The notes under the pieces: generated by a model
Seen by the model: only the letters and a program-made list of their open reading frames with translations
Told to the model about the DNA's origin: nothing
Databases searched by the model: none
DNA from: Phascolarctobacterium sp.
GTDB taxonomy: Bacteria > Bacillota > Negativicutes > Acidaminococcales > Acidaminococcaceae
Reading direction: 5' to 3'
Length of the DNA: 43,960 bases
Assembly: GCA_030531205.1 (NCBI GenBank)
Contig: JAUNOC010000008.1
Coordinates: 36,941 to 80,900, forward strand
Made by a program: the position numbers and the translations under genes
In this document: piece by piece, positions 1 through 43,960 of the stretch
Layout: each line of letters starts with the position of its first letter
Numbering within the stretch: the first letter of the stretch is position 1

Positions 1-1
1 T

Positions 2-1099
2 ATTATACCATACCAAGAACCAACAGGGAATTACAACCGAAAAACAAGGACTAAAACAAGGGCAGATATTATACCATACCAAGAACCAACAGGGAATTAC
101 AACAAATAAGAGCTAATCACACCTATTGTAACAATTATACCATACCAAGAACCAACAGGGAATTACAACCTTTTGTGCTTGCTGTGGCAATTATATCCCA
201 ATTATACCATACCAAGAACCAACAGGGAATTACAACGAACTGGTTGTCCTGTACTTTGTGCCTTTGATTATACCATACCAAGAACCAACAGGGAATTACA
301 ACCTTTTTGCACAAGAGCCACTATATCTCTTATATTATACCATACCAAGAACCAACAGGGAATTACAACTTCTCATCATCGGAATTTATGCCGTTCCGGA
401 TTATACCATACCAAGAACCAACAGGGAATTACAACATAACTTCACGAACACCGTCACTATCTATAAAATTATACCATACCAAGAACCAACAGGGAATTAC
501 AACGATAGTATCAAAATTAAGGTTAATATGTTCATTATACCATACCAAGAACCAACAGGGAATTACAACAATCAATTAGCTGCTATTAAGAGTATGTCTA
601 TTATACCATACCAAGAACCAACAGGGAATTACAACCATATTCGCCGCAAGTAAAAGCCCTGTGCCAATTATACCATACCAAGAACCAACAGGGAATTACA
701 ACTATTGGTGAATCCGTCCAATGTCTTTTTAGATTATACCATACCAAGAACCAACAGGGAATTACAACCTGTTTTATCTCATATTGGAATGCAAGCAAAT
801 TATACCATACCAAGAACCAACAGGGAATTACAACCTCTAATTTCTTTAAAACATAACGGGAAACATTATACCATACCAAGAACCAACAGGGAATTACAAC
901 TTGTTGGTGATGCCTGTTTTTCTGTGCAACATTATACCATACCAAGAACCAACAGGGAATTACAACCGGCTTTGTTCTATGCGGAACAAACAAAACATTA
1001 TACCATACCAAGAACCAACAGGGAATTACAACCGAGCGGGCTTAGCTATGTTCCGTTTGTGGAATTATACCATACCAAGAACCAACAGGGAAAGTATTA
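2..1099 (-). CRISPR. CRISPR array, type II-C-like, truncated at left window edge
   Basis: There are 17 copies of a 36-bp repeat, starting at 2, 68, 134, 201, 267, 334, 400, 468, 534, 600, 667, 733, 799, 865, 931, 997 and 1064. They are separated by 16 unique spacers of 30-32 bp. Read on the minus strand the repeat begins GTTGTAATTCCC and ends GTATGGTATAAT. These are the features of type II-C repeats such as those of Neisseria and Campylobacter, whose repeats start GTTGTA and carry a promoter at the 3' end. The last copy (1064-1099) matches for 29 bp and then diverges over its final 7 bp, so it marks the end of the array. The array continues beyond base 1. No cas gene or tracrRNA anti-repeat is visible, so the type is inferred from the repeat alone. 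The minus strand is chosen because the embedded promoters point that way. Confidence 0.96.
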
Positions 1100-1104
1100 T
1101 TTAG

Positions 1105-1146
1105 TGAAAATTCCGTAATTTTACCGGTAAAATTACGGAATTTTCA
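1105..1146. repeat. 42-bp perfect palindrome next to the CRISPR end
   Basis: Two 21-bp arms meet at 1125/1126 without a mismatch; the left arm starts TGAAAATTCCGTAA and the right arm is its exact complement. It begins 5 bp after the degenerate terminal repeat. As RNA it would form a long hairpin, but neither strand has a strong T-run after it. It could be a bidirectional terminator insulating the array, or a protein-binding or recombination site. Confidence 0.85.
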
Positions 1147-1212
1147 TGTGTTGAAAAAAATTTAAGTCAGGGCAAAATATAATGTGTAATGAGTAATTAG
1201 TAATGAGTAATT

Positions 1213-1340
1213 ATGGTAGAATGTTCCAATGATTATATAAACCCTTTTGCCTCGCTTCGCTCGGCATTTCCCCCCAAATGGGGGCAACGAGGGTACGCTT
1301 TCAGCGGACTTTTTTTATTCTAATCACAGGAACGTATTAC
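1213..1340. repeat. Intergenic repeat element E1 with inverted ends
   Basis: The left end at 1213-1237 starts ATGGTAGAATGTTCC and ends GATTATA. The right end at 1316-1340 is an imperfect reverse complement of it (TAATCACAGGAACGTATTAC). The interior holds a hairpin-prone stretch (CCCCCCAAATGGGGG) and the sequence CAGCGGACTTTTTT that precedes other right ends. No open reading frame is present. A second right end follows at 1453-1479, preceded by a similar GCGCGGACTTTTTT, so 1341-1479 is probably a partial copy. This resembles a MITE-like non-coding element; mobility is inferred, not shown. Confidence 0.65.
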
Positions 1341-1697
1341 ATTCATTGTGAATTGTGCATTTTGAATTGTGAATTATAGCGCCAAGTTTCCCCACACCCT
1401 TTAATTCCCTCTCCCCAAGGAGAGGGTCAGTTTGCATTGCGCGGACTTTTTTATTCTAATCAAAGGAACATATTACCATAACTTTAAGCTTTAAGATTTT
1501 AACTTTTAACTAAAATTCCCCCTATATATACAAGACCAAAAAAATCGGCAAATGGTAGGTATTGAGATAAAATTAGTAATGAGTAATTAGTAATTAGTAA
1601 TTGTGGTAGGATGTTCCTGTGATTATATTTTAGGTGTTAGGTATCAGGTGTCAGCAGTTTCACAGTCCTAATTTCTCATTGCAATCGGTTTTACCTA

Positions 1698-1736
1698 TAA
1701 AGTTGTATCACTTTTTGAAGAAGTGATACAACTTTA
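1698..1736. repeat. 16-bp-stem hairpin, family H1 copy a
   Basis: A perfect 16-bp stem (left arm starts TAAAGTTGTATC) encloses the 7-base loop TTTGAAG. Two other hairpins in the window, at 37402-37440 and 43441-43481, share the AAAGTT outer arm and a similar loop but differ in mid-stem while staying complementary. Confidence 0.75.
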
Positions 1737-1811
1737 GGGATTAAAACAAATCTGCTGAATATAAAATCGCTCTCAGTAAAAAAAACACAGCGAAAACTGA
1801 CATAATATCTC

Positions 1812-1843
1812 AAAAATCTGACTTGATATTAAGTCAGATTTTT
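1812..1843 (+). terminator. Hairpin with T-run, family H2 copy a
   Basis: A 13-bp perfect stem (AAAAATCTGACTT with its complement) has a 6-base loop and ends in a T-run on both strands, so it has the form of a bidirectional terminator. A related hairpin lies at 43619-43651. No gene ends here, so it is more likely part of the repeat element. Confidence 0.5.
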
Positions 1844-2109
1844 CTAATATCATGTCAGAAACAGGTTATAACTTTTTGTTTGGCAGATAAGTTCTCAATC
1901 TTCAGTCGCCCACCCGAATAAACTTATCAGCGACAGCTCCTTCACCAAGGTGGCTTAAGTTCGCTTTCAGCGGATGCTTGCCCTCTTTGCAAAGAGAGTG
2001 GATTGCCTAAGGGAACATAGAAGGGCAAGATGGGTGATTTTTATTTTAATCAACGGAACTAATTACCATAACTTTAAGTTTTAAGATTTTAACTTTTAAT
2101 TTTCTCCAC

Positions 2110-2138
2110 TTATCAAAACCCATTATGTAATGTATAAT
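2110..2138 (+). promoter_or_regulatory. Probable promoter of the MBL-fold gene
   Basis: TTATCA (2110-2115) and TATAAT (2133-2138) are separated by 17 bp. The start codon lies 30 bp downstream behind the ribosome site AAAGGAGAGG. Confidence 0.5.
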
Positions 2139-2168
2139 AAATAAAACAAAATTCAAAGGAGAGGGAAA

Positions 2169-2990
2169 ATGAAACTGACGGTGCTTTTGGATAACAATAC
2201 TTATACAGGACAATATTATTTAGGTGAGCCGGGGCTTTGTTACTACATTGAAGAAGGCAATTTGACCATGCTTCTTGATACTGGTTACAGTGATGCCTTT
2301 TTGAAAAATGCCCCGAAACTGGGTTGTGATTTAAGCAAGGTTCAGAAAATTGCTTTGAGTCACGGACATAATGACCATACGGGCGGTTTGGTCTATATGG
2401 CAAAGACCATGAATATCAGTGGGGTGGAAGTGCTTGCCCACCCGGAGGCCTTTCTGCCAAAACGGAATGACAATGGGCGGATGTTCGGTTCCCCTTTGAG
2501 TGAGGATGAGTTGGACAAACTTACCTGTTTAGAACTGAGTACGGAACCCGTGTGGCTTACGGATAAATTGGTTTGGTTAGGGGAAATACCAAGAGTACAC
2601 GAATGGGAAAAAAATTTAACTATCGGGGAAGCAGCGGACAGCGAGGACGGAGAGGAGTGGCACCGGGACAGCGTGCCGGATGATTCTGCTCTGGCATTGA
2701 AAACGGACAAGGGGGTGTTTGTGATTACGGGTTGCAGTCATTCCGGCATTTGTAACATCATCACCCGGGCATTGGAAGTGTGTAACGACCAGCGGCTTTA
2801 CGGAGTAATGGGAGGAATGCACCTCACCAGTTTGGATGAGCGTTCTGAAAAAGCCATTGCCTTTATGGAACATTTACATCCCACAATACTTTATCCTGCC
2901 CATTGCACCTGCTTTGAGGTACGGGCGGAAATGGTGAAACGGGGGTTGCCCGTAGGTGTGGTTGCGGTAGGAATGAAATTGGAAATCTAA
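2169..2990 (+). CDS. MBL-fold metallohydrolase, COG1237-like
   Basis: The 273-residue protein carries the metallo-beta-lactamase signature SHGHNDHTGG at residues 64-73, with the H-x-H-x-D-H metal ligands H65, H67, D69 and H70. Further probable ligands are H191 in TGCSHSGICN, H218 in GGMHL and H245 in YPAHCT. This pattern fits the branch annotated as 7,8-dihydropterin-6-yl-methyl-4-(ribofuranosyl)aminobenzene 5'-phosphate synthase-like proteins, although most bacterial members have no proven substrate. There is no signal peptide, so it is probably cytoplasmic. The start is set by AAAGGAGAGG 6 bp upstream. It is a single-gene unit, converging with the metallopeptidase gene and separated from it by a shared terminator. 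The fold is certain; the substrate is unknown. Confidence 0.85.
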   Translation: MKLTVLLDNNTYTGQYYLGEPGLCYYIEEGNLTMLLDTGYSDAFLKNAPKLGCDLSKVQKIALSHGHNDHTGGLVYMAKTMNISGVEVLAHPEAFLPKRNDNGRMFGSPLSEDELDKLTCLELSTEPVWLTDKLVWLGEIPRVHEWEKNLTIGEAADSEDGEEWHRDSVPDDSALALKTDKGVFVITGCSHSGICNIITRALEVCNDQRLYGVMGGMHLTSLDERSEKAIAFMEHLHPTILYPAHCTCFEVRAEMVKRGLPVGVVAVGMKLEI

Positions 2991-2992
2991 TA

Positions 2993-3030
2993 AAAAAGGA
3001 GAGCAAATCAAGTTATTTACTCTCCTTTTT
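2993..3030. terminator. Bidirectional terminator between convergent genes
   Basis: AAAAAGGAGAG pairs with CTCTCCTTTTT around a 16-base loop that can itself partly pair. T-runs occur on both strands. The stop codon of the minus-strand gene (3029-3031) falls inside it. Confidence 0.8.
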
Positions 3031-3613
3031 ATTTTATAATTATTTGTTTTTGATGTATGCCACTGGCTTTCAGTTTGCGTAAATAATAATCTCCGTGTTG
3101 ATGCAACCACTTGTGCCGTTCGTAATAGTCGGGCATTACCCGTAAAATTTCCGTATAGAATTTTTGGGAATGGTTCATTTGCAATCTGTGGCAGAGTTCG
3201 TGAACCACGATGCTGTCTATTATTTCCGGTGGGCAGAGCATTAAAAGGCAGTTAAAAGTAAGTTTGCCCTTGCTAGTACAACTGCCATAGTTGTGTACCA
3301 TATTGCGGATGGCAAGTTTGGTGTAACTGACACCGATAATGGTCGCCCATTTCGCAACTCTTTGAGGAATGTCATTTACCGCCAAGTGAAAAAGGTTCTC
3401 AATTTCTTCAAGGGTAAATTTGTCGTTGGCAAATTGTGCTTTTGCCTGTAACTGTTTTTCAATCCAGTCCAAGTGTTGGGCGGCAAAGTCACGCAAAACT
3501 TTCTCGCTGACGGAATAGGGGGCTTTAAGCAACACTTGCCCGTCATCGGTAACTTTCAATGTATATGTTCTTCGTCTTTCCCGAATAATGGGAATGGAAT
3601 TTAAGTTAAACAT
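3029..3613 (-). CDS. YgjP-like zinc metallopeptidase (SprT/DUF45 type)
   Basis: The 194-residue protein has the zinc-peptidase motif HELCH at residues 138-142 and a third likely ligand in NHSQKFY (H148). The preceding block YGSCTSKGKLTFN and LCPPEIIDSIVVHEL match the layout of the YgjP/DUF45 family (normally R-W-G-S-C-s, then P-x-x-vidYVvvHELcH). The N-terminal half has the family's usual beta-rich region. There is no signal peptide or membrane segment. Family members are putative metal-dependent hydrolases, often found near restriction or repair genes, but no such neighbour is present here. The substrate is unknown. Repeat element E3 begins about 80 bp upstream of the start. Confidence 0.85.
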   Translation of the reverse strand: MFNLNSIPIIRERRRTYTLKVTDDGQVLLKAPYSVSEKVLRDFAAQHLDWIEKQLQAKAQFANDKFTLEEIENLFHLAVNDIPQRVAKWATIIGVSYTKLAIRNMVHNYGSCTSKGKLTFNCLLMLCPPEIIDSIVVHELCHRLQMNHSQKFYTEILRVMPDYYERHKWLHQHGDYYLRKLKASGIHQKQIIIK

Positions 3614-3692
3614 AGTTATAAATAGGGATTAGGGGTGAAAGGATGAAGGGGTGAAAATATAAGGCGTAGAGCGTAGGGCATAAGGCGTAGGG

Positions 3693-3920
3693 ATGGTAGG
3701 ATGTTCCGTTGATTATAGCAATGGTTAGTGCTACGTTAAGTTTAGTTTTTCAGTTGTAGAGAGCGACCCACCCCGTCAATCTACTTATGTTCCTAACGAT
3801 TGCCACCCCGCCCACGCCTGGGCGGGAAAAATAGTCAGCATAGTGCGGCCTTTTCCTGAATCCTGATTCCTAAATCCTAAATCCTTTGCCCTTATTTTAA
3901 TCAACGGAACTATTTACCAT
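3693..3920. repeat. Intergenic repeat element E3 with matched ends
   Basis: The left end (3693-3717, ATGGTAGGATGTTCCGTTGATTATA in form) and right end (3894-3920) are inverted copies. Both carry the variant GTTGATT where other copies carry TGTGATT. The interior holds an inverted version of module M2 (CCCCGTCAATC...TATGTTCCTAACGATTGCC) and a GC-rich hairpin at 3807-3826 (CCCGCCCA/TGGGCGGG). The element fills the gap between two minus-strand genes and stops 27 bp short of the transporter stop codon. Nothing coding is seen in 3614-3946. Confidence 0.65.
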
Positions 3921-3946
3921 AATTTTTCATTTTTAACTTTTAATTT

Positions 3947-5071
3947 TTAATTTCTCAAAACCAGCCATCCGTACGAACACAAGCCAATCAAGAGCAACCC
4001 TGCAAAATTATAGAATGAAAAACTTTGTAAAAAAGTGAAACTCAATGAGGGATAATCTTTCGTAAAGAATTTGTAACTGATGACCGAAGCCATAGAGGCA
4101 ATCAATGTTCCCAAGCCACCGACATTCACACCTACAAGCAAAGCATCCGCCTGATTTGTCAGTCCTGCCAAGAGCATGGCTGCCGGTACATTGCTGATAA
4201 ATTGGGATGTTAGGAATGCTGCCACATAAGTACCTGCCATAGTTCCCAAAAGAGAATTTTTCAAATAAATTACAAATTCCGTATGTTGAATATTACCAAT
4301 GAAAATAAAGAATCCCACAAAGGTCAGGAGCAGTCCGTAGTCCACTTGCAACAGCAGCCGCCAGTTCACCATTCCACACACAACCGCAGTTATTCCCAAA
4401 ACCAGCCATTTGTCAATATAATGCAAAACACCGGCTATATTTAGGGCTAACAGTACCAAGTATAAAATTGTTAAACTGCGTTGGGGACGGGGCATGGAGC
4501 CCAAATCAAACTCTACCGCCACATCCCTTGTCCGCCAAACTAAAAGGGCAATATAGACCACACTCATCAGCACGGGTACGGACATAACCGTTAAAAATCT
4601 TTCCGCCGTATAACCGTAGTGGGTGAATAAAAACAAGTTTTGCGGGTTGCCTTGTGGGGTCAGCATACTGCCTAAATTTGCGGCCAAAGTCATAAGTACA
4701 ATGGGACGCACCATATCCAGTTTTACCGCTTTGCCAATAATTAAAGCCAAGGGTACAAAGGTAATCAAAGCCACATCGTTGGTTACGAACATGGAAGCAA
4801 CAAAGGTTATCCCCACCAAGACCCAAGTGACGGAGCGAAAACTGCCACAGGGCTTCAAAAGTTCCAATGCCAGCCAATCTAAAAATTGGATGCTTTTCAA
4901 ACCGCACACCACTAACATTAAACTAAAAAGCACCCCCAGTACATTGAAGTCAATGGAGTGCCAGTCGGGCCTGTTATAAAAAGATGAAATTATTGCTAAA
5001 AGCAGTGCTACAACAAGCACTGCTTCGCTTTTCAGAATTGCTGTTAAATCGGCAAAAGAAAAATTTTTCAT
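3947..5071 (-). CDS. ArsB/NhaD/CitM-type anion permease
   Basis: This 374-residue, very hydrophobic protein has about 10-11 membrane segments. It contains the family's two related half-motifs: SMFVTNDVALITFVPLAL in the first half and FISNVPAAMLLAGL in the second, plus the re-entrant segment LAANLGSMLTPQGNPQN. This is the ion-transporter superfamily that includes ArsB, NhaD and SLC13 carriers; the exact substrate (arsenite, Na+/H+ or a dicarboxylate) cannot be read from sequence. No arsR, arsC or arsA neighbour exists, which argues mildly against arsenic. The start is placed at MKNFSFADL, because its ATG overlaps the TGA of the upstream MATE gene by 4 bp. A longer frame reaching to 5209 would lie wholly inside that gene. 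The two genes are probably co-transcribed and translationally coupled. Confidence 0.85.
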   Translation of the reverse strand: MKNFSFADLTAILKSEAVLVVALLLAIISSFYNRPDWHSIDFNVLGVLFSLMLVVCGLKSIQFLDWLALELLKPCGSFRSVTWVLVGITFVASMFVTNDVALITFVPLALIIGKAVKLDMVRPIVLMTLAANLGSMLTPQGNPQNLFLFTHYGYTAERFLTVMSVPVLMSVVYIALLVWRTRDVAVEFDLGSMPRPQRSLTILYLVLLALNIAGVLHYIDKWLVLGITAVVCGMVNWRLLLQVDYGLLLTFVGFFIFIGNIQHTEFVIYLKNSLLGTMAGTYVAAFLTSQFISNVPAAMLLAGLTNQADALLVGVNVGGLGTLIASMASVISYKFFTKDYPSLSFTFLQSFSFYNFAGLLLIGLCSYGWLVLRN

Positions 5072-6399
5072 TGCTTTTTGTCCAAAATACGAATGAAATA
5101 AAAGTAGCAGGCGGCAAACAGGGAACTGGAACTGAACCAGCTGATAGGTTCTGCCAGACACACGCCCACAAAGCCAACAATGGGTGCCAGGAAAATAGCA
5201 CTGCCGCAACGGGCAAATAACTCCAACACCGCACCGCAGATAGGAACCATAGAGAATCCCATACCCTGCAAAGTGTTACGGTAAATAAAGATTTGCCCCA
5301 AGAAGAAATAGAAAGGAATACTGTAATGAAAATAAGTGTGGGCAGAAGCCATAACTTCCGGCGTAGGATTGTCCAAGAAAATCATTACAATATTTTCGCC
5401 AAAAGTAATGATTAGCACTGTGGCAACAATGGCATAGGCAAGTGAGCATAAACTCATTTTCTTTACGCCTTCACGAATACGGAAAAATTTTCTTGCTCCA
5501 TAATTTTGGGCAGCGAACACCGCCATTGCCAGCCCTGCACTCACCATTGGCTGAGTACAAATTTGTTCTATCCTGATGGCGGCGGTGAACCCCGCAATAG
5601 TTTCAGGGCCAAAGCCGTTGGTAACACTTTGCATTACCAAAATGCCAACACCCAAAACAGAAAAATGCCCCGCCATTGGCAATCCCGTCCGTATGTGAGC
5701 CACAATTTCTTCCCGTGCAAAAACAAAATCCTTGCTGCTCAAATGAAGTTCCGGCAGATAGCGCCAAATCCAACTAACACAGAAAAGAGCAGAAATACTT
5801 TGGGCAATGACCAGTGCTCTGGCACAGCCGGGGATGCCTAATTGTAAAGGCCCTACAAAAGTGATTGCCAAACCTATATTTAAAAGTGTGGAAATAATCA
5901 AAGCATAAAGCGGTGTCTTGCTATCCCCCAAAGCACGGAGAATGGCTGATAACAGGTTATACGCCATCATAGCATAGAGGCCGTTAATAACAATCATAAT
6001 GTAACTTCTGCCGTTCTCATAAATATCCGGCGGCACATTCATCATTTTCAGTAAGGGGTCAATAATGAAATTGAAAAATACAATCATGATTGTTGTAATA
6101 ACCACGCTCAAAATAATACTTGTAGCAAAGGAACGGCGGACTCCCTCCATATCATCCGCCCCGAAGCGTTGCCCCGTGATAACGGAAAAACCGCTTGCAA
6201 GACCAAAGGTAACAAAGATAGTCAAAATAAAAATAGGCGCAGTAGCACCCACTGCCGCTAAAGCATTCATACCCAGCATTTGACCGACAATAATAATATC
6301 GCTGATGTTATACAGTTGTTGAAATAAGTTGCCGATGAGCAGGGGCACCATAAAAGGGAAAATTAATTTCAGGGGGGCCCCTTCTGTCATATTCTTCAT
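5068..6399 (-). CDS. MATE family multidrug/metabolite exporter
   Basis: The 443-residue protein has 12 predicted membrane segments in two homologous halves, the standard MATE architecture. The N-terminal block PFMVPLLIGNLFQQLYNISD followed by IIVGQMLGMNALAAVGAT is highly characteristic of the NorM/DinF/YdhE-like exporters, which use H+ or Na+ gradients to expel cationic compounds. The start ATG is preceded by GAGGAAG at 6 bp on the minus strand. An alternative ATG three codons in (MTEGAP) is possible. It overlaps the downstream anion permease by ATGA, forming a two-gene operon. The upstream region contains one copy of a 41-bp direct repeat. Substrate unknown. Confidence 0.93.
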   Translation of the reverse strand: MKNMTEGAPLKLIFPFMVPLLIGNLFQQLYNISDIIIVGQMLGMNALAAVGATAPIFILTIFVTFGLASGFSVITGQRFGADDMEGVRRSFATSIILSVVITTIMIVFFNFIIDPLLKMMNVPPDIYENGRSYIMIVINGLYAMMAYNLLSAILRALGDSKTPLYALIISTLLNIGLAITFVGPLQLGIPGCARALVIAQSISALFCVSWIWRYLPELHLSSKDFVFAREEIVAHIRTGLPMAGHFSVLGVGILVMQSVTNGFGPETIAGFTAAIRIEQICTQPMVSAGLAMAVFAAQNYGARKFFRIREGVKKMSLCSLAYAIVATVLIITFGENIVMIFLDNPTPEVMASAHTYFHYSIPFYFFLGQIFIYRNTLQGMGFSMVPICGAVLELFARCGSAIFLAPIVGFVGVCLAEPISWFSSSSLFAACYFYFIRILDKKQ

Positions 6400-6406
6400 T
6401 TCTTCC

Positions 6407-6570
6407 TCGCTAAAATGGCTTTATACTTTGTTACTGCGGAATAATTTTGACCTCGATGACCTTTAGGTCTATCTCGTCCAAAATTTTCCTTGTTCCTCGT
6501 CTAAAACCATTTTTTCTTCGGAATATTCTTCGCTAAAATGATTTTATACTTTGTCACTGCGGAACAATTT
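6407..6570. repeat. 41-bp direct repeat pair in the MATE-DedA gap
   Basis: Copies at 6407-6447 and 6530-6570 match at 37 of 41 positions (TCGCTAAAATG...ACTGCGGAA.AATTT). Between them lies a small inverted repeat GACCTTTAGGTC. On the minus strand each copy contains AGTATAAA, which could serve as a -10 for the MATE gene. The second copy ends inside the DedA stop codon. Confidence 0.6.
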
Positions 6571-7210
6571 AATTTCTTGTGTTTCTAAAAAATTCTATTG
6601 TAACGGGTAATACGCTTACCACAATAATACCTAAAGTAACTAAAGAAAAGTTTTGTTTAATAATGGGTATATTACCAAAGAAATACCCGCCGCCCACGAA
6701 GAGCGCCACCCAGACCACCGCTCCCACCACATTGTAACGGGCAAAAGTCAGATAGTGCATCTTGCCGATGCCTGCCACAAAGGGGGCAAAAGTACGCACA
6801 ATGGGAACAAAACGTGCCAAGAAAATGGCCTTATGTCCGTGCTTGGCATAGAAGTTTTGCGCCTTGTCAATATGTTCCTGTTTCACAAAACCATGAGTAA
6901 TTTTCACCAAGTTCAAACCCACATGTTTGCCAATCTCATAATTGGTGGCATCCCCGATAATACTTGCCACAAGAAAAATAAAAGTAATCGTAACAATATT
7001 CATACCCTCAGGACTGGCGGCAGCAAGTGCACCGCAAGCGAAAAGCAAAGAATCACCGGGCAGGAAAGGTGTTACCACCAATCCCGTTTCGCAGAAAACT
7101 ACCAAAAATAAAATTGCATATATATAGTTGCCATAATCCGCCATAATCAAAGGAAGATGCTGGTCTAAATGCAAAAGCATCTCCAATATGACGCTAAAAG
7201 TTGACTCCAT
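6569..7210 (-). CDS. DedA family membrane protein
   Basis: The 213-residue protein has about five membrane segments. The DedA (SNARE-associated, VTT domain) signature is clear: E41 in FCETGLVVTPFLPGDSLLF with D53, the G-D-A-T-N-Y-E-I-G-K stretch around residues 86-95, and the paired arginines R133 and R139 in FLARFVPIVRTFAPFVAG. Family members are proton-dependent membrane proteins; several have been shown to scramble or recycle lipid carriers such as undecaprenyl phosphate. The ATG at 7210 is preferred over the one at 7222, because 7222 abuts the -10 box (7223-7228) and would lie upstream of the transcript start. The mRNA leader would then be only about 5 bases. Divergent from map. Confidence 0.9.
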   Translation of the reverse strand: MESTFSVILEMLLHLDQHLPLIMADYGNYIYAILFLVVFCETGLVVTPFLPGDSLLFACGALAAASPEGMNIVTITFIFLVASIIGDATNYEIGKHVGLNLVKITHGFVKQEHIDKAQNFYAKHGHKAIFLARFVPIVRTFAPFVAGIGKMHYLTFARYNVVGAVVWVALFVGGGYFFGNIPIIKQNFSLVTLGIIVVSVLPVTIEFFRNTRN

Positions 7211-7222
7211 AATGTGAAACAT

Positions 7223-7255
7223 ATTATAGCAAATTACAATAATTTTTGCTATAAT
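7223..7255. promoter_or_regulatory. Symmetric divergent promoter pair for dedA-type gene and map
   Basis: TATAAT occurs on the minus strand at 7223-7228 and on the plus strand at 7250-7255, each preceded by TGC (extended -10 in form). The two face outward as an 11-bp inverted repeat, ATTATAGCAAA and TTTGCTATAAT, nine bp apart. Clear -35 boxes are absent. Confidence 0.6.
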
Positions 7256-7288
7256 ATTAAAGCTATTTTGAAACTGCGAGGAGAAAGT

Positions 7289-8095
7289 ATGACGGATATT
7301 CAGGCAAAACTTAAAGAATTGCAGGCACAGGGCAAAGAAGTGCCTGCTTTGGATATGATAAAAACCCCGGAACAGATTGAAAAAATCCGCCTGGCGGGGA
7401 AGTTGAATACTGCCGCTTTGGACCTAATTGGCAAGTTTATTAAGGTGGGAGTAAAGACGGAGGACATTGACCGCAAGGTACATGACTTTATCATTTCGCA
7501 GGGTGGCCGTCCTGCGGATTTGGGCTATGACGGCTATCCCAAATCCATTTGTACCAGCGTTAATGACGTCATTTGTCATGGCATCCCCAGTGCCTATGCT
7601 CTGAAAAGTGGGGATATAATCAATGTGGACATTACCACAGAATTGAACGGATATTATGCCGATGCCAGCAGAATGTATATGGTGGGCAGAGTGTCCAAAC
7701 AGGCAGCGGATTTGGTGAATATTACCCGTGAATGTATGCGCCGTGGCATACAGGCGGCACAGGCATGGAATACCACCGGTGATATTGGGGCGGCGGTCAG
7801 CGCTTTGGCACACAAGCACGGTTACAGCATTATGAAAGAATACGGCGGACATGGTGTGGGCTTGGCAATTCACGAAGACCCCTTTGTTTGTCACGAAGGG
7901 AAAAAAGGAGAAGGTACGGTTTTAGTTCCGGGCATGATAATCACCATTGAACCCATGATTAACGAAGGCACCGACAAATGGTATGAAGCAGGTCAGGATA
8001 ATTGGGAAGTATTCACAGCGGACGGCAAACTCTCCGCCCAGTGGGAAAACACCATCCTAATCACAGAACACGGTCCGGAAATTTTGACAGAATAA
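7289..8095 (+). CDS. map: Methionine aminopeptidase, type I
   Basis: The 268-residue enzyme removes the initiator methionine from new proteins. All catalytic residues of the pita-bread fold are present: H97 in VICHGIP, metal ligands D114 (NVDITTE) and D125 (YYADASRMY), H188 in GGHGVGLAIHEDP, E221 in TIEPMI and E253 in WENTILITE. It is type I, as no insertion domain occurs between the motifs. The start is set at the ATG behind GAGGAGAAAG; an upstream in-frame ATG at 7214 precedes the promoter and is rejected. The gene stands alone, ends in a strong terminator at 8111-8138, and is not in the usual ribosomal-protein/secY context. Confidence 0.97.
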   Translation: MTDIQAKLKELQAQGKEVPALDMIKTPEQIEKIRLAGKLNTAALDLIGKFIKVGVKTEDIDRKVHDFIISQGGRPADLGYDGYPKSICTSVNDVICHGIPSAYALKSGDIINVDITTELNGYYADASRMYMVGRVSKQAADLVNITRECMRRGIQAAQAWNTTGDIGAAVSALAHKHGYSIMKEYGGHGVGLAIHEDPFVCHEGKKGEGTVLVPGMIITIEPMINEGTDKWYEAGQDNWEVFTADGKLSAQWENTILITEHGPEILTE

Positions 8096-8110
8096 AAATG
8101 AGCAACAAAA

Positions 8111-8138
8111 AAACCTCTGCCATTTGGCAGAGGTTTTT
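8111..8138 (+). terminator. Terminator after map
   Basis: AAACCTCTGCC pairs with GGCAGAGGTTTTT around ATTT. The A-run on the 5' side makes it usable for the convergent gene at 8149 as well. Confidence 0.85.
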
Positions 8139-8148
8139 AATTTACAAA

Positions 8149-8613
8149 TTAGTAGCCGCTGTAAAATGCCGGTTGGACTTTTTTGGAACGAACTTTGTTG
8201 TAGGCCTCTTCTACTGCATTTTTAGCAGCATCAAAGGCGGCTTTTTTATCTGTTACCTTTCCTTCAACTAATACCACAGGTGTACCCTTATTTTTGCCGC
8301 TTTCTACAATACGTCCGTTGGCTTTAATATCGTCATAAACAACTACTAAACAACCAGTTTCCTGGGCGATTAAGTCATGAATCTGCGCCATTTGCACATC
8401 CACATCCCCGCGACCGTCCCGGACAATCAGTTTTGCATTCAGTTTGCCAACTGCTTTCTTGGCACCGTTGAGCATGGCTTTAGTAATATCATTTTCTTGA
8501 AGAATGCTGAAGCCAATCAGCACCGGGCGTTTGTCCACCACAATGGCTTCTGTAGCACTGGTAATGCTGCAGAAAATAGCCAGCAAAAATATACTTAAAA
8601 TTCTTTTCAACAT
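8149..8613 (-). CDS. Exported half-size periplasmic-binding-protein-like protein
   Basis: The 154-residue protein begins with a cleavable-type signal peptide (MLKRILSIFLLAIFCSITSA). The mature part VLIGFSILQENDITKAMLNG, then AKKAVGKLNAKLIVRDGRG and DVDVQMAQIHDLIAQ, resembles the first lobe of sugar-binding proteins of the RbsB/XylF (type I PBP) class. However, those are about 300 residues and have two lobes. Here a short tail (DKKAAFDAAKNAVEEAYNKV) closes the protein. No frameshift is visible, so it appears to be a genuine short protein. It probably acts in the periplasm; the function is unknown. It has its own -10 (minus strand 8641-8646, TGC-TATAAT) and the ribosome site AGGAGG. Confidence 0.75.
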   Translation of the reverse strand: MLKRILSIFLLAIFCSITSATEAIVVDKRPVLIGFSILQENDITKAMLNGAKKAVGKLNAKLIVRDGRGDVDVQMAQIHDLIAQETGCLVVVYDDIKANGRIVESGKNKGTPVVLVEGKVTDKKAAFDAAKNAVEEAYNKVRSKKVQPAFYSGY

Positions 8614-8725
8614 AACAACCTCCTAGACAACTATATTTGCATTATAGCATATTTTTGTTGTAAAGGGTGGAATTTTTTCTAAATTGTGGTAAAATATAAG
8701 ACACTTATATTAAGGAGGGTATGCT

Positions 8726-8932
8726 ATGCCTTTTGTAAATATACGCATAACCAAGGAAGGTAAAGTGACCAAAAAGCAGAAACTGGCTTTAATTGAGGGA
8801 ACTACCAATTTATTGCATGATGTGTTGGGCAAGAATAAGGCCAGTACTGTGGTGATTATTGATGAGGTGGACACTGATAATTACGGACTGGGCGGGGACA
8901 GTATTACTAATATTAGGAAGAAGAAAAAATGA
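8726..8932 (+). CDS. 4-oxalocrotonate tautomerase family protein
   Basis: This 68-residue protein starts MPFVNIRI. In this family the initiator Met is removed and the exposed proline is the catalytic base, so Pro2 fits. The beta-alpha-beta pattern, with the helix KKQKLALIEGTTNLLHDVLG and the strand STVVIIDEV, is that of the tautomerase monomer, which assembles as a hexamer. The substrate is unknown; no aromatic-degradation genes are nearby. The ribosome site AAGGAGGGT lies 8 bp upstream. Its stop overlaps the next start (ATGA), suggesting translational coupling, and it may open the long operon that runs into the hydrogenase genes. Confidence 0.88.
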   Translation: MPFVNIRITKEGKVTKKQKLALIEGTTNLLHDVLGKNKASTVVIIDEVDTDNYGLGGDSITNIRKKKK

Positions 8933-9699
8933 TTTTTGATACTCACATGCATTGCCAACGAAGTTGTGACAGTAAGATGACTTTGACTCAGGCGGTAGCA
9001 AGGGCTAAGGATTTAGGTATTGGTATGTGTGTTACGGAGCATTGGGATTATGATTATCCTACTTATCCGCAGGCATTCCATTTTGATATAAAAGAATATG
9101 TTAAAGATGCAGAGAAAGTTCGTAGTGACAAGGTGCTTTTGGGTATTGAAATTGGTATGATGCCCCATTTGGTGGAGAAGAATACCAAATTGGCAAAGAG
9201 TGCTAATTTTGACTATGTGCTTTGCAGTATTCACTGTGTGAACCGTAAAGATATTTATGATAAAAAGTTTTACACGGGGATGACCAAGCAGCAGGCAACG
9301 GAAGCATACCTTAAGGATATGCTTACCTGCCTTAAATCTCATACAGAAATTGATGCTTTGGCACATCTTGATTATATTGCCCGTTATTGGGTTTATGGTA
9401 CGGGTTTGGACTGGTACGATGCACCTGATTTGTGGGACGAGGTGTTTAAGGTTTTAGCGGAGCGGGAAATTCCTTTGGAACTGAATACCCGCCGTTTGCC
9501 GCAAAAGGGTGTGGCAGAGGAATTAAAAAAAATATACAGGCGTTACAAGGAATTGGGCGGCAAATATATGACGACTGGCAGTGATGCCCATAATACGGAT
9601 GCGGTTGGCTTGAAGATTAAAGAGGCAACAGAACTTATCCGTGATTGGGACATGGTACCGGTATATTTCAAGCGACGGCAGATGCAGTTGTTGTCTTGA
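8929..9699 (+). CDS. PHP-domain phosphatase, histidinol-phosphatase (HisK)-like
   Basis: The 256-residue protein has PHP-domain metal-binding motifs: THMH near the N-terminus (H6, H8), a glutamate region in GIEIGMMPHL, CSIHCVN, LAHLDYIARY and the C-terminal TGSDAHNT. The layout matches the HisJ/HisK histidinol phosphate phosphatase branch. No other his genes are in the window, so a different phosphoester substrate is possible. Soluble, cytoplasmic. It overlaps the tautomerase gene by 4 bp and is followed 44 bp later by ridA. Confidence 0.85.
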   Translation: MIFDTHMHCQRSCDSKMTLTQAVARAKDLGIGMCVTEHWDYDYPTYPQAFHFDIKEYVKDAEKVRSDKVLLGIEIGMMPHLVEKNTKLAKSANFDYVLCSIHCVNRKDIYDKKFYTGMTKQQATEAYLKDMLTCLKSHTEIDALAHLDYIARYWVYGTGLDWYDAPDLWDEVFKVLAEREIPLELNTRRLPQKGVAEELKKIYRRYKELGGKYMTTGSDAHNTDAVGLKIKEATELIRDWDMVPVYFKRRQMQLLS

Positions 9700-9743
9700 T
9701 TGACGGAGTGGTTTTAACTGAATCTAAAATAAAAGGAGTTCGT

Positions 9744-10118
9744 ATGAAAAAACAAATTGTAACAAAAAACGCACCAGGAGCGGTGGGTCCCTATTCTCAA
9801 GCAATAGTGGTGGGGAACACTCTTTATGTTTCCGGTCAAATTCCGTTGAATCCGGCTACGGGGGAACTGGTAAAAGAAATTGGTGCTGCAGCACAGCAAG
9901 TGTTGGAAAATTTGCAGGCAATTTTAACGGAAGCGGGTTATTCAATGGCTGATGTGGTAAAAACTGTTGTTTATTTGGCGGATATTGATGATTTTACCAA
10001 GGTTAATGAAATTTACGCCAAATATTTTAGGGAACCCTATCCGGCACGCAGTTGTGTTGCTGTTAAAGATTTGCCCAAGGGTGCTCTTTTGGAAATTGAA
10101 TGTATTGCGGCAAAATAA
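9744..10118 (+). CDS. ridA: RidA family reactive enamine/imine deaminase
   Basis: The 124-residue protein is a full-length RidA. It hydrolyses reactive enamine/imine intermediates made by PLP enzymes, protecting those enzymes from damage. Diagnostic sequence includes APGAVGPYSQA near the N-terminus, SGQIPLNPATGELV, and the C-terminal YPARSCVAVKDLPKGALLEIE, which carries the conserved arginine (R102) and glutamate (E118). The ATG at 9744 follows AAAGGAG; an in-frame start at 9645 lies inside the preceding gene and is rejected. It sits 56 bp upstream of echA with no obvious promoter between, so read-through into the hydrogenase genes is likely. Confidence 0.95.
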   Translation: MKKQIVTKNAPGAVGPYSQAIVVGNTLYVSGQIPLNPATGELVKEIGAAAQQVLENLQAILTEAGYSMADVVKTVVYLADIDDFTKVNEIYAKYFREPYPARSCVAVKDLPKGALLEIECIAAK

Positions 10119-10174
10119 ATTTTTGAAATCAAAAGAGAAAGTAATAATTACTACAAGTAAAGGATGGTAACAGG

Positions 10175-11920
10175 ATGTTAATGGATTGTTTTTTTGGTAA
10201 TAATTTAACATGGTTGCCGGGCGCTGTGATGGGGCTTGACATCATTGCTGCCTTAATAATTTTCTATTACACTTTCAAACATCGTTATTATTGGATTGGT
10301 GCTTTGGAAGCGGTGCAACTGGCACTTATTTTGTGGTTTGAATCTGCCTATGGTCATTCTTTGGCTGGTTCCAGCCCATTTATTATTGACAAGTTAGTAT
10401 GGGTAATGCTTGCTATTGCTACAGTGATTGGTGGTTCAATCGTTGTTTTTGCCATTGGTTATATGGAGGAGTTCCAAAGAGAGCATCCTGATGTGGCGGA
10501 CAGAAGAGCGTTTTTCTTTGGCGTGATGGTGGTCTTTTTGCTGGCTATGTTTGGCTTGGTGATGAGTAACAATTTGCTTTATATGTATGCTTGCTGGGAG
10601 ATTACCAGTTTGTGTTCGTTCCTGTTGATTGGTTATACACAAACTGCGGAGGCAACAGCCAACTCTTTCAAGGCACTTTGGATGAATTTGCTCGGTGGCT
10701 TGGCTTTTGCCATTGCCATTGTTTTGATGGGTTCACAGTTACATACTGTGGAACTGACCCGTTTCTTGGCGGTGGGGAGTGGCAACAGAGTTGTTTTGAC
10801 CTGTGCGGCTTTATTAGTTTTCTGTGGGTTTACCAAGTGTGCTATGATGCCTTTCAGTGGCTGGCTTTTAGGCGCAATGGTGGCACCTACACCAACGTCT
10901 GCTTTGCTCCATTCTTCAACCATGGTTAAGGCCGGTGTATTTTTGATTATTAAACTCTGCCCGGTTTTGAGTGGTAATTTAGTTGGTTTGATGACTTTGT
11001 TGGTGGGTGGCTTTACTTTCTTTTTTGCCGGCTGTGCGGCGGTTTCGCAAAGTGATGGCAAGAAGGTTTTGGCGTATTCCACCATTTCCAATTTGGGTTT
11101 GATTGTGTGCTGTGCCGGGGTGGGCAGTTACGCCGGGGCTTGGACTGCGATTATGTTGGTAATTTTCCATGCAGTTGCCAAGAGTTTGTGCTTCCTGTCC
11201 GTTGGTACGGCGGAGCAGGAAATTGGCAGTCGTAATTTGGAAAGTTTTGATGGTATGATTTGCCGTATTCCCCGTTTGGCAATGTGTATGTTGATAGGCA
11301 TTTGCGGTATGTTTTTAGCACCTTTTGGAATGTTGATTTCCAAGTGGGCGGCCATGAAGACCGTGGTGGATGCAGGGGAACCGCTTTTAGTTTTACTGTT
11401 AGTCTTTGGTTCTTCCATCACAATGTTCTATTGGAGCAAGTGGTTGGGAAAAATTTGTACCTACATTCCCACAAAGGAAAAATTGGGGCAGACCATTCAT
11501 GGTGTACAATGGTCGTCATTGTGGTTATTGGCATATTTGGTGGTTGCACTTTGTGCTGTCTTCCCCTTACTTTCTAAATTTGTGGTTTCGCCATATTTGG
11601 GAAAAATTTATGCTTTACCGACAGAAGTTATTGCGGAAAATAATTTTGTAGTAACGGGGTTGATGCTTTTGGTACTTTTGGTAATGGCTTTGTGCTATGG
11701 CAGGGGCTGTAAGCAGAAAAAAGTACTTACCCAACTTGCCGGACTGAACAATGGGGATAACCAGAGTTATGAAGGGGCTTTGGGCATAGTTCCAATAACC
11801 TTGAACAACTGGTATTTGGAAGATTGGTTTGGGGAAAAGAAGATGTGCCGTTATGGTTACCAATTCTGTATTGTCTTTATTGTACTTGGGTTGATTTTTG
11901 TAGGAGGGGGAGTATTATGA
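10175..11920 (+). CDS. echA: Ech hydrogenase subunit A (NuoL/Mrp antiporter-like)
   Basis: The 581-residue protein has about 14 or more membrane segments and is related to the proton-pumping subunits of complex I and Mrp antiporters. The core contains YACWEITSLCSFLLIGYT with a conserved-type glutamate, FCGFTKCAMMPFSGWLLGAM, TPTSALLHSSTMVKAGVFLI and the lysine helix KKVLAYSTISNLGLI. In Ech it forms the ion-translocating arm. It is somewhat shorter than NuoL, lacking a long C-terminal lateral helix. The start ATG at 10175 follows GGATGGTAACAGG; a second ATG two codons later is possible. It overlaps echB by ATGA and opens the standard echABCDEF order. Confidence 0.93.
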   Translation: MLMDCFFGNNLTWLPGAVMGLDIIAALIIFYYTFKHRYYWIGALEAVQLALILWFESAYGHSLAGSSPFIIDKLVWVMLAIATVIGGSIVVFAIGYMEEFQREHPDVADRRAFFFGVMVVFLLAMFGLVMSNNLLYMYACWEITSLCSFLLIGYTQTAEATANSFKALWMNLLGGLAFAIAIVLMGSQLHTVELTRFLAVGSGNRVVLTCAALLVFCGFTKCAMMPFSGWLLGAMVAPTPTSALLHSSTMVKAGVFLIIKLCPVLSGNLVGLMTLLVGGFTFFFAGCAAVSQSDGKKVLAYSTISNLGLIVCCAGVGSYAGAWTAIMLVIFHAVAKSLCFLSVGTAEQEIGSRNLESFDGMICRIPRLAMCMLIGICGMFLAPFGMLISKWAAMKTVVDAGEPLLVLLLVFGSSITMFYWSKWLGKICTYIPTKEKLGQTIHGVQWSSLWLLAYLVVALCAVFPLLSKFVVSPYLGKIYALPTEVIAENNFVVTGLMLLVLLVMALCYGRGCKQKKVLTQLAGLNNGDNQSYEGALGIVPITLNNWYLEDWFGEKKMCRYGYQFCIVFIVLGLIFVGGGVL

Positions 11921-12786
11921 GCATCATGAGTATTGTTTCTGCTGTTTTATATTTGCTTCTTGCTCCTTTTGTTGGCGGGATTTTGGCCGGGGTTGACCGT
12001 ATTATTAGTGCCAGGATGCAACGCCGTATGGGACCACCACTTTTGCAACCTTTTTATGATTTCTTGAAATTGTGGGATAAGGAAAAACAGGAAGTCAACC
12101 CTGCTCAAGGATGGTATATTGGCGGGTTTTTGCTGTTTGTAGTTTTAAGCGGGGTTATTTTCTTTGGACAAGGTGATTTGCTTTTGGTTATATTCACTTT
12201 GACAATCGCCAGTGTACTCTTTGTCATGGCGGCTTATTGTTCCAATTCGCCTTTCAGTCAGGTGGCTGCCCAACGGGAATTGGCACAGGCGATGGCCTAT
12301 GAACCCATGATGCTTTTGGTGGCAATCGGTTTTTATCTGCAATGTGGTTCTTTTACGGTGGGGGATGTTTTGCATGCTCCGACTTTAAGCATTTTGCGCA
12401 TGCCGGGAATTTTCTTAGGAATGATTTTTATTTTTCTTATTAAGTTTCGTAAATCACCCTTTGATGTTTCCATGAGTCATGAAGTACATCAGGAATTGAT
12501 TCAGGGCATGGTAACAGAATTTTCCGGACGGACTTTGGCTTTGATTGAACTGGCCCATTGGTATGAAAATATTTTTCTTTTGGGATTTGTATATCTATTC
12601 TTTGGCGCTGCATGTCCGCTGGCACCCGTTTGTGGTTTAGTGGCTTGTGCGTTGGTTTATTTTTTGATGATATTAGTTGATAACTGCTGTTCCCGTGTTA
12701 AGTGGCAGAGCTTAGTGCGTTCTGCATGGGTGATTACCATTATCTTGGGATTTGGGAATGTGGTTTATTTAATGATTTTTCGTTAA
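11917..12786 (+). CDS. echB: Ech hydrogenase subunit B (NuoH-like)
   Basis: The 289-residue membrane protein has about eight segments and is homologous to NuoH/HycD, the subunit that joins the hydrophilic arm to the ion pumps. Recognisable sequence includes GVDRIISARMQRRMGPPLLQ, QRELAQAMAYEPMMLL and the quinone-site-like loop KSPFDVSMSHEVHQELIQGM, which is conserved in the group 4 and complex I family. The ATG at 11917 overlaps the echA TGA and follows GTAGGAGGGGGAG. A longer in-frame start inside echA is rejected. Clear operon position between echA and echC. Confidence 0.95.
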   Translation: MSIMSIVSAVLYLLLAPFVGGILAGVDRIISARMQRRMGPPLLQPFYDFLKLWDKEKQEVNPAQGWYIGGFLLFVVLSGVIFFGQGDLLLVIFTLTIASVLFVMAAYCSNSPFSQVAAQRELAQAMAYEPMMLLVAIGFYLQCGSFTVGDVLHAPTLSILRMPGIFLGMIFIFLIKFRKSPFDVSMSHEVHQELIQGMVTEFSGRTLALIELAHWYENIFLLGFVYLFFGAACPLAPVCGLVACALVYFLMILVDNCCSRVKWQSLVRSAWVITIILGFGNVVYLMIFR

Positions 12787-12810
12787 TTCGGGAATGGCGA
12801 GGTGTTTTAG

Positions 12811-13263
12811 ATGAGTTATTTTACGAAATCTCCTTGGTTAGTTCACTATGACGGCAGCAGTTGCAATGGCTGTGATATTGAGGTGTTGGCTTGCCTGACT
12901 CCTCTTTATGATGTGGAACGGTTTGGTATTGTGAATACGGGTAATCCTAAGCACGCAGATATTTTTCTGGTTACGGGCGGTGTGAACACTCAAAATCTTT
13001 CCGTAGTTAAACAGATTTATGAACAGATGCCCAAACCTAATGTGGTGGTGGCAGTTGGTACATGTGCTTGCAGTGGTGGCGTATTTAGGGAATGCTACAA
13101 TATGCTTGGTGGCATGGATAAGGCCATTCCTGTGGATGTGTATGTACCAGGTTGTGCGGCCCGTCCGGAAAGCATTATTGACGGGGTAGTTAAAGCCCTG
13201 GGCATTTTGGAAGAAAAGGCCAAACAATTAGCATTAGCAAAGGGGAAGGGGGAAGAAGCATAA
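12811..13263 (+). CDS. echC: Ech hydrogenase small subunit C (NuoB-like)
   Basis: The 150-residue soluble protein is the short [NiFe]-hydrogenase small subunit of group 4. It binds only the proximal 4Fe-4S cluster. Likely ligands are C18 and C21 in SSCNGCD, C85 in VAVGTCACSGG and C115 in VPGCAARPE. The last motif is usually PGCPPRPE; the AA for PP change is mild. There is no Tat signal, consistent with a cytoplasm-facing enzyme. The start follows GGCGAGGTG. It passes electrons from EchF to the NiFe site in EchE. Confidence 0.95.
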   Translation: MSYFTKSPWLVHYDGSSCNGCDIEVLACLTPLYDVERFGIVNTGNPKHADIFLVTGGVNTQNLSVVKQIYEQMPKPNVVVAVGTCACSGGVFRECYNMLGGMDKAIPVDVYVPGCAARPESIIDGVVKALGILEEKAKQLALAKGKGEEA

Positions 13264-13264
13264 A

Positions 13265-13678
13265 ATGGATACGATTATTGAAGTGAAGCCACAGGAAATG
13301 CTGGGCAAGGTAGCAGAACTGCGGGAACAGGGATACCGTTTGGTGCAGATTATGTGCAGTATGGCGAATGAACAATTTGAGTTGACTTATAATTTTGACA
13401 AAAAATGCACCCTGACAAATTTGCGTTGCTTTGTATCTCAAGGCGAAGCAATGCGGAGCATCACAGAGCAATTTTGGTATGCTTTCATTTGGGAAAATGA
13501 AATTCATGATTTGTTTGGTTTGAAGTTTCAAAATATTTTGGAAGGACTTGATTTTCAAGGCAGGTTTTTCCGCATGACGGAGCAATTCCCCTGGAATCCC
13601 AACAATGGGGTTGATTTAGGAAAAGTAAAGGGTATTGACGCTTCCGTAACTAATGCAGGAGGTGAGAAAAATGCCTAA
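13265..13678 (+). CDS. echD: Ech hydrogenase subunit D (NuoC-like)
   Basis: This 137-residue protein matches the NuoC/30-kDa subunit fold, with the typical end region SEQFWYAFIWENEIHDLFGL followed by RFFRMTEQFPWNP. In Ech it is a small hydrophilic connecting subunit without cofactors. It begins 1 base after the echC stop, and its last 8 bases overlap echE. Position and size agree with the six-gene ech order. Confidence 0.9.
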   Translation: MDTIIEVKPQEMLGKVAELREQGYRLVQIMCSMANEQFELTYNFDKKCTLTNLRCFVSQGEAMRSITEQFWYAFIWENEIHDLFGLKFQNILEGLDFQGRFFRMTEQFPWNPNNGVDLGKVKGIDASVTNAGGEKNA

Positions 13679-14759
13679 GAATACAGTTATTCCTTTTGGC
13701 CCGCAACATCCGGTGTTGCCGGAACCAATTCATTTGGATTTGGAATTGCAGGATGAAAAGGTAGTGCGTGCTATTCCTTCCATCGGTTATGTACATCGTG
13801 GTCTGGAGAAATTAGTTGAAAAGCGGGATTTTCAACAGTATGTTTTTGTGGCGGAACGGGTGTGCGGCATTTGTTCTTTCGGACATGGCTGGGGTTATTC
13901 CAAAGCCGTAGAAAAATTGATGAATATTGAAGTGCCTAAGAGAGCATTGTATTTGCGTACTATTTGGCATGAATTAAGCAGAATACACAGCCATTTGTTG
14001 TGGTTGGGGCTGGCTGCGGATGCCATGGGTTTTGAAAGTTTGTTTATGCAAAGCTGGCATTTGCGGGAAATAGTTTTAGATTTGTTTGAACAGACCACCG
14101 GCGGCCGGGTAATTTTTTCTGTTTGCAAAGTTGGCGGTGTCCGTCGTGATTTAGATGCGGAACAGGTCAAATTGTTTAAGAAAAACTTGAAAATGCTTCG
14201 TCAGGAACTGGACAGCATTGTTCCCGCTTTCTTGAATGATAGTACTGTTGCTTCACGTTTGAAGGACGTAGGTGTGCTTTCTGAAGCAGAAGCACATGCT
14301 TTTGGTTGCGTAGGGCCTGTGGCCCGTGCCAGTGGTCTTTTGGAAGATTACAGATTGTCCCAGGAAGATGCAGGGGTTTATTTGGAATTAGGTTTCAAAC
14401 CTGTGTTGGAAAAATCCGGTGATTGTTATGCCCGGGTGGCAGTACGGCTTAAAGAACTTTTCCAATCTTTAGATATTATTGAAAGGGCATTGGATAATTT
14501 ACCGGAAGGAGAGATTTTCGTCCGGCCTATGGGATTCCCGTCTGCTGGTGAATGTTTTGCCCGTATGGAGCAACCCCGTGGTGAAGCAATTTATTATGTA
14601 AAAGGTAATGGTACTAAAAATTTGGAAAGATTTAAATTGCGCACCCCGACGAATGCCAATATTCCTGCTTTGCTTCATATGTTGCAGGGGTGTGATTTGG
14701 CGGATGTGCCTAATTTAGTGTTGACTATTGATCCTTGCATCAGCTGTACGGAAAGATAG
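13671..14759 (+). CDS. echE: Ech hydrogenase large subunit E (NiFe catalytic, NuoD-like)
   Basis: The 362-residue catalytic subunit carries both cysteine pairs that hold the NiFe centre: C65-x-x-C68 in ERVCGICSFGH and C356-x-x-C359 in DPCISCTER. The protein stops three residues after the last cysteine, so there is no C-terminal extension to be cleaved, as is usual for this group. Accordingly, no maturation endopeptidase (HycI/HyaD type) is found among the hyp genes. The N-terminal PFGPQHPVLPEP is typical of NuoD-like subunits. The start is set at ATG 13671 behind GGAGGTGAG; it overlaps echD by 8 bp. Confidence 0.96.
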   Translation: MPKNTVIPFGPQHPVLPEPIHLDLELQDEKVVRAIPSIGYVHRGLEKLVEKRDFQQYVFVAERVCGICSFGHGWGYSKAVEKLMNIEVPKRALYLRTIWHELSRIHSHLLWLGLAADAMGFESLFMQSWHLREIVLDLFEQTTGGRVIFSVCKVGGVRRDLDAEQVKLFKKNLKMLRQELDSIVPAFLNDSTVASRLKDVGVLSEAEAHAFGCVGPVARASGLLEDYRLSQEDAGVYLELGFKPVLEKSGDCYARVAVRLKELFQSLDIIERALDNLPEGEIFVRPMGFPSAGECFARMEQPRGEAIYYVKGNGTKNLERFKLRTPTNANIPALLHMLQGCDLADVPNLVLTIDPCISCTER

Positions 14760-14771
14760 GAGGATGAGAAA

Positions 14772-15140
14772 ATGAGTTATTTAACTTTTGCTAAAGAGAT
14801 GTTAAAAAATTTGTTCAGTTCTCCTGCAACAACTCAATATCCTTTGCAACCGAAAGAGTTTGCTAAGGGTGTACGGGGCAAGGTACTGAATGATATTGAC
14901 AATTGTATTTTTTGTGGCATGTGTCAAAGAAATTGTCCGGCGGATGCCATTGTGGTTGACAGGACGAAGCGGACTTGGACGATTAATCCCTTTTCATGTG
15001 TACAATGTCAACTTTGTGTGGATAATTGTCCCAAGAAATGTCTACATATGGAAGAGCATTATACGGAGCCCGCTTTGGAAAAGGCGGATGTGGTTATGGA
15101 GGGGAAGCCCCTGCCGCCGCCGGCAGAACCTAAGGCCTGA
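14772..15140 (+). CDS. echF: Ech hydrogenase ferredoxin subunit F (NuoI-like)
   Basis: The 122-residue protein contains two complete 4Fe-4S motifs, CIFCGMCQRNCP and CVQCQLCVDNCP, separated by about 30 residues as in NuoI-type subunits. It is expected to accept electrons from soluble ferredoxin and pass them to EchC. The C-terminus is a short proline-rich tail (LPPPAEPKA). A ribosome site AGGAGG lies just upstream. It ends 2 bases before hypA. Confidence 0.94.
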   Translation: MSYLTFAKEMLKNLFSSPATTQYPLQPKEFAKGVRGKVLNDIDNCIFCGMCQRNCPADAIVVDRTKRTWTINPFSCVQCQLCVDNCPKKCLHMEEHYTEPALEKADVVMEGKPLPPPAEPKA

Positions 15141-15142
15141 TT

Positions 15143-15490
15143 ATGCATGAACTTCCCATAACAGAGGAAATTATCCGCTTGGCGGAAGAAACCGCTAAAG
15201 AAAAAAAGGGGAAAGTTAAGACCATTGAATTAGTAGTTGGGCTGGACTCTGGCTTTATTGGGGAGTCCATTCAAATGTATTTTGATGTGATCAGTCAAAA
15301 CACTTTATGTGAAGGGGCAAAACTGACTTTGATTCCGGTACAGCCGGAACTGCAATGTGAAAACTGCGGCAAAAATTTTCAACGGAAACCTTTTAGTTTT
15401 GCTTGTCCCCATTGTGGTGGAAACGGAGTTCCTACCAAGATTGGCAAGGAATTGTATATTAAAAGTTTGGAATTGGAAGTGCCGGACTAA
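15143..15490 (+). CDS. hypA: HypA hydrogenase nickel-insertion protein
   Basis: The 115-residue protein starts MHELPIT, where His2 (with Met1 and Glu3) is the known nickel-binding site. It contains the structural zinc site CENCGKNF...CPHCGGNG. It works with HypB to load nickel into the hydrogenase large subunit. The spacing after echF (2 bp) argues for the same transcript, although its start lacks a strong ribosome site and may rely on coupling. A 155-bp gap with a repeat element separates it from hypB. Confidence 0.95.
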   Translation: MHELPITEEIIRLAEETAKEKKGKVKTIELVVGLDSGFIGESIQMYFDVISQNTLCEGAKLTLIPVQPELQCENCGKNFQRKPFSFACPHCGGNGVPTKIGKELYIKSLELEVPD

Positions 15491-15526
15491 AGAAAGTTAA
15501 AAGTTATAAGTTAAAAATGAAAAATT

Positions 15527-15584
15527 ATGGTTAATTTTCGGCTTTGCCGAAAATTCCCGATTATAATCAACAAAATATTTTACC
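15527..15584. repeat. Miniature intergenic repeat inside the hyp operon
   Basis: The gap between hypA and hypB contains ATGGTTAATTTTCGG, a 10-bp-stem hairpin (15533-15542 with 15546-15555, loop TTT), then CGATTATAATCAACAAAATATTTTACC in broken form. Its ends resemble the ATGGTA...GATTATA and TAATCAAC...TTTACC ends of the larger elements at 3693 and 43323, here fused. AT-rich strings (AAGTTATAAGTTAAAA) flank it as elsewhere. The hairpin lacks a proper T-run. Confidence 0.5.
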
Positions 15585-15645
15585 TTTAATTTATGAGTTC
15601 TAACTTACAGCTTATAACTTCAACAAGTTAGTTAAAGGAGAGATA

Positions 15646-16302
15646 ATGCATACACATAAGGAAGAAGTAGTGCTTCATGTACATGCGAGCAATGATAATT
15701 TAGCGGAGCATGTGCAGGAAATTTTAAAAGAGCAGAACATTTATGCGGTGAATGTAATGGGGGCTCCAGGAGTAGGAAAAACCACTACCCTGGAAAATAT
15801 TATTAAGCATCTCAAAGGTGCCGTCTATGTTTTGGAAGGGGATATTGAAAGTGACATTGACACACAACGTTTGTGTAAGCAAAATATCGCTGCCAGGCAG
15901 ATAAATACTTTTGGAGCATGTCATTTGGACGCGCCTCTTATTCATAAGGCAGTGCATGATTGGCAGTTTGAAAAGGACGGATTTCTTTTTATAGAAAATG
16001 TAGGAAACTTGGTTTGCCCGGCGGAGTTTTCCATTGGAGAAAACATTAAAATGTTGATTGTGAGTGTTACAGATGGTAGTGATAAACCCTACAAATATCC
16101 TTTGGCTTTTGAAAAAGCGGGTATAATCATATTAAACAAGATTGATTTGTTACCCCATGTAGATTTTGATGAGAAATTTTTTATGGACGGCGTAAGGCAT
16201 TTGAATAAGGATGTTCCCGTGTTCAAAGTATGCGGTAAAACGGGAGAAGGTTTTCAGGCAGTAGCAGAGTTCTTGAAGAAAATCAAAAGTTGTAAGTTGT
16301 AA
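15646..16302 (+). CDS. hypB: HypB GTPase for hydrogenase nickel insertion
   Basis: The 218-residue GTPase has a P-loop GAPGVGKTT at 39-47, the switch/metal region GACHLDA with C92 and H93, and IENVGNLVCPAEF with C124, the set of residues that bind metal at the dimer interface. NKIDLL is the G4 motif. The N-terminus (MHTHKEEVVLHVH) has a few histidines but no long His-rich nickel-storage stretch. It hydrolyses GTP to drive nickel transfer with HypA. The start follows AAAGGAGAG after the repeat-containing gap. Confidence 0.96.
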   Translation: MHTHKEEVVLHVHASNDNLAEHVQEILKEQNIYAVNVMGAPGVGKTTTLENIIKHLKGAVYVLEGDIESDIDTQRLCKQNIAARQINTFGACHLDAPLIHKAVHDWQFEKDGFLFIENVGNLVCPAEFSIGENIKMLIVSVTDGSDKPYKYPLAFEKAGIIILNKIDLLPHVDFDEKFFMDGVRHLNKDVPVFKVCGKTGEGFQAVAEFLKKIKSCKL

Positions 16303-16374
16303 ATTAATGGAAGGTTTTTCTTTAATCTACAACCTTTAACTTTTCATCCCTAATTTGATTGCAGAAATAAAGAA

Positions 16375-18663
16375 ATGATAGAAGTTCTTAACCTAATCAT
16401 ATATGGCAGAGTTCAGGGTGTGGGGTTTCGTCCCAGTGTGTGCCGTTTGGCTCAAGAGTTGCATCTGACGGGATCAGTGCGTAATTTAGGCAACGGGGTA
16501 GAAATATTAGTCCGTGGTGAAGCAGAAAATTTGCAGACCTTTGTAGATGCACTTGAGCATTTGGAAAGGCCTGTTTTTGTTGAGAGGATAGATAAGCTTT
16601 CTTTTGATGAAAATAGAATTCCTCATGATTTTGGTAATGGTTTTCATGTGGAATCAAGCGATGTAAAAATTCAGGGACAGACCCTTGTGCCTGCGGATTT
16701 GGCAATTTGCCCTCAGTGTGTGGCAGAATTACAAGACATTAAAAATTATCGCTATCATTATCCTTACATAAGTTGTGCCAACTGCGGCCCCCGCTACAGC
16801 ATTATCCGTAAGTTACCCTACGACAGGGAAACTACCACTATGGATGAATTTCCTATGTGCGAGCATTGTAATGGGGAATACGAAGATATGAGTAACAGGC
16901 GGGGACGGGCGGAAACAATTTCCTGTAATGATTGTGGCCCTCGGTTGGCTGGCAATGTACGCGGTGCAAAGCAAATATTCAAGCAGGATGAAGCACTGCA
17001 AAGAGCAAAGGAACTTTTGCAGGAGGGAAAAATTATTATGGCAAAAGCCATAGGCGGGTTTAACCTCATTTGCCGGGCGGACTTGGAAAGTGGTGTGACA
17101 CGGTTACGTCAGTTAAAACATCGTCCTACGAAACCCTTTGCGGTAATGTTTGCTAATGTTGCAATAGCAAAAAAGTATTTACCACTTTCTGAAAAAGAAT
17201 GTGAATTGTTAAAAAATCAAATCCGCCCGATTGTTCTGGTTACAAAGCCAAAGGATGATTTTGGTCTTGCTAAAAATGTGGCATACGGTACTGCTTCTTT
17301 AGGTATTTTCTTGCCACCTTTTGGATTATATCAGTTGCTTGCAGAATATCCTTTAGTTGTTACCAGTGCCAATTATTCCGGTGCTCCCATTATTTTTGAT
17401 GATGGGGAGGCAGAAGAGTTTTATCAGCATAATAAGGACATTGCCGGTTTTTTTACTTATTCAAGGGAAATTTTACGGCCTGTGGATGACAGCGTTGTGC
17501 AGGTAGTGGCAGGCACAACTGCGGTGTTAAGGCGAACCCGTGGGTATATGCCGGAGCCCATAACAGTAAACTTAACATCTCAAGAAATTTTAGCAACTGG
17601 GGCACAGATGGAAACAAGTTTTTGCCTAACTCAGGATAATAAATATTATTTGGCCCAGGTGCCGGCGGAAGCAGCGGAGGAGTGGACGGCAAAACAATGG
17701 ACGGCATTAGAGCAGGACTGGGAAAACTTATTGAATATTCATCCCAAGGCAGTAGTTATGGATTTACATCCCAATTATGATTCCACGAACTGGGGTAAAA
17801 AACTGGCACAGCAACGGGGCATTCCTTGTTTGACGGTACAACACCATTTTGCCCATGCACTTTCTGTAATAGCAGAACATCATTTACAGAATGAGGTTTT
17901 AGCAGTAACCTTTGATGGTACGGGATTAGGCGATGACGGCACAATTTGGGGCGGTGAGTTTCTTTTAGTACAAGGAGCAAAGTTTAAGCGTTACGCTCAT
18001 TTGGAAGCAGTACCTTTTTTGAGTGATGATTCCTCTATGAAACAGGCATGGAAAAGTGAAATTTGTTATTTGTATAATGCGGGTGTTAAACCTCCTGTTG
18101 ATGATGCAAGAGCGGTGTTAATAGAAAAACTTTTAGATGAAAAGGTTAATGTAATTCCTAATTCCAGTATGGGACGGCTTTTTGATGGGGTGGCCTGTGC
18201 CTTGGGACTGGGTGAAGAAAATACTCATCAGGGATGTTGTGCCCAAAGGCTGGAAAGAGCGGCAACATTTGCTTTGCAAAAGGGGATTAAACCGGCAAGT
18301 TTGCATTTTGTTCATAATGCAGATGGCAGTATTTGGTCATCTAAAAATCTTTGGTCAGCAATTTTAAATTGTGATAAAAATAATTCTGAACAGGTGGCGG
18401 CTCTGGCTTTGGGTTTTCATTCAGCGGTGGTGGAAATGATTGTCCAAGTTTCAGAACAAGCTCGTTCTGAAAAACAAATTGAGCAGATTGTTCTTACTGG
18501 GGGCTGCTTTGTGAACAAAATTCTGGTGGGAAAAACTGTACAACAATTACGGGACAGAGAGTTTAAGGTATATATCAACAATCAAGTACCAACGGGTGAT
18601 GGGGGTTTGGCTTTAGGCCAGGCATATTATGCAGGACTTGCCCGTCAGGAAGGGGTTTGGTGA
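16375..18663 (+). CDS. hypF: HypF carbamoyltransferase
   Basis: This 762-residue multidomain enzyme makes the thiocarboxamide precursor of the CN ligands from carbamoyl phosphate. In order it shows an acylphosphatase domain (GRVQGVGFR, 11-19), two zinc-finger blocks (C112/C115 with C134/C137, and C162/C165 with C184/C187), a YrdC-like domain (about 200-370) and a Kae1-like domain with HHFAHALSV and DGTGLGDDGTIWGGEF. It is full length. The ATG at 16375 has a weak ribosome site, and 72 bp separate it from hypB; no better start is visible. One base separates its stop from the hypC start codon. Confidence 0.96.
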   Translation: MIEVLNLIIYGRVQGVGFRPSVCRLAQELHLTGSVRNLGNGVEILVRGEAENLQTFVDALEHLERPVFVERIDKLSFDENRIPHDFGNGFHVESSDVKIQGQTLVPADLAICPQCVAELQDIKNYRYHYPYISCANCGPRYSIIRKLPYDRETTTMDEFPMCEHCNGEYEDMSNRRGRAETISCNDCGPRLAGNVRGAKQIFKQDEALQRAKELLQEGKIIMAKAIGGFNLICRADLESGVTRLRQLKHRPTKPFAVMFANVAIAKKYLPLSEKECELLKNQIRPIVLVTKPKDDFGLAKNVAYGTASLGIFLPPFGLYQLLAEYPLVVTSANYSGAPIIFDDGEAEEFYQHNKDIAGFFTYSREILRPVDDSVVQVVAGTTAVLRRTRGYMPEPITVNLTSQEILATGAQMETSFCLTQDNKYYLAQVPAEAAEEWTAKQWTALEQDWENLLNIHPKAVVMDLHPNYDSTNWGKKLAQQRGIPCLTVQHHFAHALSVIAEHHLQNEVLAVTFDGTGLGDDGTIWGGEFLLVQGAKFKRYAHLEAVPFLSDDSSMKQAWKSEICYLYNAGVKPPVDDARAVLIEKLLDEKVNVIPNSSMGRLFDGVACALGLGEENTHQGCCAQRLERAATFALQKGIKPASLHFVHNADGSIWSSKNLWSAILNCDKNNSEQVAALALGFHSAVVEMIVQVSEQARSEKQIEQIVLTGGCFVNKILVGKTVQQLRDREFKVYINNQVPTGDGGLALGQAYYAGLARQEGVW

Positions 18664-18664
18664 A

Positions 18665-18889
18665 ATGTGTGTAGCATATCCGGGCAAGGTTTTGAGTATT
18701 ACGGCTCAACATGCCAAAGTGGATTTTACAGGAAACATTGTGGATGTAAATATTAGTATGGTACCAGTAACTGTTGGCGACTATGTATTAGTTCATGCCG
18801 GTATGGCTATTCAAAAAGTGGATAGGGATGAGGGTAAGGCCTGGCAAGACTTGTTCAAAGAAATTCAGGAGGAAGCAGGTAAGCAATGA
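18665..18889 (+). CDS. hypC: HypC/HybG hydrogenase maturation chaperone
   Basis: The 74-residue protein begins MCVAYPGKV, with the invariant Cys2 that contacts the Fe(CN)2CO unit and the large subunit. It shuttles that unit together with HypD. The start lies one base after the hypF stop; a longer in-frame start at 18629 inside hypF would bury the essential Cys2 and is rejected. Its stop overlaps hypD by ATGA. Confidence 0.95.
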   Translation: MCVAYPGKVLSITAQHAKVDFTGNIVDVNISMVPVTVGDYVLVHAGMAIQKVDRDEGKAWQDLFKEIQEEAGKQ

Positions 18890-19941
18890 GGACTGCTGAA
18901 AGAGATGTAATGGTACAATGGCTTCGCAATCAGCATCAGCCTATGCGGCTGATGGAGGTTTGCGGTACCCATACAGCGGCACTTTACACTACCGGGTTGA
19001 GAAATATTTTGCCAAAGGAAATAAAAATGTTGTCCGGCCCAGGCTGCCCTGTGTGTGTTACTCCTTCTGCTTACATTGATAAACTAATTGACTATGCTTT
19101 TCGTGAGGGGCATAAGGTTTTGACCTTTGGAGATATGTTGCAGGTACCTGGCGGTTCCGGTTCTTTGTCAGGAGCAAAAGCCGAAGGCGGCAATGTGAAT
19201 TTCTTTTACCGTCCTGAGGATGTTTTGCCGATGGCGGCAGCAGACCCTGATACTACCTTTGTTTTGGGTGCAGTAGGTTTTGAAACCACGGCTCCCGTGT
19301 GGGCAACTTTGATAAAACAGGTGGTTGCTCAAAAAATAAGAAATATAAAGTTTTTAACTGCCTTGAAAACTATGCCGAGGGCATTGGAAGTTCTTAGTAC
19401 CAAACAAAGTATTGATGGGTTTCTTTGCCCGGGCCATGTGGCGGTTATCACGGGGTGTGAATCCTTTAGGGAAATCAGTGAACATTATCATAAACCCATG
19501 GTGGTGGGCGGTTTTACTCAGGAACAACTTTTACAGGCCCTGTGCCGATTAGTTTTGGCAGTACAGAAAAAACAGAATGGTTTTTGGAATGAATATGCTT
19601 CCGTGGTGCAGGAAAATGGCAATTTGAAGGCACAGAAAATTATTCAGGATATTTTCACTACGGGGGATGCAACCTGGCGTGGTTTTGGCAAATTAGCAGG
19701 CAGCGGGTTATACTTACGAGACAAATATATGGAACTGGATGCAGGCAGTGCAGGACTGGATGAGGATAAAATACCGCCGGGCTGTGCCTGCGGAGAAGTG
19801 TTATTGGGGAATAAATTATCACAGGAATGTCCGTTGTTTGGAAAAACTTGTATCCCTGAGCATCCCGTAGGAGCGTGTATGGTTTCGGCTGAGGGCAGTT
19901 GTGCCATCAGTTTCCGTAATGGAGGCAGAAATGAAAATTGA
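18886..19941 (+). CDS. hypD: HypD Fe(CN)2CO assembly protein
   Basis: The 351-residue protein has the active-site cysteines in VCGTHTAAL and SGPGCPVCVTP, the GFETTAP motif, and the C-terminal iron-sulfur cysteines in PGCACGEVLLG, ECPLFGKTC and PVGACMVS. HypD holds a 4Fe-4S cluster and is the scaffold on which the Fe(CN)2CO group is assembled. It overlaps hypC (ATGA) and runs 11 bp into hypE, suggesting tight coupling of all three. Confidence 0.96.
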   Translation: MRTAERDVMVQWLRNQHQPMRLMEVCGTHTAALYTTGLRNILPKEIKMLSGPGCPVCVTPSAYIDKLIDYAFREGHKVLTFGDMLQVPGGSGSLSGAKAEGGNVNFFYRPEDVLPMAAADPDTTFVLGAVGFETTAPVWATLIKQVVAQKIRNIKFLTALKTMPRALEVLSTKQSIDGFLCPGHVAVITGCESFREISEHYHKPMVVGGFTQEQLLQALCRLVLAVQKKQNGFWNEYASVVQENGNLKAQKIIQDIFTTGDATWRGFGKLAGSGLYLRDKYMELDAGSAGLDEDKIPPGCACGEVLLGNKLSQECPLFGKTCIPEHPVGACMVSAEGSCAISFRNGGRNEN

Positions 19942-20914
19942 ATTAAAACATGGCGCCGGTGGCGTTGCCACATCAGAATTGATTAGTGATTTATTCAGCA
20001 AATATTTTAGCAACCCTATTTTGAACAAAATGGAAGATGGCGCAGTATTGCCAGCTTTGCAAGGGAATATAGTTTTTACTTCGGACAGTTTTGTTGTGGA
20101 ACCATTGTTTTTCCCTGGTGGGGATATTGGTCGTTTGGCTGTGTGCGGTACGGTGAATGATTTGGCGGCCATGGGGGCAAAACCATTCTATCTTACAGCA
20201 TCTTTTATTTTGGAAACGGGGTTGGATAGCAGCGATTTGGAAAAGATTATTCAGTCCATGACCAGTACTGCGATAGAAGCAGGAGTGAAGATTGTGGCAG
20301 GGGATACAAAGGTTGTACCCGGCAAGGGCGGACTTTTTATTAACACTGCCGGTATTGGTGAACGGAATGAAAAAATAAATATTTCTGCTCATAACTTGCA
20401 ATTTGGTGATAAAATAATCCTTACAGGAACCATGGGAGACCATCATGCAGTGATTATGACCAGCCGTTTAGGTATAGAAACCAAGGCGGTGAGTGATTGT
20501 GCGCCTCTTGCAAAAATTGTGGACAGGTTACTTGCAGAAAAAATTCAGGTGCATACTTTAAGGGATATTACCCGTGGAGGACTGGCTACAGTGGCAAATG
20601 AATTGGCGGCTGCCAGCAATGTGAGAATTAATTTGCAGGAAGAGCAAATCCCCGTAAGTGAGCCGGTTAAGGGCTTGGCTGGGATCCTGGGATTAGATAT
20701 TTTTACCATGGGTAACGAAGGAAAATTTTTTGTGGCTGTAGCATCACAGGATGCAGAGCGAGCCTTGGCAATTATCCGTAAAGAAAAATATGGCGAGAAT
20801 GCAGCCGTGGTTGGAGAAATTGTGGAAGGCAAGGGGGTTTATGTACAGAATAATTTAGGCAGTTCCCGTAAACTCAATTCCTTGCAGGGTGAAGGTCTGC
20901 CCCGCATTTGTTAA
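19931..20914 (+). CDS. hypE: HypE thiocyanate-forming dehydratase
   Basis: The 327-residue protein belongs to the PurM/AIR-synthase-like ATPase family. It has KHGAGGVATSEL at the N-terminus, ATP-site sequences such as GDTKVVPGKGGLF and ITRGGLATVANELAAAS, and the essential C-terminal cysteine in LPRIC. It dehydrates the carbamoylated cysteine to thiocyanate. The start at 19931 follows GGAGGCAG; an in-frame start at 19901 is deeper inside hypD and is less likely. It ends 35 bp before the SufC-like gene. Confidence 0.96.
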   Translation: MKIELKHGAGGVATSELISDLFSKYFSNPILNKMEDGAVLPALQGNIVFTSDSFVVEPLFFPGGDIGRLAVCGTVNDLAAMGAKPFYLTASFILETGLDSSDLEKIIQSMTSTAIEAGVKIVAGDTKVVPGKGGLFINTAGIGERNEKINISAHNLQFGDKIILTGTMGDHHAVIMTSRLGIETKAVSDCAPLAKIVDRLLAEKIQVHTLRDITRGGLATVANELAAASNVRINLQEEQIPVSEPVKGLAGILGLDIFTMGNEGKFFVAVASQDAERALAIIRKEKYGENAAVVGEIVEGKGVYVQNNLGSSRKLNSLQGEGLPRIC

Positions 20915-20949
20915 AACATAGATTCATTACAAACATAATGGAGGAAATT

Positions 20950-21705
20950 ATGCTGAAAATAGAAAATCTTACCGTTGCCATTGGTGATAAGCAGGTTTTG
21001 CGAAATATTAATTTAGAGATTGCACCCGGAGAAACCCACGTACTCTTTGGACCTAACGGCACAGGCAAATCCACATTGCTGGGAACTATCATGGGTTTTG
21101 AACGCTATAAAGTGGTGAGCGGCAAAATTTATTTTAAGGGTAAAAATATTACTGACTTGCCATGTTTTGAAAGAGCTAAATTAGGCATTGGAGTCATGAT
21201 TCAAAGACCGCCAACAATCCGTGGATTGAGTTTGAGAAAAATGGTGGAACTATGTGGGGCCAAGGCGGAACAAGTGGATAAATTGGCTAAAACCATGGAA
21301 ATGCAAAATTTCTTGGACCGCTCTGTGAACGAAGGATTTAGCGGTGGTGAATTGAAACGTGCAGAACTCTTGCAGTTAATGGCACAGAACCCGGAAATGC
21401 TTTTATTAGATGAGCCGGAAAGCGGTGTGGATATTGAAAACATTGCTTTAGTCGGACATGTGGCGAAACAGATTATTCAAGGGCAGGGGCACAGTGCTTT
21501 AATCATTACCCATTTAGGGCATATCCTTAACTATGTACCTGCTACCCATGCTCATATACTATACAATGGTGAAATTACCTGTCAGCAGGATGCGCCTATG
21601 GAAGTATTGAAATGTATTGAACAAAGTGGTTACAGTGCCTGCGTGGCGGGTAAATGTGTGGTTGATAAATGTGCAAGCTGTAATAACAAGTTATGCGGGA
21701 GGTAA
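20950..21705 (+). CDS. sufC: SufC-like Fe-S assembly ATPase (SMS/SmsC type)
   Basis: The 251-residue ABC ATPase has Walker A GPNGTGKST (34-42), the Q-loop MIQRPPTIRG, the signature FSGGELKRAEL (130-140) and Walker B LLLDEPESGVD. It powers cluster assembly on the partner SufB-like scaffold. With only a B and C subunit and no SufD, SufS or SufU, the pair matches the SUF-like minimal system (SMS). Unusually, the last 21 residues hold five cysteines (C231, C236, C241, C244, C249), where normal SufC proteins have none. The start at 20950 follows TGGAGGAAA; an in-frame start at 20908 inside hypE is rejected. Confidence 0.93.
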   Translation: MLKIENLTVAIGDKQVLRNINLEIAPGETHVLFGPNGTGKSTLLGTIMGFERYKVVSGKIYFKGKNITDLPCFERAKLGIGVMIQRPPTIRGLSLRKMVELCGAKAEQVDKLAKTMEMQNFLDRSVNEGFSGGELKRAELLQLMAQNPEMLLLDEPESGVDIENIALVGHVAKQIIQGQGHSALIITHLGHILNYVPATHAHILYNGEITCQQDAPMEVLKCIEQSGYSACVAGKCVVDKCASCNNKLCGR

Positions 21706-21707
21706 AA

Positions 21708-22805
21708 ATGGATAAAAAAATATTGGACCGCATTGCACAAGTCGGTTATGAAGAAAAAGAAAAACGTTCTGCCAGTTTTGTTCAAAGCAATGACGGAGTG
21801 GTGGAAAGCACAGTACAAAAAGAGCAGCCCCTGGTGCTGATGAGTACGGGAGCAGCGGCCAAAAAATATCCTGAATTAGTGAAGAAATATTGGTGGCAGG
21901 CGGTTAAACCGGATACGGATGAATTTACTCAGGCAACCGCCGGAGCGACAGAAGAACATGGTTATTTTGTCCACGTAAAAAAAGGCAAAAAAATAAATTT
22001 CCCTGTGCAGGCCTGTATTTTTTTGAGCCAGACGGGCAGCAGCCAAAAAGTTCATAATGTGGTTATTGTTGAAGATGGGGCGGAACTGAATGTGATTAGC
22101 GGTTGTGCCTCCGAAGGTGAGATTAAAGATGCAGAGCATTTAGGCATCAGTGAAATGTATATAGGAAAGAATGCCAAACTTAGTTTCACCATGATTCACG
22201 CCTGGACCAAGGGAGTTAAAGTACGTCCCCGTACTACAGTAATTGTGGATGAAGGGGGTACATATATTTCCAACTACATCAATATGGAAGGGGCGGAGGA
22301 TATTCAGATGAATCCTTTGACTCGGCTGGCAGGTGAAGGAGCAGTTTGCCGTTTGAATTCTGTTTTGGTTGTACCCAAAGGATGTAATATGGATGTGGGT
22401 GGAAAAGTGTTTTTGGAAGTGCCGGATACCAAGGCAGAAATTGTGGCACGGACTATTTGTTTAGGCGGTCAGGCAATTAACCGAGGAACATTGGTGGGTA
22501 AGGCCAAAGGCGTGAAGGCCCATTTGGAATGTCACGGACTGATGCTCAGTGAGGACGGATATATTAGTGCTATCCCCCAGTTGGATGCCATAACAAATGA
22601 TGCACAAATGAGTCATGAGGCGGCAGTAGGACGTATTGCCCCGGAAGAAATAGAATATTTAATGGCAAGGGGGCTGAATGAAGAAGAAGCAACCGCTACC
22701 ATAGTACGGGGATTTTTGAATGTGAATATTGAAGGATTGCCGGAACAATTGGCAGAAAAAATTAAGAATACTATAGACAAATTCTCTTACGAAAAAGCTT
22801 TGTAA
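21708..22805 (+). CDS. sufB: SufB/SufD-like Fe-S scaffold (SMS/SmsB type)
   Basis: The 365-residue protein has the SufBD beta-helix core: repeated strands with GISEMYIGKNAKLSFTMIHAW, KVRPRTTVIVDEGG and the C-terminal block KAHLECHGLMLSEDG followed by ISAIPQLDA, which holds conserved Cys/His residues. EEIEYLMARGLNEEEATA is the standard C-terminal helix pair. It starts 2 bp after the SufC-like gene behind GGGAGG. As the only B/D-type subunit it would act as a homodimer scaffold. Its position directly after hypE suggests it serves the cluster-rich hydrogenase. Confidence 0.9.
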   Translation: MDKKILDRIAQVGYEEKEKRSASFVQSNDGVVESTVQKEQPLVLMSTGAAAKKYPELVKKYWWQAVKPDTDEFTQATAGATEEHGYFVHVKKGKKINFPVQACIFLSQTGSSQKVHNVVIVEDGAELNVISGCASEGEIKDAEHLGISEMYIGKNAKLSFTMIHAWTKGVKVRPRTTVIVDEGGTYISNYINMEGAEDIQMNPLTRLAGEGAVCRLNSVLVVPKGCNMDVGGKVFLEVPDTKAEIVARTICLGGQAINRGTLVGKAKGVKAHLECHGLMLSEDGYISAIPQLDAITNDAQMSHEAAVGRIAPEEIEYLMARGLNEEEATATIVRGFLNVNIEGLPEQLAEKIKNTIDKFSYEKAL

Positions 22806-22812
22806 AAATTAC

Positions 22813-22841
22813 TTGCCAAAATTAATAGGAATGTATATAAT
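22813..22841 (+). promoter_or_regulatory. Promoter of the tRNA-Gln/tRNA-Glu unit
   Basis: TTGCCA (22813-22818) and TATAAT (22836-22841) with 17-bp spacing; the first tRNA begins 20 bp downstream. Confidence 0.8.
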
Positions 22842-22861
22842 ACTATGCGTTATATTTTCAC

Positions 22862-22935
22862 TCCCGAATAGTGTAATGGTAGCACAAGTGACTCTGGATC
22901 ATTTAGTCTAGGTTCGAGTCCTGGTTCGGGAGCCA
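22862..22935 (+). tRNA. tRNA-Gln (anticodon CTG)
   Basis: The cloverleaf folds with a U1-A72 acceptor end, typical of glutamine tRNAs. The D-loop is GTGTAATGGTAGCAC, the anticodon loop CTCTGGA (stem AGTGA/TCATT) and the T-loop GGTTCGAGTCC; the 3' CCA is encoded. Confidence 0.93.
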
Positions 22936-22938
22936 CAT

Positions 22939-23013
22939 GGCGCTATGGTCAAGCGGCTAAGACGCTGCCCTCTCAAGGCGGAATCAGGGGTTCGATTCCC
23001 CTTAGCGCTACCA
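22939..23013 (+). tRNA. tRNA-Glu (anticodon CTC)
   Basis: Acceptor GGCGCTA pairs with TAGCGCT (G1-U72). The anticodon loop is CTCTCAA with stem CTGCC/GGCGG, the T-arm is GGGGTTCGATTCCCC, and CCA is encoded. It lies 3 bp after tRNA-Gln, so the two are co-transcribed. Confidence 0.93.
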
Positions 23014-23020
23014 AATACAA

Positions 23021-23057
23021 AAAAATCCCTCACGGCAAAAACGTGAGGGATTTTTTA
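23021..23057 (+). terminator. Terminator of the tRNA unit
   Basis: AAAAATCCCTCAC pairs with GTGAGGGATTTTTT around an 8-9 base loop. Confidence 0.88.
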
Positions 23058-23174
23058 TTGATTACTATAGTATGATATTCAAAAACAAAATTAAAAATGT
23101 TGAAAAATCCATAGATAGAATTAAGGGTGAAGATTAATATCACAAAAAGGCATCAATGAGACAACTTTTTATGA

Positions 23175-23180
23175 TATAAT
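23175..23180 (+). promoter_or_regulatory. -10 box directly before the Y-family polymerase
   Basis: A perfect TATAAT ends 6 bp before the ATG at 23187, which puts the expected transcript start at or next to the start codon. No ribosome-binding sequence lies between. No good -35 is present, and no LexA-type inverted repeat was found. Confidence 0.5.
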
Positions 23181-23186
23181 TTTAAC

Positions 23187-24632
23187 ATGGATAAGACGTA
23201 TATTGCCATTGATTTAAAATCGTTTTATGCTTCTGTGGAATGTGTGGCAAGGGGATTAGACCCGTTAAAAACAAATTTGGTAGTGGCGGACCCGACACGG
23301 ACCGAAAAAACAATTTGTTTGGCTGTTACACCAACCCTTAAAGCAATGGGTGTTTCATCTCGCTCCCGACTTTTTGAAGTTATACAAAAGGTCAAACAGT
23401 TAAATTATGGCAGAAAAGAACCAATAACCTATATCGTTGCACCTCCCCGTATGGCATTGTATATGCAGGTCAGCAAGCAGGTTTATAATATTTATTTGAA
23501 ATACGTTTCTGCGGAAGACATACATATTTATTCTATTGATGAAGTTTTCATTGATGCAACAAAATATCTTTCTTTATATCACCTTTCCGCTCATGAATTA
23601 GCTATAAAGATGATTCAAGATGTTTTGCAAACAACAGGCATTACTGCAACAGTTGGTATAGGTACAAACCTTTATTTAGCCAAAATTGCCATGGATATAG
23701 TTGCGAAAAAAATGCCTGCTGACAAAGATGGTGTAAGGATAGCGGAACTGACTGAAATGAGTTATCGGCAACTGTTGTGGGAACATCGCCCTATAACTGA
23801 TTTTTGGCGGGTAGGGAATGGCTATGCTAAAAGATTGGCTAAATATAATATTAATACAATGGGGGATATTGCCCGTTGCTCGGTTCAAGATACGAATGGT
23901 TTTTATAGTGAAAACTTGCTTTATAAGTTATTTGGTGTTAATGCAGAATTTCTGATAGATCATGCTTGGGGGTGGGAACCCTGCACAATTCAAGAAATAA
24001 AAAAATACCGTTCGGTGGACAATAGTATAAGTACAGGTCAGGTATTACAGAATCCTTATATTTTTGCAAAAGGTAAATTGATTATTAAGGAAATGACAGA
24101 TTTACTTGTGCTGGATTTAGTTGACAAAGGTTTGGTTACGGATCAAATTGTAATAAATGTAAGATATGATATAGACAATCTTACCAATGCCAAAATAAAA
24201 AGCAGTTATCATGGAGAGGTAGAAAGGGATAACTATGGCAGGTTGATACCAAAATCTGCTCACGGTTCTATAAATTTAGGCGGTTATACTTCATCTACAG
24301 AGAAAATACTTCAAGCAGTAGAGACGCTTTATGATAAAATAGTTAATAGAAATCTTTTGATAAGAGGGTTGAATGTGGTGGCAAACCATGTAATTTTTGA
24401 GAGTGATATAAAAGATGGAAATTATTACGAAACAGATTTATTTGGTGGGAACAAAGAACAACAGGAAGTAGAAAGGGGAATGAAGAAATTATCAAAGGAA
24501 CGGGAAAGGCAAAAAGCAATTTTAAGTGTTCACAAAAAATATGGGAAAAATGCCTTGTTAAAAGGGATGAATTATGAGGATGGGGCTACAACTCGTGAAC
24601 GTAACGGACAAATTGGCGGGCATAAAGCATAG
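23187..24632 (+). CDS. Y-family translesion DNA polymerase (UmuC/DinP-like)
   Basis: The 481-residue protein shows the Y-family palm: IAIDLKSFYASVE at residues 6-18 with metal ligand D9 and the steric-gate region F13/Y14, and YSIDEVFID (115-123) with D118 and E119. TVGIGTNLYLAKIAMDI marks the thumb/helix-hairpin region. Length and the YolD partner fit the Firmicute UvrX/YqjW group rather than short DinB. It would copy damaged DNA. The start lacks a ribosome site and sits 6 bp after a -10 box, suggesting a leaderless mRNA. The yolD-like gene follows at 8 bp. Confidence 0.93.
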   Translation: MDKTYIAIDLKSFYASVECVARGLDPLKTNLVVADPTRTEKTICLAVTPTLKAMGVSSRSRLFEVIQKVKQLNYGRKEPITYIVAPPRMALYMQVSKQVYNIYLKYVSAEDIHIYSIDEVFIDATKYLSLYHLSAHELAIKMIQDVLQTTGITATVGIGTNLYLAKIAMDIVAKKMPADKDGVRIAELTEMSYRQLLWEHRPITDFWRVGNGYAKRLAKYNINTMGDIARCSVQDTNGFYSENLLYKLFGVNAEFLIDHAWGWEPCTIQEIKKYRSVDNSISTGQVLQNPYIFAKGKLIIKEMTDLLVLDLVDKGLVTDQIVINVRYDIDNLTNAKIKSSYHGEVERDNYGRLIPKSAHGSINLGGYTSSTEKILQAVETLYDKIVNRNLLIRGLNVVANHVIFESDIKDGNYYETDLFGGNKEQQEVERGMKKLSKERERQKAILSVHKKYGKNALLKGMNYEDGATTRERNGQIGGHKA

Positions 24633-24640
24633 GTGAAATT

Positions 24641-25039
24641 ATGGGAAAGTATGATGATATTATAAATTTACCACATCATGTGAGTAAAAACAGACCGCAT
24701 TTGTCAATGGAACAGCGGGCAGCACAGTTCGCTTCTTTTCGTGCATTAACAGGGTATTTTGAAATGACTAATGAAGTGGAACGCTATGTTGAGGAGAGAT
24801 TTTATCTAACTGATGAGGAGATAGATAATCTTAATGAAAAGTTTAGAGAAATTTCAGAACATCTTGACGAAATGCCAAAAGTAGAGATAACCTATTTTGT
24901 ACCAGATAAGTATAAAGAAGGTGGGAAATATATAACAGAAACAGAAAAAATTCGGGTGATAGATATTGTTAATGGTTTTGTTGAGACGGAAACGGGTAAA
25001 AGATATTGGATAAACAAAATAAAAGATGTTTCTTTTTAA
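24641..25039 (+). CDS. YolD-like protein
   Basis: This 132-residue protein carries the YolD signature NRPHLSMEQRAAQFASF followed by RALTGY. YolD-like proteins are regularly encoded next to UmuC/UvrX-type polymerases in Firmicutes and are thought to be a UmuD-like partner, though their mechanism is not established. The C-terminal part (FVPDKYKEGGKYITE, then IRVIDIVNGFVETETGKRYW) forms a small beta-rich domain as in others. The start follows TAGGTGAAA and lies 8 bp after the polymerase stop. Confidence 0.88.
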   Translation: MGKYDDIINLPHHVSKNRPHLSMEQRAAQFASFRALTGYFEMTNEVERYVEERFYLTDEEIDNLNEKFREISEHLDEMPKVEITYFVPDKYKEGGKYITETEKIRVIDIVNGFVETETGKRYWINKIKDVSF

Positions 25040-25084
25040 ATACATTGCTAGGTTAATAAAAAAAGAAAAGGGAGGAATGATAAT

Positions 25085-25999
25085 ATGAATCCAGATGAAA
25101 GAATTGTTACTGGGGGTAAGAGTAGTACAATTGCTATTTTGCGAGTGTTGGAACGGTATAGTGGAGAAGGGCATAAATTAAGTCAACTGGATATTATCCA
25201 TTATGTAAAGAATGACTATAATCTGAATGTGGACAGGAAGACGGTGGGGCGAACGATTAAATTGCTTAAAGATTTTCGTTTCCGTAGCAATGAGAGTGAA
25301 TTTGCCATTGAATCCGGTAATGGCAACGGCGTTTATATGAGAACGAATAACAACGAGAGCAAGATTGCTTTGCGTTCTGCTATTACTGCCGGCAATAAGG
25401 TCAGGTTTGTTTATTATTTAAGAGATTTGGACGGAAAAGAGGTTCGTGATGACAAGCCCGACCATCCCAACGGCGAATTTGTGGTTGACCCTTACGAAAT
25501 TATTAGTTCTATGGGACATGAATATCTTGTCTGCCACAAAGAGGGGGATGTTGCCTTGCGTAATCTTAGAATTGACAGGATGAAAGATGTGGAAGTGTTG
25601 AAAGAACAGAGGATGGCTTTGCAGGACATTGATGGTTATGCTGCGTGGGTGCGTTTTAATAAAGAAGAATATCTCAAAAAATTAAATTATCATATGTTGG
25701 GTGGAAAGGTTATTGCCACAGAGTTCAAGATTCCCGGTGGCACAAAAGATGATATGCAAAGGGCGGTTAATATTTTATGGGATGAGTTGAGCGGCTTTGA
25801 TGGTTTTGGGATGCGGAAAGTGGAGCCAGATGGTTGGATTAAGGTGAGTGTAAGGATGACGGAGTTGGGGGCAAAGGTTTTTGCCCGTCAGTTTGCAGAT
25901 ATGTGTACTTTGATTTATCCTGAAAGTACGGCAAAGGCGTTGAAAGAGGAATTTGCGTTTGTCAGTGCCAAATATGTGGCGGAAGTTGAAAAAATTTAA
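25085..25999 (+). CDS. WYL-domain transcriptional regulator
   Basis: The 304-residue protein has an N-terminal winged helix-turn-helix of the HTH_11/DeoR type (about 15-75, LSQLDIIHYVKNDYNLNVDR). A WYL domain follows at about 105-185 (VRFVYYLRD, FVVDPYEIISSMGHEYLVCH, LRNLRIDRMKDVEVL). A C-terminal extension completes it. WYL domains bind single-stranded nucleic acid or nucleotides, and such regulators are often linked to DNA damage or phage defence. It lies 45 bp after yolD with the ribosome site GGGAGG. Control of the upstream repair genes is plausible but is inferred from position only. Confidence 0.87.
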   Translation: MNPDERIVTGGKSSTIAILRVLERYSGEGHKLSQLDIIHYVKNDYNLNVDRKTVGRTIKLLKDFRFRSNESEFAIESGNGNGVYMRTNNNESKIALRSAITAGNKVRFVYYLRDLDGKEVRDDKPDHPNGEFVVDPYEIISSMGHEYLVCHKEGDVALRNLRIDRMKDVEVLKEQRMALQDIDGYAAWVRFNKEEYLKKLNYHMLGGKVIATEFKIPGGTKDDMQRAVNILWDELSGFDGFGMRKVEPDGWIKVSVRMTELGAKVFARQFADMCTLIYPESTAKALKEEFAFVSAKYVAEVEKI

Positions 26000-26112
26000 A
26001 ATAATTGATTTTAGTACCAAACTTGACCCAACAAGTATATTATCATTTAACCAAAGCAGAGGAACAGTCTTCTGGTTAATTCAAGTGATTATGAGATAAG
26101 GAGGAATGAAAA

Positions 26113-26337
26113 ATGCTTACATTATTTGGATATTTAGTAGTGTTAAATTTTGTTGTCGGGGTTTTTACTTTTGATCCTTATTCTTGGACATTATTGGTTT
26201 TTATAGTAATCTTGTTGTATAGTGTTTGTTGTTTCAATGACACAAAAAATCGTAGATACAATGAATATTATAACCCAGCAAATATCCATACGGAGAAAAA
26301 TACCGAAAAAATGCCTAAATGGATGCTTGGAAAATGA
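26113..26337 (+). CDS. Small membrane protein, unknown function
   Basis: The 74-residue product has two closely spaced hydrophobic segments (about 3-20 and 27-45, LLVFIVILLYSVCCF) and a charged C-terminal tail (DTKNRRYNEYYN). The ribosome site AAGGAGG is strong and well placed, which supports it as a real gene. It lies 113 bp after the WYL gene, and a terminator follows at 26411. No family is recognised. Confidence 0.6.
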   Translation: MLTLFGYLVVLNFVVGVFTFDPYSWTLLVFIVILLYSVCCFNDTKNRRYNEYYNPANIHTEKNTEKMPKWMLGK

Positions 26338-26410
26338 TTAAAATTGAGGTATATTATGAAAAATAATTATATGATAACTTTGTGAAATCCGTTTCACTAT
26401 TCACATACTA

Positions 26411-26441
26411 AAAAGGGAACTACAAAAGTAGTTCCCTTTTT
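26411..26441 (+). terminator. Terminator before ileS
   Basis: AAAAGGGAACTAC pairs with GTAGTTCCCTTTTT with a 4-5 base loop. Confidence 0.88.
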
Positions 26442-26446
26442 AGAAA

Positions 26447-26475
26447 TTGACCTCATATATAATGTATGGTATAAT
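26447..26475 (+). promoter_or_regulatory. ileS promoter, extended -10
   Basis: TTGACC and TATAAT are 17 bp apart, with TGG before the -10. Its GTATGGTATAAT is identical to the 3' end of the CRISPR repeat on the minus strand. The 73-bp leader is too short for a T-box. Confidence 0.85.
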
Positions 26476-26548
26476 ACAAAATAATTATGCACAATTTTTG
26501 TAAGCATATAAACTTTTGAATAGAAAGTATTTTTAAGGAGAAAAAGAA

Positions 26549-29335
26549 ATGGATGATTATTCTAAGACCTTGAATTTGCCCCAAACTGAGTTCCCTATGC
26601 GGGCAGGGTTGCCGGAGCGTGAACCGGAGATTTTGAAGTTCTGGTACGAAAATGATATTTATGGCAAAAAACAGGAAGCCCATGCTGCTTGCCCTAAATG
26701 GGTATTGCATGATGGCCCGCCCTATGCTAACGGACGAATTCATATGGGTACTGCCTTGAACAAGATTTTGAAAGATATTGTTATGAAATACAAATATGCC
26801 CGTGGGTTCAACACACCGTATATTCCTGGCTGGGATACTCATGGTTTGCCCATTGAGCATGCGGCTATTAAGGAATTGGGACTGAACAGGGATGAGATTG
26901 ATGCCCTGACTTTACGTAAGAAATGCCAGGAGTTCGCTTTGGACTGGTTGGATAAGCAACGTAGCGATTTCAAACGCCTGGGCGTATTGGGTGACTGGGA
27001 ACATCCTTATGTTACTTTACACAAGGATTTTGAGGCAGAGCAACTTCGAGTTTTTGGTAAGATGGCGGAAAAGGGTTATATTTACAAGGGCAAGAAATCT
27101 GTGTACTGGTGCCCTCATTGCGAAACTGCTTTGGCAGAGGCAGAGATTGAATATGCAGAGCAGAAGACACCTACGATTTTCGTAAAGATGCCTTTGATTG
27201 ATGACAAAGGCAAGTTGCCAGAGTCGGCAAAGGGGAAGAAAGTATTTTTCATTATTTGGACCACTACTCCCTGGACAATGCCGGCCAATGTGGCTATTGC
27301 TTTGAATCCTAAGTTTGAGTATGCTTGGGTGGAATGTGACGGTGAGGTTTATGTTCTTGCAAAAGACTTGCTAAAGGAGGTTGGTGATGCCTGCGGCAAG
27401 GATTTGAGCAAGGTGTTGGCAACTAACTCAGGTAAGGAACTTGAGGGTTTGGAGTGCAAGCATCCATTTGAATATATGGACAGAAAGTCTGTTGTGATTT
27501 TGGCAGATTATGTTACTTTGGATGCAGGCACGGGATGTGTTCATATCGCTCCGGGTCATGGCGTGGAGGACTTTGAAGTTGGTTCGAAATATAAATTGCC
27601 AATCATTTGTCCTGTGGACGAAAAGGGCAAACTCACTGCGGAGGCAGGAGAGCAGTTTGCAGGTATGTTTGTATTTGATGCCAATATTCCTGTGTTGAAA
27701 TATTTGGCAGAAACTAATGTGTTGCTGGGCAAGGCTAACATTAAGCATCAATATGCTCATTGCTGGCGTTGCAAAAATCCGGTAATTTTCCGTGCTACCA
27801 GTCAATGGTTTGCTTCAGTTGATGGTTTTCGTGAAGATGCTCTAAAGAGCATTGCCAACGATGTGCAGTGGATCCCTGCTTGGGGCGAGAGCCGTATTCA
27901 TAATATGGTCGCTGACCGTCACGATTGGTGTATTTCCCGTCAACGTACTTGGGGTATGCCTATTCCTGTGTTCTATTGCGAAGATTGCGGTGAGCATTTG
28001 GTTAATGAAACAACTATCGAATATTTGGCAGATATTTTTGAAAAAGAAGGCAGTGATGCCTGGTGGGCTCACGAAGCAAAGGATTTGCTGCCTAAAGGCA
28101 CAAAATGCCCGAAGTGTGGTGGCACTCATTTCCGCAAGGAAACAGATATTATGGATGTGTGGTTTGATTCCGGTTCTACCCATCGTGCTGTGGCAGCCAA
28201 GAGACCTGAACTGTGCTGGCCGGTTGATATGTATTTGGAAGGTAGTGACCAGCATCGTGGTTGGTTCCAAAGTTCTTTGTTGACCAGTGTGGCGGTCATG
28301 GGGAAGGCACCTTACAAATCTGTTTTGACACATGGTTATGTGGTGGATGGTGAAGGTCGTAAGATGAGTAAGTCCGTGGGTAATGTTATTGTGCCGCAAG
28401 ATGTTATCAACGAATACGGGGCAGATATTATTCGTTTGTGGACAGCATCCAGCGATTATAAAGCGGACATCCGCATCAGTCCTAAAATTTTGAAACAGAT
28501 GAGCGATGTTTATCGTAAGATTCGTAACACTATCCGTTATCTCTTGGGTAATTTGGATGACTTTGATTATGCCAAGGATAAGGTGGCATATAAGGATATG
28601 TTAGAACTTGACCGTTGGGCTTTGATGCATTTACAAATGTTGAAGAAGGAAGTTACGGAGGCTTATGAGAGTTATGATTTCCATGTGTTGTATCATGCTA
28701 TTCATAATTTCTGCACGGTGGAGATGAGCGCTTTCTATTTGGATATTTTGAAAGATCGTCTTTATACGGAAAAGGCGGACAGCGTAGCACGCCGTAGCGC
28801 CCAAACCGCTATGCATGAAATTCTAATGGATTTAGTGGTAATGTTGGCACCGATACTCAGTTTCACTATGGAAGAAGTTTGGCAGTTTATGAAAAAGCCG
28901 GCTGATGCTCCCATTAGCGTTCAACTGATGCCCTGGCCTGAGATTAAAAATGAATATGTGGACGAGGCACTGGAGAAGAAATGGGATGATTTCATTGCGA
29001 TTCGTGGCGAGGTAACAAAAGTTTTGGAATTGGCAAGACGGGATAAGAAGATTGGCAATAGTTTGGAAGCTGCAGTGGAACTTTATGCGGAGGGCGAGGC
29101 GTTGGCAGTTTTAGAAAAAGTTGCGGATGATTTGCCGGCATTACTTATTGTTTCCCAAGCAAGTTTGCATAAGGATGGCAAAGGGGAAACTGCTACAGAA
29201 CGGCAGGATTTGACGATTACGGTAAAAACCGCTACAGGTGAAAAATGTGAGCGTTGCTGGATGTATAGTGAAACAGTGGGCAAGGATGCAGAACATCCGA
29301 CTTTGTGTGCCCGTTGTGCAGGAGTGTTGAAATAA
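26549..29335 (+). CDS. ileS: Isoleucyl-tRNA synthetase
   Basis: The 928-residue class I synthetase charges tRNA-Ile. It has the HIGH-type motif HMGT at 65-68 (GRIHMGTALNK), KMSKS at 605-609, the CP1 editing domain (TTPWTMPANVAIALNP onward) and a C-terminal zinc site with C900, C903, C920 and C923 (CERCWMY...CARC). It is full length and of the bacterial zinc-tailed type. The start follows AAGGAGAAA. It has its own consensus promoter. trkA begins 4 bp after its stop, so the trk genes may be read through from ileS. Confidence 0.98.
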   Translation: MDDYSKTLNLPQTEFPMRAGLPEREPEILKFWYENDIYGKKQEAHAACPKWVLHDGPPYANGRIHMGTALNKILKDIVMKYKYARGFNTPYIPGWDTHGLPIEHAAIKELGLNRDEIDALTLRKKCQEFALDWLDKQRSDFKRLGVLGDWEHPYVTLHKDFEAEQLRVFGKMAEKGYIYKGKKSVYWCPHCETALAEAEIEYAEQKTPTIFVKMPLIDDKGKLPESAKGKKVFFIIWTTTPWTMPANVAIALNPKFEYAWVECDGEVYVLAKDLLKEVGDACGKDLSKVLATNSGKELEGLECKHPFEYMDRKSVVILADYVTLDAGTGCVHIAPGHGVEDFEVGSKYKLPIICPVDEKGKLTAEAGEQFAGMFVFDANIPVLKYLAETNVLLGKANIKHQYAHCWRCKNPVIFRATSQWFASVDGFREDALKSIANDVQWIPAWGESRIHNMVADRHDWCISRQRTWGMPIPVFYCEDCGEHLVNETTIEYLADIFEKEGSDAWWAHEAKDLLPKGTKCPKCGGTHFRKETDIMDVWFDSGSTHRAVAAKRPELCWPVDMYLEGSDQHRGWFQSSLLTSVAVMGKAPYKSVLTHGYVVDGEGRKMSKSVGNVIVPQDVINEYGADIIRLWTASSDYKADIRISPKILKQMSDVYRKIRNTIRYLLGNLDDFDYAKDKVAYKDMLELDRWALMHLQMLKKEVTEAYESYDFHVLYHAIHNFCTVEMSAFYLDILKDRLYTEKADSVARRSAQTAMHEILMDLVVMLAPILSFTMEEVWQFMKKPADAPISVQLMPWPEIKNEYVDEALEKKWDDFIAIRGEVTKVLELARRDKKIGNSLEAAVELYAEGEALAVLEKVADDLPALLIVSQASLHKDGKGETATERQDLTITVKTATGEKCERCWMYSETVGKDAEHPTLCARCAGVLK

Positions 29336-29339
29336 GAAA

Positions 29340-30683
29340 ATGAGAATTGTGGTGGCTGGAGCCGGAGATTTTGGTCTTAGTGTGGCACAGCTTTTAACAG
29401 CAGAAAATTTTGATGTGGTTTTGGTGGACAATAATCCTGAGCGGGTGAAAGCGGTACAGGGTGCAGTAGATTGTATGGTATTGGAAGGGAATCCTTGTAC
29501 CAAAACTTTGTTTGCCCGTCCGGATGTGGCAGAGGGTGATATGTTTATTGCTTGTCTGCCCCAAGACGAAATGAATATGGTTTCCTGTATGTTGGCAAAA
29601 CATTATGGCATACCTAAAACGGTGGCTTGTGTTCGTGAAGCAGATTACATGCGGTATGAAAAAGATTTTGTACATGAGGAAATGAAGATTGATTTGCTCT
29701 TGAATACAGATTATATTTTAGCTAAAGAAATTTCAAAAATATTAACTGCTTCCAGTTCATTGGAAGTGGAGAATTTTGCTGGCGGCAAGGTAAAAATGTT
29801 TGAGGGCAGAATCGGTGAGGATACCCCATTTGTTAATAAGACGCTAAAAGAATTGGCTTTGCCAAAGGATGTTTTGGTAGCATTGATTTTGCACGATAAA
29901 GATGTGGTTATACCCAGTGGCGAAACGATTTTGTCGCTGGGTGACTATGTTTATTTTGTAGGAATGGCGGACAGCATTACCGAGTTTGAAAAGAATTTTA
30001 GTACAGTTTATACCAAACCACAAAAGGTACTTTTAATTGGAGCAGGACGCACGGGCAGATTTACGGCACCACTTTTGGAACGGCGTGGGTTGCAGGTTAA
30101 AGCGATTGAAAAGAATCGGGAGCGTTGCCAACTTTTGGCAGCGGAATTAAAATCGGGTATGGTGTTGTGCGGTGATGGCACCAATGTGGACTTATTGACA
30201 GAAGAAGGGGTAGCGGAAGCGGATGTGGTGGTTTGCATCACGGATGATGACAAACTGAATTTAATGGTTGCCCTTTTGGCAAAACATCTTGGTGCAAAGC
30301 GTACACTTGTCCGTGTGGATAATAGTGATTTTGTTGATTTAATGGGCAAGGTTGGCGTGGATGAAGTGCTTTCCACTCGTTCTTTAATGGCAGAGCGACT
30401 GTTGCGTTTTGTGCATGGTGCGGATTTGTTACATGTTTCTGTATTGGACGATGCTCAGGCGGAGGCATTGGAATTAGCCGTAGGCATTGGCAGTGTGGCT
30501 GATGGCAAGATGGTTAAAGATTTAGGGATACCTGTGGATGCTTTGCTATGTGCCGTTGTTCGTGGTAATGATGTTTATATTCCCAAAGGAAGCACAGTTT
30601 TGAATGCTGCGGACAGGTTGGTAGTTTTAACAAAAAATGGTGATGTTACTGCCATAACTAACATTTTTGAAAGCAGGAACTGA
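29340..30683 (+). CDS. trkA: Trk potassium uptake regulator TrkA
   Basis: The 447-residue peripheral protein has two RCK modules. The first has nucleotide-binding GAGDFG at 7-12 and acidic LVDNNPERV. The second begins at about 225 with LLIGAGRTGRF and AIEKNRERC. Each is followed by an RCK_C domain. It binds NAD(H)/ATP and gates the TrkH channel. Its start lies only 4 bp after ileS and lacks a strong ribosome site, so coupling is likely. Two trkH genes follow directly. Confidence 0.95.
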   Translation: MRIVVAGAGDFGLSVAQLLTAENFDVVLVDNNPERVKAVQGAVDCMVLEGNPCTKTLFARPDVAEGDMFIACLPQDEMNMVSCMLAKHYGIPKTVACVREADYMRYEKDFVHEEMKIDLLLNTDYILAKEISKILTASSSLEVENFAGGKVKMFEGRIGEDTPFVNKTLKELALPKDVLVALILHDKDVVIPSGETILSLGDYVYFVGMADSITEFEKNFSTVYTKPQKVLLIGAGRTGRFTAPLLERRGLQVKAIEKNRERCQLLAAELKSGMVLCGDGTNVDLLTEEGVAEADVVVCITDDDKLNLMVALLAKHLGAKRTLVRVDNSDFVDLMGKVGVDEVLSTRSLMAERLLRFVHGADLLHVSVLDDAQAEALELAVGIGSVADGKMVKDLGIPVDALLCAVVRGNDVYIPKGSTVLNAADRLVVLTKNGDVTAITNIFESRN

Positions 30684-30685
30684 CA

Positions 30686-32134
30686 ATGAATTTTAGGTTT
30701 GTGGCTTTTGTGCTAAGCAGGTTGTGTTTCGCTTATGTGGTGGTGTTGCTGATACCTGCTTGTGCTGCTGCTTTAGTTGACAAACCGAATATTATGACTT
30801 TTGTTATGAGTATGTTGCCCCCTCTTTTGATAGGGGGATTTTTGCGTTGGTATGGTCAAACTAGACAAGGGCATTTGAATGTTAAAGATGCAGTTTTGAT
30901 TGTGGCTGTGGGATGGGTTGGCATTTGCGTTTTCGGGATGTTACCTTACGCTTTTGGTATGCCGGAATTAAATTGGGTTACTTGTATTTTTGAAAGTACA
31001 AGCATGTGGACAACAACTGGTGTTACCACATTATCATGCTTTTGGGGGATGCCACCAAGTTTTATGGTGTGGCGAACTGTGGGACATTGGTGTGGTGCCA
31101 TTGGCGTTATTCTGCTGTTCTTGTTCCTTTTTCCTAATATGTCCAGTGGCAGTGAATTTATTCTTAATGCGGAATTACCGGGGCGTGGGTTGGAACGCAC
31201 AATGCCCCGTATCAAGCAAAGTGCGGCGGTGGTAATTGGCATTTTTGTAATGTTGAATATTTTGGAAACAGTGCTTTTAATGTTGGGCGGAATGGATATT
31301 TGGGAAGCACTGAATATGGCGATGGCGACCGCTGCAACTGCAGGAATTTCTTTTTCCCATGATGGTATAATCATTTTCCGTGATACTTATACACAGTGTG
31401 TTTGTTTGATATTTATGTTTTTGGGCGGCATTAATTTTACTTTGTGGTTTAAAGTGCTTCGTTTGGATTGGCAAGGAATCAAAGAGGATGCGGAGCATCG
31501 TTACTATATTTTGTGGATAGTGAGTGGAACTTTATTGTTAGCATTTGGTTTGTGGCGTGTTAATTATTACAATTTTGCTGATTCATTAAAGTATGGAGTA
31601 ATGATGAGTTTGAGTTATATTTCTACAACAGGGTTTGCTTTTGATAATATTAATAATTGGCCTGAGTTTTGTCAGGTGGTGTTTATAGTTTTGATGTTCA
31701 CTGGCGGGTGCAGTGCTTCCGCTGCTGGTGGTTTAAAAATTATTCGTTGCACCATTGTTATGAAGGCGTTTTGGTATGAGTTAAGAAGAATTCTACATCC
31801 TAATATTGTTTATTCCGTAAATTATGGAGGTAAGCCCTTACATCCTGAGGCGGTGCGGGCAGTGGTAAAATTTTTCTTTTTTTACTTTGTTGTTTTTGTG
31901 GTGTTGGCATTAGCGGCATCATTCAATGGTCTTGGACTTAAAGAGGCATTTACAATGGTGGCGTCTTGTATGAGTTCTGCCGGTTGTTCTTTGGGGACGG
32001 TAGGACAGGGATCCAGTTATTCCGATATTGGGACATTGCCAAGATTGATTGCTTCTTTGGCAATGCTTTTAGGGCGTATGGAATTTACGACATTGTTGGC
32101 GGTTTTACATCCAAATTTTTGGCAGGAAAAATAA
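30686..32134 (+). CDS. trkH: Trk potassium channel subunit TrkH, first copy
   Basis: The 482-residue membrane protein has the four membrane-pore-membrane repeats of TrkH. Pore-loop segments are visible at TSMWTTTGVTTL, ATAATAGISF, YISTTGFAF and SSAGCSLGTVG, along with the arginine-bearing gate region and GGCSASAAGGLK. It moves potassium with TrkA in the membrane. It starts 2 bp after trkA. Its stop codon is directly followed by the start codon of a second, shorter trkH. Confidence 0.94.
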   Translation: MNFRFVAFVLSRLCFAYVVVLLIPACAAALVDKPNIMTFVMSMLPPLLIGGFLRWYGQTRQGHLNVKDAVLIVAVGWVGICVFGMLPYAFGMPELNWVTCIFESTSMWTTTGVTTLSCFWGMPPSFMVWRTVGHWCGAIGVILLFLFLFPNMSSGSEFILNAELPGRGLERTMPRIKQSAAVVIGIFVMLNILETVLLMLGGMDIWEALNMAMATAATAGISFSHDGIIIFRDTYTQCVCLIFMFLGGINFTLWFKVLRLDWQGIKEDAEHRYYILWIVSGTLLLAFGLWRVNYYNFADSLKYGVMMSLSYISTTGFAFDNINNWPEFCQVVFIVLMFTGGCSASAAGGLKIIRCTIVMKAFWYELRRILHPNIVYSVNYGGKPLHPEAVRAVVKFFFFYFVVFVVLALAASFNGLGLKEAFTMVASCMSSAGCSLGTVGQGSSYSDIGTLPRLIASLAMLLGRMEFTTLLAVLHPNFWQEK

Positions 32135-33424
32135 ATGTTATGGCAGAATAATGAAGCTAATTTCATAAACCCCCGTAGAATGATTTTGACAATTGTTTTA
32201 GGGTATCTTGGACTGGCGGTTTTGGCAGGTATGCCTTATTATTGCTGTGGTGGGCTTTCTTGGTTGGATGCCTTCTTTGAAGGCATTAGTACTGTTACTT
32301 TGACCGGTTGCAGTACCGTGATTTTACCGGAAAATTTACCAAGCTGGATTTTGGGTTGGAGGAGTATAGTGCAATGGTTGTGCGGTTACTTCACTATTTT
32401 GTTGTTTGTTATGCTCTTGCCCCGTTTTTTTCACAGTTCCAATCTTATGTTTAATGGTGATTTAGGAGAGTTTCACAACTGGCACATGTTGCCGGAATTG
32501 GGTGGAGTAATTCGTAATTTTGCTTTGCTTTATGGGGGATTAACCATTTTTACATTTGTTGGTTTGTCATTGTTTGGTGTACCTCTTTGGCAGGGTTTTC
32601 ATTATGCATTGGGGACGGCATCCACAGCAGGATTTAATGTACAAAACGGGTTGATTTTGCAAGGACTTGGCAGTGGGGGAAAACTATTTTTTGCTGGCAC
32701 TATGTTATTGGCAGGCGGAAATTATTTGTTCTATTATCTTTTGCTTAAACGAGGCTTTGACAAAAAAAATTTTGATGAAGAGTTTAGATTTTATTTTGGA
32801 TTAACCATAGCGGCAACAGGATTTATTGCTTTCAATTTGTGGTATTTGAATTTTGGTGGCTATGCTTTAACAGATATTTTTTGTCAGGTTTCCAGTTTTG
32901 CATCTACGACAGGTTATATGTTCATTAATTGTGGAGCATGGCCGGTGTTCAGCCGATTTGTCCTGGTATTGTTCCTTTTTGTTGGAGGGTGTGCAGGTTC
33001 CACGGCAGGTGGTTTGAAGATGGGTCGGTGTTTGGTCTTGCTTAAGCAATTTAATTGGGATGTGAATGTCATTTTTCATCCTCAAATGGTGGAAGGGGTG
33101 CTTTTCAACGGAAGGAGAATCATTGCTTCTGTTTGTTATATGATTTCTTTCTATTTCTTTGCGCATCTCTTAATGGTAGTAATAGTGGCTTTGGGCTTGG
33201 CTTTGAATGATTGTGTTGCGGTAGAGGCAATTTTCACGGCCTGTGCTGCACTTTCCAATTGTGGTGGGGGTATGAGTATGGCATCAATGAGTGGTAATCT
33301 TGCAGATTTTAGTGTTCTTGGTAAAATTTCCCTTGTATTAGGTATGTTGGTAGGTCGTTTGGAGATTTTCATACCTTTGGCGTTTTTATTGCCAGAATTT
33401 TGGCAACGAAATAAAGATTGGTAG
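32135..33424 (+). CDS. Trk potassium channel subunit TrkH, second copy
   Basis: The 429-residue protein is a TrkH paralogue, about 50 residues shorter at the N-terminus than its neighbour. Pore-loop equivalents are STVTLTGCSTV, GTASTAGFNV, ASTTGYMF and AALSNCGGG, with GGCAGSTAGGLKMGRC as in family members. The first filter loop differs from the usual T-T-G-A/V-T. The ATG follows the previous TAA with no gap. TrkH works as a dimer, so a heterodimer or two alternative channels sharing one TrkA are possible. Confidence 0.9.
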   Translation: MLWQNNEANFINPRRMILTIVLGYLGLAVLAGMPYYCCGGLSWLDAFFEGISTVTLTGCSTVILPENLPSWILGWRSIVQWLCGYFTILLFVMLLPRFFHSSNLMFNGDLGEFHNWHMLPELGGVIRNFALLYGGLTIFTFVGLSLFGVPLWQGFHYALGTASTAGFNVQNGLILQGLGSGGKLFFAGTMLLAGGNYLFYYLLLKRGFDKKNFDEEFRFYFGLTIAATGFIAFNLWYLNFGGYALTDIFCQVSSFASTTGYMFINCGAWPVFSRFVLVLFLFVGGCAGSTAGGLKMGRCLVLLKQFNWDVNVIFHPQMVEGVLFNGRRIIASVCYMISFYFFAHLLMVVIVALGLALNDCVAVEAIFTACAALSNCGGGMSMASMSGNLADFSVLGKISLVLGMLVGRLEIFIPLAFLLPEFWQRNKDW

Positions 33425-33448
33425 TGTTTTAAATTTTGAAAAAATCAC

Positions 33449-33477
33449 TTGTAACCGCTTAATATAAGTGGTATAAT
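33449..33477 (+). promoter_or_regulatory. rpsB-tsf promoter, extended -10
   Basis: TTGTAA and TATAAT have 17-bp spacing, with TGG before the -10 box. Confidence 0.85.
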
Positions 33478-33483
33478 ACATCC

Positions 33484-33572
33484 CACGTCTGTTTTGAGGA
33501 CGTAAAAACACACGCAGAAGGAGGACTGTCGGTTCCGTTTGGACGACGGTGGCAGTACGAAGAATTCTGCGG
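33484..33572 (+). promoter_or_regulatory. Structured 5' leader of rpsB
   Basis: The roughly 115-base leader can form a hairpin from ACGTC and GACGT (33485-33503). A larger branched structure is closed by GCAGAA (33514-33519) with TTCTGC (33565-33570), with ACTG/CAGT (33524-33527 with 33553-33556) and CCGT/ACGG inside. The ribosome site TAGGAGG follows after it. This has the form of a ribosomal-protein autoregulatory leader, as known for rpsB in other bacteria; binding of S2 is inferred. Confidence 0.5.
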
Positions 33573-33600
33573 AGGAAAAAACATTTAGGAGGAAAAAACT

Positions 33601-34347
33601 ATGTCCGTAATTGCAATGAAACAATTGTTGGAGGCCGGAGTACATTTTGGCCATCAAACCCGCCGTTGGAATCCGAAGATGGCAAAATTTATCTTCACGG
33701 AAAGAAACGGCATTTACATCATCGATTTGCAGAAAACTGTTAAGAAGATTGATGAAGCGTATGAATTTTTGCGTCAGGTAGCTGCTTCCGGCAAGAGCAT
33801 TATTTTTGTCGGCACAAAGAAACAGGCACAAGATGCAGTGAAAGAAGAGGCAATTCGCTGCAACATGTTCTATGTTAACGAACGTTGGTTGGGTGGTATG
33901 ATGACCAATTTCAAAACCATTCAACAACGCATTATTCGCTTGCGTAAGTTGGAAACAATGGAACAAGATGGTACTTTTGAACTTTTGCCAAAGAAAGAAG
34001 TTGGTCTTCTCCGTCATGAAATGGAGAAATTGGAAAAATATTTGGGCGGTATCAAAGATTTGAAGAAGCTCCCAGGAGCATTATTCGTCGTTGATCCACG
34101 CAAGGAACATAACGCAGTAATGGAAGCACACAAATTAGGGATTCCTGTGGTTGGCACTGTTGACACTAACTGTGACCCAGATGATTTGGATTATCCTATT
34201 CCCGCCAATGATGATGCTATTCGTGCAGTCCGTTTGTTGACTGCTAAAATGGCTGATGCAGTTTTGGAAGGCCGTCAAGGCGAACAGGTTGCGGAGAGTT
34301 CTGCACCTGCAGAAGAAGTTGCTGAAGAAGCAAAAGACGCTGAATAA
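33601..34347 (+). CDS. rpsB: Ribosomal protein S2
   Basis: The 248-residue protein is a complete S2 with [20 protein letters not shown] at its start, [17 protein letters not shown], and the C-terminal block [20 protein letters not shown]. The last 25 residues are an acidic Ala/Glu-rich tail ([14 protein letters not shown]), common in Firmicutes. The ribosome site TAGGAGG lies 8 bp upstream. tsf follows at 14 bp in the standard order; pyrH and frr, usually next, are not here. Confidence 0.98.
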
Positions 34348-34361
34348 GAGGGAGGATAAAA

Positions 34362-35243
34362 ATGGCTGAGATTAGTGCTGCATTAGTAAAAGATTTGCGT
34401 GAACGTACCGGTGCCGGCATGATGGACTGCAAAAAAGCACTTGTAGCTTGTGGCGGTGACATGGAAAAGGCAATTGATTTTTTGAGGGAAAAAGGGTTGG
34501 CGGCTGCTGCTAAAAAAGCAGGTCGCATTGCTGCTGAAGGTGTGGTTGGTTCCTTTGTTTCTCCTGACAATAAAGTTGGTGTAATTCTTGAAGTGAATTG
34601 CGAAACTGATTTTGTGGCAAAAACTGACAATTTTAAAGCATTGGTCAATGAAGTGGCTGCTTTTGTTGCAAAGAGCAATCCTGCTGATGTAGATGTTCTT
34701 TTAAAGAGTGAAATTAGTGCCGGTAAAACAGTAGACGCATTGGTTACAGAAGCGGTTGCCAAGATTGGGGAAAAAATTAGCATTCGTCGTTTTGCCCGTT
34801 ATGAAACTGATGGTACAGTTGTTAGCTATATTCATGGTGGCGGAAAGATTGGTGTTTTGGTAAACATGAAAGGTGGCGATGCAGAACTTGGCAAGGATGT
34901 AGCAATGCAAGTTGCTGCGGCTAACCCGGGGTATTTGAAGCGTGAAGAAGTTCCAACTGCGGAACTGGAACACGAAAAATCTGTTTTGGCAGAGCAGGCG
35001 CGCAATGAAGGAAAGCCCGATAACATTATTGAAAAAATGGTAATGGGTCGTATACAAAAATATTACAAAGAAGTATGTTTGGTAGAGCAGGAATTTGTAA
35101 AAGACCCTGACCAGACCATTGGAAAACTTTTGTCCGCCAAGAAAGCGGAAGTAGTGGCTTTTGCACGCTTCCAAATGGGTGAAGGATTGGAAAAGCGTTC
35201 TGATGATTTTGCAGCGGAAGTTATGGCTCAAGTTAAGGGCTAA
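34362..35243 (+). CDS. tsf: Elongation factor Ts
   Basis: The 293-residue protein is a full-length EF-Ts, the nucleotide exchange factor for EF-Tu. It has the N-terminal UBA-like domain ([20 protein letters not shown]), the EF-Tu-contact segment [15 protein letters not shown] and the long dimerisation part ending [15 protein letters not shown]. The start follows GAGGGAGGA. It is co-transcribed with rpsB. Confidence 0.98.
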
Positions 35244-35262
35244 GATGATATAAAAATTTCTA

Positions 35263-35290
35263 TTGACTTTAATAGGAATTCTTATATAAT
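35263..35290 (+). promoter_or_regulatory. Promoter of the zinc-ribbon gene
   Basis: TTGACT and TATAAT with 16-bp spacing, followed in the leader by the palindrome GTGGCATGTGCCAC (35302-35315). Confidence 0.8.
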
Positions 35291-35340
35291 ATATTTGAAA
35301 AGTGGCATGTGCCACAAGTTTGTTTAGGAGAAAAGAGATT

Positions 35341-35616
35341 ATGAAAGAAGACAAAACCCTAACCTGTGCTGATTGCGGTCAAGAGTTCGTATTTTCCGCA
35401 TCCGAGCAAGAATTCTACGAAGAAAAAGGATTCACCAATGAGCCCAAGCGTTGCCCCGCTTGCCGTAAGGCACGCAAGCAACAACGTAACAGTAACCGTG
35501 TAATGCACACTACTGTTTGTGCTGCTTGTGGCAAGGAAACCACGGTTCCCTTTGAACCTAAAGGTGATCGTCCGGTTTATTGCCGCGAATGCTTTGATGC
35601 TCGTCGGGAAAACTGA
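35341..35616 (+). CDS. Zinc-ribbon domain protein (zf-trcl/CxxCx type)
   Basis: The 91-residue protein has three or four CxxC pairs: CADCGQEF, CPACRKAR, CAACGKET and CRECFDARR. These are arranged as two zinc ribbons and match the small 'probable zinc-ribbon' proteins widespread in Firmicutes and related groups. It is rich in Lys/Arg between the ribbons (RKARKQQRNSNR), so nucleic-acid or ribosome contact is plausible but unproven. The ATG at 35341 follows TAGGAGAAA; the longer frame from 35302 starts inside the leader palindrome and is rejected. Confidence 0.82.
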   Translation: MKEDKTLTCADCGQEFVFSASEQEFYEEKGFTNEPKRCPACRKARKQQRNSNRVMHTTVCAACGKETTVPFEPKGDRPVYCRECFDARREN

Positions 35617-35631
35617 GAATAAAAGCGAACT

Positions 35632-35666
35632 AAAAATCCCCACTCTCACACAGAGTGGGGATTTTG
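35632..35666 (+). terminator. Terminator between the zinc-ribbon gene and exbB
   Basis: AAAAATCCCCACTCT pairs with AGAGTGGGGATTTT. It ends about 7 bp before the exbB ribosome site, and no separate promoter for exbB fits in the space. Confidence 0.8.
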
Positions 35667-35686
35667 TCTATTAGGGGAGAGTTTTT

Positions 35687-36325
35687 ATGGATATAGATTT
35701 TATTACTTTGTTGTGGACACCATTTGATTATTTTTTGCGGGGCGGCATTTGTATGTGGCCCCTGTTGGCTTGCAGTATTGGTGCCATCTTTTTGGGATAT
35801 GAGAGGTACCAATACTATAAGGAAGCAAAGACCGGCACGAGATTTGTTTTGGATTTTGATAAGATCATGAACACCAGGGATTTGGTGGCGGCGAAAGAAT
35901 ATGCAGCTCAATCATCCGGGGACGGTGCGGCACTTTGTGTTGATGTTTTGGATTCTTATCAGGATTATGGCAAACGCCTGCAGTCCGTGGTGTTCTTCAA
36001 AATAGACCGCATTATGGGAAAGATGAACGAACATATGAATATGTTGGGTGTTATTATTGGTTTGAGCCCAATGTTGGGTTTGTTGGGTACTATTACAGGG
36101 ATGATTTCTTCTTTCAATGCTTTGAATGAGCGCACAACTAACCCTATGGCAGTTACTGCCGGTATTGGGGAAGCACTCATTACTACTGTTTTTGGCTTGG
36201 TTATATCTATTGCCACTATGTGTATTCATGCTTATCTCACCCGCCGTATCAAGGATGCGGAATTGGATTTGGATGAGATTGGTGCTATTTTAGTAGATGT
36301 TTTGGGTGAGAAAGTCAAGGAGTAA
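35687..36325 (+). CDS. exbB: ExbB/TolQ/MotA proton channel protein
   Basis: The 212-residue membrane protein has three membrane segments: about 18-38, 115-140 (GLSPMLGLLGTITGMISSF) and 155-180 (TAGIGEALITTVFGLVISI). The last two have the residues that line the proton path with ExbD. With ExbD and TonB it energises outer-membrane receptors, which implies a diderm cell. It starts a three-gene operon with 2-bp spacing and a 4-bp overlap. The ribosome site AGGGGAGAG lies just after a terminator. Confidence 0.94.
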   Translation: MDIDFITLLWTPFDYFLRGGICMWPLLACSIGAIFLGYERYQYYKEAKTGTRFVLDFDKIMNTRDLVAAKEYAAQSSGDGAALCVDVLDSYQDYGKRLQSVVFFKIDRIMGKMNEHMNMLGVIIGLSPMLGLLGTITGMISSFNALNERTTNPMAVTAGIGEALITTVFGLVISIATMCIHAYLTRRIKDAELDLDEIGAILVDVLGEKVKE

Positions 36326-36327
36326 TT

Positions 36328-36744
36328 ATGCGCGTCAGGCGGAATCGTATAGATGAAAATTTGCCCCAGCCCATGCTGAGTCCCATGATAGACATGATTT
36401 TTCTGCTTTTGGTATTTTTCATTGTCAGTACTATGTATATGGTGGAGATAAAAACTATTCCTATTAAAATGCCTACTGCTGCACATACTCAAACAGTTAC
36501 CAAATCCACTTTTGTAGTTACGGTGAAGCAGGACGGGACTATTTATTTAGATGATGATAAAATTGATTTACCGACTCTTTGTGAAAATGCCAAAGGACAA
36601 CTTGTTGTTGATGAAAATTTTGCTGTTATCATTCGTGGGGACAAGGGTGTAGAATACGGAAACGTTATTAAACTGATGGATGCTTTAAAAGGGGTAGGAA
36701 TTAACAAGTTCGGACTGGCAACGGAAACCGGTAAAAATAAATGA
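36328..36744 (+). CDS. exbD: ExbD/TolR biopolymer transport protein
   Basis: The 138-residue protein has a short N-terminal tail, one membrane helix PMIDMIFLLLVFFIVSTM with the essential aspartate D22, and a periplasmic domain ending LMDALKGVGINKFGLATE. It carries the proton-motive step with ExbB. Its TGA overlaps the tonB ATG. Confidence 0.95.
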   Translation: MRVRRNRIDENLPQPMLSPMIDMIFLLLVFFIVSTMYMVEIKTIPIKMPTAAHTQTVTKSTFVVTVKQDGTIYLDDDKIDLPTLCENAKGQLVVDENFAVIIRGDKGVEYGNVIKLMDALKGVGINKFGLATETGKNK

Positions 36745-37394
36745 AATTAAGCAATCAAGTAAGATACAGAAAAGCGATACTGGTTTCTTTGGCCGCTCAT
36801 TTGGGTGGCATACTTTTAATCGTTGTTTTAAGTTTGCTTTGGCCAACATCCTTTGACGATATTATAGAAGTTACTTTGGCCGCAGGGGATGTTAATTCCG
36901 TTGTTGACACGGGAGCGAAGGAAGTTTTGCAACAGGAAGAAAGAAAAGAGCAGCAGGAACAAAAGGTTGAGGAAAAGAATGAAATTGTTGATCCTAATCT
37001 TAAACCTAAGCCAAGTGAACCGTTGGAAACAAAGCAAAAACAAACAATGCAGAGAACAGTGGCGGGAACAAACAGCAACGATGCCGCAAAGCATGGTGAT
37101 GGTGGCAATGACGAATATACAAGTATGCCTAAGGCGTTGAAAATTGTGAAACCGGATTATCCGCCGGCGGCAAGAAATCAGGATAAGCAGGGAACTGTGC
37201 AGGTTAAATTGTTTATCAGTAGTCGGGGCATGGTGGAGCAGGCAGAAATTATCAATTCCGGGGGCTATGTTCTTTTAGACGAGGCAGTGCTGAAAGCCGT
37301 GTATAAATGGCGTTTTGTGGCTGCAAAAAATAAATTTGGCAAACCTTGTGCATGTCGGGTGATAGTTCCTGTAAAATTTCAACTTAAGGACTAA
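36741..37394 (+). CDS. tonB: TonB energy-transducing protein
   Basis: The 217-residue protein has an N-terminal anchor with the conserved histidine in SLAAHLGGILLIVVLSLLW, a charged Glu/Lys/Pro linker (about 55-110, EERKEQQEQKVEEKNE) and a C-terminal TonB domain. That domain begins PDYPPAARNQDKQGTVQVK and continues LDEAVLKAVYKWRFVAAKN. It spans the periplasm to drive TonB-dependent receptors. No receptor gene lies in this window. A strong hairpin follows the stop. Confidence 0.95.
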   Translation: MKLSNQVRYRKAILVSLAAHLGGILLIVVLSLLWPTSFDDIIEVTLAAGDVNSVVDTGAKEVLQQEERKEQQEQKVEEKNEIVDPNLKPKPSEPLETKQKQTMQRTVAGTNSNDAAKHGDGGNDEYTSMPKALKIVKPDYPPAARNQDKQGTVQVKLFISSRGMVEQAEIINSGGYVLLDEAVLKAVYKWRFVAAKNKFGKPCACRVIVPVKFQLKD

Positions 37395-37401
37395 AGAATG
37401 T

Positions 37402-37440
37402 AAAAGTTGCGTAACATTTTGAAAATGTTACGCAACTTTT
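37402..37440. terminator. Terminator after tonB, H1-like hairpin
   Basis: 19-bp arms (AAAAGTTGCGTAACATTTT and its complement) flank a single G; TTTTGTAATTTT follows. It lies between convergent genes and may serve both. Its outer arm resembles the hairpins at 1698 and 43441. Confidence 0.8.
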
Positions 37441-37452
37441 GTAATTTTGGCA

Positions 37453-37980
37453 TTATAATTTGAATTTTACCCTGTCACTGGAAATACGTGTCTTCTTATC
37501 ATCTGAAGGCGGTACAGCAGATGGGTCGTAATAACCTTGTAAACTGGCTGCTACAGTTTGCCGGTCGTGTTCTTGCTTAATTATTTCTCCCAAATATTCG
37601 TAAAGGTTTTCCAAAGCGCTAAAACCTTGCACCCGGTAAAAGGCATCAATTATGGCACTTGCCTTGTCTTCTGCCCCCGCATTAACCATATTGAGAGAAG
37701 CAATAATTAAATCTGTAAGTTTGGGTATATTGCTTACAGACAACGGGGCAGAGTGCAAATCTGCCTTAAAAGATTCCAAGGCCTGTAAAGCATTTTCGTA
37801 TTCTGCATCTCCCCAATTACGCGGCAAGTCACAAATAGTATCAATTTGCTGTTTGATATCTTGAATACTATGGCTGGTGTTAGGGTTCCGTTGCCAATTT
37901 TCTAAAATTTTATTGGCTAACTTTTGCAATTTTTGTTTTTTGTAGAATCGCTTGGAAAGTTCTGCTTGTTTCATTACCAT
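37453..37980 (-). CDS. Hypothetical protein
   Basis: The 175-residue protein is not recognised. It is hydrophilic and mostly helical by composition, with a basic N-terminus (KRFYKKQKLQKLANKILENW), no signal peptide and no membrane segment. The pattern LSVSNIPKLTDLIIASLNMV...ALENLYEYLGEIIKQEHDRQ suggests a helical bundle. The minus-strand ribosome site GAGGTG precedes ATG-GTA-ATG, so the start could be 37980 or 37974. Convergent with tonB. A soluble cytoplasmic role is the most that can be said. Confidence 0.65.
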   Translation of the reverse strand: MVMKQAELSKRFYKKQKLQKLANKILENWQRNPNTSHSIQDIKQQIDTICDLPRNWGDAEYENALQALESFKADLHSAPLSVSNIPKLTDLIIASLNMVNAGAEDKASAIIDAFYRVQGFSALENLYEYLGEIIKQEHDRQTVAASLQGYYDPSAVPPSDDKKTRISSDRVKFKL

Positions 37981-38093
37981 AATTTACACCTCACATTGTT
38001 AAATAAGATATAATAATTGTAGAATATTTTGCAAATATAATAGCAGAATTGCAAGATTTTGTCAAATAATAGCAAATATTCTTTAGAATGATG

Positions 38094-38122
38094 TTGCTAT
38101 ATTGTTGATATAAGAATATAAT
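38094..38122 (+). promoter_or_regulatory. Promoter of the YbjN-like gene
   Basis: TTGCTA and TATAAT with 17-bp spacing, 54 bp before the start codon. Confidence 0.7.
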
Positions 38123-38175
38123 TTAGTCATGTTGAACAAGGGATTTTCCCTAAAATATGAGAGAGGAGAAATAAA

Positions 38176-38637
38176 ATGGCTGAAAAAACAGAAGAAAAAT
38201 TGAATGCCAAGAGCTTGAAATTAAAAGAGTTCTTTAAAGCAAACAAAATGGAAATGTTCCAAGACCAGAACATTAATGACGAGGCGGAAACCACTATTTT
38301 CCGTTCCCGCATGCAAGTGAAGGGGCAATTGTTACCTTTTGCAATTTTGGTTGACCGTACCGTTTATACTTTGATTCAAGTGCAACTGGCTCCCGCTGTT
38401 GCAACCGGCAAGGCATTTAGCAAAGTTGCTAAATTCTTGAATGAGTGCAATAACCGTTTCCGTCTGTTCAAATTCACTATTTCTGAAGCAGGTGATTTGT
38501 TGGTGAATGCCACCCTGACTTTCAAAGATGACAATTTTGAACCTGCTTTGCTGAATGCAATTTTGGCAGAAATCGTGAAGTTCCTTGATGCAGAATATCC
38601 TGCATTAATGGAAAAAATTTGGGCAGAAGTAAAATAA
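38176..38637 (+). CDS. YbjN-like domain protein
   Basis: The 153-residue acidic protein resembles the YbjN/T3SS-chaperone-like fold. It shows the beta-strand pattern TTIFRSRMQVKGQLLPFAIL and VYTLIQVQLAP, then helix FSKVAKFLNECNNRFRLFKF and the C-terminal helices ALLNAILAEIVKFLDAEYP. There is no signal peptide. The E. coli member affects stress and motility phenotypes, but the biochemical role is unknown. The ribosome site GAGAGGAG is strong. The next gene has its own promoter, beginning 3 bp after this stop. Confidence 0.6.
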   Translation: MAEKTEEKLNAKSLKLKEFFKANKMEMFQDQNINDEAETTIFRSRMQVKGQLLPFAILVDRTVYTLIQVQLAPAVATGKAFSKVAKFLNECNNRFRLFKFTISEAGDLLVNATLTFKDDNFEPALLNAILAEIVKFLDAEYPALMEKIWAEVK

Positions 38638-38640
38638 CTG

Positions 38641-38667
38641 TTGCAAAATTGGAATTTGTGGTATAAT
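38641..38667 (+). promoter_or_regulatory. Extended -10 promoter of the secreted-protein gene
   Basis: TTGCAA and TGG-TATAAT with 15-bp spacing; the start codon is 34 bp downstream. Confidence 0.7.
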
Positions 38668-38701
38668 ATTAGAAAAGGTTTTTTCGAAAGGAGAATTTAA
38701 A

Positions 38702-39124
38702 ATGAAAAAGATTATTAGTTTGGCATTTGCCGCTATGATGGCATTTAGTGCTGTTTGCTTGGCTGCTGGTGATGGTGCAGTTTTGAACAAATTGCAAAAA
38801 CCTGCTGAAGCCATGATTGGTATGTTTGATGGTAAAACTGAATATGCTGCAGTTGTAAAGAGCTTTACCGCAGAAGCAGCTGCTAATTTCAAGCAAGAGA
38901 CATTTGACAGTGTTAAGAAACAAGCCAAAGAAAAATTTGGCGATTTAAAAGAGAGCAAATTTGTTGCTTTCCAACGCCTTGACCAAGTTGATATTGTTGC
39001 TTACTTGGGCGCTTTCACAAAGGAAAAAATTGTTAACTTGTCTTTCATTTTTGATAAGACCGGTAAAATTGTGAACTTCCAATTCAGCCCTATTCAAGCT
39101 CAACAACAACCCGCTAAGAAATAA
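38702..39124 (+). CDS. Secreted small protein, DUF3887-like
   Basis: The 140-residue product has a clear signal peptide with cleavage likely after CLAA or CLA (MKKIISLAFAAMMAFSAVCL). The mature part (ETFDSVKKQAKEKFGDLKES, VDIVAYLGAFTKEKIVNLSF, GKIVNFQFSPI) has an NTF2-like/DUF3887 look: a helix followed by antiparallel strands. This family call is tentative. It is likely periplasmic and of unknown function. Its strong promoter and AAAGGAG ribosome site suggest good expression. A terminator follows at 39135. Confidence 0.6.
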   Translation: MKKIISLAFAAMMAFSAVCLAAGDGAVLNKLQKPAEAMIGMFDGKTEYAAVVKSFTAEAAANFKQETFDSVKKQAKEKFGDLKESKFVAFQRLDQVDIVAYLGAFTKEKIVNLSFIFDKTGKIVNFQFSPIQAQQQPAKK

Positions 39125-39134
39125 TTTAGCAAAT

Positions 39135-39169
39135 AAAAATCCCTGACCGTAAGGTCGGGGATTTTTTTT
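39135..39169. terminator. Terminator between the secreted-protein gene and tRNA-Leu
   Basis: AAAAATCCCTGACC pairs with GGTCGGGGATTTTTTTT (one T-G pair), loop GTAA. The minus-strand tRNA-Leu ends 7 bp away, and the A/T runs allow use in both directions. Confidence 0.85.
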
Positions 39170-39175
39170 GTTCTG

Positions 39176-39262
39176 TGGTGCCGGAGGCCGGAGTCGAACC
39201 GGCACGGTTGTTACACCGCTTGATTTTGAGTCAAGTGCGTCTGCCAATTCCGCCACTTCGGC
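39176..39262 (-). tRNA. tRNA-Leu (anticodon CAA)
   Basis: An 87-base class II tRNA read on the minus strand: GCCGAAGTGGCGG at the 5' end, anticodon loop CTCAAAA with stem CTTGA/TCAAG, a long variable arm, T-arm GCCGGTTCGACTCCGGC and encoded CCA. The acceptor stem has one A-C mismatch (position 5 with 68). Confidence 0.93.
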
Positions 39263-39324
39263 ATAATTTTTAGAACGTCCATTATTATACTTGACAGAAA
39301 GAAATATGTCAAGTAAAATATTGC

Positions 39325-39665
39325 ACGAGTGGGAAAGATAATCGCGGCGGTTTTAGACCGATGAGGAAAGTCCGAGCTCCGCAGGGCAGGATGCCGGCTA
39401 ACGGCCGGCGAGGGTGACCTTAGGGAAAGTGCAACAGAAAGCAAACCGCCAGCGTTGCTGGTAAGGGTGAAACGGCGTGGTAAGAGCACACCAGCAATTT
39501 GGTAACAAATTGGCTTTGTAAACCCCATCTGGAGCAAGACCGAATAGGGAAGGGTTGAGGCGGCCCGCTGACCTTCCGGGTTGTGTCGCTGGAGCATATT
39601 GGTAACAGTATGCGTAGATAAATGGTTATCTGAAAAACAGAACTCGGCTTATTGAACACTCGACA
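39325..39665 (+). ncRNA. rnpB: RNase P RNA, class A
   Basis: The roughly 340-base RNA contains the universal blocks GAGGAAAGTCCGAGCTCC, ACAGAAAGCAAACCGCC, GGGTGAAACGG.GTGGTAAGAGC and, near the 3' end, AGAACTCGGCTTATTGAAC. The P1 stem is formed by CGAGTG near 39326 with CACTCG near 39657-39662. It processes tRNA 5' ends with the RnpA protein. Minus-strand open frames over it are artefacts. A terminator follows directly. Confidence 0.96.
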
Positions 39666-39666
39666 T

Positions 39667-39697
39667 GGAAAAAGACAGGTATTACCTGTCTTTTTCC
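39667..39697 (+). terminator. Terminator of rnpB
   Basis: GGAAAAAGACAGGTA pairs with TACCTGTCTTTTTCC, followed by TTTTG. Confidence 0.88.
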
Positions 39698-39772
39698 TTT
39701 TGTATAGATTGCACACTTTTCTTTTGATAACTATACTGTTACAGAAAAAATAGCTAATACTAATGTTATTCC

Positions 39773-39801
39773 TTGACATACTATACTTAATACTGTAAAA
39801 T
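39773..39801 (+). promoter_or_regulatory. putP promoter
   Basis: Consensus TTGACA and TAAAAT with 17-bp spacing, 33 bp before the start codon. Confidence 0.85.
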
Positions 39802-39833
39802 AAAAAAACTACGTTCAAGAGTGGGAGGTTATT

Positions 39834-41297
39834 ATGAACATTACAGAGATAGCAGTTTTTGTAGTTTATCTTGCTTGTATGTTGGGCATAGGTGTTTATT
39901 TCTTTATGCACAAAAAGGATGGCGGCGACAAGCAGTATTTTTTAGGTGGTAGGTCTATGAGCCCATGGGTGGCGGCTTTGAGCGCCGGCGCATCCGATAT
40001 GAGTGCTTGGGTGTTGATGGGGCTTCCTGCCAGTGTTTATGCTTTAGGTTTGGGACAGGCCTGGATTGCAATTGGTCTGGCTCTCGGTTATGCTATTTCT
40101 TGGATTTATGAAGCACCACGCCTCCGTGCCTTCAGCGTGGAGTTTGGCGACAGCATTACTGTTCCCCAATATCTTACCAATCGTTTTTTATCAAATTCTA
40201 AAGCGTTGCAAATTTTCTGTGCTTTGGTTTTCTTGATCGCTTATACAATTTATGCGGCATCTTCTATCAAAGCAGCAGGCATTCTTTTCAATACGGTTGC
40301 AGGCATGGAAACTGCTTCGGCTATGTATTTGGCAGCATTCATTATTGTTGGCTACACCTTTTTGGGTGGGTTTGATGCCGTGTGTTGGACAGATTTCTTT
40401 CAAGGTCTGATTATGTTGGGTGCTATGCTCGTTGCCCCGCTTTTTGCAGTGACGATGATTCCTGCCAATGCGGGGGCGGATATTCCTCCGGCGTTCTGGT
40501 CATTTACTGCGGACTGGCGTGATATTGTCAGTGGTTTGACTTGGGGACTTGGTTACTTTGGTATGCCTCATATTATTATTCGTTATATGAGTTTGGAAAG
40601 CCAAAAAGATATGAAAAAATCTCTTGCTATAGCAATTAGCTGGACAACAATTATTTGTTTCTTTGCCATTGTGATTGGTGTGGTTGGACGTATGTTCCTG
40701 GGCTTTGATGAAACTATCAATAAAAACAGTTTGGTCTTTATCAGTATGGTGCGGAACATTTTCCCGGCATTGATTAGCGGTGTGTTGTTGAGCGCCATTT
40801 TGGCAGCGGCCATGAGTACAGCGGACAGTCAGTTGTTGGCGGCGGCATCCTCTTTTGCCTCTGATGTGTATAAACCTGTGTTTCGTGGCGGCAAGGTAAG
40901 TGATAAGGAAATGATGTGGATGGGGCGTATTGTGGTGCTTGTGATTGCTTTGGCAGCAATGTTTATTGCCCTGAACCCTAATTCCGGTTCTATTATGTCT
41001 TTGGTTTCTAATGCGTGGGGCGTTTTTGGTGCTGCTTTCGGACCGGCAATTATGCTTAGCTTGTTTTGGAAAAAGTTTAATTTTACAGGTGCCATTACAG
41101 GCATTGTGGTTGGTTCCTTTGTGGATATTTTCTGGTTTATGCAACTTAGCAGTACAGGTGTTTATGAACTTTTGCCTGGCTATGTGGCAGGTGTTGTAGC
41201 GGGGATTGTGGCAACCTTGTGCAGTGGTTCTGTTTCTGAAGAAGTTATGCAAAAGTATGATGTGGCAGAAAAGAAAGCGTTTAGTGGCGAAGATTGA
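39834..41297 (+). CDS. putP: Sodium/proline symporter (SSS family)
   Basis: The 487-residue protein has 12-13 membrane segments of the sodium:solute symporter family. Diagnostic PutP features are KQYFLGGRSMSPWVAALSAG, ASDMSAWVLMGLPASVYALG, the helix GFDAVCWTDFFQGLIML, and the sodium-site region SAILAAAMSTADSQLLAAAS. It couples proline uptake to Na+; other solutes of the family are less likely because the match extends over the whole PutP core. It has its own consensus promoter and ribosome site GGGAGG. A terminator follows. Confidence 0.94.
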   Translation: MNITEIAVFVVYLACMLGIGVYFFMHKKDGGDKQYFLGGRSMSPWVAALSAGASDMSAWVLMGLPASVYALGLGQAWIAIGLALGYAISWIYEAPRLRAFSVEFGDSITVPQYLTNRFLSNSKALQIFCALVFLIAYTIYAASSIKAAGILFNTVAGMETASAMYLAAFIIVGYTFLGGFDAVCWTDFFQGLIMLGAMLVAPLFAVTMIPANAGADIPPAFWSFTADWRDIVSGLTWGLGYFGMPHIIIRYMSLESQKDMKKSLAIAISWTTIICFFAIVIGVVGRMFLGFDETINKNSLVFISMVRNIFPALISGVLLSAILAAAMSTADSQLLAAASSFASDVYKPVFRGGKVSDKEMMWMGRIVVLVIALAAMFIALNPNSGSIMSLVSNAWGVFGAAFGPAIMLSLFWKKFNFTGAITGIVVGSFVDIFWFMQLSSTGVYELLPGYVAGVVAGIVATLCSGSVSEEVMQKYDVAEKKAFSGED

Positions 41298-41317
41298 TTG
41301 GTAAAAGAAGATAAAGA

Positions 41318-41350
41318 AAATTGCATAGCACTTGCTATGCAATTTTTTTT
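41318..41350 (+). terminator. Terminator after putP
   Basis: AAATTGCATAGCA pairs with TGCTATGCAATTTTTTTT around a 2-base spacer (larger loop in practice). Confidence 0.85.
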
Positions 41351-41378
41351 GTAGTAAAATTACAGTATAGGTAAAATT

Positions 41379-42821
41379 ATGGTAAGGAACATAACTCTTA
41401 AAGATGGTTTTGAATTTGATTTTGCCACCATGTTGGGGGCGGGAAGAATTCAAAATTCAGATGTGGAAGCAATTAAAGACAAGATTCAACAGGCGGCGGA
41501 AGGAATTAAGCAATTACGCCGTACGGGCAAGGCAAAAAATCATCTCTCAAAAGATGGTAAGCCGGAGAGTGTGCATTTTACACGCTTGCCCTATGTGCAG
41601 GAAGGTTATCCTAACAATCCTAAATCTATTGAAAATTTAGAAAATTTTGCTGTTGAATTACGCAACCATGTGGATGCTGTACTGTTTTTGGGTGTGGGCG
41701 GTTCTTATTTAGGGAATAAGGTGTTGTTTGATTTGTTTTGCGGTGATGGCTGGAATATTTTGAAACCTGCCCAACGGAATTATCATCCTGCTATACTTTT
41801 TGGTGGCAATAACCTTGACCCTTTGCAAAGTCAGCAGTTGGTTGACCAAGTGTGGAGTTTGGCACGGAACACAGTGACAAAGGGCAACCGTTTCCGTTTG
41901 ATGTTGGTACCCATTTCCAAGTCCGGAACTACTTTGGAAACATTAACGGCTTTCAGTTATTTTTACGAAGAATTTCAAAAAGAAAATTATTTAGATTTGG
42001 ATGTCACAGTGGTAACAGATTTAGACCCGGCTGCCCAGTCCCCTCTTTTGGCTTTGGCAAAGGAAAAGCAATGGGGTATGTTTGATGTTAAAAATGGCAT
42101 TGGTGGACGGTTCAGTGTTCTTAATGATGTGGGACTGGTTATGGCTGCTGCCATCGGTTTGAATATTGGCGAATTTTTGCAAGGTGCAAGAATTATGGAT
42201 GAGGCATGCCAAAGTGATGATTGGGAAAAGAACCCTGCTCTTGCCAATGCCGTGTTAAAGTATTTGGCGGCAGAAAAATATGGCTGTGATATAGAGGTCT
42301 TTATGGGGTATGGGATTTGCTTTAAATCGTTGGCAGAATGGTATGTGCAACTTTTGGCAGAATCATTGGGCAAGCGTCAGGACAGGGATGGTAATACCGT
42401 ATTTTATGGCAGAACTCCCATTGCTGCTATTGGCACAACGGATATGCATGCTCAAACCCAGCAGCATCAGGACGGCAAGCGTAACAAAGTAGTGCAGTTC
42501 CTGCAGGTTGATGATTTGCATAGTGATGTGGTTTTAGGAAATCCTTTCAGCCATATTCCGCAAATTGCTAAATATGAAGGTTTGTCTTTGAATAGGGCTT
42601 TGCAGGTGGCTCTTTTGGCAAACCGTGAGGCCTTGGATAATGACCAACGCTTTACGGCACTATATCGTCTGCCCCATCTGAATGCTTATTATATCGGTGA
42701 AATATTTTATTTCCTCATGCTCAGCATTGCTTATGAAGGGGAACTGGCGAATGTGGATGCTTTTGACCAGCCGGGAGTGGAGCAGTATAAAAAGATTATA
42801 AAACGGGAGTTGGGGAAGTAA
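41379..42821 (+). CDS. pgi: Glucose-6-phosphate isomerase
   Basis: The 480-residue protein has the sugar-isomerase folds of PGI. It interconverts glucose-6-phosphate and fructose-6-phosphate. Phosphate-binding LFLGVGGSYLGNK and PISKSGTTLETLTAF are present, as is the catalytic-region motif TTDMHAQTQQHQDGKRN, equivalent to the PGI signature. The start ATG follows a weak ribosome site (TAGGTAAA), 29 bp after the putP terminator. It is somewhat divergent from the E. coli type and closer to Firmicute enzymes. The repeat-rich block begins after the stop. Confidence 0.93.
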   Translation: MVRNITLKDGFEFDFATMLGAGRIQNSDVEAIKDKIQQAAEGIKQLRRTGKAKNHLSKDGKPESVHFTRLPYVQEGYPNNPKSIENLENFAVELRNHVDAVLFLGVGGSYLGNKVLFDLFCGDGWNILKPAQRNYHPAILFGGNNLDPLQSQQLVDQVWSLARNTVTKGNRFRLMLVPISKSGTTLETLTAFSYFYEEFQKENYLDLDVTVVTDLDPAAQSPLLALAKEKQWGMFDVKNGIGGRFSVLNDVGLVMAAAIGLNIGEFLQGARIMDEACQSDDWEKNPALANAVLKYLAAEKYGCDIEVFMGYGICFKSLAEWYVQLLAESLGKRQDRDGNTVFYGRTPIAAIGTTDMHAQTQQHQDGKRNKVVQFLQVDDLHSDVVLGNPFSHIPQIAKYEGLSLNRALQVALLANREALDNDQRFTALYRLPHLNAYYIGEIFYFLMLSIAYEGELANVDAFDQPGVEQYKKIIKRELGK

Positions 42822-42899
42822 GGTTTCAGGTATCAGGTGTCAGGTTTCAGGGGTTAGGGGAATTAGAAATTAGTAATTAAAAATTAGAAATTAGAAATG

Positions 42900-43347
42900 A
42901 TGGTAAGATGTTCCTGTGATTATAGTGGGAAAGTTAGATGGAAGCGGAGTTTTTCCGCCACAGGCGTGGGGCGGGGGACCGTCTAAAGGAACGTAGAAGG
43001 ACGGTGGTGGGGTCGCTTGCTGCGATAAGAATAAAGAGCAAATAATCAAAGAGCAAAGACCAAATATGGTAAAATAGTTCCTGTGATTATAATTTAGGGT
43101 TCAGCGGTTAGGTGTCAGGTTTCAGGAAAGTCGGCAGAGTGAGAACTTTTGCCCTCTTGGTGAAGAGGGTGGATTGCCTAAAGGAACATAGAAGGGCAAG
43201 ACGGGTGATTGCTCACTTCGCATTGCAGATAAGTTCCCAATCCCCAGTCGCCCACCGAAAAACTTACCGGCGCCAGCCCCTTCACCAAGGGGCCTTCAAG
43301 TTCGCATAGTGCGGACTTTTTTATTTTAATCACAGGAACTTTTTACC
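42900..43347. repeat. Intergenic repeat element E4, composite
   Basis: Two left ends (42900-42924 and 43066-43091, both ATGGTAA...TTCCTGTGATTATA in form) and one right end (43323-43347) are present. All carry the TGTGATT version, so the ends match. Inside are a degenerate module M2 near 42970-43015 (GGAACGTAGAAGGACGG), module M2 at 43149-43210 and module M1 at 43225-43315. The order M2-M1 is the reverse of that in element E2. Short open frames here are not supported. Nothing else is visible between pgi and 43440. Confidence 0.65.
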
Positions 43348-43440
43348 TTCATTGTGAATTGTGCATTTTGAATTGTGAATTGTTTTTACCTTCATTTTTA
43401 ATTTCACATTGCCAATTTCTAATTCTAATCTTTTTTCTCC

Positions 43441-43481
43441 CTAAAGTTATATAACGTGTTCAATACGTTATATAACTTTAG
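43441..43481. repeat. 17-bp-stem hairpin, family H1 copy b
   Basis: A perfect 17-bp stem (CTAAAGTTATATAACGT and its complement) encloses a 7-base loop GTTCAAT. It is the counterpart of the hairpin at 1698-1736 with different stem bases. Confidence 0.75.
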
Positions 43482-43681
43482 CCGTTTTGGCAAAGCATCA
43501 AAGTTTTTCTCTCATAAAAAACTTTTACGGCATCAGGAAGGTTGCTTATTTTTTCACTATAATCATATAAAAAAACCAGATTGCTTTTGCTATGCTGACA
43601 AATCTGACTTGATTTTGTAAAAAACTGACTTAATATTAGGTCAGTTTTTTCTATTATTGTGTCAGAAATAAGGTCGTTCAA
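43478..43681 (-). pseudogene. Possible small ORF or coding remnant in repeat element
   Basis: A 67-codon frame starts at TTG and ends LMLCQNG just at the H1 hairpin. Its segment IIEKTDLILSQFF resembles ILEKSDLISSQIF, read from the minus strand of the paralogous block at about 1810-1855, where the frame is cut short. No ribosome site is visible. It may be a degraded gene carried by the element or simply conserved repeat DNA. Confidence 0.25.
43619..43651. repeat. Hairpin, family H2 copy b
   Basis: AAAAACTGACTT pairs with AGGTCAGTTTTT (one G-T pair), followed by TGTGTCAGAAATAAGG, as the copy at 1812-1843 is followed by CATGTCAGAAACAGG. Confidence 0.55.
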
Positions 43682-43767
43682 AAAAATTTCAAAAATATTT
43701 GTGTAAATAGCAAAAATGGTGATGGGACAAATTTTGCTGTCTTAACTAAAAATTTAAGAAATTTTTG

Positions 43768-43796
43768 TTGCAGTAATGTAAAAAAAGTACTAAAAT
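43768..43796 (+). promoter_or_regulatory. Promoter of the truncated gene at the right edge
   Basis: TTGCAG and TAAAAT with 17-bp spacing; a leader of about 70 bases precedes the start codon. Confidence 0.6.
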
Positions 43797-43874
43797 AAAT
43801 ATGGGGGAGTGTATATATTGTTATTTCTTCCTATTTAAGTTTTTAATGATTTTAGATATACAGGGGGTGCTGAT

Positions 43875-43960
43875 ATGAGCAAGTACATCAGTTTACAGAA
43901 AAAAGAGAGAAAGGACATCCTGCAAAAAGCGGTGCTGGGGATACTGGCGACGGGCATGGT
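43875..43960 (+). CDS. N-terminus of an exported protein, cut by window edge
   Basis: The frame opens with ATG after CAGGGGG and reads 28 codons to the window end. The product starts with a basic stretch (SKYISLQKKERKDILQK) followed by a hydrophobic run (AVLGILATGMV). This looks like a long signal peptide, as on large outer-membrane or autotransporter-type proteins of Negativicutes. The body of the protein is out of view, so the identity is unknown. Confidence 0.55.
   Translation, partial: MSKYISLQKKERKDILQKAVLGILATGM

Follow-up and report, generated by a model that had tools for sequence, protein, structure and literature searches.

How the CRISPR array at the left end of this Phascolarctobacterium DNA is transcribed, from one promoter outside the array or from a promoter inside each repeat, is the question raised by the 43,960-nucleotide stretch analysed here (in the following, the window). 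Read on the minus strand, the repeat unit is GTTGTAATTCCCTGTTGGTTCTTGGTATGGTATAAT (36 nt). An earlier note on this DNA had claimed that every intact repeat closes with GTATGGTATAAT on the minus strand, that the same 12 bases form the -10 region of the ileS promoter, and that this match makes leftward, spacer-by-spacer transcription likely. The repeat end was found as described in 17/17 window repeats (2-13 to 1064-1075), including the eroded outermost repeat, which is cas-distal and presumably the oldest one. The genome contains 19 copies of GTATGGTATAAT in total, 18 of them in the array, where one lies in a cas2-side repeat beyond the window (C14:36805). When one mismatch was allowed, 18 matches were obtained in the window, compared with 0.31 expected from shuffled sequences. 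Leftward of the window the array goes on past an assembly gap of exactly 100 N (L009:16842-16941, C14:36841-36940), which abuts window position 1 and resembles a scaffolding gap; as this run stands at the cas2 end, the newest spacers are missing from the assembly. A plus-strand ORF of 137 aa at 705-1118 was rejected as a gene, being an artefact of the CRISPR repeats (YTIPRTNRELQP units). The features discussed are collected in Table 1.

Table 1. Positions of the array, its repeat ends, neighbouring repeats and host copies of the motif (window coordinates unless a locus is given).
Feature	Position	Strand	Remarks
CRISPR array	2..1099	-	17 repeats of 36 nt and 16 spacers of 30-32 nt
Extended -10 TGGTATAAT, 3' end of leftmost window repeat	2..10	-	
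TGGTATAAT closing further repeats	68-76, 134-142, 201-209, 267-275, 334-342, 400-408, 468-476, 534-542	-	
TGGTATAAT closing further repeats, continued	600-608, 667-675, 733-741, 799-807, 865-873, 931-939, 997-1005	-	
Outermost repeat	1064..1099	-	first 7 nt changed; 3' 29 nt perfect; extended -10 at 1064-1072 intact
19-bp perfect palindrome (42 nt)	1105..1146	-	directly upstream of first repeat; -21.4 kcal/mol, z -7.5
Dispersed intergenic repeats	1177-1238, 1567-1628; 1312-1373, 1448-1509, 2038-2099; L009:10264-11370		
GTATGGTATAAT, probable -10 region of ileS	26464..26475	+	73 nt before ATG 26549
TGGTATAAT upstream of rpsB	33469..33477	+	123 nt before start 33601; rpsB by TIGR01011
TGGTATAAT upstream of ORF at 38702	38659..38667	+	34 nt before ORF

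The type of the locus was determined from its genes. The three genes that the earlier note had named as a check of the type, cas9, cas1 and cas2, all lie directly left of the array, on the plus strand in the order cas9, cas1, cas2, beyond the gap and one more intact repeat. Cas9 has 1156 aa and scores 780 bits against TIGR01865, Cas1 is of the type II (NMENI) model with 277 bits against TIGR03639, and Cas2 reaches 93 bits against TIGR01573, all above the curated cut-offs. A 36-nt tracrRNA anti-repeat, in which 33/36 positions pair with the repeat, is located just upstream of cas9 (L009:11942-11977); a strong terminator hairpin follows it, and TGATATACT, which is extended -10-like, occupies the expected place of the tracrRNA promoter. 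From L009:9945 to the array the only coding ORFs are cas9, cas1 and cas2, and neither csn2 (II-A) nor cas4 (II-B) is present. As judged by reading, the next ORFs right of the array, from 2169 on, are not cas-like. With a tracrRNA and cas9, cas1 and cas2 in the absence of csn2 and cas4, the locus is therefore of type II-C. Its array, with 36-nt repeats and spacers of about 30 nt, is convergent with the cas operon. Families of dispersed intergenic repeats, built around AGGAACATATTACCATAAC and GTAATGAGTAATTAG, flank the CRISPR locus on either side; upstream of cas9 there are two long copies that are nearly identical.

A strong hairpin (L009:16770-16806) begins about 10-15 nt past the cas2-side repeat. 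Counterparts were seen at L010, L023, L024, L025, L031, L039 and L040, i.e., in most II-C arrays inspected. It is apparently a terminator serving both directions, and its constant distance, at the presumed entry of new spacers, may matter for integration.

The copies of the motif outside the array were then considered as host promoters. The GTATGGTATAAT copy before ileS (assigned by TIGR00392 with 1006 bits) is the sole copy outside the array genome-wide, and the copies of TGGTATAAT that had been reported before rpsB and at 38659 were both located. Outside the array TGGTATAAT occurs 43 times, compared with 19 for the reversed motif, and TGNTATAAT 195 times genome-wide, compared with 83. In 300 kb of the genome, with genes called crudely as the longest non-overlapping ORFs, 22/44 TGNTATAAT sites lie between genes and precede an ORF on the same strand, compared with 2/28 for the reversed motif. 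In the same 300 kb, TG precedes TATAAT in 22/89 promoter-placed hexamers and in 17/262 hexamers within ORFs. The extended -10 is thus a host promoter element, concentrated just upstream of genes. The identity of 12 bases with ileS was discarded as a telling match: it adds little in view of the 43 copies of TGGTATAAT outside the array, and by our own estimate from base composition about one of these 43 copies is expected to be preceded by GTA by chance. Of the argument built on ileS, the reading of per-spacer transcription is supported, whereas the weight given to this particular promoter is not. The -35 region of the repeat is poor (TTCCCT at 17 bp, 3/6 match). This is no obstacle, since only 6/22 of the promoter-placed TGNTATAAT sites have a good -35.

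Promoters embedded in the repeat are already known for type II-C (Dugar et al., 2013; Zhang et al., 2013; Pearson et al., 2015; Feussner et al., 2025). In Campylobacter jejuni, crRNAs start at spacer position five by RNA-seq, and differential RNA-seq together with Northern blots demonstrated that they begin inside each spacer (Dugar et al., 2013; PMC3656092). That locus resembles the one studied here in its three cas genes, tracrRNA, 36-nt repeats and extended -10-like repeat end (GGTAAAAT). It differs in its tracrRNA, which lies downstream of the array and not upstream of cas9, and in its motif, which is only extended -10-like, whereas the window has the full consensus. In Neisseria meningitidis and N. 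lactamica, of another bacterial lineage than the window, repeat promoters that give processing-independent crRNAs have likewise been demonstrated (Zhang et al., 2013, as cited in PMC8616872 and PMC7038990), with repeats ending in TGCTACAAT (hexamer TACAAT). Clostridium cellulolyticum shares with the window the low-GC Gram-positive phylum, an array antiparallel to the cas genes and a repeat whose last nine nucleotides resemble an extended -10, and the mechanism has been proposed for it (PMC7038990). Its crRNAs, with 23-26 nt of spacer, were detected in E. coli, where starts were not separated from processing (PMC7038990). The survey of Pearson et al. (2015) gives gnTAnaaT for the 3' end of II-C repeats (PMC4607530). 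As in the window, Pearson et al. (2015) and Feussner et al. (2025) describe convergent arrays, a degenerate promoter-proximal repeat and hairpins or terminators upstream.

The repeat end was compared among 12 II-C arrays, namely that of the window, L010 (a named Firmicutes record) and 10 from a search of the window's class and phylum; this set excludes L026, L027 and L029 (no array found) and L033 (atypical repeat). TGN followed by a hexamer starting with TA closes the repeat in 10/12. The last nine bases are TGGTATAAT in four arrays, TGGTACAAT in two, AGGTATAAT in one, TGNTATGCT in three, TGGTATAAC in L024 and TAATATAAT in L010. The repeat of L010 (14642-16219), which ends TTGGTATAATATAAT, carries a complete TGGTATAAT five bases earlier, and this shifted element predicts crRNA starts that would lie nearer to the first base of the spacer. 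The extended -10 element was not found in the repeats of the II-A-looking arrays L034 and L035 of the same family. No spacers are shared between the relatives and the window array. L040 has a second array (32-1259), built on a different repeat of 30 nt and situated about 2 kb away from the II-C array, which suggests another CRISPR type alongside II-C.

A conserved repeat end could also be explained without a promoter, if the hexamer were kept for integration by Cas1-Cas2 and for pairing with the tracrRNA and one precursor were made from a promoter right of 1099. The repeat ends indeed form imperfect inverted repeats (GTTGTA/ATTATA), with 4-5 of 6 positions matching in 9/12 arrays, and pairing with the anti-repeat covers almost the entire repeat, so that part of the hexamer's conservation could come from these two functions. 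However, the inverted repeats leave unexplained the TG at positions 28-29 (10/12) and the asymmetry of the ends, with a 5' G in 12/12 and a 3' T in 11/12 arrays, and the last T of the repeat is unpaired in the window's anti-repeat. Minus-strand -10-like hexamers are present right of the array (1232-1237 and 1373-1378), but the 42-nt palindrome separates them from it. This palindrome is possibly an insulator against transcription from outside; it has no clear U-tract, unlike the upstream hairpins of Feussner et al. (2025) and Pearson et al. (2015) (PMC12080349, PMC4607530), and the terminator scan gives no call for it. In Riemerella, repeat promoters are reported to be absent from II-C arrays (PMC5006608). 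Taken with the decay of the oldest repeats described below, we regard a single outside precursor as improbable here.

One or two mutated cas-distal repeats per array were found in the window, L010, L024, L025, L028, L030, L038 and L039. Pooled over 11 decayed repeats, 50 of the 75 changes fall in positions 1-12, 22 in positions 13-24 and 3 in positions 25-36. None of the 75 hits the TG and one hits the hexamer; in the outermost repeat of the window all 7 changes lie within the first 7 nt. A naive binomial probability for this pattern is 6e-10, which is overstated as changes within one repeat are not independent. The pattern could partly reflect erosion of the outer edge, which would spare the inner half too, and II-A-like arrays likewise decay in the outer half. 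The repeats of L025 and L039 have 11-15 scattered changes with the promoter kept, and these argue for selection, because neither half would be of use in the first repeat of an array driven from a leader, and such a repeat would have no reason to keep its 3' part. The pattern agrees with Feussner et al. (2025), who found that such mutations cluster in the first 15 nt and suggested that their effect is to silence the extraneous crRNA (PMC12080349).

That the likeness to a promoter is a chance trait of one AT-rich repeat that the array has multiplied is highly unlikely: the 17 repeats were copied from each other and count as one event, not as independent ones, but the chance of TGNTATAAT at a given position is about 7e-5 (195 sites, 2.66 Mb, both strands), and the element is conserved in relatives whose Cas9 is only 40-56% identical.

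Since the host uses the motif, relatives conserve it and the oldest repeats keep it, leftward transcription of crRNAs spacer by spacer from promoters in the repeats is very likely (probability about 0.9). Start sites, processing and immunity we infer as follows. RNA polymerase with the housekeeping sigma factor would start about 6-8 nt inside each spacer, where no clear purine preference is seen at the expected positions, and would proceed leftward through the rest of the spacer and the next repeat. The latter would pair with the tracrRNA and either be cut by RNase III or be used uncut. This would yield one crRNA per spacer, its guide being about 23-25 nt long, and would require neither a leader promoter nor 5' trimming; longer precursors may arise in addition by read-through from repeats upstream.

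Two spacers have targets in a 40-kb prophage-like contig of a congener (G040:C109), in whose genome no cas9 relative was detected. Spacer 6 matches with 30/30 bases a gene resembling a large terminase, and spacer 3 matches with 28/30. The sites are L065:3218-3247 and L066:1388-1417, in terminase and tail-region genes named by eye. The mismatches of spacer 3 fall at positions 5 and 8. This end of the spacer would be missing from, or hardly used in, a transcript started inside it, and in this single case the mismatches fit the proposed guide. The 3' flanks of the protospacers are AGGTGGCG and CATACGCT, two sequences being too few for deriving a PAM. A match of spacer 16 in the congener contig was discounted for its 8 mismatches over 30 positions. 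Searched against phage records, the array produced a single weak match (28 nt, E 0.3), and exact scans of viral contigs with spacer pieces of 20-22 nt gave a single match over 22/30 spacer positions, which was judged unreliable.

Among the 12 arrays, L024 (relative G025) is the exception. All of its repeats (17/17, L024:8780-9896) end in TATAAC, not TATAAT, and it alone has a full TGNTATAAT outside the repeats within 300 nt upstream (L024:9888-9896, minus strand); this extended -10, TATGATATAAT, stands 16 nt before the outermost repeat. With the terminal C the inverted repeat becomes better, and the T at -7, the essential last base of the promoter, is lost. As a lead from a single case, L024 might tentatively be seen as having changed naturally from transcription spacer by spacer to a single precursor, the window array being the ancestral-type comparison. 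This loss of the T together with the upstream extended -10 is mildly new, as are the two spacer matches to the congener's prophage-like contig.

With this locus, a mode of crRNA expression that is already documented gains one more lineage, and the promoter match here is unusually good. The way in which the oldest repeats decay lends sequence-only support to the view that selection keeps the promoter half of the repeat, and L024 and the window would offer a simple comparison of two ways of transcribing an array in the same bacterial family.
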